Positions 1 to 64,000 of a DNA stretch of 64,000 nt are shown here, piece by piece (positions within the stretch are counted from its first letter, which is position 1; each line of letters opens with the position of its first letter). Below the pieces are notes generated by a model, which saw only the letters and a list, made by a program, of their open reading frames with translations, was not told the origin of the DNA and ran no database searches. Source of the DNA: Panopea generosa (taxonomy: Eukaryota; Mollusca; Bivalvia; Adapedonta; Hiatellidae). The stretch lies in NCBI GenBank assembly GCA_029582155.1, contig CM055901.1:50225206-50289205 (forward strand). The letters are read 5' to 3'. The translations under genes were made by a program, and so were the position numbers.

Positions 1-350
1 AGGGATACATTCTGCAATTATCACCCGGTCTGCTATTTAATTGAGTTTTGTGGATGGCAGGAAGCTCTGATCTGGCCGCGAGAATATTTTCCACTTCGAG
101 TCTCAGAATTGTCTGCTCTTTTCTTAACAACTTGGCTGTATGATCCCCTGAAGGCTGATTCCACAATCACAAATTACTTTTAATACTTTGCTTGGGACTT
201 CATAAATGCAATTAGGATGAAACATAATGACCAGAACATTTATTTCTAGACTAGAACTGCTCATCTTTTAAACTGCAGTTTTCCATTAATAGTTATGGAA
301 AAGTTTTATTGACCAAGCAGTAAAAAGTGTTGACCATTCCTTCCATGATT
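1..350. other. unique flank before the first array
   Basis: Single-copy-looking sequence. Apart from the weak minus-strand exon candidate at 33-147, nothing recognisable is seen. The 37-bp repeat begins in degenerate form around 351. Confidence 0.5.
33..147 (-). CDS. possible terminal coding exon (weak)
   Basis: Reading the minus strand, an acceptor-like CTTCAG lies just before position 147 and one frame stays open for 37 codons to a TAG at 35-33. The peptide begins GSYSQVVKKRADN and is basic and hydrophilic. The block holds several CpG dinucleotides and is less AT-rich than its surroundings, which is what drew attention. I recognise no family. A chance open frame of this length is quite possible, and no upstream exon can be tied to it. 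Confidence 0.13.
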
Positions 351-3300
351 GTGGAACATTGCTGAACATAACCACTTGATACATGGCTACAGAACATTGC
401 TGTAGTAACCACCTGATACATGGCTGTAGTCACAACTTGATACATTGCTATAAAACATTGCTGTAGTCACCACTTGATACATGGCTACAGAACATTGCTG
501 TAGTAACCACCTGATACATGGCTGTAGTCACAACTTGATACATTGCTACAAAACATTGCTGTAGTCACCACTTGATACATGGCTACAGAACATTGCTGTA
601 GTCACCACTTGATACATGGCTACAGAACATTGCTGCAGTAACCACTTGATACATGGCTACAGAACATTGCTGCAGAAACCACTTGATACATGGCTACAGA
701 ACATTGCTGTAGAAAACACTTGATACATGGCTACAGAACATTGCTTAGTAACCACTTGATACATGGCTACAAAACATTGCTGTAGTAACCACTTGATACA
801 TGGCTACAGAACATTGCTGTAGTAACCACTTGATACATTGCTACAGAACATTGCTGTAGTCACCACTTGATACATGGCTACAGAACATTGCTGTAGTCAC
901 CACTTGATACATGGCTACAGAACATTGCTGCAGTAACCACTTGATACATGGCTACAGAACATTGCTGCAGAAACCACTTGATACATGGCTACAGAACATT
1001 GCTGTAGTAACCACTTGATACATGGCTACAGAACATTGCGGTAGTGACCACTTGATACATGGCTACAGAACATTGCTGTAGTTACCACTTGATACATGGC
1101 TACAGAACATTGCTGTAGTAACCACTTGATACATGGCTACAGAACATTGCTGTAGTAACCACTTGATACATGGCTACAGAACATTGCTGTAGAAACCATT
1201 TGATACATGGCTACAGAACATTGCTGTAGTAACCACTTGATACATGGCTACAGAACATTGCTGTAGAAACCACTTGATACATGGCTACAGAACATTGCTG
1301 TAGTAACCACTTCATACATGGCTACAGAACATTGCCACAGTCGTCACCACTTCATACATGGCTACAGAACATTGCTGTAGAAAACATTTGATACATGGCT
1401 ACAGAACATTGCTGTAGAAAACACTTGATACATGGCTACAGAACATTGCTGTAGTAACCACTTGATACATTGCTATAGAACATTGCTGTAGAAACCACTT
1501 GATACATGGCTACAGAACATTGCTGTAGAAAACAATTGATACATGGCTACAGAACATTGCTGTAGTAACCACTTGATACATGGTTACAGAACATTGCTGT
1601 AGAAAACACTTGATACATGGCTACAGAACATTGCTGTAGTCACAACTTGATACATGGCTACAGAACATAGATGCAGTAACCACTTAATACATGGCTACAG
1701 AACATTGTTGTAGTCACCACTTGATACATGGCTACAGAACATTGCTGTAGAAACCACTTGATACATGGCTACAGAACATTGCTGTAGTAACCACTTGATA
1801 CATGGCTACAGAACATTGCCACAGTCACCACTTGATACATGGCTACAGAACATTGCTGTAGAAACCACTTGATACATTGCTACAGAACATTGCTTTAGTA
1901 ACCACTTGATACATGGCTACAGAACATTGCTGCAGTCACCACTTGATTCATGGCTACAGAACATTGCTGTAGAAACCACTTGATACATGGCTACAGAACA
2001 TTGCTGTAGTAACCACTTGATACATGGCTACAGAACATTGCTGTAGTTACCACTTGATACATGGCTATAGAACATTGCTGTAGTCACCACTTGATACATG
2101 GCTACAGAACATTGCTGTAGTTACCACTTGATACATGGCTACAGAACATTTCTGTAGTAACCACTTGATACATGGCTACAGAACATTGCTGTAGAAACCA
2201 CTTGATACATGGCTACAGAACATTGCTGTAGTAACCACTTCATACATGGCTACAGAACATTGCCACAGTCATCACCACTTGATACATGGCTACAGAACAT
2301 TGCTGTAGAAAACATTTGATACATGGCTACAGAACATTGCTGTAGAAAACACTTGATACATGGCTACAGAACATTGTTGTAGTAACCACTTGATACATTG
2401 CTATAGAACATTGCTGTAGAAACCACTTGATACATGGCTACAGAACACTGCTGTAGAAAACAATTGATACATGGCTACAGAACATTGCTGTAGTAACCAC
2501 TTGATACATGGTTACAGAACATTGCTGTAGAAAACACTTGATACATGGCTACAGAACATTGCTGTAGTCACAACTTGATACATGGCTACAGAACATAGAT
2601 GCAGTAACCACTTAATACATGGCTACAGAACATTGTTGTAGTCACCACTTGATACATGGCTACAGAACATTGCTGTAGAAACCACTTGATACATGGCTAC
2701 AGAACATTGCTGTAGTAACCACTTGATACATGGCTACAGAACATTGCCACAGTCACCACTTGATACATGGCTACAGAACATTGCTGTAGAAACCACCTGA
2801 TACATTGCTACAAAACATTGCTGTAGTAACCACTTGATACATGGCTACAGAACATTGCTGCAGTCACCACTTGATTCATGGCTACAGAACATTGCTGTAG
2901 AAACCACTTGATACATGGCTACAGAACATTGCTGTAGTAACCACTTGATACATGGCTACAGAACATTGCTGTAGTTACCACTTGGTACATGGCTATAGAA
3001 CATTGCTGTAGTCACCACTTGATACATGGCTACAGAACATTGCTGTAGTTACCACTTGATACATGGCTATAGAACATTGCTGTAGTAACCACTTGATACA
3101 TGGCTACAGAACATTGTCGTAGAAAACACTTGATACATGGCTACAGAACATTGCTGTAGTAACCACTTGATACATGGCTACAGAACATTGCTGTAGTCAC
3201 AACTTGATACATGGCTACAGAACATTGCTGTAGTAACCACTTGATACATGGCTTCAGAACATTGCTGCAGTCACCACTTGATACATGGCTACAGAACATT

Positions 3301-3548
3301 GCTGTAAAAAACATTTGATATATGGCTACAGAACATTGCTGCAGAAACCACTTGATACATGGCTACAGAACATTGCTTTTGTCACAACTTGATACATGGC
3401 TACAGAACATTGCTGTAGTAACCACTTGATACATGGCTACAGAACATTGCTGTAGTCACAACTTGATACATGGCTACAGAACATTGCTGTAGTAACCACT
3501 TGATACATGGCTACAGAACATAGATGCAGTAACCACTTAATACATGGC
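351..3548. repeat. 37-bp minisatellite array, about 86 units
   Basis: The unit contains CACTTGATACATGGCTACAG followed by AACATTGCTGTAGTAAC and recurs every 37 bases. Units differ mainly in the segment after GCTGTAG (TAACC, TCACC, AAACC, AAAAC). Rare variants mark a higher-order structure: CATAGATGCAG recurs at about 1668, 2596 and 3521, and GCCACAGTC recurs at 1816 and 2744, giving spacings of 925-928 bases (25 units). The array stops abruptly inside a unit at 3548. No open reading frame runs through it because the unit is not a multiple of three. Confidence 0.97.
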
Positions 3549-6500
3549 AAAAAAATAATACTATTAACTGGGTAAAGTAAAAAAATGCTGCCCATTGTTG
3601 TTATTAACGGCTGGTTTAACTACTGTGTTCCATACACCCCTCCACTCCCTCCCCCCCATTGTAAAAATAAAATGATATTGAAAACAGCAGAATTTAATTA
3701 AAAAGAGCAAATGGTTGCTCCTATTTTTCTAGAGTCAATTAAGCAATTAAGTAGGTCAAGGTCCGTGATGTACACTTATTTAATATGATGGTGATCCGTT
3801 TACAGAATCAATACCTTTTACTGAAAAACAAAAATAGTTTTAAAAAAAATCAATCCTGAGCTAAACAACAATGTTTAAGAGTGGAAAGGATGGAAAGCTA
3901 GGTAACTTGGCTACATACATTGTATGTATAACATGGTATGAATGTGTTGATGAAGTTAAGTCACAATCACATAAAATAGTTTGAGAAAGAGTAAAAAAAC
4001 TGAGCAAAAAATATAAAACTTTAACTGGATGACCCTGCAGCCACCACCACTTAAAATGACAATTATAAGCTCCTTTTTTCTCTCTCAATTTATGATTAAA
4101 ATAAGTTTTATTTGTACTTTTCTTTCTTTTTAAAAATTTCTTTAATTTTTAAAAAATAAAAAAAGTTTACAACCAAGAGTTTTAAGAGAAAACAATCAAC
4201 ACTGGAAAAGAAATTAAAAAAATAATTCTTGAATATCCAATATCAAAAGTAACTTATTCAGAGACCATGATCACAGTAATGGGAACGATGACATGAGATA
4301 TCTCCGGAAAGTGTTTCCTTAAGAAAGAGATTTTATGGAGCCTTAATAAAAAATTTCTTGACTGTTAAATAATTCACGGCACAAGTAAGGGACGCCCGAC
4401 ATGAAGAATGAGAGGTTTATGGCCGCCAATATGCTGACACAAAACTTAAAGTGCCACTGTGTGAAAACCAACTATCCCATACTCGGGATAATGGTGTAAA
4501 TTATTCATTTTCACAACAATATATCCATTCCTTCTTTGTCAAGGCTATTACTGTTGTTAATATTTTACACAAATGTCTCAGGATTTACACAAACAGGGTG
4601 CTCTTGAATATATATGTGTGTGTGTGTACACGTGATATTTTTTAGTAGACACTGTATATGATATATGAAACAACAAGAATGACACAGGGGTTGTATTAAA
4701 ATGAGTCGACCATGTTGCAGTCCACAAAAATAATGAGCATTTCATCTATTATGTATTCTGTAAAATATAAAAAATATATATTAAAAAAAAACAAAGAACC
4801 CAGATCTGAATAAAATCACAGTGTCTTAAAATGGTATCCATTTATAACAATCTTCTATGGATCAGTCTGACCCGGTGTCATATTATATTTTCACCTGCCT
4901 AAAAATTCACTATTCTTCTTTATTTTCTAAGTAGGGGTAACATCATTTGGTTATATTATGGTATCTGGTTCGGTTTGGCTTGGTGTGTGTGTGGTGGGGG
5001 GTGGGGGATGCTGTTGTTTTTGTAAAGAGTAGATCCGCCATTGACTTGGATATGAGAATGTTTAATGTAGAGCTCCTGCATTACTCATGATGTGGGTCTA
5101 TGAACTTCTATCATATATTCTGTGATGTGTCATCACTGGTCACAATCAAACTCAGTTTTTGTAAATTAAAATGAAAGGCTATCATAGTGCATACACGACA
5201 TCAGTTGTACGGGCGCTATTGATGGCTTAATGACAGCCTTTATTGACAATATTGATTTTATTATCTGGTCCGGGAAGTCACAGTGCCAGTCAGAGAACTT
5301 TCCTTTGATCAGTGCGGAAACAACAAACCCTAGATGATCCTCGACAATAGACCATCCTGTACGGTATAAAAATTTTAATTCTTTGAAGAAGCATATCACA
5401 CAATTTCATTTCACAGAATTTTTCCGTTTTTGCCTCTTTAACTCCTCAGACACTTGCTCTGCCATCATATAGTTCCGTTTCTATCCAGAAATTGATTGAT
5501 TACTGCATCATATTCTGGAGAAAGATGATTTCAAATTCCATGGGAATTCAATCCGTAGTAGACAAACGCTTTGATTTTCAATTGTTTGCACATAATCGAG
5601 AATTAATTTTGAACACATTTGCAAAACAGGCTCATGACAGATCTTCATATTAAATTAATGAAAGACAGACTGAGTAATGGGTATTTACCATTTATATTTA
5701 ATGTTGATTCCTGGTTGGGGGTACAGTTTTCTGCATCGATGACGCTGATTTTTTTTTCTGTTACAATCAATTAGCTACACTGACGGGAACATAAAAGCAA
5801 TACATGTAACTGTGCACAGTATTAATGTTTCTGTGGGATGTAAACTAATCCAGACTGTGTCCCATCAATTATATATAAACACTCTCCATTAATAGATAAA
5901 CCAATAACATATTATGATGTAAATGTTGAAATATCAAAGATCATAGATCATGACTGTGTATGGTTACAATGTTTGGAGATATAGTATACCACTTCAAGCT
6001 TTTACCCAACAGAGGCTGACCAAAAATTCCTCTATGGCAGACAGGAGACTAGATCACTTATCTCTCACTGCAGAGCTTGTAGTGGGCTCCATCCAAGCTT
6101 GGTTAAAAGCGAGAGAAAATGTTCAACTTACTCACAACTATAATGATAATGGCAGTGCACCTTTTTATTATATTCAACCGTTTTAAATAACACTTTTGAC
6201 TAAATCTTACCTAAATTATTCACAAATTCTTCATTCGAAGTGACTCCTAATTAGGTTTGGTCTGCTGGTTTCAACAAATCAATATTTTAGTAACCGAACC
6301 CCTGAATATCACTGTAAAGTTATTAAAGTCGTCTGCACTTGAATGAGTGTCTAGCGGACTTTAACAATAGCATCAAGTGTTACTATTCATCATATCCCAA
6401 CATCCCCCACCACTCAGCTGCGGCAGAACTGATGTCTTAAGAAACTTGCAATCCTATTGTATCAAAAACAGTCCAAACATAAAAGAAATGGAGAAAAAGT

Positions 6501-7351
6501 GCATGCAAAATATAAAGAAAAATCCCCAAAGTTTTTGCTGCACATTCATGCAGTTGCACCAGATGTTTCTGAAGCAGTGTCATATGACAAAGTGGGATCG
6601 TCTGATTGGTCGTAATTGACCCAATTCACTGCCATGTGCTTAATTTTGGAATACCTTTGGGTTTTATGCTGTAATGTTGGTTTATGCATTTTAGGAGGCC
6701 TCCAATTTAATTATCAGTTCTCAAAGATTCCCATCATTGAGGAAGTTGACTCTCATTTATACCTGAACATTTTCAACACAGATATTTAATCACAGCAATA
6801 TGGAGCGTCTTTCACAATATTAACGACAAGTTAATCCAAGAAGGCAGCGTGACATTGTACAATATAATTATACAGGGGAGCTGGCAAGTTAACCATTATG
6901 ACGAGATATTAAGGCTTCTCTAAAGAGCTAACACATCTTTTTTATGGATGGGAAAATGAGCAAAAACTTACAAAAATGAACAAAAAAGATTAAATGAAAC
7001 ATCCACCGTAATTTTCAGAGATAATGTTCGCTGACTATTGACCACTTAACTGGGGTATAAATACGAGAATTTCTTTTTGTTAATATAGAATTTTTTTTCC
7101 CCGATTTAATTTTCCGTAATTTCCAATGCATTTTTAATGCAAGGAATTAGTTTGCTAATTTCCATGCGAAATGTTTAAATTATTTTGTTTTGTCATTGTG
7201 AATTATTGAATACAAATTTCATTTATGAACCAAACTGATGATAATAAGAGAATGAACCTGCAGCAAAACGGAGTCTGACAATTGTCAATAAAGCAGATAA
7301 GTTGATTACAGTGTTTGTGAACTGTTTTATTAAAATAATAAATTGCTCATA
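3549..7351. other. AT-rich unique DNA, no gene seen
   Basis: No convincing coding exon, RNA gene or mobile element was found. It contains a C-rich run at 3637-3658 (G-quadruplex type on the minus strand), a short GT repeat near 4615-4632 and a G-rich run at 4993-5008. The short open frames (for example 5166-5399 minus and 5950-6186 plus) lack codon bias or splice context and resemble nothing I know. Confidence 0.6.
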
Positions 7352-7532
7352 AACTGCTCAAGCACACCCCATCTCCACAAGTAACTGATAACTTTCCCAC
7401 TTCAACCAGCAGTGTGATAATGAGACACAATGTCGTATATCAATCATCACTGAGACTGTTGCCGAGCAGGGATTCGAACTCACGACCCGCTGATTGATAG
7501 TCAGACGCTCACTGACTGAGCTAATCGGGCCC
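7352..7532 (-). mobile_element. SINE family D, tRNA-like head plus part of body
   Basis: On the minus strand the head at 7532-7461 reads like a tRNA: box A TTAGCTCAGTCAGTGAGC, an anticodon-like stem-loop CTGA-CTATCAA-TCAG, and box B GAGTTCGAATCCC. The acceptor ends pair poorly, so this is a tRNA-derived repeat rather than a working tRNA gene. The body on the plus strand contains GACACAATGTCGTATATC and the tail-side motif CACACCCCAT, which matches the end of the fragment at 36859-36976. The outer tail is missing here. Confidence 0.7.
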
Positions 7533-8229
7533 AGCTTTATCCAAAGTAAAAAGGTGTGACTAGGGCATGATTTGATAATGCTTATGAAAATTGCAAGGAA
7601 GAAGAAAGAAAAAGAAAGTTACTCAAAAGAGTAGAAAGAAGATGAAAAAGAGAGACTCATGAAGTGGAAAATAACAAAATGTTCAGGAGAGTAAAAAGAA
7701 GAATAAAGAGAACAATTGGTGAGAAAAAGAAGGCAACAGGAGAGAAAAGGAGCAATATGAAAGATGCAATAAGGGAGAATGAAAATAAAACTGAGAGTGA
7801 TGAAGAGAGATGTGATAAAGAAGTTTTGTTTTTTTTGTACCTAAAAGACTTAAATTTAAGTACTTTCCATTCTAAAGAATATGCAATGTGGCAAATTATT
7901 TTCCATTTAAAAAGAACAACAAAAAAAAACTTTTTTTTTTTTATATAAATATTTTCTACCATTTGCTATTTCCACCTGACATAGTCTTTGTAATATTGAT
8001 TGTGCGATAAATTCAACATAATAGAACAAGATTTTTTTAGCATCTGGTGGCAATCTTGCAACAGTTTTGTTAATAGCACACTACTGCAAAATTCCCCAAT
8101 TTGCATCAATGTGTCCCCCCCCCCAATTAAATACCAATTTTCAGACAAAAAAACATGCATAGCAAAAAAAAAAAATGATAGCAAGAAACTAATAGTGTGT
8201 TTCTATTTGCCACTTTAAGAACACTACAT
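7533..8229. other. purine-rich stretch and AT-rich DNA
   Basis: The plus strand is strongly purine-rich at about 7590-7825. That bias alone explains the lysine- and glutamate-rich open frame at 7664-7948. A C run at 8107-8115 and several A/T homopolymers follow. No gene is supported. Confidence 0.5.
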
Positions 8230-8251
8230 TTCTCTCTCTTCTCTCTCATTT

Positions 8252-8311
<60 letters not shown>
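8230..8311. repeat. CT microsatellite
   Basis: A nearly pure CT dinucleotide run interrupted by TT and AT steps, longest at about 8276-8305. Confidence 0.95.
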
Positions 8312-8649
8312 ACTCTACCAAGTTTAATAAATTCTTAACTAGTTGCTAAGGGAACCATTACTATTGCTGAGTCACTGAAAACAGCATGAGGAAGTCAAGT
8401 CTCACAAATTAAAATTTAATACACTTTTGTCTAGATGACAATTCTTACTTGGCAGAAACACGAATCTTGGGGCATAAACACTACACATTAACTTAGAAAG
8501 AAAAAGGCAAATAGTTAATTAAATCTTTTTAAAAGTCATTCACTTTGCTACCTTTTTAAAGTACATGCAACACATATAAGTTTTATTTTTTCTTCTATTC
8601 TAGTTCTAATTTAAAAAATGTCAGACAACTTTTATATTTAACAGTGAGT
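8312..8649. other. AT-rich unique DNA
   Basis: Nothing recognisable is seen between the CT microsatellite and the next array. Confidence 0.5.
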
Positions 8650-8940
8650 AAAAAATTTGCCCCAAAAATGACACCAAAATTGTGTTTTTATATTTGGCTA
8701 ACTCAATTTGCCCAGAAAATACCATTTGGTTATCTCAAATTTGCCCAGAAAATACCATTTGGTTATCTCAAATTTGCCCAGAAAATACCATTTGGTTTTC
8801 TTAAGTTTGCCCAGATAATGACATTTGGTTATCTTTAAGTTGACAAAAATGACATCACAAAATTTTTATGCCATTTCATTATCTCAAATTTGCCCAGAAA
8901 ATAACATTTGGTTATCTCGAATTTGCCCAGAAAATGACAA
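8650..8940. repeat. 33-bp tandem repeat, about 7 imperfect units
   Basis: The unit contains TTTGCCCAGAAAATACCATT then TGGTTATCTCAAA. CCCAG recurs at 8711, 8744, 8777 and 8810, exactly 33 bases apart. Flanking units at 8650-8700 and 8820-8940 are decayed. A unit divisible by three leaves an open frame that mimics a repetitive peptide. Confidence 0.9.
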
Positions 8941-9034
8941 ACAAAATGTGTCTTTCAGATCTGAAATCTTGGCCATGCATCTTGCTATGGAAATTCAGAT
9001 GTCAGAGAACAACCGGAATGCAATGATGGATTCC

Positions 9035-9537
9035 ATCAGCAGTATACAAATACCACACAAGTTTGTAGGTTTCTGGACAGCAGCACACAAATACCACACA
9101 AGTTTGTCGGTTTCTGGACAGCAGTACACAAATAACACACAAATTTGTAGGTTTCTGGACAGCAGCAATACAGAAATACCACACAAGTTTGTTGGTTTCT
9201 GGACAACAGTACACAAATACCACACAAATTTGTAGGTTTCTGGACAGCAGTACACAAAAACCACACAAATTTGTAGGTTCCACACAAGTTTGTAGGTTTC
9301 TGGACAGCAGTACACAAATAACACACAAATTTGTAGGTTCCACACAAGTTTGTAGGTTTCTGGACAGCAGTACACAAATAACACACAAGTTTGTTGGTTT
9401 CTGGACAGCAGTACACAAATAGCACACAAATTTGTAGGTATTTGGACAGCAGCAATACACAAATACCACACAAGTTTGTAGGTTTCTGGACAGCAGTACA
9501 CAAATGCCACACACTTTGTAGGTTTCTGGACAGCAGG
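9035..9537. repeat. 41-bp tandem repeat, about 12 units
   Basis: The unit contains CACACAAGTTTGTAGGTTTC then TGGACAGCAGTACACAAATA. Some units carry a partial extra copy (GTAGGTTCCACACAAGTTTG at about 9274 and 9334). Several frames on both strands stay open, and these frames change phase along the array, so they are not evidence of a protein. Confidence 0.95.
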
Positions 9538-10562
9538 AATGACTCATCTTCTAGACCGTCTTCAGTAAAATGTAAATAGAGGAATGAGGAACACGCCTAT
9601 AAAGCCATCACAAAATTATGTAGACTGCAATTACAGCAAAGTCTGCAGTTAAAATATTGGAAGACATGAAGCAGGAAAGATTCTGGTTCCTTCACTTTAA
9701 ATTAGGCTTGCCACCACTCTTGTATGGAGCCCAATGTTTATGAAGCCCAGACAAATAATAAACACCATCTATGTTTTCACAGCCACAATTATAACTTGAC
9801 AATGAACTAGTACCAATCTTATTTCCTTCAAAGGTCAGCAGATCCAATAACACAAAGGCTTGTGTCCAATATCATACAATAAGTTGAGTTGAATTGACTG
9901 TAAAACCTCACTTTCATTGTCAATTACATGCCAATCAATCTTTTTGAACATTTAATATATTTGTCATCATGGTTTACAAGTATACCTGGTAATGTTTTTT
10001 ATCAAGAAGTAAAACTGTTCTGATATAAGTTACTAGCATTGGAAGTGAAAACACACAGACAGACAAACAAGAACCAAATTAACCACTGGAAGTTTTTTGT
10101 TATATTCAAAATCATACCATATGGCTGGGAGTGAACACTGAAACACATAAAAGCAAGAATCAAGTTTCTTCATGGATGTTTAACCCGAAAAATTGTCCCA
10201 GGTCCTCTGTCCCCAGATCCTCTCACAGCAACCGTTTAGAGTTTAAATACAGCTCTATCCTAAAACTTATGGCCACATTTTTTGTTTTAACAATTGAGCC
10301 CTGAGACATTCAAATAAGAATATTATAATTTATTTTGCAGATATTATTATGGAAGTGTCAATTTAGGAATGAATTTTAGAAAGAAAATTATTTTAAAGAT
10401 AAAAAGGCAAATAACAATTCCCATTGTAAAAAAAAAGTCTGCATTCTGGACAAGACAATGAAATATGTCAGTGTGGTGGGTGGAAAAACAGGGTCGAGCA
10501 GGTGTGAAAATCTAGGAATTAATTCATCATGACCTTTTATCCTTTGATATGGTGAAAATAAT
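9538..10562. other. unique AT-rich DNA, no gene seen
   Basis: No exon, RNA gene or repeat family could be recognised in this kilobase. Confidence 0.5.
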
Positions 10563-10769
10563 GGAATGGGGTTTAACGCAACATATTTCAGGTTATATAT
10601 GGCATATCCACTTTAACTGGCAGAGGAACTACCCTCCTTCTGCAAGTTACTTGCAAACTTTCTCACATAAAGTTTTTGGAGGGAGCGGGACTCTTACCTA
10701 TGACCTTAGCAGTGAGAGGTAAGTGATCTTGAGATGCCACCTTAGACCAATGGGCCACGAAGGACCCTG
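10563..10769 (-). mobile_element. SINE family C, near full length
   Basis: On the plus strand it runs from the tail (TTAACGCAACATATTTCAGG, TTATATATGGCATATCC) through the body (AACTTTCTCACATAAAGTTT) to the tRNA-like head (GACCTTAGCAGTGAGAGG, TAAGTGATCTTGAGATGCC, CCTTAGACCAATGGGCCA). Read on the minus strand, the head has box A-like TGGCCCATTGGTCTAAGG and a loop CTCAAGA whose anticodon position reads CAA (Leu-like). The order matches the copy at 62334-62575. Confidence 0.88.
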
Positions 10770-11864
10770 TTGAAAATAAGTTAAACTGCATAAAAAAAAA
10801 ACAATTTGTTCAAATGATATATTCTGTCTTTTATTTTAAATTTGAAAACTACAGAGAAAAAAACATGGCATTTTTGCATGACTATTTGAGCTAACATGCA
10901 AGTAGGTGCATGATTAGCCTGCTGTTAAGTAACATAACAAGGATGATTTTTAATCAATTACATCCATTTATTCACCATGACAATTGCTACAATTGTTCAG
11001 CTTTATTAACTATCAAATGCATCAACATCAAATGGAACCAATCAAATTAAGACTAGGGAAAAGAGGGGGGGAAATAAACTTGGTCTATTATTGACTTTTT
11101 CACTTTTCCTGGTGAAAAGTATTTATGACCTATGAGACTTTGATCATAGGAAATGGTTAAAATATGATGCAATCTGCTATCTCTTTTTACACATTATAAT
11201 GACACTTTGTAGAATGTGGGAAAATGCACTAATTGCACAATCAATAGATCAAACTTGCAATATAGAAGACAGGCAGGCTGTAAAACTTTATATATCACCT
11301 TGATTAATAGATAACTTAAATATGCCAATTAGGAAACATGAACTCGTGCACACAAATGATGTGGATTTTTTTTGCTATATTCTATATAAAAAAGTAAATG
11401 AAAAAGAACAAAAGCTGTTACAGAATATAGTTTTGCATGAATTTTTCATTTTAACTCTTGGCATGTGAAGCATCAGCAAATTATACTACCCATCACTAAG
11501 TAATTAATGGTATTTTCTTAATTATGTTTACATGGAGAAATAAACAATATAAAATAGGTTAGAGAATGTTGTTTTGATTTTTAGACTTCATCAAAATCAC
11601 AATGACATAAAATTATGGTCATATTGTAGTTATTCATGGGGTAATAAAAGGTGTTTTTCCACTTTGTAATTCAATTTTTTTCTTAAGAGTTACTTGGCTT
11701 TTCTATTCCATTCATGTCATTGATTTCCCTGTATTCAACATCATTAAGACAAGATCAAAGCAATCAAAGCTTTCAGCATCACTACTCTCTTCAAGAATGT
11801 CCATAAAGTCCTTTTCAGCAATATTTTGTCTTAAAACCAATTAATTTGCCCCAAAAATCCACCA
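10770..11864. other. unique AT-rich DNA, no gene seen
   Basis: Only A/T homopolymers and low-complexity sequence are seen, with no open frame of interest. Confidence 0.5.
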
Positions 11865-12087
11865 TTAACCCTTTATTTTCATATGGACACCTTTGAACAC
11901 CTCTAATATAGAAGGCTTTTGAAAACAGTGTAGAACCAGTTCTAATTGCTCGTAATGAGCAGGTTCTGCACTGTTTTCTGCTCTTTCAGAATAAATAGGT
12001 AAAATGTATTTATTCATGGAAATTGACTATGTGTGGGTTTTGAGTTTGGAAGAGTCCAGTTAAAATGCATATGGAGTAAAGAGTTAA
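11865..12087 (+). mobile_element. piggyBac-like MITE, copy 1 (diverged)
   Basis: The element begins and ends with TTAA and has inverted ends CCCTTTATTTTCATATG and CATATGGAGTAAAGAG. It shares the internal order of the copies at 30523-30763 and 54136-54440: GGACACC / CACCTCTAATATAGAAGGC, then a hairpin starting GAAAACAGTG at 11921-11978. It carries one copy of the 25-bp internal unit and the most degraded hairpin of the three. It has no coding capacity, so mobilisation would need a transposase from elsewhere. The TTAA target is typical of the piggyBac superfamily; that assignment is an inference. Confidence 0.8.
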
Positions 12088-12477
12088 CACATTTAAAAAC
12101 TACAAACCAGAACAAAACGTACAAGTTTAAAGTGCTGATATGTAAACCAAGTGCTCTAAACGTTCCGTAGTAAGTATTAAGACACTATAATAGCAAAACC
12201 AACTATCTAGGGTAGAAAACTCCATCATCTGTGGCAGGTTACTGGGATTCCATGGCCAAAAATATCTGCCAGTAGCATATTAATAAGTTACCAGTATCGT
12301 GTTTCATACTGAACTTGTTTGTGCTGCATTTATTTAAATAATTATAATTTTTGTATTTTCCACATAGCTACAAAGTATATACAAATCTCTTTTCTGTCTG
12401 TATTTTACTGAATTTTTGTAACATGAGGCTTCGAGCCCGTCTTTTGACCATTCTATTGTTATTTACAGGGTTATTAT
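12088..12477. other. unique DNA, no gene seen
   Basis: Nothing recognisable is seen between the MITE and the SINE. Confidence 0.5.
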
Positions 12478-12662
12478 GTGGAGCAGTTGGTCCTGCTGCA
12501 GAGCACTAAACCCATGATGGGAGGGTCATCGGTTTGATCCTTCACCACGGCTTTATGTGGTGTCCTTGGACAAGACACTTTTTCTGCATATGATTAGTAC
12601 TGGTTCTACCCAGCAAGACTTTTAGTAAGTTGTAAATGTTTGTTTCACAATCGAAGTAAAAA
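12478..12662 (+). mobile_element. SINE family B, plus-strand copy
   Basis: The tRNA-like head at 12478-12550 has box A-like AGTTGGTCCTGCTGCAGAGC and box B-like CGGTTTGATCC. The body follows (GTGGTGTCCTTGGACAAGAC, GATTAGTACTGGTTCTACCC) and the tail TGTTTCACAATCGAAGTAAA. The same order occurs in reverse at 21444-21587, 33027-33226 and 63705-63890. Confidence 0.85.
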
Positions 12663-14001
12663 ATTATACTATTTCAAGGGAGTACAAGTTGTTCAACTAA
12701 TTTGCAATCTTGTCAAGGTCTACTTCATTTGTCTCTCAGTCAGTGAAGTTTCCTATGACTTAATCACGTACAAGGAAAGTTCCTGCTACCTTGGAAACTT
12801 TGAGCAATGGAGAAAAGTCGCTCCCTGTACACCCACATATTATACATTAACAAATTAAAAAAAACTCCTCTACGACATGGAGCTAAATTCAGGGCAAAAA
12901 CGACTTCGAAATGCAAACAAACTGAAGCTGCACAGAAAGAATTGTAAATATTAGAAATTGGATTCTGTTATCAAGAGATTTCATCAGACTCTTAGAAAAC
13001 AAAGATGTTAAATTTGCATACTATTTGCATAGAATGTCCTCGTCATCGACAGTCTAAATCCCACATAATCACACAAGATCTGTTTCCAAGATGACAGAAA
13101 ATGGAGACGGGATTTTGGAGCAAGAAATCAATTTTCGCTCGCCACTTAAAGATGCGCAATAGTTCCTATGTTTTGTCCATTAATGGAAACGTAAATCTGT
13201 CTGTCACCTAGAAACATGTGCTTGTTGCATGATGCCCTCTGTGTTGTTTGTTGTAAGTGATGTTAGCAGAGAAGACAACTTTATAAAACGTACAACATCT
13301 CAATAATCCATCCAGAAATAAAAACCAAAGAAAAAAAACATGAACCAAATTTTTCCATTAGAAAGAACTACTAAGAACTAGACATGCAGGTTTTACTTCA
13401 TGACTGTCTCCAGCTGCAATCCAATTTCACCAAAATTGGGTCGATAAGAATAAGAAAGCATTATAAAAAATAACATTGACAAATTATTAAATTTGAATTT
13501 AGGAAAAAGAAGTAAACAGAAAAAATGAATTGTAATATTGTAAAAACAAAAACAGCAAATATATGCAGACAAGTTTTCCAACATACTTCAGTGCACAGGC
13601 AATTTCTTCAATACAAGAGAAAAGTACACTAATTTGCTTGCATAAACATCAGCACTGGATTGGTATGCAGAAGACAATTCAATATCAGGGTAAACCTACC
13701 ACGACTGATGTATTTAGAAACTTTTGAGTTTAGTTACCGGATATTGATTTATCCTGGAACAGAAGGTTCAGTATCTGATTATTTTGTCATCTCTAAAGTG
13801 TTTGTTTAGTGTTCATATACTGCAAATCAAGTAAAAATCTATTTTTCACAAACTTATAACCTTATATCATTGCTTTCTCTCTGGCAGCACTCTTCAATAG
13901 TAAAGATAAATATATATCAGTATGGCGGCCACACAGCAGCTCAGCTCTCTGATGAAGTCCGAGCCCCATAAATAGTAGATCAAATAGTACAGCCGAGGGA
14001 C
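12663..14001. other. unique AT-rich DNA, one short start-like frame
   Basis: At 13091-13170 a 23-codon frame starts in reasonable context (CCAAGATGACAG, peptide MTENGDGILEQE) but runs into TAG without a donor site, so it is not called as a gene. The rest shows no feature. Confidence 0.4.
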
Positions 14002-14562
14002 TGTACATGGTACACTCACTAGTGCTGGCAGAATGGTACATTGTACACCCACTAGTGCTGCCAGAATGGTACATTGTACACCCACAAGTGCTGCCAGAAT
14101 GGTACATTGTAAAACCACTAGTTTTTGCAGAATGGTACATTGTACACCCACTAATGCTGCCAGAATGGTACAATTGTTTACCCACTAGTGCTGCCAGAAT
14201 GGTACATTGTACACCCATTAGTGCTGCCAAAATAGTACATTGCACACCCGCTAGTGCTGCCAGGATGGTACATTTCACACCCACTAGTGCTGCCAGGATG
14301 GTACATATCACACCGACTAGTGCTGCCAGGATGGTATATATCATACCCACTAGGTCTGCCAGGATGGTACATATCACACCCTCTAGTGCTGCCAGGATGG
14401 TACATATCACACCCACTAGTGCTGCCAGGATGGTATATATCACACCCACTAGTGCTGCCAGGATGGTACATATCACACCCACTAGTGCTGGCAGGATGGT
14501 ATATATCATACCCACTATTTCTGGCAGGATGGTATATATCACACCTTCTAGTGCTGCCAGGA
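14002..14562. repeat. 33-bp tandem repeat, about 17 units in two subfamilies
   Basis: The unit contains ACTAGTGCTGCCAGAATGGT then ACATTGTACACCC. The first half of the array (to about 14260) has AGAATGGTACATTGTACACC; the second half has AGGATGGTACATATCACACC, with a sharp switch. The 33-bp length keeps frames open on both strands for nearly the whole array, and those frames extend into flanking DNA at both ends. Confidence 0.95.
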
Positions 14563-14654
14563 CTATAAGGTGATCCTGTGTTAGAAATCACCACTGTTAA
14601 ACAACCATCAGCCACATTTTCTATTTCTGATGTTCATTATTTCAGTATAAATCA

Positions 14655-14757
14655 ACCATCCATCCAAAAGGCCAAGCTTGGTTCAAACACCTGACCTCAA
14701 GAAGGTAATTGTTCTGAACACAGCGCAGTGGACCACTCAACTACACAGGAGATGGCA
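14655..14757 (-). mobile_element. tRNA-like SINE head fragment
   Basis: Read on the minus strand it has box A-like TGTAGTTGAGTGGTCCACTG, then CTTGAGGTCAGG and box B-like GTGTTTGAACC. It resembles a class-II tRNA head but pairs poorly, and no body or tail of the four main families is attached. Confidence 0.4.
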
Positions 14758-15124
14758 TTGCAGTGTAGAAGCTTTGTCATCAATAAAGGTTAATTTCTCT
14801 TTTATCAGACCATATTCAACAAATGATGAACCCTGAAAGTCATCTAAAAACTAATTCTCCTGATGATATTTTTGATTGGCAGGTTATTACAAAGGGGAGG
14901 AACCAATCTCATCCTAGAACAGGCTTCCTCAGAACCGAAATTAAATTAACTTTAAATACAAACCTCCACAAACCTGCACGACTCATCACACTTTAGTGAT
15001 CTTCTCTCTCCACCGAAACTTAAATCTTAAAAGCGAAATGATTGAAATGAAAACATTTTTATAACATTTTAATGAGATTTAATGACAATAAAACATTAGA
15101 ATGAATTCTGGTGCCTTTAAATAT
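14758..15124. other. unique DNA, no gene seen
   Basis: No recognisable element lies between the two tRNA-like repeats. Confidence 0.45.
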
Positions 15125-15250
15125 TGTAGGTAGGGCAGTGGTGTAATCAATAGTGTTAGCTGCTCACACCAGGGTTGTGGGTTCAATCTCTGACTCGACC
15201 TAAAGGTCTTTCAAAAACAACATTGAGCACTAGTTATACTCCGAAAATAG
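15125..15250 (+). mobile_element. tRNA-derived SINE, family not assigned
   Basis: The plus strand reads GGGCAGTGGTGTAATCAATA as box A region and GTTGTGGGTTCAATCTCTGA as box B region. AAAGGTCTTTCAAAAACAAC then GAGCACTAGTTATA follows, loosely like the body of family A. The tail is not identifiable. Confidence 0.5.
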
Positions 15251-15363
15251 CCCAAAAAGCAATCAAAAAAAAGTTTTAAAGTTATTTTACAATCCATTTT
15301 AAATACATTAAAATAAATTTTGTCATTGTTAGGTGAAAACTCTGATGTTGAAATTAAGGCAAA

Positions 15364-15627
15364 ATGAATTGGATTAAAAATAATCAATATATTGATGATG
15401 TTGAAGATGTACCTAACTCTGATATTCATGTTATTGTCAAAGACAATAATTTAGAAGAAGAAAAGGTGCAAACCCATAAACCACTCCACACCTCCACTGA
15501 TTCAAATAACATCAAAGCTGACATGTTATCAAATATTGATTTAAAAAAAGATGGGGGGAAAAACAAGAATAAGAAAAAGCATTCCATCCAGACATCTAGT
15601 GACAGTTTAGTAATTCACATTGTTTAA
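15364..15627 (+). CDS. possible coding fragment, 87 codons (weak)
   Basis: An open frame from ATG 15364 to TAA gives an acidic then lysine-rich hydrophilic peptide (segments NNQYIDDVEDVPNSDIHVIV and KKDGGKNKNKKKHSIQTSSD). Just upstream, after an acceptor-like TTGTTAG at 15331, a different frame reads ENSDVEIKAK before a stop. A single frameshift would join the two, which is what a decayed exon or retro-copy would look like. I recognise no domain, no membrane segment and no signal peptide. AT-rich, lysine/asparagine-rich frames of this size also arise by chance here, so confidence is low. Confidence 0.2.
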   Translation: MNWIKNNQYIDDVEDVPNSDIHVIVKDNNLEEEKVQTHKPLHTSTDSNNIKADMLSNIDLKKDGGKNKNKKKHSIQTSSDSLVIHIV

Positions 15628-16607
15628 ATTATACAAGAAATTCAAATTAAGAATCGTAAAAAAGATGACATGTTATATTCGAAATTCTTTCCATTTTATT
15701 CCAGAGTATTACAGGGGGGAAGAATAGACCAGCGAGACGCACTGTGTGGGGAAGTGGAAAAATTGAAAACCAAAAAGTCACATTTAATAAAAGCATTTTG
15801 AAAAGATGGTTAATTGTTTCACTTACAATTAGCATTTAAAAAATTACTTGATGGAATTAACTATAAAAAATAATCTTCTCCTTTTTTTACCAATTAGTTT
15901 ACTAATTAAAACTTTCTCATTCAGAAATCGTTTGAAACTAGGCATTAGATTTGAAAAGTTTATTGGTCAAAATCTAGGCAGCACTTTTTCAAGGAAGAAA
16001 CAGTGCCAGAACGTTTCAAAAGCTGATCATGTGATTTTTCGTTTCGACTTTTTGTGCATGTGCATATTTTATAGTTCCCACTGACCATCTGGGTATTAAA
16101 GGAATTTATTTCACTGATATATAGATCAATGCCATCTACGATATTCCAGATTACCACAAAACATTTGTGGTTTATTTTATATGTAAACATTACCGGACAT
16201 GACGCTAAACTGTTTTGAGGTAATCTGGAATTTGGTAGGTCCCACTCAATTGTACATCAGTGAAAGAGATTCTCCTAATACCCAAATGTCAGTCGAAACT
16301 ATAAAATCTACTAATGTACCCAAAACTGACATGAAAAATCGCTTAAACCAGCTTTTGAAACAACGTTCTGGCATCATTTTTAGCAATGTGCATGACTTAT
16401 ATCTTTGTATCATACTTAAAGAAATTTTAAATCCTTAAAATTGTTACATTGATTCAAGTGATCTGAACAGATAGGTCAACCAGGAAACCCGAACTTGTAA
16501 CTCCAACTGGAGGGTCAAGAAATAAATCCTGTAACAACAGTTACAATTACATGTACTTGGAACAAGTAGTAAGGCAAATCCTAGTAAATCAGTTACTTGT
16601 AATATTA
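15628..16607. other. unique AT-rich DNA grading into a decayed array edge
   Basis: No gene was seen. From about 16470 the words GATAGGTCAGCAAG, AGTTACTTG and GTAACAACAG appear at irregular spacing. They look like the worn left edge of the 40-bp array that follows. Confidence 0.45.
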
Positions 16608-17462
16608 ACAGATAGGTCAGCAAGAGTTACTTGCACAGATAGTTCAGCAAGCATTGGTGATGACAGTTACTTGCACAGATAGTTCAGCAAGCACTGGTGA
16701 TGACAGTTACTTGCACAGACAGTTCAGCAAGCACTAGTTGTGACAGCTACTTGCACAGATAGTTCAGCAAGCACTGGTGATGACAGTTACTTGCACAGAT
16801 AGTTCAGCAAGCACTAGTAGTGACAGCTACTTGCACAGATAGTTCAGCAAGCACTGATGATGACAGTTACTTGCATAGATAGTTCAGCAAGCACTAGAAG
16901 TGACAGCTACTTGCACAGATAGTTCAGCAAGCACTAGAAGTGACAGCTACTTGCACAGATAGTTCAACAAGCACTAGTAATTACAGCTATTTGCACTGAT
17001 AGTTCAGCAAGCACTAGAAGTGACAGCTACTTGCACAGATAGTTCAGCAAGCACTAGTAATTACAGCTACTTGCACAGATAGTTCAGCAAGCATTAGTAG
17101 TGACAGCTACTTGCACAGATAGTTCAGCAAGCACTAGTTATGACAGCTACTTCCACAGAGAGTTCAGCAAGCACTAGTTATGACAGCTACTTTCACAGAT
17201 AGTTCAGCAAGCACTAGTTATGACATCTACTTTCACAGATAGTTCAGCAAGCACTAGTTATGACAGCTACTTGCACAGATAGTTCAGCAAGCACTAGTTA
17301 TGACAGCTACTTGCACAGATAGTTCAGCAAGCACTAGTTATGACAGCTACTTGCACAGATAGTTCAGCAAGCACTAGTAATTACAGCTACTTGCACAGAT
17401 AGTTCAGCAAGCACTAGAAGTGACAGCTACTTGCACAGATAGTTCAGCAAGCATTAGTAATA
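16608..17462. repeat. 40-bp tandem repeat, about 21 units
   Basis: The unit is AGTTCAGCAAGCACTAGTAG followed by TGACAGCTACTTGCACAGAT. The phase is exactly kept from 16681 to 17440. Variants at the middle (GGTGATGACAG, AGAAGTGACAG, AGTTATGACAG, AGTAATTACAG) are grouped in runs, suggesting local block duplications. Confidence 0.96.
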
Positions 17463-19007
17463 CCATTTCTTGCACATTCGGCACATAATACTATCAAAAT
17501 CTAAGACCACAGCAAACACAAGCAAAATAACCCACAAACCCAATCAACAGTAGTTGTCCATCAGTTTTAGACAGAAATGCAACTTGCCACAAGCTACACA
17601 TGAATCATTTTAATTTTTTTTTCTTTAACCAAACACTATTTGTTTGCCTTCTTCATCGACTCCTAATGCAATTACCTAATTTAAATATTCAATGCATAAA
17701 TCTCTTCAGGACTAGCGGAATGTGAACCGTGGAAAAAGAAATTTAATCTTTACGTTTTATGAGGTGTTTTTCCTTCTATATTTGAAAGTATCAATACATC
17801 TATTGTGTTCCCTAGGAAGGTGTGTGGAGATTTCACCTAATAAATTGTGCACAGTTGGGACTTGTCTGAGGAAGGAACTTTTGAGTCATACAACAGCAAA
17901 ATTAAGAAAAGGTAATTAAGGGCAAAACAATTGTTTTGCAAGCTGTGTAACAAACTACCCTCACTTGCTTGTTTCTGGGTTAAAAAAGAGACCAAGTAAT
18001 TATCCAGAATAGTGTCAATAGCATAAACAAGAGAAATAGATCTCATGGTAAAATTAACTAATTTTTTTTTTACTTCAACATAATAATTATAACCTATTTC
18101 TGAAAAGTTTTCTTGACAATTTCTTAATTGTTTTGTCTATTTTAAGTAAATAAAGTCATATTCTAAATAACATTTGGTGACAAAAGAATTTTTTCAAGTT
18201 ATGGTAGCTGTCAATGATTAAACAATTATGGCAAAAAATTCATGAGCAGTCTTCAATTTTTTTTTAAATTATTAAATTCAAAATGTGCATGCCAGACAAA
18301 TAACTGTTGAAATAAAACTGTTCAGAAGAGATAAATAATTCCATTAAATGTGATGCCTTTCTATTTCTAATACAAATGTTGAAAGAAAAGCCAGACATTT
18401 AAAGTACCAAATTATTCAAAGTTATGAAGAAAAAACAGTTTAGATTCAACAAAGTTCTCTCTATTGCCACATACACATGCTTTTTTTCCTCTCCAGGAAA
18501 CATTCAACATGAGGAGTACATCAAAATAGAATAAAACAAATAATTTGCTTATTTTTTAACTTATTGTACAATTTAAAAATATTTCTTAACATAATTACAG
18601 GCAACCGATGTTGCTCAACAATAGAATGTCAATGGGTGGGGTATAATCATGTCACATGCCCTGTAATTTATTTTAGCAAGCTCAGAACTTATGTCAATCA
18701 CTGACATTCCTCAGTACTGTTGTAAGAGGCCGGGAACCAACATGCAACCTCTAGCATGAACAGACATACATCATTTCACCACTTAACATGTCCTCAGTAT
18801 AATACTTAAGTATAACAGCACCCATGAATACAACTGTGGCTTAAAGACTGCTGATAGTAAACATTGTAAAATAAAACCAAACACAACCTTCCAAGACAAT
18901 TCTGAGTTTATCTGAACCATTGTCCTCACTACAGCGATGTGCCCCGATGTGCCCAGACTTGCATGCAATAAGACACACAAATTATGCAATACAAATATTC
19001 CCTACAG
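17463..19007. other. unique AT-rich DNA, no gene seen
   Basis: Contains A/T homopolymers and no recognised exon until the candidate at 19008. Confidence 0.5.
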
Positions 19008-19120
19008 CAAGTACAAAGACATTAAAAGTTAAAGACAATGATGGGACTAACAGTCAATATGGAATTAATGTTCTCGGAATGTTTGTTGTTTTTGCCATCC
19101 TACTCGTATTGGTTGTTTGA
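19008..19120 (+). pseudogene. glutamate-transporter-like (SLC1A/EAAT) exon fragment
   Basis: After a good acceptor (ATTCCCTACAG ending at 19007) a frame stays open for 36 codons to TGA at 19118. Its middle reads DNDGTNSQYGINVLGM and it ends FVVFAILLVLVV. This resembles the stretch of excitatory amino-acid transporters where a variable extracellular loop meets a membrane helix through a (G/D)xNVLGxVVF motif; that comparison is from memory. Compared with the family there is one extra residue before VVF, and a stop falls inside the helix with no consensus donor before it (only CTC|GTATTG). It is therefore more likely a decayed exon than a working one. No partner exons were found in the window. 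Confidence 0.33.
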
Positions 19121-19684
19121 CATAATAATAACTCCAAAGAAAAGATTTAACATTTTAACACTTGGTTTTGAATGACCAAGAATGGAAAAGACTTACTTCG
19201 TCGAAACAATTAAAGGGGATAGTATATCAGGGAAAAACGATACAATTGTCTTAAAAAATTAAATTATTTTTCAAATGGATAAAAAGCATCTTTATATTAT
19301 CATTAATAAATAAATACGAATGATTTGGTATGTTAAATCAACAAAAACTTCGATATTTAAATTGGAGTGGTAAACTCGAAACGAAACCCCAATTCTATAA
19401 ATAGACAACATTTTAAGTACTTAATTGTCATACTGACTCTTTCTTACTTGAAACCATTTGTACTACATGTAAACCTGTATAACAGATTTAACTGAAATCA
19501 AAATGAAACCACATGACTCATTTAATACTGTCACAAATATGTTGCTGGGTGGGGGGAGTCTATTTCAGTATAACCTAGGCGCATAGCAAAAATTAAGAAA
19601 TCCTTTTTCAATATATTATTTTGGCATGCTAAAATGGATATCCTTTTGGCAATATGGGATCAGTGAGATAATGTAGACTTTATG
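19121..19684. other. unique AT-rich DNA
   Basis: No feature seen. Confidence 0.5.
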
Positions 19685-19980
19685 TATTTATAAATGCTTT
19701 ATAGATATTTATCATCATTTAGAATGAGTGTTTATTCTTCAAAAAATTCTTCAATCAATGCTTTATGAACATTTATTATCACTTAGAAGTGGTGTTCATT
19801 CTTCAATCAATTATTCAATCAATACTTTATGAACATTTATTATCACTTAAAAGGGGTGTAATTCTTCAATCTTCATTAAATTCTTCAATCAATGCTTTAT
19901 AAAAATTTATCATAATTCAGAATGAGTGTTAATTCTTCAATCAATTCTTCAATCAATTCTTCACTCAATGCTTTATGAAA
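19685..19980. repeat. 64-76-bp degenerate tandem repeat, 4-5 units
   Basis: CAAT(G/A)CTTTAT recurs at 19756, 19820, 19890 and 19966. Each unit continues with a variable number of TTCTTCAATCAA words (1, 1, 2, 3), so length variation between units comes from this small internal repeat. Confidence 0.85.
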
Positions 19981-20080
19981 AACATGTTGGTTGCTTTTAA
20001 AAAAAGCATCCAATGGTTTGGTCTTATAAACGATATGGCAATTAAGGTGAATGAATGTGTAAGTTTGGTTCCTTGTACAG

Positions 20081-20150
20081 GGTACTAAATACATGGGTGA
20101 TACCAAATCCGGACAAGGTTCCGGTTGACACAGCGAATTCCTGGCTGCAG
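20081..20150 (+). CDS. candidate internal coding exon, 70 bp
   Basis: The block is bounded by a strong acceptor (GTTCCTTGTACAG ending at 20080) and a strong donor (GCTGCAG|GTGTGT from 20151). In only one of three frames it is fully open, giving 23 codons whose core is NTWVIPNPDKVPVDTANSW. It is clearly less AT-rich than the flanks and contains three CpG. I do not recognise the family. The minus strand is also open across it (with its own acceptor-like CACACCTGCAG), so the strand is not certain. Length and phase are reasonable for an internal exon of a plus-strand gene, but no neighbouring exon can be linked by sequence. Confidence 0.3.
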
Positions 20151-20930
20151 GTGTGTCTGATAGTAACTTTGATGTTTAAATGTACTGATCTCAATCATTA
20201 TGTATTGCCATTTGCATATCTAAAAAAAACCTTACCTTATAATTATATTGTCTAAAGTACTTACTGCTATATTCTATACAATTAACTACTGTCATAATAA
20301 TATATTTTAAAATAATTCATATCCATATTTTGAATTAATTTGTGGATATATTGTATTTAAAAACAACAGTTAAAAATTACTGTTTTTACAAAACTTGTGC
20401 ATTCGGCGATATATCTGATTGTGACGACATGCTGAAAAGATGTCACACGGGTAAACTATATTTAAAATAAACAACAGAAGCGGTTTAATTTTGTTATTAT
20501 TTTAATTGTTATAGGTTCAGCATATTATAATAATTGAGTAAATACATCTATATTTGAAAATAATTTACATCAACTCGGTAGGAATTTGTCAGAAACAGTG
20601 ATAAATTGTCAAAAAAGATAAGTTTCAAGACCTCATTTAAGCAAGGAATTTTAAAAAATTCTTTTATTTATAAGGCATTATCATTTTTTTCCTGATTAAA
20701 TATTATGTAAAGAACAATTCATAGTGATCTCAATTAGTGCATTAAAACGTCACAATCAATTATAACACACACATTTGAATTTTCCTTTTAGCCGGAAAAT
20801 GGTCGGAACATGACTAGGTTTTAATATCAATAGTGGTTTGTACATTTCCATGATGCAATGTTTAGAAAAACAATGGCGACCTCCATGTGGCGAATGACGT
20901 GTTTTTAACACATGATCGTGAAGTTTCAAT
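20151..20930. other. AT-rich DNA ending in a CpG-bearing stretch
   Basis: From about 20790 CpG dinucleotides become frequent (GCCGGAAAATGGTCGG, ACAATGGCGACC, GGCGAATGACG), as expected near a transcription start. The ATGGCGACC at 20873 opens only 10 codons. No other feature. Confidence 0.4.
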
Positions 20931-21164
20931 ATGGCAGCGCCAACAGTCAATTTCTTAACTCGCCCTTATATAGGGTTCGGTCGCTCATGTACTAACCAAT
21001 TATCACTCAGAAAAGGACTGTTAATTGAGAATCTACTGACTGAGAGTTCTGTAATGTCCACTCATTTACCTCTGATGAATCATTCCACAGTGGTGATTAT
21101 GTTAAATGTACGTTTAAATGTACTGGTGTCCTTGAATAAAAGAAAATTGTTTATCTGGGTATAA
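20931..21164 (+). CDS. possible first coding exon, organelle-targeting-like N-terminus (weak)
   Basis: ATG at 20931 sits in the motif ATATGGCAGCGCC within a small CpG-bearing stretch. The 77-codon frame begins MAAPTVNFLTRPYIGFGRSC. The first 30 residues have several R/K and no acidic residue, as in mitochondrial targeting sequences; this is only an inference from composition. The distal part (from about residue 45) looks like chance translation of AT-rich DNA, so if real the exon probably ends earlier, but no convincing GT donor can be chosen. No family recognised. Confidence 0.2.
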   Translation: MAAPTVNFLTRPYIGFGRSCTNQLSLRKGLLIENLLTESSVMSTHLPLMNHSTVVIMLNVRLNVLVSLNKRKLFIWV

Positions 21165-21443
21165 ATTGTTTATAAATGGTGTCAATGAGGCGCACTATCA
21201 TATCAATAATTACTATAAATAAAAAAAAAGAAATCTGATTGATTTTCTAATCTTTAATAATTTGTTACCATGGTTACAAACAAGAACAAATCAAATTACA
21301 GTGCATAATAAATAGATTAATAATTTTAAATTCAATGAATTATCCATAAAATGTTCAATTATATTGTGATTATTTCTATAATTATGAACAAGTCCTGAAT
21401 CTCAATTGTTTGTTATGGAGTTGCAGTTTATTGAGAGCCTGTG

Positions 21444-21587
21444 AATCTTCCTGGGTAGAACCAGTACTAAGCATATGCAGGAAGTGTCTTGTTTAGGAAC
21501 ACCACACATGAGCGCAGGGATTTAGGATCGAACCAACGACTGTCTGGTTCTGGGTTTGATGCTCTACCACAGAATGATGTGATCCTG
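21444..21587 (-). mobile_element. SINE family B, tail-truncated copy
   Basis: In plus-strand order it shows AACCAGTACTAAGCATATGC, GGAACACCACACATGAGCGC, box B complement GGATCGAACC and the box A side ATGCTCTACCACAGAATG. The TGTTTCACAATCG tail found in the other copies is absent, so it is truncated on that side. Confidence 0.78.
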
Positions 21588-22489
21588 TATGGTAGTTCTA
21601 GGAACGGGTTACCGGATGTCTGGTGGCATTATAAATATGACTGGTCGATTCATCGCACATTATGTTTCTGCGGACTACATACTTTAAGCTCGCAGTTTAA
21701 GATTCCTTAAAACCTCAAGAAATCATCCTAGCTCCAAATCTCGACTTAACAAATATATTGTGCACCATCCCCTTCACCCACGCCTCGAAATCCCATCTTT
21801 TTTATTAAACACTTGTTTGCCTAACAGAATTAAAATAATATCTGCTTGTTTTATTGTCAAGTGCCAATAATGTCATAGTTGACAATAATTAAATATCTGA
21901 ATTTAAGCTAATGACACAGTAAACAAGGATTATTTTAAACAATACCTCCCCACCAATCATTATTGTGGTGAAAGCTAATAAAATATCAGGTGATGAAAGA
22001 AATAGCTCCATTAAAGTAATCATTTTATTTCCAACCATGACCATATTTAATGATTAATGACATCTACACTCAATAACCTCGCACCATTGTTGTCTCAGGC
22101 AGACAGCATTGTCAACATTTCAATAATTAACTAATCAATATTAATTATATAATTGTAAACTACTTACTTTAAAAAGAATAATCAAATACGATCTAATTAA
22201 GTAAAAAAAAAAGAAATAAAAAGTAGTCCTGTCCCTATAATGTGGGCAAACCTTCCCTATAATGAGGGCGAAATTATTACATTAGGGTAGTGTATAAAGC
22301 AGACGCCAAAGCAAGACAAAATCTTGTCCTGATAAACATAATAAAGGACCACTATCATCCTAAAATCATGGACAAACATTGGAATATGATTAATTAATGA
22401 GAGGAGGAACATTTGCAATTTAGGAACATTAAGGGAGAGATAATCTGACAACAGGCCATGAATAGTAACTGTAGATAAAAATTTAATAA
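21588..22489. other. unique DNA with a small CpG-bearing block
   Basis: At 21590-21715 there are several CpG and a TATAAATA word (about 21632). The frame across it reads PDVWWHYKYDWSIHRT before a stop at 21708. It could be a promoter or exon remnant but has no splice support. The remainder is AT-rich with nothing recognised. Confidence 0.35.
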
Positions 22490-23812
22490 ATCCGGCTACA
22501 AACTGGGGTTCGATAGCACAGTCAGTAATGATGATGCCTTCTACAGATTGTAATCCTGTAGTGCAGCCATATGTATACTGATGCCAGCTCTTACAGACTG
22601 GAACTACATGCATTAAATTGCAAGACAACTCCTGCAACTTTGGATTAATGGTATAATCCAGGGTATTGTTTAAGGGAACATTCAACAAACTTGGGTTCTA
22701 TGGTACAATTACAAGCAACTTTGAAAATTTGGTTCCATTGGTATCGTTGAAAACCACATCCTAATAAATCGGAGCTCAATGTTAAAACTGCAAACTGCTT
22801 CCGGAGTTCAATGGTTCAAGTGCAATGGGTCAATTGCAAGATATCTCCTACAAACTTAGGGGTTCAATTTCAAGATATATCCTACAAACTGGGGTCGAGT
22901 GGTATAATTACAAAACATCTCTTACAAACTGGGGTCCTATTTCAAGATATCTCTTACAAACTTGGGTCCAGTGGATCTCCTACAAACTGGGGTCGAATTT
23001 CAAGAAATCTCCTACAAACTGGGGTCCATTTGTACTATTTCAAGATATTTTCTTCAAACTGGGGTCCAATGGTACAATTGCAAGCATTCTCCTTCAAACT
23101 GGGGTCCAATGGTACAATTGCAAGCAATCTCCTTCAAACTGGGGTCCAATGGTACAAAAGCAAGCATTCTCCTTCAAACTGGGGTCCAATGGTACAATTG
23201 CATGCATTCTCCTTAAAACTGGAGTCCAATGGTACAGTTGCAAGCATTCTCCTTCAAACTGGGGTCCAATGGTACAATTGCAAACTGCTTCCGGAGTTCA
23301 ATGGTTCAAGTGCAATGGGTCAATTGCAAGATATCTCCTACAAACTGGGGTTCAATTTCAAGATATCTCTTACAAACTAGGGTCGAGTGGTATAATTACA
23401 AAACATCTCCTAAAAACTGGGGTCCTATTTCAAGACTTGGGTCCAGTGGATCTCCTACAAACTGGGGTCCAATTTCAAGAAATCTCCTACAAACTGGGGT
23501 CCATTTGTACTATTTCAAGATATTTTCTTCAAACTGGGGTCCAATGGTACAATTGCAAGCATTCTTCTTCAAACTGGGGTCCAGTGGTACAATTGCAAGC
23601 AATCTCCTTCTAACTGGGGTCCAATGGTACAATTGCAAGCATTCTTCTTCAAACTGGGGTCCAGTGGTACAATTGCAAGCAATCTCCTTCTAACTGGGGT
23701 CCAATGGTACAATTGCAAGCATTCTCTTTCAAATTGGGGTCTAATGACAAGCATTCTCCTTCAAACGGGTGTCCAATTTCAAAATATCTCCTGCAACTGG
23801 GGTTCAGTGTAA
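22490..23812. repeat. 40-bp tandem repeat with a 490-bp internal duplication
   Basis: The core unit is AAACTGGGGTCCAATGGTAC then AATTGCAAGCATTCTCCTTC, regular at 23050-23280 and 23520-23740. A complex block starting CCGGAGTTCAATGGTTCAAG at 22801 recurs at 23291, so about 490 bases were duplicated as a whole. To the left (22490-22800) the words CAAACTGGGGTTCGATAG and TGGTACAATTACAAGCAA appear in worn form, showing edge decay. Open frames here are repeat artefacts. Confidence 0.93.
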
Positions 23813-26166
23813 ATTTCTACTTTTCAAAGTGACATCCACTTGGACAGCCTGATGATACCTTGCATACAATAAATCATACCATCTGGATGTCTTCAATATC
23901 TTACATGTTTCCATATCTATTTTATACATTACATTTGTGTCCCTATTTTCTGGGGCAGTTGTATCAGGACTATAATCCCTCTGCAGTTGAAGCATGGTTG
24001 CTTTCAAACAATAGTCTCAAATGAAGACTAATAAATAGACTCTCAGCATCTAAATTTACATTCATCCAATATTCACAAGGCAGCAAAAACTAATCAAGAG
24101 CTTGTTCTGTTCTGTAACCAAACCTGACAATTCACTAATTAGGTCAGTCATTCCAACTTCCTCTACAATTCCTCTCCTATTGTCTTAATTGGATCTTCCA
24201 AAAACGCACCATCCCAGAAATTATAGTTGCAGATACTGCTGTTTGGGGGGAGGGACCTTGAGGGCGAGAAGAATGCTGCAATTGCACTTTATGATAGGCA
24301 TGGTGCTTTACTTCAGACTTGTTTGTGCATTAACGTCTGTTAAGGAGCCTCGATATCTAATCAGAAACATTTTACAATGTTCTTGTTTTTAAGTACGGGT
24401 ACAACTGGTAAGCAATATTAACTTCTGGCAACCATCACTCTAATGTTGTTAAACTACCTGTTATATTCTAAGTATGGCCCCACCTTTATTTAGCTACCAG
24501 GAGAGTACAATATTTACATTTGCTTACTTAAGACAGTTTTCAACTGCATACCTGTATCTCATGACCAAGAGAAAAAAAATCCAGTTCAAAAAATAAAATG
24601 CCAATAAAATACATTGTTCAGATAGTTCTCTTATCACGTGTCTTTACTTATATGTTCCCATAAATCAACAAAGATATCTATTGACATACTGAACTCCAAA
24701 CATTCTTTACATCATGAAAATCAAATTTAAGGACAATACATGAATCTTAATTCCCTTTAACCACATTTTTATTTCTACTTTTACTGCGGCTCAGAAAATG
24801 ACACAAACAGAAAACTAGTAAAGATGTGAGCTAGCATTACAAACACCTGGGACGATTGGGTATCAAGTTGTTACATGTCAGGTATTTACCCATGTATCAA
24901 ACACTGACCCACATCATACCTCAGGAACATTAAACTGAATCATCGCGTAAACAAAACATTGTCAGTAAAAAAAAATTGTAACCAAAACATTATAAAGTGG
25001 GTCGGACCATGGAGTACATTGTTTGGCTCTCAGTCAGAAAATGTCTAATTCATCATTGAATTGTTCAAAAACATGAACGGAATATTATACATACGTGTGT
25101 AATATAGTTGATAATGGTTAAAAAAAATTTTAAAAAGCAGGTAAAGGGTAATCAAATACAAAAAATACTATTATCACGTACGAAATTCAATATTTTAATT
25201 ATGTGAAAATCATTATAAGCAAAAATTACCCAGAAATTTAGACAAACACCCATGAGATACTATGATAACTTGGAAGGTCACAACAATTAAATATAAAGCT
25301 CTATACATCAAAAGGAGACAGTAAGAAATGAAAGAAATGGATGACTAAATATCAAGTGTTTGATGTTACAGATGCAACAGTGACTTCAAGACCCCAAATC
25401 CATTCCATTCACTATCTCAGTGCTTCATTAAATTAGAACCATTACTTGAAAAGTCAATTTTAGTTCAATTATAGATGGAATCCCTCCTTTGGGACAGTAA
25501 CGCTATAAGCCTTTATTGATTAAAACCAGCTATACAGAGACACAATCAAATTACGCTTCCTCACGCCTCAACACAAAAGTCTTAAACTTCAAAATGTGTG
25601 ATAACACAAAATACAAAGGACATCAGTTTTCATTCATAAGGGCAAGATGGAAGTTTCGAAATATTGCAGAAAATGTAATCGCAGAGGTCATTCACTGAAC
25701 ACCAGGAGTGCAGACTTCAGTCAGTCAGTGCTTGAATCTTTGACATAAGATTGGTATCAGTGAGCTAAACTAGCCGTCGGCCATGGAGGCAATCTACCCA
25801 TAATCAAATATACATGATTAAAGGAACTGCTTGCAAGGATGCTGTTGATTTCTGTTTTTATACTCTAGACCTTTTGTGACACTGATAGAGTGTTAAAGCA
25901 AAAAGTTGCTAACAAAGCATTAATTGAACCGAATTAATGATTGGCAAGTTAGAATTAGTGTAAAAAGATAATGTTTCACACCTGAAAAGGAATGCTTTAC
26001 AGAATTGTATTCTACAGGATTCACCAATTTTCTGTCACTGCAAGATGAAATCTCTCTATAATGACATATTATATAGGCTCTGGGATGCTGAGTGCCAGGT
26101 GATAAAGTCCTTCCATGGTCTAGTTCCAAACATTTAAATGGGGTTAACAACTGTAGTAGTTAAGTA
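23813..26166. other. 2.3 kb unique AT-rich DNA, no gene seen
   Basis: No exon, SINE or MITE could be supported. At 25765-25795 the words GTGAGCTAAACTAG and GGCCATGGAGG recall a family C head on the minus strand, but too little is left to call it. Confidence 0.5.
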
Positions 26167-26921
26167 CAGGTGGTCCACTATAGGTGATCCACTATAGGTG
26201 ATCCACTACAGGTGATCCACTACAGGCCACCCACAATAGGTGATCCACTACATGTGATTAACTGTAGGTGATTCACTATAGGAGATCCACTATAGTTGAT
26301 CCACTACATGTGATCCACTATAGGTAATTCACTATAGGAAATCCACTATAGGTGATCCACTATAGGTGATCCACTACAGGTGATCTACTATAGGTGATCC
26401 ACTAAAGGTAATCGACAACAGGTAATCCTGTACAGGTCACGACAGGTAATTCACTATACAAGATCCATTATAGGTAATCCACTACAGGTAATCATGTACA
26501 GGTGATCCCCTACAGGTGACCCACTACAGATGATCCACTACTTGTGATTCACTGTAGGTGATCCACTATAGGTAATCCACTACAGGTAATCATGTACAGG
26601 TGATCCACTACAGGTTATCATGTACAGGTGATCCACTACAATTGATTCACTATAGATAATGCACTATAGGTAATCCACTACAGGTAATCTTGTACAGGCG
26701 ATTTACTACAGGTGATCTACTATAGGTGATCCACTAAAGGTGATCCACTATAGGTGATCCACTAAAGGTGATCCACTACAGGTAATCTTGTACAGGTGAT
26801 TTACTACAGGTGATTTACTATATGTGATCCACTACAGGTGATTCACTATAGGTGATCCACTATAGGTAATCCACTATAGGTGATCCACTATAGGTGATCA
26901 ACTACAGGCGATCCACTCATC
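26167..26921. repeat. 15-bp tandem repeat, about 50 units
   Basis: The unit is GGTGATCCACTATAG with variants GGTAATCATGTACA and GGTGATCCACTACA. GGTAATC(A/T)TGTACAGG recurs at irregular multiples, showing block duplication inside the array. Confidence 0.95.
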
Positions 26922-27480
26922 ACCCGTTGTTTTTCTCTCAAACTTCTCAACCACAAGTTGAGTAAATCTACGAAATTGTGCAAAATCATTAGCATTAATG
27001 CAAATACATTTGGAAGGAATAGAAACAGAGAGCCACATATATAGATATAATGGAAATTGGAAAGCAGAGAGAAGCTTGCATAATATCAGAGAAATGATAT
27101 GGAGAAAACAGTGTGGAGATATGGTGATGGCTCGTCCAATCACGAGATAGAGGACTCAATAAGCATTACGCTGATGACTAAGCCTTTATGGATCCATCTC
27201 TCTTACACAGACACTGAATATAAAAGAAAGGAGAGAAAAGTATACAATCTTTTCAATATGTGTTCGTTTAACTACCAAGACAGAAACCTCAAAAGGAAGC
27301 AAAAAATGATGAAACAGAATACGGTTTCAAAAAACTGGTATACTTGATAACAGAACAACTTGACTCTCCTTGTACTGGGTATTACCCAGAATAGGACTGA
27401 CACTTTTTTTTTAATTGTCTTAAGTTGATATTTGAACTTCGAACAATTGTGTGGTATCTGATATTAATATTATTTTAAAA
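26922..27480. other. unique DNA, no gene seen
   Basis: Two overlapping short frames on opposite strands (26898-27143 minus, 27099-27347 plus) lack splice context and resemblance. The first begins inside the array. Confidence 0.45.
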
Positions 27481-27730
27481 TTTGCAACAATTTGACCATT
27501 AGGTTGACATTTGTACAAAGTTTTGTGAAGTTATCTGGAATGGTTTTTGAAATGAATATTCCCATATAATAAAATGCAGTACTTACTAGACTATTAAGAT
27601 GTCATGTGTACAAAGTTTCGTGACGTTACCTTGAATTGTTTTGGAGTTGTGCTCCGGAAACAGCAAATTTGATACCCTCACCCTTATTTTGCAAAAGGGG
27701 CGGGAGGGGTCTTTCCGTTTGGTAAAATAA
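27481..27730. repeat. probable interspersed repeat relic with internal 94-bp period
   Basis: TGTACAAAGTTTTGTGAAGT at about 27511 recurs as TGTACAAAGTTTCGTGACGT at 27607, followed both times by a TGGAATGG/TGAATTG word. CAAAGTTT(C/T)(A/G)TGA motifs ending in GTGCTCCGGAAA are common in dispersed mollusc repeats as I remember them. No ends could be defined. Confidence 0.4.
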
Positions 27731-28205
27731 TTCAAAATTTCTATAATGTGTGTGTTAAAATACCATAAAACAAACAGCCAGTAATGGGCCATCTTTATTT
27801 TAACTAAAGGCCAACTTCAAGAGGGTTAATTCATTTCAATTCAATGGGTGGGTGGTGGGTGGCCTTTATTAGAGGTGGGACAGGATTCAGAGGTTGTGTA
27901 GACAATTCACCAGGGTACCAGCAACTGGAGCATGAAGGCTATCCATCAAGAAGGAAGTCACTCTTACAAATATGCAGACAAAATACACACTTAAAGGTCA
28001 CCATACTAATAGTCTATAAGTGCATTCCAAAAGGTCACAGTTGATGGACAACAGCTCCAACAGCTCCAAACAAGGTCCACTATATCACAGAAAAATAAAT
28101 CAAATTTATTGACAGTTATCTATCACTGATGAAGAAAAATTGAATAAGTGGGATATTACTATCCTTTGTTCAATGACAGCCATAACATGTGTATGTCCTA
28201 ATTTG
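27731..28205. other. unique DNA, no gene seen
   Basis: No recognised feature. A short frame at 27844-28044 has a GGGTGGGTGGTGGGTGGCC start and no family resemblance. Confidence 0.45.
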
Positions 28206-28318
28206 TCCAGGAATGGCCTTTTGGTGATGTAATTGACAGTACATAATTTTTGTTTTGGTGATGTAATTGACAGCACAAAGTTCTTGTTTTGGTGATGTAT
28301 TTGAAAGTACAAAGAGTT
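28206..28318. repeat. 34-bp tandem repeat, 3 units
   Basis: TTTTGGTGATGTAATTGACA starts at 28219, 28253 and 28287, exactly 34 bases apart, with the third unit diverged. Confidence 0.9.
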
Positions 28319-29085
28319 GTCACTGACAGTATATTTAGTAACTTTTTCAACTATTTAACTGAATCATTAATCTCTGCTATACATAACCTTTTGTTTAAAT
28401 CTAAATAAAATAAGACTTGAAAATCATCTAATAATCTTATCTGAAGCTGACAATTCAAGTAACATCTATAGCTAAATATCTGTAATAGTTTTATCTAAAC
28501 TTTGGCCAAAGAAAAATTCATTTTAAACACATCGGAGATTTGTATTGGGGAATACTGGACAAGGTGAAAAAAGACAATCAACACAAGCAGCATCTGCCAT
28601 CTATGTGTCATGTCCACTTCGTCCAAATGATAAAATCACAATTAACTGTAACCTTTCATAATCATATCCTCCTGGTTAGATCAGATGGTTGCCATGGATA
28701 CCTTTAGCTTCATTAGTTAATAACCTAAGTCTCCAGGGTTAGAAAAAAATTCCTTGGGTATATGTTATAATATACTGCATACGTTATGGACCATTTATTT
28801 AATACTTTAGGCAAAATATTGCTGCTCTATTAAAGATTCATGCGTCCATCTGTTTCAACAGTCAGGCTCCAGAAATGTTAACTTTTAACAAACCTATGAT
28901 CCTGATAATTGTGTGCCTTAGGTTAATTTCCACATTACTAGTATTGTTTTATTATTCCTTCAGCAGAGACTAAAATAGCCCATAACATTTATATTTTAAG
29001 ATATACCCTTATTATTCTTAAAATACAATTTTAGTATAAAGAAAACAAACACAATAAAAAAGACAACATTAATATAAGAAGCTTG
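28319..29085. other. unique AT-rich DNA
   Basis: No feature seen. Confidence 0.5.
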
Positions 29086-29475
29086 CATTTGGTACTTCAA
29101 AAATTCATTGCATATTGGTACCTCCACCTTGGTACATCAACAATTCATTGCATACTGGTAGCCATTCTATGGTAGCTTGATTCTTCGAAGCTTGCTACCT
29201 CAACCAGTAGGCTTCACAAAAATTTTAACTCAAATCCAGACCCTGTTTTTGATACCAAACATTTATCTGCCTTTTGTAAACCATTTTAATGGAACTTTAA
29301 TAATGCATTTGTATACAAGAAACCGAACTTATTGTATAGAATTGGTTACAGGAATTCACAGTAACTTAGACTGGTTGCTTGGAATTACAATGAACTAGAC
29401 TGGTTGCTTGGAATTACAATAAACTTAAAACTGGTTGCTTGATACGGTATTACAAGGAACCAAACTGGTTTAACA
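29086..29475. repeat. two small tandem duplications
   Basis: ATTCATTGCATA(T/C)TGGTA occurs at about 29104 and 29144 after a GGTAC word. ACTGGTTGCTTGGAATTACA(A)T occurs near 29370 and 29399, with a third diverged copy ending at about 29450. These look like arrays at an early stage. Confidence 0.7.
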
Positions 29476-30522
29476 GAATTACTTCAAAGAATCATCTAGT
29501 ATGGTTGCATGAAGTTGAAAACTGACATAGAAGAAATGAAATTAAAAAGTTTAAAAAGCTGTAACATTAATTTTATATTATGACTGTATACCTGTCAAGT
29601 CAATGTTTATATTATTTCAAATCGGACAGTTGAACTTGCTTCCTGCTTTCAATGGGAGTTGAACATGGAGATGAGAATCAGTGTTTCACAGCAACAAGGA
29701 ATGAATGCACAGACAATCAATGTCGGTAAAAAGAATGAATCAATTTTATAGAGATCAGCTGCTTGTTCAGAATTGTCAGGATTCAGGTTGGGTGTAACAA
29801 GACTGATCAAACCCCTATTTACTACAATCCAAAACTGAATTGTGTTCATTTTCTTTTTGTCACAATGCTATTTATTAAAACATTGAATAGTCAAAGGAAT
29901 TGTCCAACCAAAAGCCAACTTTCAATTCAATGATATTCGATTCCTTTCATGATTTATATATCGACAAATTAAGAAACAGTACCTAGCACATAGATATTCT
30001 CAAAGTAATGAGAATATGTTGCCTCTAGTCATCAAATTGTTTTAATATCCTGATATTTGATGTAAGTTCTCCATCTATTGCTTCATACTTTTCAATTAGG
30101 CACCTGCTCCCCATTTAGTGTCTCGAGAATTTTCATCAATACTGCTTTAGGTATTTCAACTCCAGTTATTTCACAATATTTATTGTAACAAAGTTTAGTG
30201 CTTCATAAAAGGACTGCACTTTATTAGATGATTATCTCACTTAACCCATGTAATTTCAATAACATTAACAAATAATAACGCATTTCAAGTGTTCACATTT
30301 CATTAGTGTTGCGTTTTGCACATATCATGGGGTGCAACAGAGTCATAAAGACATTAAATAAACAGAATTTCAAAGTTCTGTAAACTTTAATATTGGTATA
30401 ATTAATTATTTAGTTAGTAAAAGGATTAGACCTTGCAAAGAGAATATTGAACATGGGATGAACAGCAGTCATGCCAATGATGGTTTGCCTTGCCTCTGCA
30501 CATAAACTGTAAACTACACACC
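29476..30522. other. unique AT-rich DNA, no gene seen
   Basis: No exon or repeat family was recognised in this kilobase. Confidence 0.5.
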
Positions 30523-30763
30523 TTAACCCTTTACTCCACAGATATGCGTTTTCCTGCACCAATCACAGAAGGCCTTTGAAAACAGTGCAGGAAGAGTTCA
30601 GATTGCTTGTAATGAGCAATCTGAACACTTCCTGCACTGTTTTCCACTGTCACTTAATATAAACATAATTCATCCAATAATTCAAAAGCCTTCTATATTA
30701 GAGGTGTCCAAAGGTGTCTATATAAGAGGTATCCAACGGCGTCTATATGAAGTAAAGGGTTAA
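30523..30763 (-). mobile_element. piggyBac-like MITE, copy 2
   Basis: Flanked by TTAA at both ends, with inverted ends CCCTTTACTCCACAGATATG and CTATATGAAGTAAAGGG. Relative to copies 1 and 3 it is reversed. The hairpin at 30578-30644 has arms of about 33 bases (GAAAACAGTGCAGGAAGAGT and its near-perfect complement). The 25-bp internal unit (GTGTCTATAT...) is present about twice. No coding capacity. Confidence 0.88.
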
Positions 30764-31239
30764 TCAGTGACAGTTACCTCATTTTCACTGCATTAAATTT
30801 CCTACCGGCTTCTTGAATGTTACATCTTGCAATGCTTTGTGAAAACACATTTGTCAGTCATTTAATGATATTATGTACTTGTTGTTACTTAATTAAGAAG
30901 AAACATTATTACATATTTTTTTATTTCTGTTATGACAGCTAAAGGATTGATTTTTTTGCAAGCCATATTTGATTGCCTGAAAGTCTCAACCCTCCCCACT
31001 CACCCCACCCTCCACCCCTCCCCCAAAAATAGAACCTGTCCCATAGTACTTGATTAGGCCAGAGTATTACACAATTTTATGATCAATACAAAGGGGGTAT
31101 GATAAGCTATAGTGCTCTAGAGGACAAAACAGAGGTGAGGTAAATGCAACGGGGCGTAACTGTACAGTATTAGGTTTTAGCTCTGATATCTTGCCACAAT
31201 TGCAAACAATTATATTCTTTATTTTTCTCCTTTATTTAT
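30764..31239. other. unique DNA with a strong C-rich run
   Basis: At 30990-31025 the plus strand has six C tracts of three or more (CCCTCCCC, CACCCCACCC, CCACCCCTCCCCC). The minus strand could form a G-quadruplex. No gene seen. Confidence 0.6.
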
Positions 31240-31472
31240 TTTTTTTTTTTTTTTATTTAATAGGGCTTAACGCCATTTTTGACACATAAGTTTAATTTTA
31301 GGAGTAAGACCTCAGAATGAATCTGAGTAGAACCAGCCTCCTTCAGCCAGTAACTAGCAAACTTTCCCACAGCAGTTTATGGAATGAGCTGGGCTCGGAC
31401 CCACGACCCCAATGGTGAAGGGGCAATTGTCATTATATGCCTTTAGATCACTCAGTCACAGGACCCTTCAAG
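31240..31472 (-). mobile_element. SINE family C copy with T-rich tail
   Basis: A T-run at 31238-31255 (the A-rich 3' tail on the minus strand) is followed by GGGCTTAACGCCATTTTTGA, then GACCTCAGAATGAATCTGAG, the body AACTTTCCCACAGCAG and the diverged head (GAGCTGGGCTCGGACCCACG, CTTTAGATCACTCAGTCACAGG). Confidence 0.82.
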
Positions 31473-31746
31473 CCCTATCTAACATAGTGCATTTATTATA
31501 ATTAAAATTCATCTGTGTAGTTTAAATGATTGTCAAACAATACACACAGATTAAATTTATGTGTATTTGTCTTAACATCCCTTATAAATTAACAATAATG
31601 ATTTTCATTCTAGAGCAGTAACAAGTCTTAACTTAACTGTATTACAGAACGTGAAATGAGCCAATTCAGCTTATGTAAATCAGGTTTGATGTTTTCTTTT
31701 CTAGAACTCAAGTGCACTACCTGATTCAAAAATGCAATGCATAGCC

Positions 31747-31948
31747 CAGGGGCCCTATTCATTAGTTTTCGTTAGAGTAAAATTTGAAATTACAGGAAAT
31801 TCATTAAGTGTTTTGCAAACATCATTTTGCGAAGTCTCGCGTAAAATACTCTTTTTAAAATTTGCAAAAATACAGCACCAATGTAGATGTCGCCTTTTGT
31901 TTGTATGAAAACCTTAAGACTTATGAAGATTAGTAAAATGAGCCCCTG
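31747..31948. mobile_element. short inverted-repeat element, hAT-like ends
   Basis: The left end reads CAGGGGCCCTATTCATTAG and the right end, complemented, CAGGGGCTCATTTTACTAAT. CAGGG ends are typical of hAT-type MITEs, but no matching 8-bp target duplication is visible, so the assignment is tentative. No coding capacity. Confidence 0.55.
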
Positions 31949-32574
31949 ATTCCTAATACCACTAGATCATGCAATCTGCAATAAACTATGCCATGTACTA
32001 TAACAAGGCTCAGCCTCCGTTCACTGCCAGTGATGCAGCTATCATATAGCATGCTTACCTTTCTATACAAACAACCATTGCATGCTTAAACAATATAAAC
32101 CTATCCAAACAATGTCTTTCCTTTTGTAATATTTTAAGATGATTAATTGATTCTTTGACCTAAATTATCATCACAATCTAAATTCAACTTAAGAGTTTCC
32201 AAGACATATGCTTAATTGAATATTTACATTCAACCTGCCCAATCCCATATTTATGTTCTCCAGTGATTCACAGTTTATAGCAAATAGACATTTCACTTTC
32301 TTATGTTTTCTTCTTTTTTTTCAAATTTTTTATTTGTATCAAAAAATCACTATTCATTAGACTTATGCTATCATGTTTAATAGGTTATGTAATAATTCAC
32401 CTTATCTAAACGAAGTCTATTGTTGCAAAACAAGCAGTTGCAATAAAATATTCAAGCTTTTCAGTCCAGAGGGACAGTTGATCTTAATGATTACAAGTCA
32501 CAGTTTTATCATCAATTTGTCATATTACAGTGGTTGTTATTCTCTCCTTGACTAAAAATATAACTCCTTTTTTT
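31949..32574. other. unique AT-rich DNA
   Basis: No feature seen. Confidence 0.5.
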
Positions 32575-32748
32575 AAATGGAGTTTAACACTTCAGTGATA
32601 TATGACATATCCGGTTTTGTTGGAAGAAGACCTCAGGATGAATCTGAATAGAATCACCATCCTTTTGCAAATAGAAGTGGGACTTGACAAATCTACGACC
32701 TCAGCAATAAGAGGTAAGTGATCTTGAGACAGCAGGCTGTGAAAAAAG
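32575..32748 (-). mobile_element. SINE family C, short copy
   Basis: Plus-strand order: GGAGTTTAACACTTCAG, TATATGACATATCCGG, GAAGACCTCAGGATGAATCT, then a deletion of much of the body, then ACGACCTCAGCAATAAGAGG and TAAGTGATCTTGAGAC. The loop word TCTTGAGA (complement TCTCAAGA) is intact. Confidence 0.82.
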
Positions 32749-33026
32749 TTTATTAATATATTCATAAAGATATTGGGTTTCATACGCATGTGTATTTATG
32801 TGTGAACATGATTTTATCCATTTGATTATCTCTCTTCATCTTTTTAGTGCGTCATATTCTTTTTGCTGTATTTTTCGCTTCTCTCCCAGTCACAAATCCT
32901 TTTCTGTCATTCTCCTTTCAATGTCACCAATTCCAGCAGAAGTTGCTGGCTAAACATCAATCTAATATCATGTTGTTTTAACATTTGTTGACACATGCCC
33001 ACAAAACCAAACTGTTAAACTTATGT

Positions 33027-33226
33027 ATTTTGCTACGATTGTGAAACAAGTTTTTACAACTTAGGCAAATCACACTTAAAGTCTTCCTGGTTAGAACCAG
33101 TACTAAGCATATGCGGAAAAGTGTCTTGCTCAAAGACACCACACATAGCCATGGCAGAGGATCGAATCGACGACCCTCTGATCATGGGTTTGGTTTGGTG
33201 CTCTACCATTGGACCATGCGCTCCAC
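33027..33226 (-). mobile_element. SINE family B, near full length
   Basis: Plus-strand order: tail TTTTGCTACGATTGTGAAAC, GAACCAGTACTAAGCATATG, AAAGACACCACACATAGCC, box B complement GGATCGAATCGACGACCCTC and the box A side GTGCTCTACCATTGGACCAT. It shares this architecture with the copies at 12478, 21444 and 63705. Confidence 0.87.
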
Positions 33227-33543
33227 CAAACTGTGCATATATAAACATGTGCAGTCATAAATTGGGTTACAAATATTTTGTGTAAAATACTATAGTTGAT
33301 TTTCGTAAGCAGAAGTATGAACTATCCAATTACCTAAAACCACATGTGCGCCATCGCAACTTCTACTGATTTCAATATTTGTGTTGTTTGCTGCTGACTC
33401 AATACGACTTATTTCATTTTTTAAATGTTTGGCTATGGCCTAAATGTGGTTGCCAGATTGGGCAAGCAGTTGAAATCAAGTCACTTTGACGAATTGGCAA
33501 CTGGAATTTTTCATCCTGTAATGACTGGTTACCATTTTAAAAC
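33227..33543. other. unique DNA
   Basis: No feature seen. Confidence 0.5.
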
Positions 33544-33780
33544 CAGGGTTGCATTCAGCATGGCTAAACATGTTTACTCTGTTTAAAACACAAACTGTGA
33601 TCAAATGAACAAAATCAAACTACATAGGCACTGTCACTCTATTGTTCATTAAAACATGCAATCAAACAAAAGCAAACAGCTCTTGGAGGTGTTTACTCTG
33701 TTACTGTTTAAAGTGAACATGTCATTCAGTTCACTTCTTTTTGTAAACAAATTAAACATTTAAATTGAATGCAGACCAGG
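33544..33780. mobile_element. short inverted-repeat element (MITE-like)
   Basis: The left end reads CAGGGTTGCATTCAGC and the right end, complemented, CCTGGTCTGCATTCAA. Further in, TAAACATGTTTACTCTG on the left is partly matched by GTGAACATGTC on the right. Superfamily and target duplication are unclear; no coding capacity. Confidence 0.5.
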
Positions 33781-35470
33781 TGTAATCAACAAGGACAAGT
33801 ATAATGCAACATTACTTGCCTAGAATAGAGAAAATTAATTATGGGAAGGCTTTATATTAAGTTTCTTTACTAAGGGGAACTATTATTTTGTTATTTCACT
33901 GCCACTGAGAAGCACTCTTGTATTTTCCTTGATAGGGAGGCATCATTACTGTATTTCCTTAAACTTTCATTTTCCTTTAACTGAGATGAATCATTTGTAC
34001 TTTTAGCGTGAAAGTGTTACCTATAGAATATTTTCTAAAAAGAGGAGGTACAAATATTTCCTTGCATAGAAAGTAATAGTTATATCTTGCATATGGAGAC
34101 ATTATTATTTTCTTAAATAAGGAAGTGTATTAGAACATTTAATCGCAGCAATTTATAGGAAGACACCGGGAGAAACTGTTGCTGCATTTACAGAAACATG
34201 ACTCACGTTACAAATGCAGTCTGCAGTAGGCAATCTTAGTTTCATTACCCTGACGTGTAATTGAGACAAATGTAGGCTACAATTGCCTTATGCAAATAAT
34301 CTTCCACACCAGGGAGTGTGCTCAAGCCCAACTTCGGTCTGTGTTCTTATAGCTATATATGGACGGAGGAAAGTGATTAACAGTCAAGTGTTCCAGCACA
34401 TCGTTATTTTCTAACAAATGCAGTATTTATGTTAATTAGATATGTAGTAGATGGAACTTCAACTAGAAAGTCTATGTATGATCTTCCTTCATAGCTGCAT
34501 TTAATAATTAATGTATGATTTCTATTGAGATCTCGCAGTAGACTTGAAAATGGCGCCACGCGAGTCATTAGTCAACAACCCAGAGGAGTTTGTATTATGA
34601 TCACCACAGATGAAAAAGAATGCTAACGACTATCAATATTTCAACTATTAATACTGCAGTATATGGAGTTTAAAAGACAAAGACATTTTATAGACTTTTC
34701 AATTTTGCAGTGCTTGTTAAAAGCAATAGAAGTTCAGTCAATAGCTCAGTATGAGCTCCGTTTTATATCTTTGACATGTCTTTCAACATTTGAAACAAGT
34801 GACTTTTTGTATCTGATGTAACAATCACCCCATCTATACTTTCACATTATAACTCCATCAATCCTCACTGTAAGTACATGTTCTACAATCATAAGCTGTC
34901 ATCTCGAGATCTTGGCTTAATTACTGACTGACAGACACTTGTCACGAGGTATGTACATTTTGAATGACTCTTCTTTTTAATCAATTAATGATACAAACAC
35001 ATGCAACACTCTGAGTCCCCATGATGAATATTCCAGCGATCAGAATGGCCAGTAGGCTGTGTTCAATACAAATACCTCTCTTTTCCCATTGTGGATACAT
35101 AATTAGTTATATAGTCTCTGATTCTGATGGAAAGGACCTCTATGACCATGTGCAAGCATGTTCTTTAATGTGACCCCATCATGCAACAATGCCAGTAACT
35201 TAATACAGATGCCTGTATTTTGCAGTTCTACAATTGTTACTATGTTTATATGTGCAAGAACATTATTTACCTATAAAATATGTTGTTGGGAGTTTTTTTG
35301 AAACAAAATGAAAATAACCTTGAAAGATAGTGCATGCCATTATAAGGTAGAAAAACAGTAGTTCACAAACTTTCAAATTATAATTGAAGACATGCAATTA
35401 TGTCAACAACGAGTATCCTTTGACCTGCAAGCAAAAAAAAACACCTATTGATAGCTACTTATTCGTTTTA
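33781..35470. other. unique AT-rich DNA, no gene seen
   Basis: No supported feature. At 34190-34330 there is a less AT-rich stretch containing ATGCAAATAA, an octamer-like word, which is too little to call an enhancer. Confidence 0.45.
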
Positions 35471-37408
35471 GCAAGAAAAATACCTGCTTTCATTTGACCA
35501 TTGTAACAAGGAAAACCTCTTCTTACAAGAGGTGTATAAACATTTGACCATTGTAACAAGAAAAAAAATCTGCTTACAAGAAGCATATAAACATTCGACC
35601 ATTGTAACAAGAAAAAATTCTGCTTACAAGAAGCATATAAACATTCGACCATTGTAATAAGGAAAACGTATGCTTACAAGAAGCATATACACATTACACC
35701 ATTGTTACAGGGAAAACATCTCCTTACAAGAAGCATATAAACATCTGACCATTGTTAAAAGGAAAATGTCTCCTTATAGAAGTGTATAAACATTTGACCA
35801 TTGTAACAAGGAAAACATTTCCTTACAAGAAGCTTATAAACACTTGACCATTGTAACAAGGAAAAGGTCTGCTTACTAGAAGCATATAAACATTTGACCA
35901 TTGTAACCAGAAAACATCTGCTTACAAGAAGCGTATAAACATTTGACCATTGTAACAAGGAAAATGTTTCCTTACAAGAAGCGTACAAACAATTGACCAT
36001 TGTAACAAGAAAAACATCTGCTTACAAGAAGCGTATATTCATTTGACCATTGTTAAAAGGAAAATGTCTCCTTACAAGAAGTGTATAAACATTTGACCAT
36101 TGTAACAAGAAAAACATCTCCATACAAGAAACTTATAAACACTTGACCATTGTAACAAGGAAAAGGTCTGCTTACAAGAAGCATATAAACATTTGACCAT
36201 TGTAACAAATAAACAACTGCTTACAAGAAGCATATGAACATTTGACCATTGTAATAAGGAAAATGTCTCCTTACAAGAAGCATACAAACATTACACCATT
36301 GTAACAAGAAAAACATATGCTTACAAGATGCGTATAAACATCTGACCATTGTTAAAAGGAAACTGTCTCCTTATAAGAAGTGTAAAAACATTTGACCATT
36401 GTAACAAGAAAAACATTTTACAAAAAGCTTATAAACACTTGACCATTGTAACAAGGAAAATGTCTGCTTACAAGAAGTATATAAACATTTGACCATTGCA
36501 ACAAGAAAAACATCTCCTTAAAAAAAGCTTATAACACTTGACAATTGTAACAAGGAAAAGGTCTGCTAACAAGAAGCATATCAACATTTGACCATTGTAA
36601 CAAGGAAAATGTCTGCTTACAAGAAGTATATAAACATTTGACCATTGCAACAAGAAAAACATCTCCTTAAAAAAAGCTTATAAACACTAGACCATTGTAA
36701 CAAGGAAAAGGTCTGCTTACAAGAAGCATATCAACATTTGACCATGGTAACAAGAAAACATCTGCTTACAAGACACGTATAAACATTTGACCATTGTAAC
36801 AAGGAAAATGTCTCCTTACAAGAAGCGTACAAACATTTGACCATTGTAACATTGTAACAATTGATTGATTGATTGATTGAATATTTAGCGTCATTTTTAT
36901 ACCATCAAGGGCTAACAAAGGATCAGTTAACCTAACCACTGTTTCCTGGTATTAACCAATACTTGAACACACCCCACAAGAAAAACATATGCTTACAAGA
37001 AGTGTATAAACATTTGACCATTGTAACAAGGAAAACGTCTCCTTACAAGAAACGTTTAAACATTTGACCATTGTAACAAGGAAAACCTCTCCTTACAAGA
37101 AGAATACAAAAATTTAACCATTGTAACAAGGAAAACGTTTCCTTACAAGAAACATTTTAAAATTTGACCTTTGTAACAAGGAAAACATCTGCTTACAAGA
37201 AGAATACAAACATTTAACCATTGTTACAAGGAAAACATATGCTTACAAGAAGCGTATAAATATTTGACCATTGTAACAAGGAAAAATGTCTACTTAAAAG
37301 AAGAATACAAACATATAACCATTGTAACAAGGAAAAAATCTCCTAACAAGAAGCTCATAAACACTTGACAATTTTAGCAAGGCCAACATCTGCTTACAAG
37401 ATGTCAAG
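35471..37408. repeat. 50-bp tandem repeat, about 36 units, interrupted
   Basis: The unit contains CATTTGACCATTGTAACAAG then GAAAACATCTGCTTACAAGA and AGCGTATAAA. Variants of the second part (CATCTG, TGTCTC, GGTCTG, CGTTTC) alternate in short blocks. A piece of SINE family D interrupts it at 36859-36976. Minus-strand open frames with repeated CYNGQMF-like words are artefacts of the period. Confidence 0.95.
36859..36976 (-). mobile_element. SINE family D tail fragment inside the 50-bp array
   Basis: It starts with an ATTG tetranucleotide repeat (five copies), then AATATTTAGCGTCATTTTTA, AACCTAACCACTGTTTCC and ends CTTGAACACACCCCAC. This is the side missing from the family D copy at 7352-7532, which begins at the CACACCCCA word. 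The head is absent; the break falls at ACAAG, a word also present in the array unit, which suggests microhomology joining. Confidence 0.7.
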
Positions 37409-38270
37409 AAACTAGCTACAAATAAAATTTCAGGATATTAATTTCTTGATGGCATTTATTTCTTGATATCACAATAACCTATTTAAATGTAAATATTTAA
37501 TGGCCAGAAGGGCTTTTTAACTATCAGATTAATATGCCAAGAAAGCATTTTTCTACAGTATTTTTGTGTTTTATTGGTGGTCATTTGTGATAATCTCGGC
37601 CACTATTGACCATTCCCTATAGTTTAACATCTCAGATCAAACACAAAAAATTATCTGTTCAATAAAATGTGTTTTCCACTATTCAAAACTTGGTTAATCA
37701 CCCAATATGCTTTTATTTCCAGCTTTGTGTTAACCAAATTAGCCTACTATGGCAGCTCTATAAATCTGCATTCCATCCAACATTTTAAAGTATTTCATTG
37801 CTTGATTGCTATGGGTCATTATTTTAAGCTATATACCCTGTGTAAAAGGAAAGACATAAAGCCACATTTACGGCAGTCCCAAAGTGCTCCCCAGCAATCG
37901 TAAACTTGCTAAACCACATTAGTGTATAGCAAGGATGGTGGCATAATTCAATATGGAAGTACATGGCGATCTATCAGAAATAGAAGTCTACAATTCTTGT
38001 CCCCAGAGATTTTCAAAAGTTTAAGTCTAAAGACATACCCAACTCCAAGTGGATCCTACAAGATTGTAAACTAAACTTCATTACTACAACTTTTCTCCTT
38101 AGTCAAAGAAAGCATTCTCATCAACCTTGTGTTATAACTGATGACATTAGAAGTTTATGTACAAGTTTATTAAAGTGAATTATTTTAGTAAAGAACAGCG
38201 AAAATTATTTGATTGCCATAAAAATAAGACTTCTTAAAAGGGAATTTATCAGGATTTTTCAACTTTCAAA
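37409..38270. other. unique AT-rich DNA, no gene seen
   Basis: A 78-codon frame at 37667-37903 ends KDIKPHLRQSQSAPQQS but has no start or splice context and no family resemblance, so it is not called. Confidence 0.45.
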
Positions 38271-38412
38271 GACCGTGACGTGGTCTAGTGGTAGAGCGTC
38301 TGCCTCGCATGCAGAAGGTCGTGGGTTCAATCCTCGGCCAGGTCATACCAAAGACTTTAAAAATGGTACTAGAAGCTTCCTAGCTTGACGCTCAGCATTT
38401 AGAGGAGAGTTA
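38271..38412 (+). mobile_element. SINE family A, 3'-truncated copy
   Basis: The tRNA-like head at 38275-38344 has box A TGGTCTAGTGGTAGAGCG, a loop CTCGCAT between CTGC and GCAG (anticodon position CGC, Ala-like) and box B GTGGGTTCAATCC. The body reads ATACCAAAGACTTTAAAAAT, GGTACTAGAAGCTTCCTAGC, TTGACGCTCAGCATTTA, then the copy stops. The copy at 60417-60709 continues well past this point. Confidence 0.87.
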
Positions 38413-39777
38413 AATTGCAACATATTTTGTGAAGTATTAACTGAGTCAAGTGATTTTATTTTGAATTTAATTTGATATGTTATGCAGGTTTACACATGGT
38501 AAAAACTTTTCATCTTAGAAAGAGCTCGAATGATGATACAAAGATCATCAAGCAGTATTTAAGAGCTCTCTATTCTTAGAATGGGGATTTCATTTCAAAT
38601 TTATCACTCCAATTTAATTATTGATTTTGTCATGTTTTTGTCGAAATTTGACCAGCGTCAAATATAAAATTTGATCTCTATTTTACTATATAACATAGCT
38701 ACACAGCGCTCAAACTGACAGAGAAATTACTGATTGGGAACCAATATGACAACAAACTAATAGACAGAAGAACGAACTTATGGAGGCAGTTAACATTTAA
38801 TGCGACGTCGCCATTATAGAAATGGCTGGCCATGAAAATATCAATTGTTGTTATTAAAAATGAATAACCATAAAAGTATTCAATATTTGGTTTGGTAACG
38901 CTGAAAAGGGCCTCATTCCCACCAAAACCATAATCCCTTTATAACAGAAATTTCTATCTAAACCTTAAAACACATGAAAGATTCTTATGTGGTAGAAATT
39001 GATAAAATAATAATGCCATAAGTAGCCCTATCTAACACATAGCTCAAAGCATTCATAATCATTATACAAATCATTTGATATGCATCTCGTTTTATATAAA
39101 AATTACCAAGAATCTATGGGAACATATCAGAATCATAGGTACCTAATTGACTAAAATGATTTTAAAAGCATTATTTGGAGTTATGCTTTCAGAACAAGTT
39201 AACCTGTTTTAAGCAACAACTTGTCTTAAAAGGTAACTTTTGCTCCTTCCCCTGATTGGCTGCTTAAGAAAGGTTTGACTGTGGTAATATTGGCAGAAAG
39301 CCTCACTTGCACAACAAGTCAAATTAAAGTAGAGCCGCTGCCCTTCGGCAACAAATCAAACATGATACACTCATGTGTGCGGACAATGTTCCTTCTGATG
39401 ATGCAACATTCGACACAAACACAAAACAAGTACTCATTTCAAACAGAATATGTTCCCACAAATATGTAACTACAAAGTTGTAATGACCTTAAATTGCATT
39501 ACATTTAAATGGGTTGAATGACAAACATGACATTTCTCTCTGTTTCACACAGGGAAAACATTGAATGTTTGTAAACATTTTTTTTTTTTTTAAAACTGTT
39601 CTTGCTATAGATATATATCATTATATCTGTATTTAAGGTTTGCATTGTAGCTAGGTGCACTTGTTGTAGTCTGGTCTGCACATTCACAAATAATTATCTC
39701 CATATATATGTATATATGTATGATCTAACAAAAATGATTTATTTCATCAAACTTTGGTTATTGCAATTGAGACCAAG
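38413..39777. other. unique AT-rich DNA, no gene seen
   Basis: Contains a T-run at about 39580-39591 and no supported exon. The 64-codon frame at 39275-39469 is not convincing. Confidence 0.45.
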
Positions 39778-40078
39778 GACAATGATGGCAGACCAGGGAC
39801 AGAGATGGCAGAACAGGGACAGAGATGGCAGAACAGGGACAGAGATGGCAGACCAGGGACAGAGATGGCAGAACAGGGACAGAGATGGCAGACCAGGGAC
39901 AGAGATGGCAGAAAAGGGACAGAGATGGCAGACCAGGGACAGAGATGGCAGAACAGGGACAGAGATGGCAGACCAGGGACAGAGATGGCAGACCAGGGAC
40001 ATAGATGGCAGAACAGGGACAGAGATGGCAGACCAGGGACAGAGATGGCAGAACAGGGACAGAGATGGCAGAACAGAG
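39778..40078. repeat. 20-bp tandem repeat, about 15 units
   Basis: The unit is GACCAGGGACAGAGATGGCA with C/A variation in GACC versus GAAC. No frame contains a stop, so the plus-strand frames and one minus-strand frame stay open with a 20-residue period. This is a by-product of the unit sequence. Confidence 0.96.
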
Positions 40079-40257
40079 AGGGAGACTAGAGACTTTTGAA
40101 GACCTGGGAGGAAGAATATCTAGAGATATTTGGGAGGGAGAATGGATAGTTTAGAAGAGCTGGGCATGACACTGGAGACCTGGAAGGAAATGAAAATTTC
40201 TAGAGAACAAAATAACAATTTTTAAAAGGTGGATCAAAGATTAAAGCAGTTAAAGCC

Positions 40258-40500
40258 ACATTAAACACGATAGGTAGTCATCATATGGCATATATCTAGT
40301 GCATTTGGTAGAGCGAAACCTTATATATATATATATATATATCCGAGTAGAACCCTATTCTTCCATAAGAAAATGGCAAACTTTTTCACATATATATAAA
40401 GTTTTTGGACCAAGCTGGACATGAACTTCAGATCTCAGCAGTGAAGGTTAGATGGTCATTGGTGGACAGCACCCGAGACCACTTGACCACTGAGGATCCA
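40258..40500 (-). mobile_element. SINE family C with an internal TA microsatellite
   Basis: Plus-strand order: CATATGGCATATATCTAGTG, TTGGTAGAGCGAAACC, a pure TA run at 40323-40343 where other copies have TCAGAATAAA, then TCCGAGTAGAACCC, ATGGCAAACTTTTTCACAT, AGTTTTTGGACCAAGCTGGA and the head side GATCTCAGCAGTGAAGG. The overlapping open frames at 40405-40737 and 40448-40729 start inside this SINE. Confidence 0.78.
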
Positions 40501-41402
40501 CAAATAATGAAGACAGGAAACATAATACTGAAACTAAAATGTTGTTTTTTTTACATTTCATGCGTGATGATGGAGAGTCATGATTGCCTAATTGTTTGTG
40601 CCGATGTTGCTGTACAATACTGGTACAGGTATGGTCTAGGTACTGAACGTACCAACGTGAGTGACAATCACTCCGCCCACTGGCCATGTTACGTTGTTTG
40701 TCCAAGTAAATATTTTGGAGACCGGTCACTTGTATAAGGAAAATGGCAGTCTTGGAAACAATATTGATTGCTTATTTGATTATCGACTTTTTTGTTTGAC
40801 AAAATGATCACTTTGACGCGAGATTATTTTGGCTTTTTTTAAAATGCCTTAACAGATGGTATTTTGTTTGGTCTCAGAAAAATTATGTTCTTGAGCTCTC
40901 ATTCTATATATACGCCATCATCAATTATTTATATTCACTGTCTGAACCATTTGACTGTCCCGTGGATGATGGATCTAAATCGCATTACATGGTGATTTGT
41001 TTGTTGTCTTCCTACAGAACAATTCACGCTATTTCCCAAATGCACAAGAACCAAAGTCAACTCTCCAATGATCGTTGCTTTTTTTTATACCAACTGTTCC
41101 AGGCAATTCCCAAACATCTCCACTAATTGCCAATTATTGTCGGCCAACAATTCATAATTCAATTTCTTTGCAGTAAATTTCCAGGGGGTATGTGCTGTTT
41201 ATAAGAATTAGTTTGTCAGTAAACATCATAAGTCCCGGATGCTGTCATAATGTTAATAATCCATGTCCTTTGTATTAAATCACCTTGTCAACGGCAGACC
41301 TCATCATTTTTCTCATCATCAGAAGTTGGCTGACTATAGTTGTACATTAAAAGGTACCAGTACAAGTACATAAAGAGGTCCATTTTACTGATTATGTGGC
41401 AG
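40501..41402. other. mostly unique DNA, one CpG-bearing block
   Basis: At 40555-40735 the sequence is less AT-rich with several CpG, and a donor-like TACAG|GTATGG lies at 40629. A plus-strand frame across it reads VAVQYWYRYGLGTERTNVSD, but the minus strand is open too and no acceptor is convincing, so no exon is called. A possible second exon for the minus-strand candidate at 42021 would be 41284-41333. Confidence 0.3.
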
Positions 41403-41742
41403 ATCTTGACCAATTCTTACTCATCCTGGACATGCTTACTCATCCTGGACAAACTGTAACTCATCCTGGACAAATACTTGCTCATCCTGGACAAATTATT
41501 ACTCATCCTGGACAAATACTTGCTCATCCTGGACAAATACTTGCTCATCCTGGACAAATTATTACTCATCCTGGACAAATACTTGCTCATCCTGGACAAA
41601 TTATTACTCATCCTGGACAAATACTTGCTCATCCTGGACATGCTTACTCATTCTGGACAAATTCTAACTCATTCTGGACAAATACTTGCTCATTCTGGAC
41701 AAATTGTTACTCATCCTGGACAAATGCTTGCTCATCATGGTG
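41403..41742. repeat. 21-bp tandem repeat with 42-bp dimers, about 16 units
   Basis: Units alternate between CTCATCCTGGACAAATACTTG and CTCATCCTGGACAAATTATTA, written here as 21-mers with the first 14 bases constant. The 21-bp length leaves three long open frames, which have no other support. Confidence 0.95.
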
Positions 41743-42020
41743 AGTGGACAAGTAAAATTTTCCAGTCCTGTGTAGACATTTTCTCGCAAAAGATACTGCT
41801 AAACTTACAGCATTTTTGGGGTTATTTCTAACAACAGCATCTCGGCTGTGTTAGAACTGATCATAACAACAGCACTCTTATAAGAATAGCACCTTCATGA
41901 TATTAACTCATTCTCATGACATAGTAACTATAGAAGTGAAAATCACATGAAAGTGTACCAAATGCAAACTTCTTTCAACTTATCATACTAATCTACCAAA
42001 ATTGTAAAAGTTCAACTTAC

Positions 42021-42138
42021 TGTATTCTTGAGCTGCAGTTGTCATAAGCATGGCTGCCAGCAGCCCAGTAAAGCACGAGTAAATCAGCATGATGTCAGAG
42101 AAGTGTTGGCTACGACATTAATTCCTCTCACATCTTAC
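42021..42138 (-). CDS. candidate exon with start codon and signal peptide
   Basis: On the minus strand an acceptor (TTTGTCTGTTTTTAACAG) ends at 42139 and a perfect donor (GTAAGTTG) begins at 42020. Between them ATG at 42090-42088 opens 23 codons plus one base. The peptide is MLIYSCFTGLLAAMLMTTAA followed by QEY: a short n-region, a hydrophobic core and a small-residue cleavage site (TAA|Q), a textbook secretory signal. The 48 bases before ATG would be 5' untranslated sequence. Upstream on this strand, CpG-bearing DNA at about 42260-42580 with a CTATATAACGGG word could hold the promoter and a non-coding exon. In phase, the next downstream candidate is 41284-41333 (weak). The first bases, GGTAAGA, could instead be a donor. 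The mature protein is unknown; a secreted protein or receptor is equally possible. Confidence 0.4.
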
Positions 42139-43906
42139 CTGTTAAAAACAGACAAAAACAACAACATTTATACCAAACTGTATCCAGCGCTCATATGTTT
42201 CAAACACCCACAATCCTCTGCAATATAATCGGGAGTTGTTATCCTGCGAACATGTACATGTATGTATTAGTATGACAGCTTCAACGGGACTGCATGGAAA
42301 CGTACACCTTCATCACCGTCAGGAAATTAATTTGACTCGTCCGTAAATAATCCAAGGCTACATGTATGTCTTCTTCTAAATAAGCACAACGATGAATATA
42401 TATTCTTTGTGCAGATTAATCCTCAATAAAGATGATAGTATAAGCTTGATTAGTGTCAGAGCTCCAAATTGTTAGTTACACGATAAAACACAAGTAGAAA
42501 AACTTAACATCGGGAAATCGGATGCTAAAAAAATTGTTACTTTAAGCATTTGGCGCCGTCACCACTAGTATCCCGTTATATAGTAATGTTAATTGCTCTG
42601 CAAAAGTAAATCCGCCACCATACTGTACCAGACTTGATTAGCGTTAAATAACAGATACATTGGTTCTAACTTCATTCTTTTAATTTGGGTGACTGTTGTT
42701 TAACATGCTGAGCTGTTCTAATAGAGACAGTGATTATACTTTGGCACCATATATAGATTTGACATCGCACTACAGCTGAAGAGTTCTATAACTTAAAGAA
42801 ATAAAACAACAAATATTATCAGTTTGGCAGCAAACTCTTTAAACTTCTGCAACATTGTATGGCAGTTGGAAGACTTATTGCACCAGACTGAAAATATTAC
42901 TTTCTAAACCACTTCAATGATTTTGTTTTATTTGGAGAGGTGTGTAACTCGGAATGGTTAAATGAGTTAACAGGAAGATGGGTTTTGTGTGACAAGAGAA
43001 GTAGACTGCATAATATATTTGAAATGAGAAAGAAGGGAGGTAACATATGGTTTAGCTAAAAATTATCAATTTTATTCATTTTGTCTAAATAAAATCAAAG
43101 TACTTGAAAGTACTGAACACCAGGTTTTAATAAATATTCATACGCCTGTCTAATTTAACTGATACTGTTATTATGGTGTTTGGTTTATTTTAGGCAACAG
43201 TTTTTAAAAATAACATTTAATAGTACAATGTCCACAATGTATTTTATTGTCTGATTTGTTTCTGCTTGCTTATATTAAATACATGAAATATAAAATTCAA
43301 GGAATAAAAAGTAGTCCCTGTTATCGTTTTGGCAGTAATCAACATTGCTGATCTTGATCATGATGAAACAAAGCTCGGCTAAACACAAGTTTACATTAAC
43401 CGCTCAAAGACTCAAAATAACTTTTTTTTCTTTTCAAATTAATTTTATTTAAATGAACTGTGCAGACTGAGTGCATGTTGTTATCTATAATAAATTGTAA
43501 ACACTTGATTTATTTACTCCATATTTTAAACAGACTAATTTTCTAGGTTCAAATCCTAGCTTATAATTTCATTAATTTACAGCTGCATTCTAACATTTTT
43601 TATTTTGTTATTGCATTGTGTAACACTCCGACAATGACAAGCAACACGGAGAATTGATACATTACCAAAATTGTGCATTATTTGGTTATCAATCAAAGTG
43701 AATAGCAGTGTAAATGATCCCCTGCTGTTCGGAATTTCGAGCACCAAACTCGTTAACAAGTTGTAAGTGCATTTTTCGCTCCTAAAGTGATAAAAACCTG
43801 TGCATTGTTATGTAAAACTTAAAATTTATAGACAACGAGACAGATAAATATTTAGCATACTACATTCTCTAATTCTTTGTTTGCTCCGTGTGACTATAAA
43901 ACCAAA
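42139..43906. other. unique DNA, possible promoter side of the minus-strand candidate
   Basis: CpG are frequent at 42260-42350 and 42500-42590 and rare elsewhere. A T-arm-like word CTAGGTTCAAATCCTAG at about 43543 has no D-arm or anticodon arm and is not a tRNA. No further feature. Confidence 0.4.
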
Positions 43907-43981
43907 ATGTGTGATGATGAAACCCAATCATACAACAAGAATCTGTACTGGTGTCCTACGAGTAAATGGAGTCAAACAAGG
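43907..43981 (+). CDS. candidate first coding exon, 25 codons
   Basis: ATG at 43907 (context ACCAAAATGT) opens exactly 25 codons to a strong donor AAGG|GTAAGA at 43982. The peptide starts MCDDETQSYNKNLYWCPTSK and contains two cysteines and two tryptophans. A CTATAAAA word lies only about 14 bases upstream, too close to serve as TATA box for a start including this ATG. No signal peptide, no family recognised; reading on through the donor hits a stop two codons later, consistent with intron sequence. A chance frame of 25 codons is not rare, so the donor is the main support. Confidence 0.22.
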
Positions 43982-45395
43982 GTAAGATAAGTGCATTTCA
44001 ATATTGCAGTGTGTTTTTTTTTCAATTTAAAACAGTTAATATATATAACTGACAATTTTGATGTTTGAATATATTGATTTTTTTTCTTTCTGGTAACATT
44101 CTTTCATACACTTATCTCCCATAATGCACCTGTCCCACCGTGAGAAAGTTTTCATTTCTACATGAACTAAACCGAGACACAAACATTACAACATGAAAAT
44201 GCAAAAGCATGAAGTAATGGCTGAAAAGGTGAGTCACATGTGGACCATAGTTCTAAAATATCGTCATGTGTATAAAGACCCATTTGGTTGGTTATCTTAG
44301 GCAGACATTTTATAAATATCCTTACAGTAAAATTTAAACAATTCGTATTTTGTACTATTAAACTTGCTATTTGCATATGTTTTTGCTTATAATGACGTTG
44401 TTGCTGTTTTCATTAATATCAAATAGAAAATTTTACATATTTATGCAGAAATTGTTTGTTTGTTAAGTAACATTTCATGAAATAACGAATTGTAATAAAA
44501 GTCTTTAAAATGGATAATTGTTAGTTTTATTATTTTTACAGCTTTAGAACAGCCTTATCATAATGTACATTAAAGACAGTATTTAGTTATATAATAAACC
44601 GGACTGAGTCATTCTGACTGTAACAATCTAACGCTGCAGACATATACAGATATAGTGTCAAACCGTGATAATTTGTATAAAGTTGTATCATTGTTACAGC
44701 AGCTAAATTGGTAATCTTTATATGTGTTTGGTAAATGTGACATTGAACTTAGCAAATCCTTCCCAAAATAAATCAAATGATTGTCTTTACTAAGCATGGG
44801 TACTTTTTTCAAGATTGTAATTGTTTACTGCACAGTGCATAAAGACTTTTCAAATGGAAAAGAATAATTGATTTTTAAGGAGTTCTAAGGTCTAAGTAAA
44901 TCAGGTCAACAAATATAAGTATTATTTTCACTTATAAATACAAAAGCATTATTATGAATCATTATATTCCCTGCAGACATAGTATTAAATTACGCTAGTC
45001 TCTTAAATAATTGAACTATAACAGTCTACTGTCAAATATTTCCAAAAATTGTCTCAATGACCAGGTCCAGACACTCTCCAGGGGGTCTTGCATAACAACA
45101 GAGTATTTGGCCAATACAGAAACTCCCAAAACAACACAATTAGCGAAAACAACAATTAATTGATGAAATGAAAATGATAATGCTACTTGAGATTGGATTG
45201 CGGAACAAATAAAGGCCAATACTTCAGACTACTTACTGTGTGCCATCTACCCACAAGGATCATGGATTGTGTTCTTCTGTCTGTTTATCTAAATTAGATT
45301 CCAATTTGTGGCTTGGTACCAAACAAGAAAAGTATTTTGTCTACACAAATGCGCTGGCTATTGAACCAAAAATACTTTTTCAAACAGAAAATTAA
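43982..45395. other. unique AT-rich DNA, no gene seen
   Basis: No supported feature. Confidence 0.5.
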
Positions 45396-45565
45396 GTAGA
45401 AAAAAGGGTCATGGCCCCTGTAAAATTATACAGACATTGACAAATAGCAAAACTGACCTGTATTTTATAAGTATACAACTAAATACTAAATATTAATCAA
45501 ATATATAGAATTTATTGCTCAGAAACCAATCTTCCTGATAGACAGACGGATCGATAGACAAACAT
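45396..45565. repeat. possible interspersed element end (degenerate)
   Basis: AAATACTAAATATTAATCAA, CAGAAACCAATCTTCCTGAT and GACAGACGG occur in the same order as at 59830-59930 (ACCAAATATTAATTAAATGC, AGAAACCATTCTGACGG, GACAGACAGAC). This suggests two worn copies of one dispersed repeat. Boundaries are not defined. Confidence 0.4.
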
Positions 45566-45614
45566 CTGGGCACAGCACTTATTACCCCATCATCATTTCT
45601 TTTTTAATGGCATG

Positions 45615-46120
45615 GGGCATAAAACACCATGTCCAAACTATACAACGCTTATTGAACTCCTGTCCAAAATCATTTGTGCAAATAAGGTCAAGACATAAAA
45701 GCAATGTATGTGACCATACATCTAGACCAAGACGTCTTTGTAAAGACTATGTACAAGTACCAAAGTTCATGTGTTCAAACTATGAAACTTAGACACTGTA
45801 CTCAAACCGGACCATATGCAAGACCACAAGAAATAAACGGCTATCTAAACCTGACCTTACTTATTTGGTGCAAAAATCTCTAGGACAATGGCTATTGTGA
45901 GACACTGTAACCAAGACCAAGTGACAAAGACCTCAGACCAAAATATTTCCTACAAAATATTTATCATCTAGATCAAGACACTGCGCCCAAACAACAACAC
46001 AAGAGCAATGTATCCAACCTTTAAACAAAGATGAAGTATCCACACAATCATACCAGAACAATGTGCCCATTTCAGATCAAACAACCCCTTAAACAAACCA
46101 TAGCAACCTCCTGTGTCAAC
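45615..46120. repeat. decayed minisatellite-like stretch
   Basis: Words such as CAAGAC(C/A)A, GACACTGT, CAATGTATG/CAATGTATCC and ACAATGTGCCC recur at loose spacing of about 40-50 bases, and the strand is C/A-rich. It looks like an old array that has lost its regularity. Confidence 0.35.
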
Positions 46121-46858
46121 ACTTGGTTATAGTTTCTGTATGTATCTATATCATATATCTAGATATATGCCTGATACATCAATAATTTCCATGATGCAAC
46201 ATTATCATTAATTCTTTTCTATTGTCACTCTTTTATTCTATACAATAATCAAACAAGTTAACAATGGCATCCAGAAATTGTCACTAACAAAAGCGTTTAA
46301 ATATTCACCTGCCACAAGAATAGCTTGGCAGTGGTATTCAATGAAAAACAAATGGACAGATTATGGAAGCCACTAAGTATAAACAGATTTCTGTTAAATG
46401 ACCAAATTTGCATTCTTTTTCACCAGATAAAGTCTCCCTATCAAATCTTTTAATTGCCTTTATCAAGTTGAAGATAATTTGAATACGGAACTATGATGTA
46501 GAAAAGGCATTAATTATTGTTAACCTTTGTAGTTGATGGAGGTGCAGGCAGGTATGCCGGATATGGTTGCATTAATTTCTTTTGAAATTGGAAATTATAC
46601 TAATTGGTGCTCTAGATAAGGTGCTTGCAGCTCTTTAGTAAGTACAAACACATATAGGGAGTGAGAGCAGGGGTCCTGGACACTTACAAAGGATCATAAT
46701 ATTATCATGGATTGCAGTTCATAAAAGTTGTTTTACTAATTGAAATGTGAATACGAGTGGCACAGGGGACATGACAGTCCTAATTATTATCTCATTACAA
46801 TCAGAAATTGATTATTTCTTAATATGTGCATCTTCATTGGCAGATTTTTGAATGATAA
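46121..46858. other. unique AT-rich DNA
   Basis: No feature seen. Confidence 0.5.
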
Positions 46859-47797
46859 CACCAGTTCAACATATCACAGTTATATATGGCAACCAGATTA
46901 ACACCAGCTCAACATATCACAGTTATATATGGCAACCAGATTAACACCAGTTCAACACATCACAGTTATATATGACAACCAGATTAACACCAGTTCAACA
47001 CATCACAGTTATATATGGCAACCAGATTAATACCATTTCAACACATCACAGTTATATATGGCAACCAGATTAACACCAGTTCAACATATCACAGTTATAT
47101 ATGGCAACCAGATTAACACCTGTTCAACATATCACAGTTATATATGGCAACCAGATTAACACTAGTTCAACACATCACAGTAATATATGGCAACCAGATT
47201 AACACTAGTTCAACACATCACAGTTATATATGGCAACCAGATTAATACCATTTCAACACATCACAGTTATGTATGGCAACCAGATTAATACCATTTCAAC
47301 ACATCACAGTTATATATGGCAACCAGATTAACACCAGTTCAACACATCACAGTTATATATGGCAACCAGATTAACACAAGTTCAACACATCAAAGTGATA
47401 TATGGCAACCAGATTAACACCAGTTCAACACATCACAGTTATATATGGCAACCAGATTAACACCATTTCAACACATCACAGTTATATATGTCAACCAGAT
47501 TAACACCAGTTCAACACATCACAGTTATATATGGCAACCAGATTAATACCATTTCAACACATCACAGTTATATATGGCAACCAGATTAACACCATTTCAA
47601 CACATCACAGTTATATATGTCAACCAGATTAACACCAGTTCAACACATCACAGTTATATATGGCAACCAGATTAATACCATTTCAACACATCATAGTTAT
47701 ATATGGCAACCAGATTAACACCATTTCAACACATCACAGTTATATATGGCAACCACATTAATACCATTTCAACACATCACAGTTATATATGGCAACA
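46859..47797. repeat. 43-bp tandem repeat, about 22 units, from the SINE tail
   Basis: The unit contains CACCAGTTCAACACATCACA then GTTATATATGGCAACCAGAT and TAA. It aligns with the family C tail at 62362-62403 (CATTTTCAACACATTTCAGG, TTATATATGGCATATCCAGT). CCATTTCAACAC and CCAGTTCAACAC variants alternate in blocks. Confidence 0.95.
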
Positions 47798-47885
47798 AAT
47801 TTAATTGGTGGAGACCCCATGTTCATTATAATCTGAGTAAGAACCACCATTGTCCTGCAAGTAGCTGGAAAACTTTCTCACATAT

Positions 47886-50800
47886 TTGGACCTGGCTGGG
47901 GTCCATTAAAGCCATGACCTCAGCAGTGAGAGCAAAGTGTTTGGACCTGGCTGGGATCCATTAAAGCCATGACCTCAGCAGTGAGAGCAAAGTGTTTGGA
48001 CCTGGCTGGGGTCCATTAAAGCCATGACCTCAGCAGTGAGAGCAAAGTGTTTGGACCTGGCTGGGGTCCATTAAAGCCATGACCTCAGCAGTGAGAGCAA
48101 AGTGTTTGGACCTGGCTGGGATCCATTAAAGCCATGACCTCAGCAGTGAGAGCAAAGTGTTTGGACCTGGCTGGGGTCCATTAAAGCCATGACCTCAGCA
48201 GTGAGAGCAAAGTGTTTGGACCTGGCTGGGGTCCATTAAAGCCATGACCTCAGCAGTGAGAGCAAAGTGTTTGGACCTGGCTGGGGTCCATTAAAGCCAT
48301 GAACTCAGCAGTGAGAGCAAAGTGTTTGGACCTGGCTGGGGTCCATTAAAGCCATGAACTCAGCAGTGAGAGCAAAGTGTTTGGACCTGGCTGGGGTCCA
48401 TTAAAGCCATGAACTCAGCAGTGAGAGCAAAGTGTTTGGACCTGGCTGGGGTCCATTAAAGCCATGAACTCAGCAGTGAGAGCAAAGTGTTTGGACCTGG
48501 CTGGGGTCCATTAAAGCCATGACCTCAGCAGTGAGAGCAAAGTGTTTGGACCTGGCTGGGGTCCATTAAAGCCATGAACTCAGCAGTGAGAGCAAAGTGT
48601 TTGGACCTGGCTGGGGTCCATTAAAGCCATGACCTCAGCAGTGAGAGCAAAGTGTTTGGACCTGGCTGGGGTCCATTAAAGCCATGAACTCAGCAGTGAG
48701 AGCAAAGTGTTTGGACCTGGCTGGGGTCCATTAAAGCCATGACCTCAGCAGTGAGAGCAAAGTGTTTGGACCTGGCTGGGGTCCATTAAAGCCATGAACT
48801 CAGCAGTGAGAGCAAAGTGTTTGGACCTGGCTGGGGTCCATTAAAGCCATGACCTCAGCAGTGAGAGCAAAGTGTTTGGACCTGGCTGGGGTCCATTAAA
48901 GCCATGAACTCAGCAGTGAGAGCAAAGTGTTTGGACCTGGCTGGGGTCCATTAAAGCCATGACCTCAGCAGTGAGAGCAAAGTGTTTGGACCTGGCTGGG
49001 ATCCATTAAAGCCATGACCTCAGCAGTGAGAGCAAAGTGTTTGGACCTGGCTGGGGTCCATTAAAGCCATGACCTCAGCAGTGAGAGCAAAGTGTTTGGA
49101 CCTGGCTGGGGTCCATTAAAGCCATGACCTCAGCAGTGAGAGCAAAGTGTTTGGACCTGGCTGGGGTCCATTAAAGCCATGACCTCAGCAGTGAGAGCAA
49201 AGTGTTTGGACCTGGATGGGGTCCATTAAAGCCATGAACTCAGCAGTGAGAGCAAAGTGTTTGGACCTGGCTGGGGTCCATTAAAGCCATGAACTCAGCA
49301 GTGAGAGCAAAGTGTTTGGACCTGGCTGGGGTCCATTAAAGCCATGAACTCAGCAGTGAGAGCAAAGTGTTTGGACCTGGCTGGGGTCCATTAAAGCCAT
49401 GACCTCAGCAGTGAGAGCAAAGTGTTTGGACCTGGCTGGGGTCCATTAAAGCCATGAACTCAGCAGTGAGAGCAAAGTGTTTGGACCTGGCTGGGGTCCA
49501 TTAAAGCCATGAACTCAGCAGTGAGAGCAAAAAGTTTGGACCTGGCTGGGGTCCATTAAAGCCATGAACTCAGCAGTGAGAGCAAAGTGTTTGGACCTGG
49601 CTGGGGTCCATTAAAGCCATGACCTCAGCAGTGAGAGCAAAGTGTTTGGACCTGGCTGGGGTCCATTAAAGCCATGAACTCAGCAGTGAGAGCAAAGTGT
49701 TTGGACCTGGCTGGGGTCCATTAAAGCCATGACCTCAGCAGTGAGAGCAAAGTGTTTGGACCTGGCTGGGGTCCATTAAAGCCATGAACTCAGCAGTGAG
49801 AGCAAAGTGTTTGGACCTGGCTGGGGTCCATTAAAGCCATGAACTCAGCAGTGAGAGCAAAGTGTTTGGACCTGGCTGGGGTCCATTAAAGCCATGACCT
49901 CAGCAGTGAGAGCAAAGTGTTTGGACCTGGCTGGGGTCCATTAAAGCCATGAACTCAGCAGTGAGAGCAAAGTGTTTGGACCTGGCTGGGGTCCATTAAA
50001 GCCATGACCTCAGCAGTGAGAGCAAAGTGTTTGGACCTGGCTGGGGTCCATTAAAGCCATGAACTCAGCAGTGAGAGCAAAGTGTTTGGACCTGGCTGGG
50101 GTCCATTAAAGCCATGACCTCAGCAGTGAGAGCAAAGTGTTTGGACCTGGCTGGGGTCCATTAAAGCCATGACCTCAGCAGTGAGAGCAAAGTGTTTGGA
50201 CCTGGCTGGGGTCCATTAAAGCCATGACCTCAGCAGTGAGAGCAAAGTGTTTGGACCTGGCTGGGATCCATTAAAGCCATGAACTCAGCAGTGAGAGCAA
50301 AGTGTTTGGACCTGGCTGGGGTCCATTAAAGCCATGACCTCAGCAGTGAGAGCAAAGTGTTTGGACCTGGCTGGGGTCCATTAAAGCCATGAACTCAGCA
50401 GTGAGAGCAAAGTGTTTGGACCTGGCTGGGGTCCATTAAAGCCATGACCTCAGCAGTGAGAGCAAAGTGTTTGGACCTGGCTGGGGTCCATTAAAGCCAT
50501 GACCTCAGCAGTGAGAGCAAAGTGTTTGGACCTGGCTGGGGTCCATTAAAGCCATGACCTCAGCAGTGAGAGCAAAGTGTTTGGACCTGGCTGGGGTCCA
50601 TTAAAGCCATGAACTCAGCAGTGAGAGCAAAGTGTTTGGACCTGGCTGGGGTCCATTAAAGCCATGACCTCAGCAGTGAGAGCAAAGTGTTTGGACCTGG
50701 CTGGGGTCCATTAAAGCCATGAACTCAGCAGTGAGAGCAAAGTGTTTGGACCTGGCTGGGGTCCATTAAAGCCATGACCTCAGCAGTGAGAGCAAAGTGT

Positions 50801-51829
50801 TTGGACCTGGCTGGGGTCCATTAAAGCCATGAACTCAGCAGTGAGAGCAAAGTGTTTGGACCTGGCTGGGGTCCATTAAAGCCATGAACTCAGCAGTGAG
50901 AGCAAAGTGTTTGGACCTGGCTGGGGTCCATTAAAGCCATGACCTCAGCAGTGAGAGCAAAGTGTTTGGACCTGGCTGGGGTCCATTAAAGCCATGAACT
51001 CAGCAGTGAGAGCAAAGTGTTTGGACCTGGCTGGGGTCCATTAAAGCCATGAACTCAGCAGTGAGAGCAAAGTGTTTGGACCTGGCTGGGGTCCATTAAA
51101 GCCATGACCTCAGCAGTGAGAGCAAAGTGTTTGGACCTGGCTGGGGTCCATTAAAGCCATGACCTCAGCAGTGAGAGCAAAGTGTTTGGACCTGGCTGGG
51201 ATCCATTAAAGCCATGAACTCAGCAGTGAGAGCAAAGTGTTTGGACCTGGCTGGGGTCCATTAAAGCCATGACCTCAGCAGTGAGAGCAAAGTGTTTGGA
51301 CCTGGCTGGGGTCCATTAAAGCCATGAACTCAGCAGTGAGAGCAAAGTGTTTGGACCTGGCTGGGGTCCATTAAAGCCATGACCTCAGCAGTGAGAGCAA
51401 AGTGTTTGGACCTGGCTGGGGTCCATTAAAGCCATGACCTCAGCAGTGAGAGCAAAGTGTTTGGACCTGGCTGGGGTCCATTAAAGCCATGACCTCAGCA
51501 GTGAGAGCAAAGTGTTTGGACCTGGCTGGGGTCCATTAAAGCCATGAACTCAGCAGTGAGAGCAAAGTGTTTGGACCTGGCTGGGGTCCATTAAAGCCAT
51601 GACCTCAGCAGTGAGAGCAAAGTGTTTGGACCTGGCTGGGGTCCATTAAAGCCATGAACTCAGCAGTGAGAGCAAAGTGTTTGGACCTGGCTGGGGTCCA
51701 TTAAAGCCATGACCTCAGCAGTGAGAGCAAAGTGTTTGGACCTGGCTGGGGTCCATTAAAGCCATGAACTCAGCAGTGAGAGCAAAGTGTTTGGACCTGG
51801 CTGGGGTCCATTAAAGCCATGACCTCACG
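47886..51829. repeat. 55-bp satellite, 71 complete units plus a partial, from the SINE body
   Basis: The unit contains TTGGACCTGGCTGGGGTCCA then TTAAAGCCATGACCTCAGCA and GTGAGAGCAAAGTGT. The first unit starts at 47886 and the last at 51791, exactly 71 x 55 bases apart, so no net insertion or deletion has accumulated. The main variation is GACCTCAGCA versus GAACTCAGCA, and a rarer GGGTCC versus GGATCC change at 47956, 48121, 49001, 50266 and 51201. SINE copies elsewhere carry GACC, so GAACT is the derived form. The unit aligns with 10671-10728. Confidence 0.97.
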
Positions 51830-51930
51830 ATGAGAGGTAAGTAATCTAAGATGGTGCCAAGACCCACTCACTGAAAACTATTATAACTTTTAACTGGTGT
51901 TGTTACTGGTTAATTGTACACACTTAAAAG

Positions 51931-53000
51931 TTAAACAAGAGGCCCAAGAGGGCCTGACGATGCTCTACTGACTCATAGTGGCCATACAACTTTTTTTAAT
52001 TCGCCTATGCAATAGAAACATCTGGGCGGGGTCAGTTTTAACCTTAGGGACACCATTTAAACAAATTTAACAAAACTATAGTTGGTCATCATTACTACTT
52101 TATAAACATTTTGAAAATCTGTTGTGCCGTTCATGAGAAGAAGAGGTTTTAAGTTTTGGACTATTTTCAGTAATGGTGGCCATCTTGAATTTAGATAGAA
52201 AAAAAAAATCTTCTGTATAGTCTCCTATGCAATAGAAACATTCATGTGAAGTTTCAGTTTAATTGGCCTAGTGGTTTAAGAATAAATGAAAAAATAGTGA
52301 ATTTTCTGTTTTCCCCAAGTATCCCTAGGTAAAATTCTAAGTCCCCTTACAGGGCCCCTATAAATTTTAACCCCTAAATTCGTATCTGCAATCAAACCCC
52401 TACACATAGGGATAATTTATATCAAATATGTACAAATCTGACATAGCGGTTCTTAAGAAAACGATTTTAGTAATTCCCAATTTGTACCCTTTTGGGGCCC
52501 CTCCTTAAGACATAGGAACCCAGTCATTTTTACAATTCTGAACCTCCTTCACTTAACAATGCTTTTGTGAAGATATAGGCAAAATCATTTCCATTTAGAA
52601 AAAATAAATAAAAAAATATCATAATGACATGACATTGTGTCCCATAATTGAATCCTCAGGGAGGGGTCATTTTTAACCCTAGGGACACCATTTGAACAAA
52701 TCTAACAAAAGTATAGTTGGTCATCATTACTACATAAACAATTGAAAATCTGTAGGGTTGTTCATGACAAGAATATTTTTTTTAAGTTTTGGACTATTTT
52801 TAGTAATGGCGGTCATCTTGAATTTCAGATTGAAAAAAATCTTCTGTTTAGTCTCCTATGCAATAGAAACATCCATGTGAAGTTTCAGTTTAATTGGCCC
52901 AGTGGTTTCAGAGAAAGTGCTGCTAACAGATGACAGACAAGGAACGGACAACGCACCATCGCATAAGCACTTCTGGCCTTTGGCCAGTAGAGCTAAAAGT
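51931..53000. mobile_element. non-autonomous dispersed element with hairpin ends
   Basis: The left end reads TTAAACAAGAGGCCCAAGAG with a GGCCC/GGGCC hairpin, then GATGCTCTACTGACTCAT. The right end reads GGCCTTTGGCCAGTAGAGC then TAAAAG. GCTCTACTG and CAGTAGAGC form subterminal inverted repeats. Inside, a segment beginning TTTTAACC(T/C)TAGGGACACC near 52036 recurs about 633 bases later near 52671, including TCTCCTATGCAATAGAAACA at 52221 and 52852. I remember elements with the GAGGCCC...GGGCC start from mollusc genomes; the class is unclear. No coding frame. Confidence 0.65.
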
Positions 53001-53329
53001 ACTATTGCATCCTATAAATACCCAAACTGCCAACAAAGGTATAATAAACCTACACACATTTCTATAAACACTTTATTAACCAGTCTGCAACATTTTGTCT
53101 GGCCAGAATGCACAAAGCTGTAAGGTACCGTTCGTTTGTACCAGCTTATTGGTCAATCATTGATAATAGCTGTACAACAATATCAATAATTTGGAAAGCT
53201 TCAAAACTGGCAATGTAATCCTTATTTGTAGGTTAAGGCTTGGAAACTCTCTGGAGGTTACTATCATCTATTGTATAGTTTAGAAACTTGTACTGTTTAT
53301 CTAGTTGTATATTAGAAAGTTACCTGGTG
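53001..53329. other. unique DNA
   Basis: No feature seen. Confidence 0.5.
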
Positions 53330-53770
53330 CTGAATATTTAGTTTGGAAAGTGGCCTTTTATCTTGTACTGTATATATCTAATTCAGATGCTTATATCATA
53401 AATAATTATTTATTGAGTCCGGAATTTCACTAGTTTTACAAATATTCAATTTGAAAAAATGGTGTTGCTCATCTATTTTGAAAATTATCAACAGATATTG
53501 TATATTTAGTTTGGAAAATGGTATTGAATATTTTAGTTATTGTATATTTAGTTTGGAAAATGGTACTGAATATTTTAGTTGTGTAATTTTTTTATTTAGT
53601 TTGGAAAATGGTACCAAATATTAAGTTTAGAAAACGGTACTGAATATTTAAGCTATTATTTATTTAGTTTTGCAAAATGGTATTGAAAATTTAGTCACCA
53701 AAATGGTACTGAATATTTAGTCTGCAAAATGGTATTGAAAATTTAGTTTGGAAACTGTCAAAAAGTTTTT
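53330..53770. repeat. degenerate repeat of TTTAGTTTGGAAAATGGTAC-type words
   Basis: TATTTAGTTTGGAAAATGGT(A/T) recurs at about 53500, 53548 and 53594, and shorter relatives occur from 53330 to 53770 with spacing of about 25-48 bases. An old, worn array. Confidence 0.75.
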
Positions 53771-54135
53771 GTATAGCTAGTTTAGAAATTAAATGTCTCA
53801 AACCCAAATGACTTATGCAGTGAAAGGTATACGGTATTGACACAGTACATCAGACTACAGATGAACCGGACCCTCCATGTGTATACAAGCTATTACTTTC
53901 TTGTATTTTGTGAGCAACAGCTTTGCATATAAACATTTCAAAACAGGAATCAAGTGTCTTTATACATCTTAGCATATTTATAATGGGAAATGAATTTTCT
54001 CTTTTTAACTAACAGAATATTAAAAAACCTTTATTCATTTTTCAGATTACCTGCATATTTTAGTGTATCACAAATTTATGAAATTTACTAAATACTGTCT
54101 ACCCTTATGTAGAATCTGTTACAACATTTTAGGTC
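53771..54135. other. unique AT-rich DNA
   Basis: No feature seen. Confidence 0.5.
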
Positions 54136-54440
54136 TTAACCCTTTACTTCATATAGACACCATTGGACACCTCTAATATAGACACCATTGGACACCTCTA
54201 ATATAGACACCATTGGACACCTCTAATATAGACACCATTGGACACCTCTAATATAGAAGGCTTTGGAGACCTAATATAGAGGCTTTTAAATTATTGGGTG
54301 AAATATGTTTATATTAACTGACAGAGTGGAAAACAGTGCAGGAAGTGTTCAGATTGCTCGTTACGAGCAATCTGAACTCTTCCTGCACTGTTTTCAAAGG
54401 CCTTCTGTGATTGGTGCGTATCTATGGAGTAAAGGGTTAA
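54136..54440 (+). mobile_element. piggyBac-like MITE, copy 3, with 25-bp internal expansion
   Basis: TTAA flanks both ends. The inverted ends are CCCTTTACTTCATATAGA and TCTATGGAGTAAAGGG. The 25-bp unit GACACCATTGGACACCTCTA + ATATA is present four times (54157-54258), against one and about two in the other copies. A hairpin occupies 54329-54395: arms of 33 bases beginning GAAAACAGTGCAGGAAG with a single mismatch and practically no loop. No coding capacity. Confidence 0.92.
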
Positions 54441-56105
54441 AATTTGAATTAAATCATTGACAGGAATTCACAAGAGCGATCTGTACATTATATTTTACAA
54501 ACTCACAAATTAAAAGTATAAAATTATTGAAAATCTGTATATAACATAATTATTCTAATATTAAAATTTCTAATCGACCTTCTGTCTCTGAACCTAATAA
54601 CTCTGCATACATTATACTGTGAGAAACGATGACAATCCTATGATCATTAAGAGATTTCATCATGATTTACGCGTACGAGCATCACCTTAATTGAATTCTT
54701 ATTTTTATCGGCTGCTCTGATCATCTATATTTGAAGGCAGTTCGTCTGAGTGAGTGATTTTGAGGAATGTATTAGCTGACGAGATAAGTCTGTGAAGTCA
54801 TCTTTATATTAAGTTTCACCGTGTCCTAGCGTAGCGTACACCGTGTCCTGACCGGGCGTACATGGATAATCACATTGGAAAAGAATTCCGCGGACTGACT
54901 ATTTACATCGTATGGTTCCCTGTTTTAACTATCACATTAGTATTGTTAACATCATTAGCTAATGGTATTATATCACAAATAAATTTTTATGATGATTTTT
55001 TTCTTCCGTTTTCACGGATATTGCCATGACCATCAATCAAGGTCACCTGTCAGCCAGCCAGTCTATTCAGTACTGATATTAACTATTTTTATGTTGTTGT
55101 TTTGTGCCTTTTCTACCTTTTTTTGGCCGTGTGTGTTGTGTTGTTTTGTCTGCATTAATATTTACTTGATCATACTTTAAAGGAATAATAAATAAAACAA
55201 AAAGCGTGTCTTTTTTTTGCTTGTCATAATGACACAATGTCATTTTGACATGAAACCTGAAATGAATAGATTTCATATTTAGGACAAATGCCATTAAGAT
55301 ATCATTAGTTTTTGTTGTTGTTTTTTGATCAGTAAACTGTATATATAATGTGATTTTGACATGACATCAACAGTTATCAGTTGTAATTTTTGGTCAGTTT
55401 CATTTTTACGTCATCTTGAATGACATGAAATCAACCAAAAATGTTGTTATAATTATAATTAAATATAATGTCATCTTGACATTGATATCACCAAGTTCTA
55501 GATGTATATTTATAAAAAAAAATATCATATTGCATGTTTTCTGCGTGTATATTTTTTTTCATTTTCACTTTTTGTTTATTTATGATGTTAATGTACGTTT
55601 TACTTTAACAATTTCATAGTCACATGATGACAGTGTATATACCGAACGGAACAGTTAACCTGCCAGCTGACATTTTATGTATTTTCTCAAAATTTCCATG
55701 AAATCTTGACTTGAATAAGAAAGGACATTTTAATGTTATGCAAATATACATAATTCTCTGTTAATGTTATATATAACTCTCCAAATTTTGAGGACAATGT
55801 TGGTGGGTTAGCTGTTCTGTTGACAGTATATGACATAATTTTTTCCCATTGGTGGCACAAGCAATACATGCACAGGTTTCTCCACTGGCCATTTAACAAC
55901 AGGGTGTTCCCAAACACTTGATTATCAGAAATGATATGTCCCTCCCCCCCACCCCTCAGCATTTGTAATCTTAAAAAATATTTAGCAAAAGCCTATTTTT
56001 TGAAATCTTTATTTTTGTACATTTTTTTCTCATTTAGATGCATAAATGTCTACAAATGTTCAAATTTTACGACTGCAAATTTATTACAATGAGGCTCTTT
56101 TGCAG
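54441..56105. other. mostly AT-rich DNA with a small CpG-bearing block
   Basis: At 54665-54905 CpG are frequent (ACGCGTACGAGC, GCGTAGCGTAC, CCGGGCGTACATGG, TTCCGCGG) and CACCGTGTCCT is repeated at about 54829 and 54860. It could be a promoter or unmethylated island. A C-rich run at 55939-55957 is G-quadruplex-like on the minus strand. No exon supported. Confidence 0.4.
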
Positions 56106-56197
56106 CGCTTGAACCTGTGTTAAGGCGGACCTCCAAGTGTGTGTGCTCTTATCCCCATACACCGCTGCTTGAGAAACCTGTGGAGAAATCTGCTTGA
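56106..56197 (+). CDS. candidate terminal coding exon, 29 codons
   Basis: A strong acceptor (GAGGCTCTTTTGCAG) ends at 56105. One frame, entered after two bases, stays open for 29 codons to TGA at 56195. The peptide has the segment VLRRTSKCVCSYPHTPLLEK, and base composition is far less AT-rich than the flanks. The following 2.7 kb is AT-rich and free of recognised repeats, which would suit a 3' untranslated region but is not evidence by itself. The minus strand is also open here (56067-56249), so strand is uncertain. Family not recognised. Confidence 0.23.
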
Positions 56198-58914
56198 AGT
56201 GTGCCACCAAACAGAGAGGGCTATGAACATTAAAATTAGTAGTACACACATATATATAACATTATATAAACAGAAGAACAATTTGTTATACTTAATAATA
56301 GTAACAGAATTATAATTTAATTATTAATATGTGAAACGTTGTATAATTCTATGAAAGTGAATAAATTTGAGATATATTAACTTTTAAAGAAAAAGCACAG
56401 ATTATCAACTAGGGACTAGATCTAGTAAAACTATTATCCTGTGCACGTCTTTAAATCTTAAGGTACTGCAGAAGTTATTCCACATAAAAACTAAATGTAA
56501 TAAATTTACATTTTCCCATTGTTCTGTTTGTATGATGTTATCTCTACTGCTACACAGTAACTAGAGAAGAATCAAAGGGCAGACAATATAAACTTAAAAT
56601 AGAAATAAATACAGTTGATTAAAACAAAAAAAGCAAATATAATATACAGTCATAAAATAAGTTCCAAGGGCAAAGAAACATTAAAAACAGCAGCCATATC
56701 TAATTATTAAGTCAATTTTATATCAGCAATTTTCTACTTGAATTTTGTAATGGTACCAATTAGTGCAGCCAAATTAGGGAATATTAGTATGCTTTTTTTT
56801 TTACCAAATGAAGGTTAAAAAAACATCATTTCATTACTTGTGTTCACATTGACCCTAGTTTCTTTTATAAATTTATACTGTTCCCCAAATGAATTATTTA
56901 GAAAAGTCTATGCCATTAAAACGTTAAATTACACTACAAAACAATTCATTTTTTTTCCCTACAATAATTAATTGTCAGTTCTGATATAAATGGCAATAAA
57001 GAGTAAAAGACTACTTTTCGCAATTTGGTACCACTAGTATAAACTAATACAAGGAAAAAAAAGCTGAATATAAGCGCTAAAAGGAAACAATTGAATCAAA
57101 GGAAATAATTACAAAATAAGGAAACAGTGCAAAATGTACAATATCAACAAAAGCATTCAATACAAAAAGTATATACACTACAAAATGCCATCAATAATTG
57201 ATTATTTACTGATCAAATAGATTTTTTATCTGATCACCAGGGTATTATCTGATCTTATCCCACCATTTCAAGTATTGTTCTTCTTAGAGTTTTATATGTT
57301 TTGTTTATTTTGTTTGTAGTTTAAGCTATCATGATAGGTATCAATGTGTGTACATTATGTCAGCGCTAGATTATACTTTATTGACAGGCAGATATTGGAA
57401 TGATGTACATTTTGTGTACACATTTGTCAATAAACAATACCTGAATATTTAATGAACAATTACAGCTTATCTGTAAAGATCTATATTCACAGCTGCATTA
57501 AAAGATGGGAATGTATATATATATTTTTTCCCCTGCCCTTACTTGGGGGGAAAATATTAGATTAACAGTTTTTTAAAACTTTGACAAAAAATCAGAACTT
57601 ATGGTTTCACAATTTGACCTATATTTACAAATAGCCCTGCTTTGACCCGTACATGATTCATCATTTTGATAAAGGTATTTTATGGTGTTAACAAAATATG
57701 GCCCAGAATTTTATCAGTTTTTCAATTTAAAGCAAAACTTAAAGATAAAGAAGTTATTCTAAATATGTAATTTTGTTGAGTCATAACAAGATATATTTTT
57801 AGATGTAGGTGCGCAGAAATGCTTAACATATATATTGTTAAAACATTAATTTTGACCATAATATGACTTCACAGGTGTGTTTATATGTAGACATAATCCA
57901 GGTAAATCTAGCATATAACACAGCAATGTCACAGTTTGCTGTGTAAGCTTAACGCATTTGTAAACTTTTCAAAGTAATACCACTTAAAATTATGTGCTTT
58001 GTCCATTTTCTAAATATCCAATTTCATTTACACAAAAGGATGAATTATTCACACACAGTCCAGTCCCAGCATTTCTTTTCATGTTTTGTACACAAACATT
58101 TTTGTTTCACATAAATTGTTTGTTTTTCCTAATTCAGACATACCCTTTAACTTACTTATAAATCCATTAATGTCCATATAAGGAAAATTAACAAAAATAA
58201 ATCACATATTTGTATATTTCTCACATAATTTTTACTAGTTTTGAATAAAAATAATATCCAGTTGTGTGACTAGTCCACTTAATGTCACCCAATACAGCAT
58301 TGGTGGAACACACATGCCCTAAGGAATACTATACACACGGTTAGTTTTGTCCAATCAGAAGTCGCCTAACAAACACCTTGTCTTTACAAGGTTCATGAAG
58401 TAAAGGGCAATAACTCAAATATACCTGTCTGCCCACTGATAACAGAGTGACTTCAAAGCAATTCCTATACACCTGTTGTAATCTATTGTAATGAGAAATA
58501 CTGCCACCTGCAGGTGGAATTTAGCTAGTGCAATTTTTAATATGGAAGAATTAAACATTTTATTTTCAAAAAAAAAAAAAAAAACAAATAAAGAGAGTTT
58601 TTTTTATCCATTTTTTCTCATTTCTGAAGTTACAATTGGAAAGTACAATAGCTGCAACAGCCTTTGATGGAGATTTCATTCACAAATTTGTAATAGAATC
58701 TGTATTGAAGATACTGGTGTGGATCCTGGTCTGGATGTGTAATACAACAGTGTGAAGACAGATGGCTTATGTACTATATTTAGTGAAATATATTCAATAG
58801 CTTTGAGTTAATATAATACCAGACAAGGGTGAGGCAGATGCATATAAACATCGATGCAGTGTGTTGTTAAATGTAATTCTGATTAGTAATTACCCTCATC
58901 CACTTACATACTTT
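56198..58914. other. 2.7 kb AT-rich DNA without recognised repeats
   Basis: Several AATAAA words and A/T homopolymers occur (notably an A run near 58568-58584). No SINE, MITE or array was seen, unlike most of the window. Confidence 0.45.
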
Positions 58915-59320
58915 GTTTAATTGTTTTCGTTAATTTATTAACTTTCATTATTTGATTATATAAACTTTCATTATTTTATCTATTCATTTTCATTATTTTA
59001 CCCCATTGGTGCAAGACGGTACCAAGTGCCTTCTTATTTTATGTACACTTGATACATTATTGCACCAATGCACGGAATTCTGAATATTAACTTTCATTTT
59101 TTCAATAAAATAACTTTCATTATTTGATAAAATAATTTTCTTTATTAAATCTATTGATTAACTGTCATTATTTTATCCATTAACTTTCATTATTTTCATT
59201 TATTTAACTTTCATTATTTCATTTATTAACTTTCCGTTCTTGACTCATTAACTTTCACTTTTTATTACATCAAGAAATCATTTTAACATTTCATTTTTTT
59301 ATACTAAATTTCATTTATAT
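58915..59320. repeat. degenerate AT-rich repeat of ACTTTCATTATTT words
   Basis: AACTTTCATTATTT and relatives recur about 15 times with spacing of roughly 18-30 bases, interrupted by a unique insert at about 58990-59085. It is low-complexity in character. Confidence 0.7.
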
Positions 59321-59589
59321 ATAAAAGTATAGAATGACCTACCTGACCTTCCTGTGAGGGTCAAGATGAGCTCCAATCTTGAAACCTTCAAGGCCCACCC
59401 CCCACCAGTGTCTATCTTTATCTAAGTACAAAATTTAATGGGTACCTAACACAGCCCTCAGACTGGAAATACCAATTACTGTCAATTACAGGTAATAGTG
59501 CAGTATTGCAGTATTTGATTTTAATAGGACCCTTTACTCATTTGATATTGGAGAGTTGTCAAGGTGACTCTTTAGCCAATTTATCTATA

Positions 59590-59755
59590 ATTGTACGGGT
59601 CCCTCACAAAGCCCTGTTGTCCAATGACCAAACTCTCACTGCTGTGGTCATGAGTATTAGCCCAGCTTGGAATGAAGTTTTATGGAGAAAGTTTGCCAGT
59701 TACTTTCAGACCAACAATGGTTCTAGTCAGTTGTCCTTCTGTGGTTAAAAAATAG
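59590..59755 (+). mobile_element. SINE family C, the only plus-strand copy
   Basis: The plus strand reads TTGTCCAATGACCAAACTCT, CACTGCTGTGGTCATGAG, TGGAGAAAGTTTGCCAGTTA, CAATGGTTCTAGTCAG, the reverse of the other copies (for example AACTGGCAAACTTTCTCGCA at 62452). This accounts for the open frame at 59506-59748. The head is damaged and the tail missing. Confidence 0.72.
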
Positions 59756-59940
59756 AAATGCGTCTTTTATAGGACATGGATGCTCCCGCTATATTTTAGT
59801 AAATTTTACCAAAAAATGAAGTCGAATAGGGACCAATAACTCTTATAAATTATACAGCTACATACCAAATATTAATTAAATGCATAGAAACCATTCTGAC
59901 GGACGCAAAAACTGACGGACAGACAGACAAATACAAATAC
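59756..59940. repeat. possible interspersed element end (degenerate)
   Basis: Shares ordered words with 45396-45565 (AAATATTAATTAAATG, AGAAACCATTCTGACGGACG). Limits and class unknown. Confidence 0.4.
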
Positions 59941-60416
59941 TTACATTTAAGTGAAAATATACTAAGTACTGAAACTGTTTCAGTTAAACTTCAAGCTGTT
60001 GTAGATGAATTGACCAGCTTTGTGTCTGAGAGAGGGGATCCATTTTACTATCATTTTCTAAATCTGCACCTGGAAATTCTACAGGGTGGTGTTGTTATTG
60101 TAGGTAGAATTGATTCATTCATGAGAGTAGGATGACCCTGATTAAACTTGTTCAGGAATGTGGCGGTGGCCTAATTCTTCAACAAATCTCTGAAGCATGA
60201 GTACTGACAGACAGATGCATGTAATAACCACCGATATACAAGTAATAATGTACATCGCTACATTAATTATACTCTACTCTAATTTATGTATTAGTCGACA
60301 AAACCCAACACACTTTTAAGATGTATATTGTCAGTTTAATGCGAGTCTTTGTATAAGACAGATATTGGAATTGCGAAACAATATTTTTTGGCAATTACGC
60401 TATATAGTTGTTATAT
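59941..60416. other. unique DNA
   Basis: No feature seen. Confidence 0.5.
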
Positions 60417-60709
60417 GGTGTTTAATATCCCTTTCAACAATTTTTCCAGTTAAATCGTGATGGTGTCTACTTGAGACAGTATTCTGAGCGCTGCCACACC
60501 GGAATATCATGACATAGACACATGGTATGATACCCAACCCAGTCACATTATATTGACACTGAGCCGACCAGACCTAAATACTGAGCGCCAAGCAAGGAAG
60601 CTTCCAGTACCATTTTTCAAGTCTTTGGTGTGAACCAACCGGAGATCAAACCCATGATTTTCCACATGCGAGGTGGACACTCTATCCCTAGACCACTGCT
60701 GGGGTGACA
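60417..60709 (-). mobile_element. SINE family A, long copy
   Basis: Read on the minus strand: head with TGGTCTAGGGATAGAGTG, loop CTCGCAT between CCAC and GTGG, box B TGGGTTTGATCTCC; body CACCAAAGACTTGAAAAATG, GTACTGGAAGCTTCCTTGCT, TGGCGCTCAGTATTTAGG; a further region with GGCAGCGCTCAGAATACTGT; and tail GAAAGGGATATTAAACACC. The part beyond the lambda-like CGCTCAG word is absent from 38271-38412. Confidence 0.88.
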
Positions 60710-60758
60710 CTATGTGAAGAACGAGGTTTATCTTCCAAACATAAATCCCGGTAATAAA

Positions 60759-61884
60759 ATGGCAACAACTTTGGTGGAGGACGCATTAAGATGAATCTGA
60801 CCAGAATCAGTCCTTCCACAACTGGCAAATTTTCTCACATAAAATGTTTAGATCAAGCTGTGCTCATACCCAGGACCTCAGCAGTGAGAGTTAAGTGATC
60901 GCAGCTGGGCTCGTTCCCAGGACGTCAGCATTTAGAGTTAACTGATCTCAACTGGACTCGTACCCAGGACCTCAGCAGAGAGAGTTAAGTGATCTCAGTT
61001 GGGATTGTACCCAGGACATCAGCAGTGACAGTTAAGTGATCTCAGCTGGGCTTGTACCCAGGACCTCAGCAGTGACAGTTAAGTGATATCAGCTGGGCTC
61101 GTACCCAGGACATCAGCTGTGACAGTCAAGTGATCTCGGCTGGGCTTGTACCCAGGACCTCAGCAGTGACAGTTAAGTGATCTCAGCTGGGCTCGTACCC
61201 AGGACCTCAGCAGTGCGAGTTAAGTGATCGCAGCTGGGCTCGTACCCAGGACCTCAGCAGTGACAGTTAAGTGATCTCAGCTGGGCTCGTAACCAGGACC
61301 TCAGCAGCGAGAGTTCAGTGATCGCAGCTGGGCTCGTACCCAGGACCTCAGCAGAGAGAGTTAAGTGATCTCAGCTGGGCTTGTACCCAGGACCTCAGTA
61401 GTGACAGTTAAAGTGATCTCAGCTGGGCTCATACCCAGGACCTCAGCAGTGAGAGTTAAGTGATTGCAGCTGGGCCCGTACACAGGACCTTAGCAGTGAG
61501 AGTTAACGGATCTCAGCTGGACTCATACCCTGGACCTCAGCAGTGAGAGTTAAGTGATCACAGCTGGGCTCGTACCCAGGACCTCAGCAGTGACAGTTAA
61601 GTTATCGCATCTGGGCTCGTACCCAGGACCTCAGCAGTGACAGTTAAGTGATCTCAGCTGGGCTCGTACCCAGGACCTCAGCAGTGACAGTTTAGTGATC
61701 TCAGCTGGGCTTGTACCCAGGACCTCAGCAGTGACAGTTAAGTGATCGCAGCTGGGCTCGTACCCAGGACCTCAGCAATGACAGTTAAGTGATTTTAGCA
61801 GGGCTTGTACCCAGGACCTCAGCAGTGACAGTTTAGTGATCTCAGCTGGGCTCATACCCAGGACCTCAGCAGTGACAGTTAAGA
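60759..61884 (-). mobile_element. SINE family C copy swollen by a 47-bp array
   Basis: The single-copy part reads GGCAACAACTTTGGTGGAGG, ATGAATCTGACCAGAATCAG, ACTGGCAAATTTTCTCACAT, AAAATGTTTAGATCAAGCTG on the plus strand. It leads directly into the array, whose first unit is in register with the SINE. The head beyond the array is missing or lost. Confidence 0.85.
60857..61884. repeat. 47-bp tandem repeat, about 22 units, from the SINE body
   Basis: The unit contains GCTGGGCTCGTACCCAGGAC then CTCAGCAGTGACAGTTAAGT and GATCTCA. It aligns with the same part of family C as the 55-bp satellite at 47886-51829 (ACCTCAGCAGTGAGAG, TAAGTGATC) but uses a different segment length and end point. CTCGTACCCAGG versus CTTGTACCCAGG and GATCTCAG versus GATCGCAG vary between units. 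Confidence 0.96.
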
Positions 61885-62317
61885 CTGTTTCGTAATACAT
61901 TTGCTAAAAATGCTATTACCTGGTTGATTGGAACAGTGAATTATTTCAATATTTCAGGACTCTGGTAGTGACAGGAGACAATACAATGACATCATGAATA
62001 TTTATTTTAATCTATAAACAGTTGTACCAGATAAGTGTTTGGCTTCAGTAGCCAGTCGTACATTAAAAAATTATCCAATGTCTGTTCAGCTCCAGACTAG
62101 CATACTTCTTAGTCATGGCTGGTAATAAATAACTCTGCTGTCAATTTTGTTTACTTCTTATTTATCCTGACATGAAATACAAGTAGATATCTATCAATGA
62201 AACTCTGTCTGTGTGTCTGTCAGTTTCCATGGAGATGGAAAAAATATAGAAGATCAGCTTTTTTCTTACATTTTTCTTTCCAATGTTAAGTTACCCCTCA
62301 TGAACAGACCCAATATA
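61885..62317. other. unique DNA
   Basis: No feature seen. Confidence 0.5.
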
Positions 62318-62591
62318 ACCAAGGGATCTTTTTTTTTTTTAATTGGTTTCAATTAATGCCATTTTCAACACATTTCAGGTTATATATGGCATATCCAGTT
62401 GGTGGAGGAAGACCTCAGAATAAATCTGAGTAGAACCACTGTCCTTCTGCAACAAACTGGCAAACTTTCTCGCATTAAGTTATTGGAATGAGTGAGACTT
62501 GAACCAACAACCTTAGCGGTGATAGGCAAGTGTTCTTGAGATGACGCCTTAGACCACTCGGCCATGGAGGTCCCTACCAAGGGATCTTTTT
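62318..62591 (-). mobile_element. SINE family C, full length with 16-bp target duplication
   Basis: ACCAAGGGATCTTTTT occurs at 62318-62333 and again at 62576-62591, a perfect target-site duplication. The body between (62334-62575) runs on the minus strand from head (GGACCTCCATGGCCGAGTGG, TCTAAGGCGTCATCTCAAGA, box B TTGGTTCAAGTC) through GAGAAAGTTTGCCAGTTTG and TGGTTCTACTCAGATTTATT to the tail (TATATAACCTGAAATGTGTT). The head is class-II tRNA-like with anticodon position CAA, so a Leu-like origin is inferred. This copy defines the family limits. Confidence 0.93.
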
Positions 62592-62667
62592 ACCAGATAT
62601 TGTTGTGTATCACAACAACACTTACATGCCGTGTGACAGCAACTGTTCTTTGACTCAGTGATGCTGT

Positions 62668-63403
62668 TGGATCTGTGTTGATCCAGAATAGTATAAGATC
62701 AGTGTTGATCCAGAATAGTATACCAGGCTGGTGCTAGGGAATATTGAGGAATGGTACCTTGTTCATTACCAGTTGTTATTAGATCAGTGTTGATCCAGAA
62801 TAGTATACCAGGATGGTGCTAGGGAATAATGAGGAATGGTACTGTGTTCATTACCTGTTGTTATTAGATCAGTGTTGATCCAGAATAGTATACCAGGCTG
62901 GTGCTAGGGAATAATGAGGAATGGTACCTTGTTCATTACCAGTTGTTATTAGATCAGTGTTGATCCAGAATGGTATACCAGGCTGATGCTAGGGAATAAT
63001 GAGGAATGGTACCGTGTTCATTACCTGTCGTTATTAGATCAGTGTTGATCCAGAATGGTATACCAGGCTGGTGCTAGGGAATAATGAGGAATGGTACCAT
63101 GTTCATTACCTGTTGTTATTAGATCAGTGTTGATCCAGAATGGTATACCAGGCTGGTGCTAGGGAATAATGAGGAATGGTACCATGTTCATTACCTGTCG
63201 TTATTAGATCAGTGTTGATCCAGAATGGTATACCAGGCTGGTGTTAGGGAATAATGAGGAATGGTACCATGTTCATTACCTGTCGTTATTAGATCAGTGT
63301 TGATCCAGAATGGTATACCAGGCTGGTGCTAGGGAATAATGAGGAATGGTACCGTGTTCATTACCTGTTGTTATTAGATCAGTGTTGATCCAGAATGGTA
63401 TGT
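62668..63403. repeat. 85-bp tandem repeat, about 8.5 units
   Basis: TTAGATCAGTGTTGATCCAG recurs every 85 bases (62697, 62782, 62867, 62952, 63037, 63122, 63207, 63292, 63377). Each unit also has GTATACCAGGCTGGTGCTAG and AATGAGGAATGGTACC. GATCA-GTGT-TGATC is a small inverted repeat present in every unit. The last unit is cut short. Confidence 0.96.
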
Positions 63404-63704
63404 GTTCATTACCTGCTGTGAACAGTCTCAATAATACACAGTCTGCTTTTCTCAACTTTTGTTTGCATGTCTTTGCTTCCAAGGGATGCCTTTATCAGAG
63501 ATTGAAATTCAATATTTAAGGACTTTATTTAAATGTTAAGATAGTAAAAACTTCTATTTACATGGCTGTTCCAAGTGATAGTTACTGTTTCGTTCAATAT
63601 TTCTTTTTTTATAAAACTTTATTTGATCAGACATTTTGTGTTAATTGTAAAAAAATCAGAATTAAGTTTTAATTTCTTTTAATACCTTATTTTGCTGCCT
63701 ATTT
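63404..63704. other. unique AT-rich DNA
   Basis: No feature seen. Confidence 0.5.
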
Positions 63705-63890
63705 ATTTTTACATTGATTGTGAAACAAGTTCTTACAACATAGAAAAATCACACTCGAAATCTTAATACATAAGCATATGTGGATAGAGTGCCTTAATGT
63801 TCAAGGACACCACACATAGCCATATAAGTGGAGGATCGACCCCACGACCCTCTGATCTTTGGTTTGGGGATCCACCACTGAATCACCCAC
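63705..63890 (-). mobile_element. SINE family B, near full length
   Basis: Plus-strand order: tail TTTTTACATTGATTGTGAAA, CAAGTTCTTACAACATAG, CATAAGCATATGTGGATAGA, AAGGACACCACACATAGCC, box B complement GGATCGACCCCACGACCCTC and a damaged box A side (GGGGATCCACCACTGAATCA). Confidence 0.82.
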
Positions 63891-64000
63891 ATTGTTATAA
63901 TCATTATATTATAATGTTTCTGTGCCCATGATTGGAAAAAAAAATCTGTTCTTTGGTTAAGTTACTAAGATGGTTTTTTTAAGGAACAAGTTGACCTATT
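63891..64000. other. window end, AT-rich
   Basis: No feature seen. Confidence 0.5.

Follow-up and report, generated by a model that had tools for sequence, protein, structure and literature searches.

One SINE copy in Panopea generosa contains two different tandem arrays, very probably amplified in place

A single SINE copy in the genome of Panopea generosa contains two different tandem arrays, one of a 43-bp unit and one of a 55-bp unit, and the unamplified parts of the element still stand in their original order between and beside them. The locus was studied in a window, a stretch of 64,000 nucleotides whose positions are used below, and was followed up in the 1.47-Gb genome. An earlier note, made from the letters of the window, had proposed that one SINE of its family C had turned from a 240-base element into a 5-kb block by amplifying its tail as about 22 units of 43 bp and its body as 71 units of 55 bp. 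The block, the two arrays, their unit counts and the order of the unamplified parts were all borne out; the 55-bp unit, however, was found to come from the box-B side of the tRNA-like head instead of the body. The arrays very probably began as tandem duplications in place, a step that microhomology often primed, and then grew by unequal exchange.

In an old copy of this dispersed SINE of about 240 bp, two internal segments would have been amplified where they stood. Replication slippage or repair would first duplicate each segment, in many cases across 3-4 bp of microhomology present by chance, and the duplicate would then grow by unequal exchange or slippage, several units at once. In this way the copy would have gone from about 240 to 5,000 bases by in-place copying of two segments, with a final count of 22 units in the 43-bp array and 72 in the 55-bp array. 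The growth steps are deduced from the assembly of a single individual.

Table 1. SINE features in the window, with positions in the window
Feature	Position	Strand	Remarks
3' end of the two-array SINE copy, ATTTTTGAATGA (A-run end, + strand reading)	46846..46857	-	left of the 43-bp array; compared by eye with the consensus start TTTTTTGAATGGGG
43-bp unit array, 21.9 copies, 94% matches	46856..47796	-	TRF; from the SINE 3' region, consensus ~8-57
Unamplified SINE middle	47798..47885	-	score 63; within the continuous profile match 47758-47941
55-bp unit array, 71.7 copies, 98% matches	47885..51827	-	TRF; from the box-B half of the tRNA-like head, consensus ~146-200
Unamplified rest of the head (box-A side)	51830..51876	-	score 36; profile match 51784-51869, E=1.3e-4
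Array-free full-length copy of the same SINE family	62334..62575	-	ACCAAGGGATC flanks on both sides; profile match 62352-62574, E=1.2e-75
Second array-bearing copy of the family: body, then 47-bp array (21.9 copies, box-B region)	60771..61883	-	TRF; profile match 60771-60900, E=7.1e-21

The two-array copy is read on the minus strand, with its tRNA-like head at the right and its 3' region and A-run at the left. The final ~16 bases of the head are unrecognisable at the right end, box B cannot be recognised by eye in the 55-bp array, and no target-site duplication is visible by eye around the copy. The locus is at C8:50272061-50277081 of 76670739 bases, which is not a subtelomeric position. Beside the SINE lies a dispersed repeat (51935-52071) that is 88% identical over 139 bp to the flank of L089, an array-bearing copy elsewhere.

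The parent family is dispersed. A first look at the genome gave 5052 candidates, and all 40 that were scored match the SINE, with 82-100% identity. A 241-bp consensus was made from the full-length copy in the window and 20 of the 39 other scored matches; these 21 copies amount to 20 distinct ones, because L011 and L012 look identical in both element and flanks. Target-site duplications were seen by eye around two copies, ACCAAGGGATC at 62334-62575 and CCCCATCATTA at L011, and the 3' end of the SINE has an A-run. The motifs GGCCGAGTGGTCTAAGGCG and GGTTCGAGTCC fit the consensus of box A and box B, and the middle region may resemble the Meta domain, the central domain shared by the MetaSINE / Deu / V / Core superfamily. 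ARAGORN found no tRNA in the SINE by default and one undefined tRNA at 12-92 in relaxed mode; Rfam gave no tRNA match in 10 SINE copies or loci. The SINE is apparently tRNA-derived. An Rfam match to MIR869 that overlaps the SINE in L011 (E=2.6e-05) was discarded, since it is far below the curated thresholds, as are the other Rfam matches. Five short strings from the SINE found no match in the text of the papers searched.

The 43-bp array, the 55-bp array and the single-copy pieces are one SINE copy in its original order. A profile of length 236 was built from the 21 genomic copies and run on the 64-kb window, where it matches the two array-bearing copies and at least six clear array-free copies (E below 1e-10), plus weaker ones. 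In the two-array copy the match is unbroken over 47758-47941 (profile 9-195 of 236, E=1.4e-23), passing from the last 43-bp unit through the single-copy middle into the first 55-bp unit. A second match (profile 137-220) exits the last 55-bp unit into the right piece. The pieces were also aligned locally with the 21-copy consensus and compared with 2000 dinucleotide shuffles each. No shuffle scored as high as the 43-bp unit (44), the middle piece or the right piece, and nothing stood out when the same pieces were aligned on the opposite strand. The units thus align better than shuffled sequence and the piece at 47798-47885 is related to the family, the two points on which the earlier note had staked its claim.

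By itself the 55-bp unit is a weak match, since one of its 2000 shuffles equalled its score of 26; single 55-bp units match the profile with E ~0.004-0.3 each in the 64-kb window. With such figures the 55-bp array might be thought to resemble the SINE by chance, or the whole block to be an assembly artefact. Either is hardly credible, given that continuous profile matches cross both edges of the 55-bp array, entering its first unit and leaving its last, and that the second array-bearing copy in the window has amplified an overlapping region of the head, whose 47-bp unit matches more strongly (score 41, 0 of 2000 shuffles). Alignment with the full-length copy at 62334-62575, the check that the earlier note had suggested, also found the match, in weaker form: 3 of 1000 shuffles scored as high as the 55-bp unit and 19 of 1000 as high as the right piece. 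The single copy was set aside as the reference in favour of the 21-copy consensus and the profile, which give stronger support.

The units of both arrays are more alike than the SINE copies are. Mean pairwise identity is 93.7% in the 43-bp array (22 units, the 22nd extending a few bases into the middle piece) and 98.7% in the 55-bp array (71 units), and the full-length window copy is 82-87% identical to the other scored SINE copies. The SINE parts of the block diverge by 12-26% from the family consensus at aligned bases: 67 of 76 aligned bases are identical in the middle piece, with 18 gapped columns, and 37 of 50 in the 55-bp unit, with 6 gapped columns. Growth of the arrays may have come long after the insertion of the SINE, or exchange may maintain their uniformity. 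We infer that the 55-bp array is younger or better homogenised than the 43-bp array. Two unit types alternate in the 55-bp array (lag-2 match 0.57 and lag-1 match 0.26, where 0.42 is expected), and a block of 13 units is found again 17 units further on, a length that was reached in 17 of 5000 shuffles and in 26 of 5000 transition-preserving shuffles. The alternation and the recurring block fit exchange in multi-unit steps. Unit identity is almost flat with distance in both arrays, up to lag 15.

By a genome search the 55-bp array is local to this SINE copy. A two-unit 55-bp query returned 35 matches in the genome, 34 of them in its own array and one in an ordinary SINE on C14; the search scores the best candidates, and both of the query's two candidates were scored. 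Birth inside the SINE is the best-supported reading because the 55-bp array matched only that one ordinary SINE elsewhere and because its units are 98.7% alike, against the 12-26% divergence of the SINE parts. To that extent the earlier description of a satellite born inside a transposable element stands, with the amendment that the sizes of their units and of the arrays place them among the minisatellites.

A two-unit 43-bp query gave 46 matches among the best candidates, 10 in its own array; the others lie in tail-derived arrays with different unit lengths or elsewhere, and among the loci fetched L093, L094 and L097 are single SINE matches without an array of the query unit. The genome search that the earlier note had called for thus found further array-bearing copies of the family, with different breakpoints and units of ~20-67 bp. 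The tail of a near-complete SINE is a 44-bp array of 21 units in L089, another near-complete SINE holds a 54-bp array of 30 units (L090), and three units sit inside a SINE that can be read nearly end to end in L106. A 67-bp unit (consensus ~23-78) fills all 9 kb of L091 (1-9001, C3:24765000-24774000) and the first 4.7 kb of L092 (1-4676, C3:24782000-24786675), 8 kb further on; perhaps the two are one array of more than 20 kb. At L101 (C1:99480400-99481000) the SINE has an internal deletion that joins the box-A region to the body, and a 34-bp array of 8.1 copies spans the join. L107 had been considered as a case of two separate duplications, but a 59-bp unit with a deletion explains its 37-bp unit better. 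In the window, the array of the second copy (60856-61883) holds ~22 near-box-B sites, since its 47-bp unit keeps GGTACGAGCCC (minus strand) where the family has GGTTCGAGTCC.

Arrays were counted genome-wide as places where three identical SINE cores stand at array-like spacing, against the reversed pattern; these are overlapping places, not loci. The tail core gave 4074 places (107 reversed), the head core 4743 (405 reversed), the body core 1249 (95 reversed) and the box-A region core 1882 (67 reversed). A single array hotspot in the SINE was rejected, as all four cores exceed the reversed pattern. For each core up to 100 places were listed; by eye, the listed tail and box-A matches resemble the parent SINE. 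The head and body counts overstate the family, because many head places and some body places look like something other than the SINE, such as a 59-bp unit beginning GTAGAACCACCTTTGTG. A 59-bp unit beginning GTAGAACCACCTTTGTGTATG was seen at C1:60022463, C2:38018037, C2:45443793, C3:10960528, C3:48853859, C3:68914198 and C3:88864418, and resembles either a single dispersed satellite or a different mobile element that has repeats inside it.

When tail places no more than 5 kb apart were grouped, the first 69.8 Mb of C1 held 13 loci, with units of ~20, 24, 49, 52, 55, 59 and 61 bp. If this stretch is typical, there are roughly 275 tail loci in the genome. No body or box-A match is listed within 10 kb of the 13 loci, and no head match is listed within that distance of the 12 loci covered for that core. 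Both arrays of the two-array copy do fit the exact three-core patterns. As far as exact patterns can tell, copies with two large arrays look rare, because none of the 13 other tail-array loci shows a second array among the matches listed. The window itself has about 21 separate tandem arrays by hand count of TRF output, most of them without a SINE profile match; 3 of the ~21 are SINE-derived, a count that does not demonstrate an enrichment of arrays in the SINE over this array-rich background.

It is an evenly balanced question whether this family acts throughout the genome as a nursery of minisatellites, in which hundreds of copies independently duplicated segments of ~20-67 bp, often through 3-4 bp of microhomology, and grew them in place, and in which one copy can do so twice. 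If so, the genome would keep every stage of the process and the parent sequence would be given to the exact base; the stages would run from L106, with three units in a near-complete SINE, to L091, with at least 9 kb of one unit.

Breakpoints could be read at both ends in eight arrays: the 43-bp and 55-bp arrays of the window, L089, L090, L101, L102, L107 and, once, the 55-bp tail type (L106). L099, L100 and L104 were left out as the same type, and L091, L092, L103, L105, L108-L111 and the 47-bp array of the window were left out as having ends that were unclear or not both seen. Five of the eight have at least 3 bp of microhomology at the breakpoint: AATA in L090, GTCA in L102, CTC in L101, TAA in the 43-bp array of the window, and CAG in L106, or TCAG with the family consensus as the left flank. 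The other three have little or none (1 bp in L089 and in L107, 0 in the 55-bp array of the window). The family consensus contains an AAGT pair that could have been used for the 55-bp unit, but the pair is absent from the two-array copy today. Since the chance of at least 3 bp at a random consensus junction is 0.050, five of eight gives a binomial probability of 1.5e-5, with phases judged by eye at fetchable loci and a random-junction null that ignores subfamilies. These figures support the mechanism without proving it.

One breakpoint pair recurs. For the 55-bp tail unit, exact TCAG junctions number 1192 against 0 reversed, and the first 75.7 Mb of C1 hold seven loci that have them. At these seven, arrays may have been born repeatedly with the same two breakpoints, or a duplicated source may have been copied. 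The latter would be expected if the SINE had spread already carrying duplicated segments, from an array-bearing or dimeric source that was retrotransposed, and the arrays had been inherited. As an account of the arrays in general this is unlikely: the 55-bp array of the window was found nowhere else in the genome search, and the other arrays differ in breakpoints and unit lengths. Furthermore, just one of the seven TCAG loci on C1 (67.07 Mb) has a single exact junction, and therefore there is no crowd of dimers among the matches listed. The flanks of 13 array loci (some of them very short), compared at E 1e-3 after the SINE matches were masked, have only one dispersed repeat of 139 bp in common, and that between two loci.

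The arrays could also have come from outside, as rolling-circle products or pre-existing satellites that integrated into the SINE, in the manner discussed for Helitrons and circles. Tandem repeats linked to Helitrons are reported in bivalves in the excerpted text of PMC12628747, and the block repeats in the 55-bp array could come from circle integration as well. We consider such an origin very improbable, since the SINE segments that the single-copy pieces lack between them are exactly those that the units match, with strand and order both agreeing, and the genome search found no donor array for the 55-bp unit. Duplication and growth in place remains the reading we prefer.

Arrays arising from mobile elements are already known in other animals, from human Alu, squamate SINEs and a limpet SINE, and the comparison here draws on excerpts of the papers cited. 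The closest parallel is with the SINE-derived satellites (sSats) of scaled reptiles described by Vassetzky, Kosushkin and Ryskov 2023 (PMC10702118). Both the 43-bp and the 55-bp array are sSats in this sense, in that they have at least four tandem units, each derived from the SINE and shorter than it, and their end units run on into SINE sequence (by the profile at the array edges, and by eye at the left end). As in the excerpted account of squamates, units come from any part of the SINE and differ by locus, array ends enter SINE sequence, longer arrays are more uniform and subvariants alternate; in a further likeness, the snake unit includes box B (PMC10702118). The squamate units are 67-290 bp, compared with ~20-67 bp here, and tend to be subtelomeric, whereas the window locus is at 50.27 of 76.67 Mb. 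In squamates mostly one end unit reaches the SINE terminus and both sides are uncommon, whereas both sides remain here, and the excerpts of PMC10702118 describe no SINE copy that holds two large arrays of different units. Among the titles and abstract openings listed from the literature, with few subscription papers covered, there was likewise no report of two different arrays in one SINE copy.

In Alu, Ahmed and Liang 2012 (PMC3389668) tie tandem repeats within the SINE to short direct repeats and give an AluJo with 17 units of 52 bp as an example; for Alu-derived minisatellites they refer to Jurka and Gentles 2006. Growth in place and short direct repeats are shared with the present case; from the excerpts, Alu arrays mostly have 2-3 units, against 22 and 72 in one copy here, and belong to a different SINE family (PMC3389668). 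A review (PMC12628747) discusses microhomology as a route by which transposable elements give rise to satellites; its model for the Xenopus MITE miDNA4 likewise has direct repeats of a few bp starting internal arrays, in a MITE and not a SINE. In another mollusc, the limpet Patella caerulea, the satellite PcH-sat is derived from a Nin-SINE and carries a portion of this tRNA SINE in its unit (PMC11121367). It is a 179-bp pericentromeric repeat that makes up ~10% of the genome, whereas the arrays here are local and the parent copy is readable around them.

The window locus is a very clear example of a known process. The beginnings of tandem repeats are usually invisible because the starting sequence has been lost; here the parent is known, unamplified parts adjoin both arrays and sister copies amplified other segments, and this makes it possible to read breakpoint rules, growth steps and relative ages. 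Alu and reptile SINEs had already shown the principle, and the value of the Panopea family is that of a rich and clean system.
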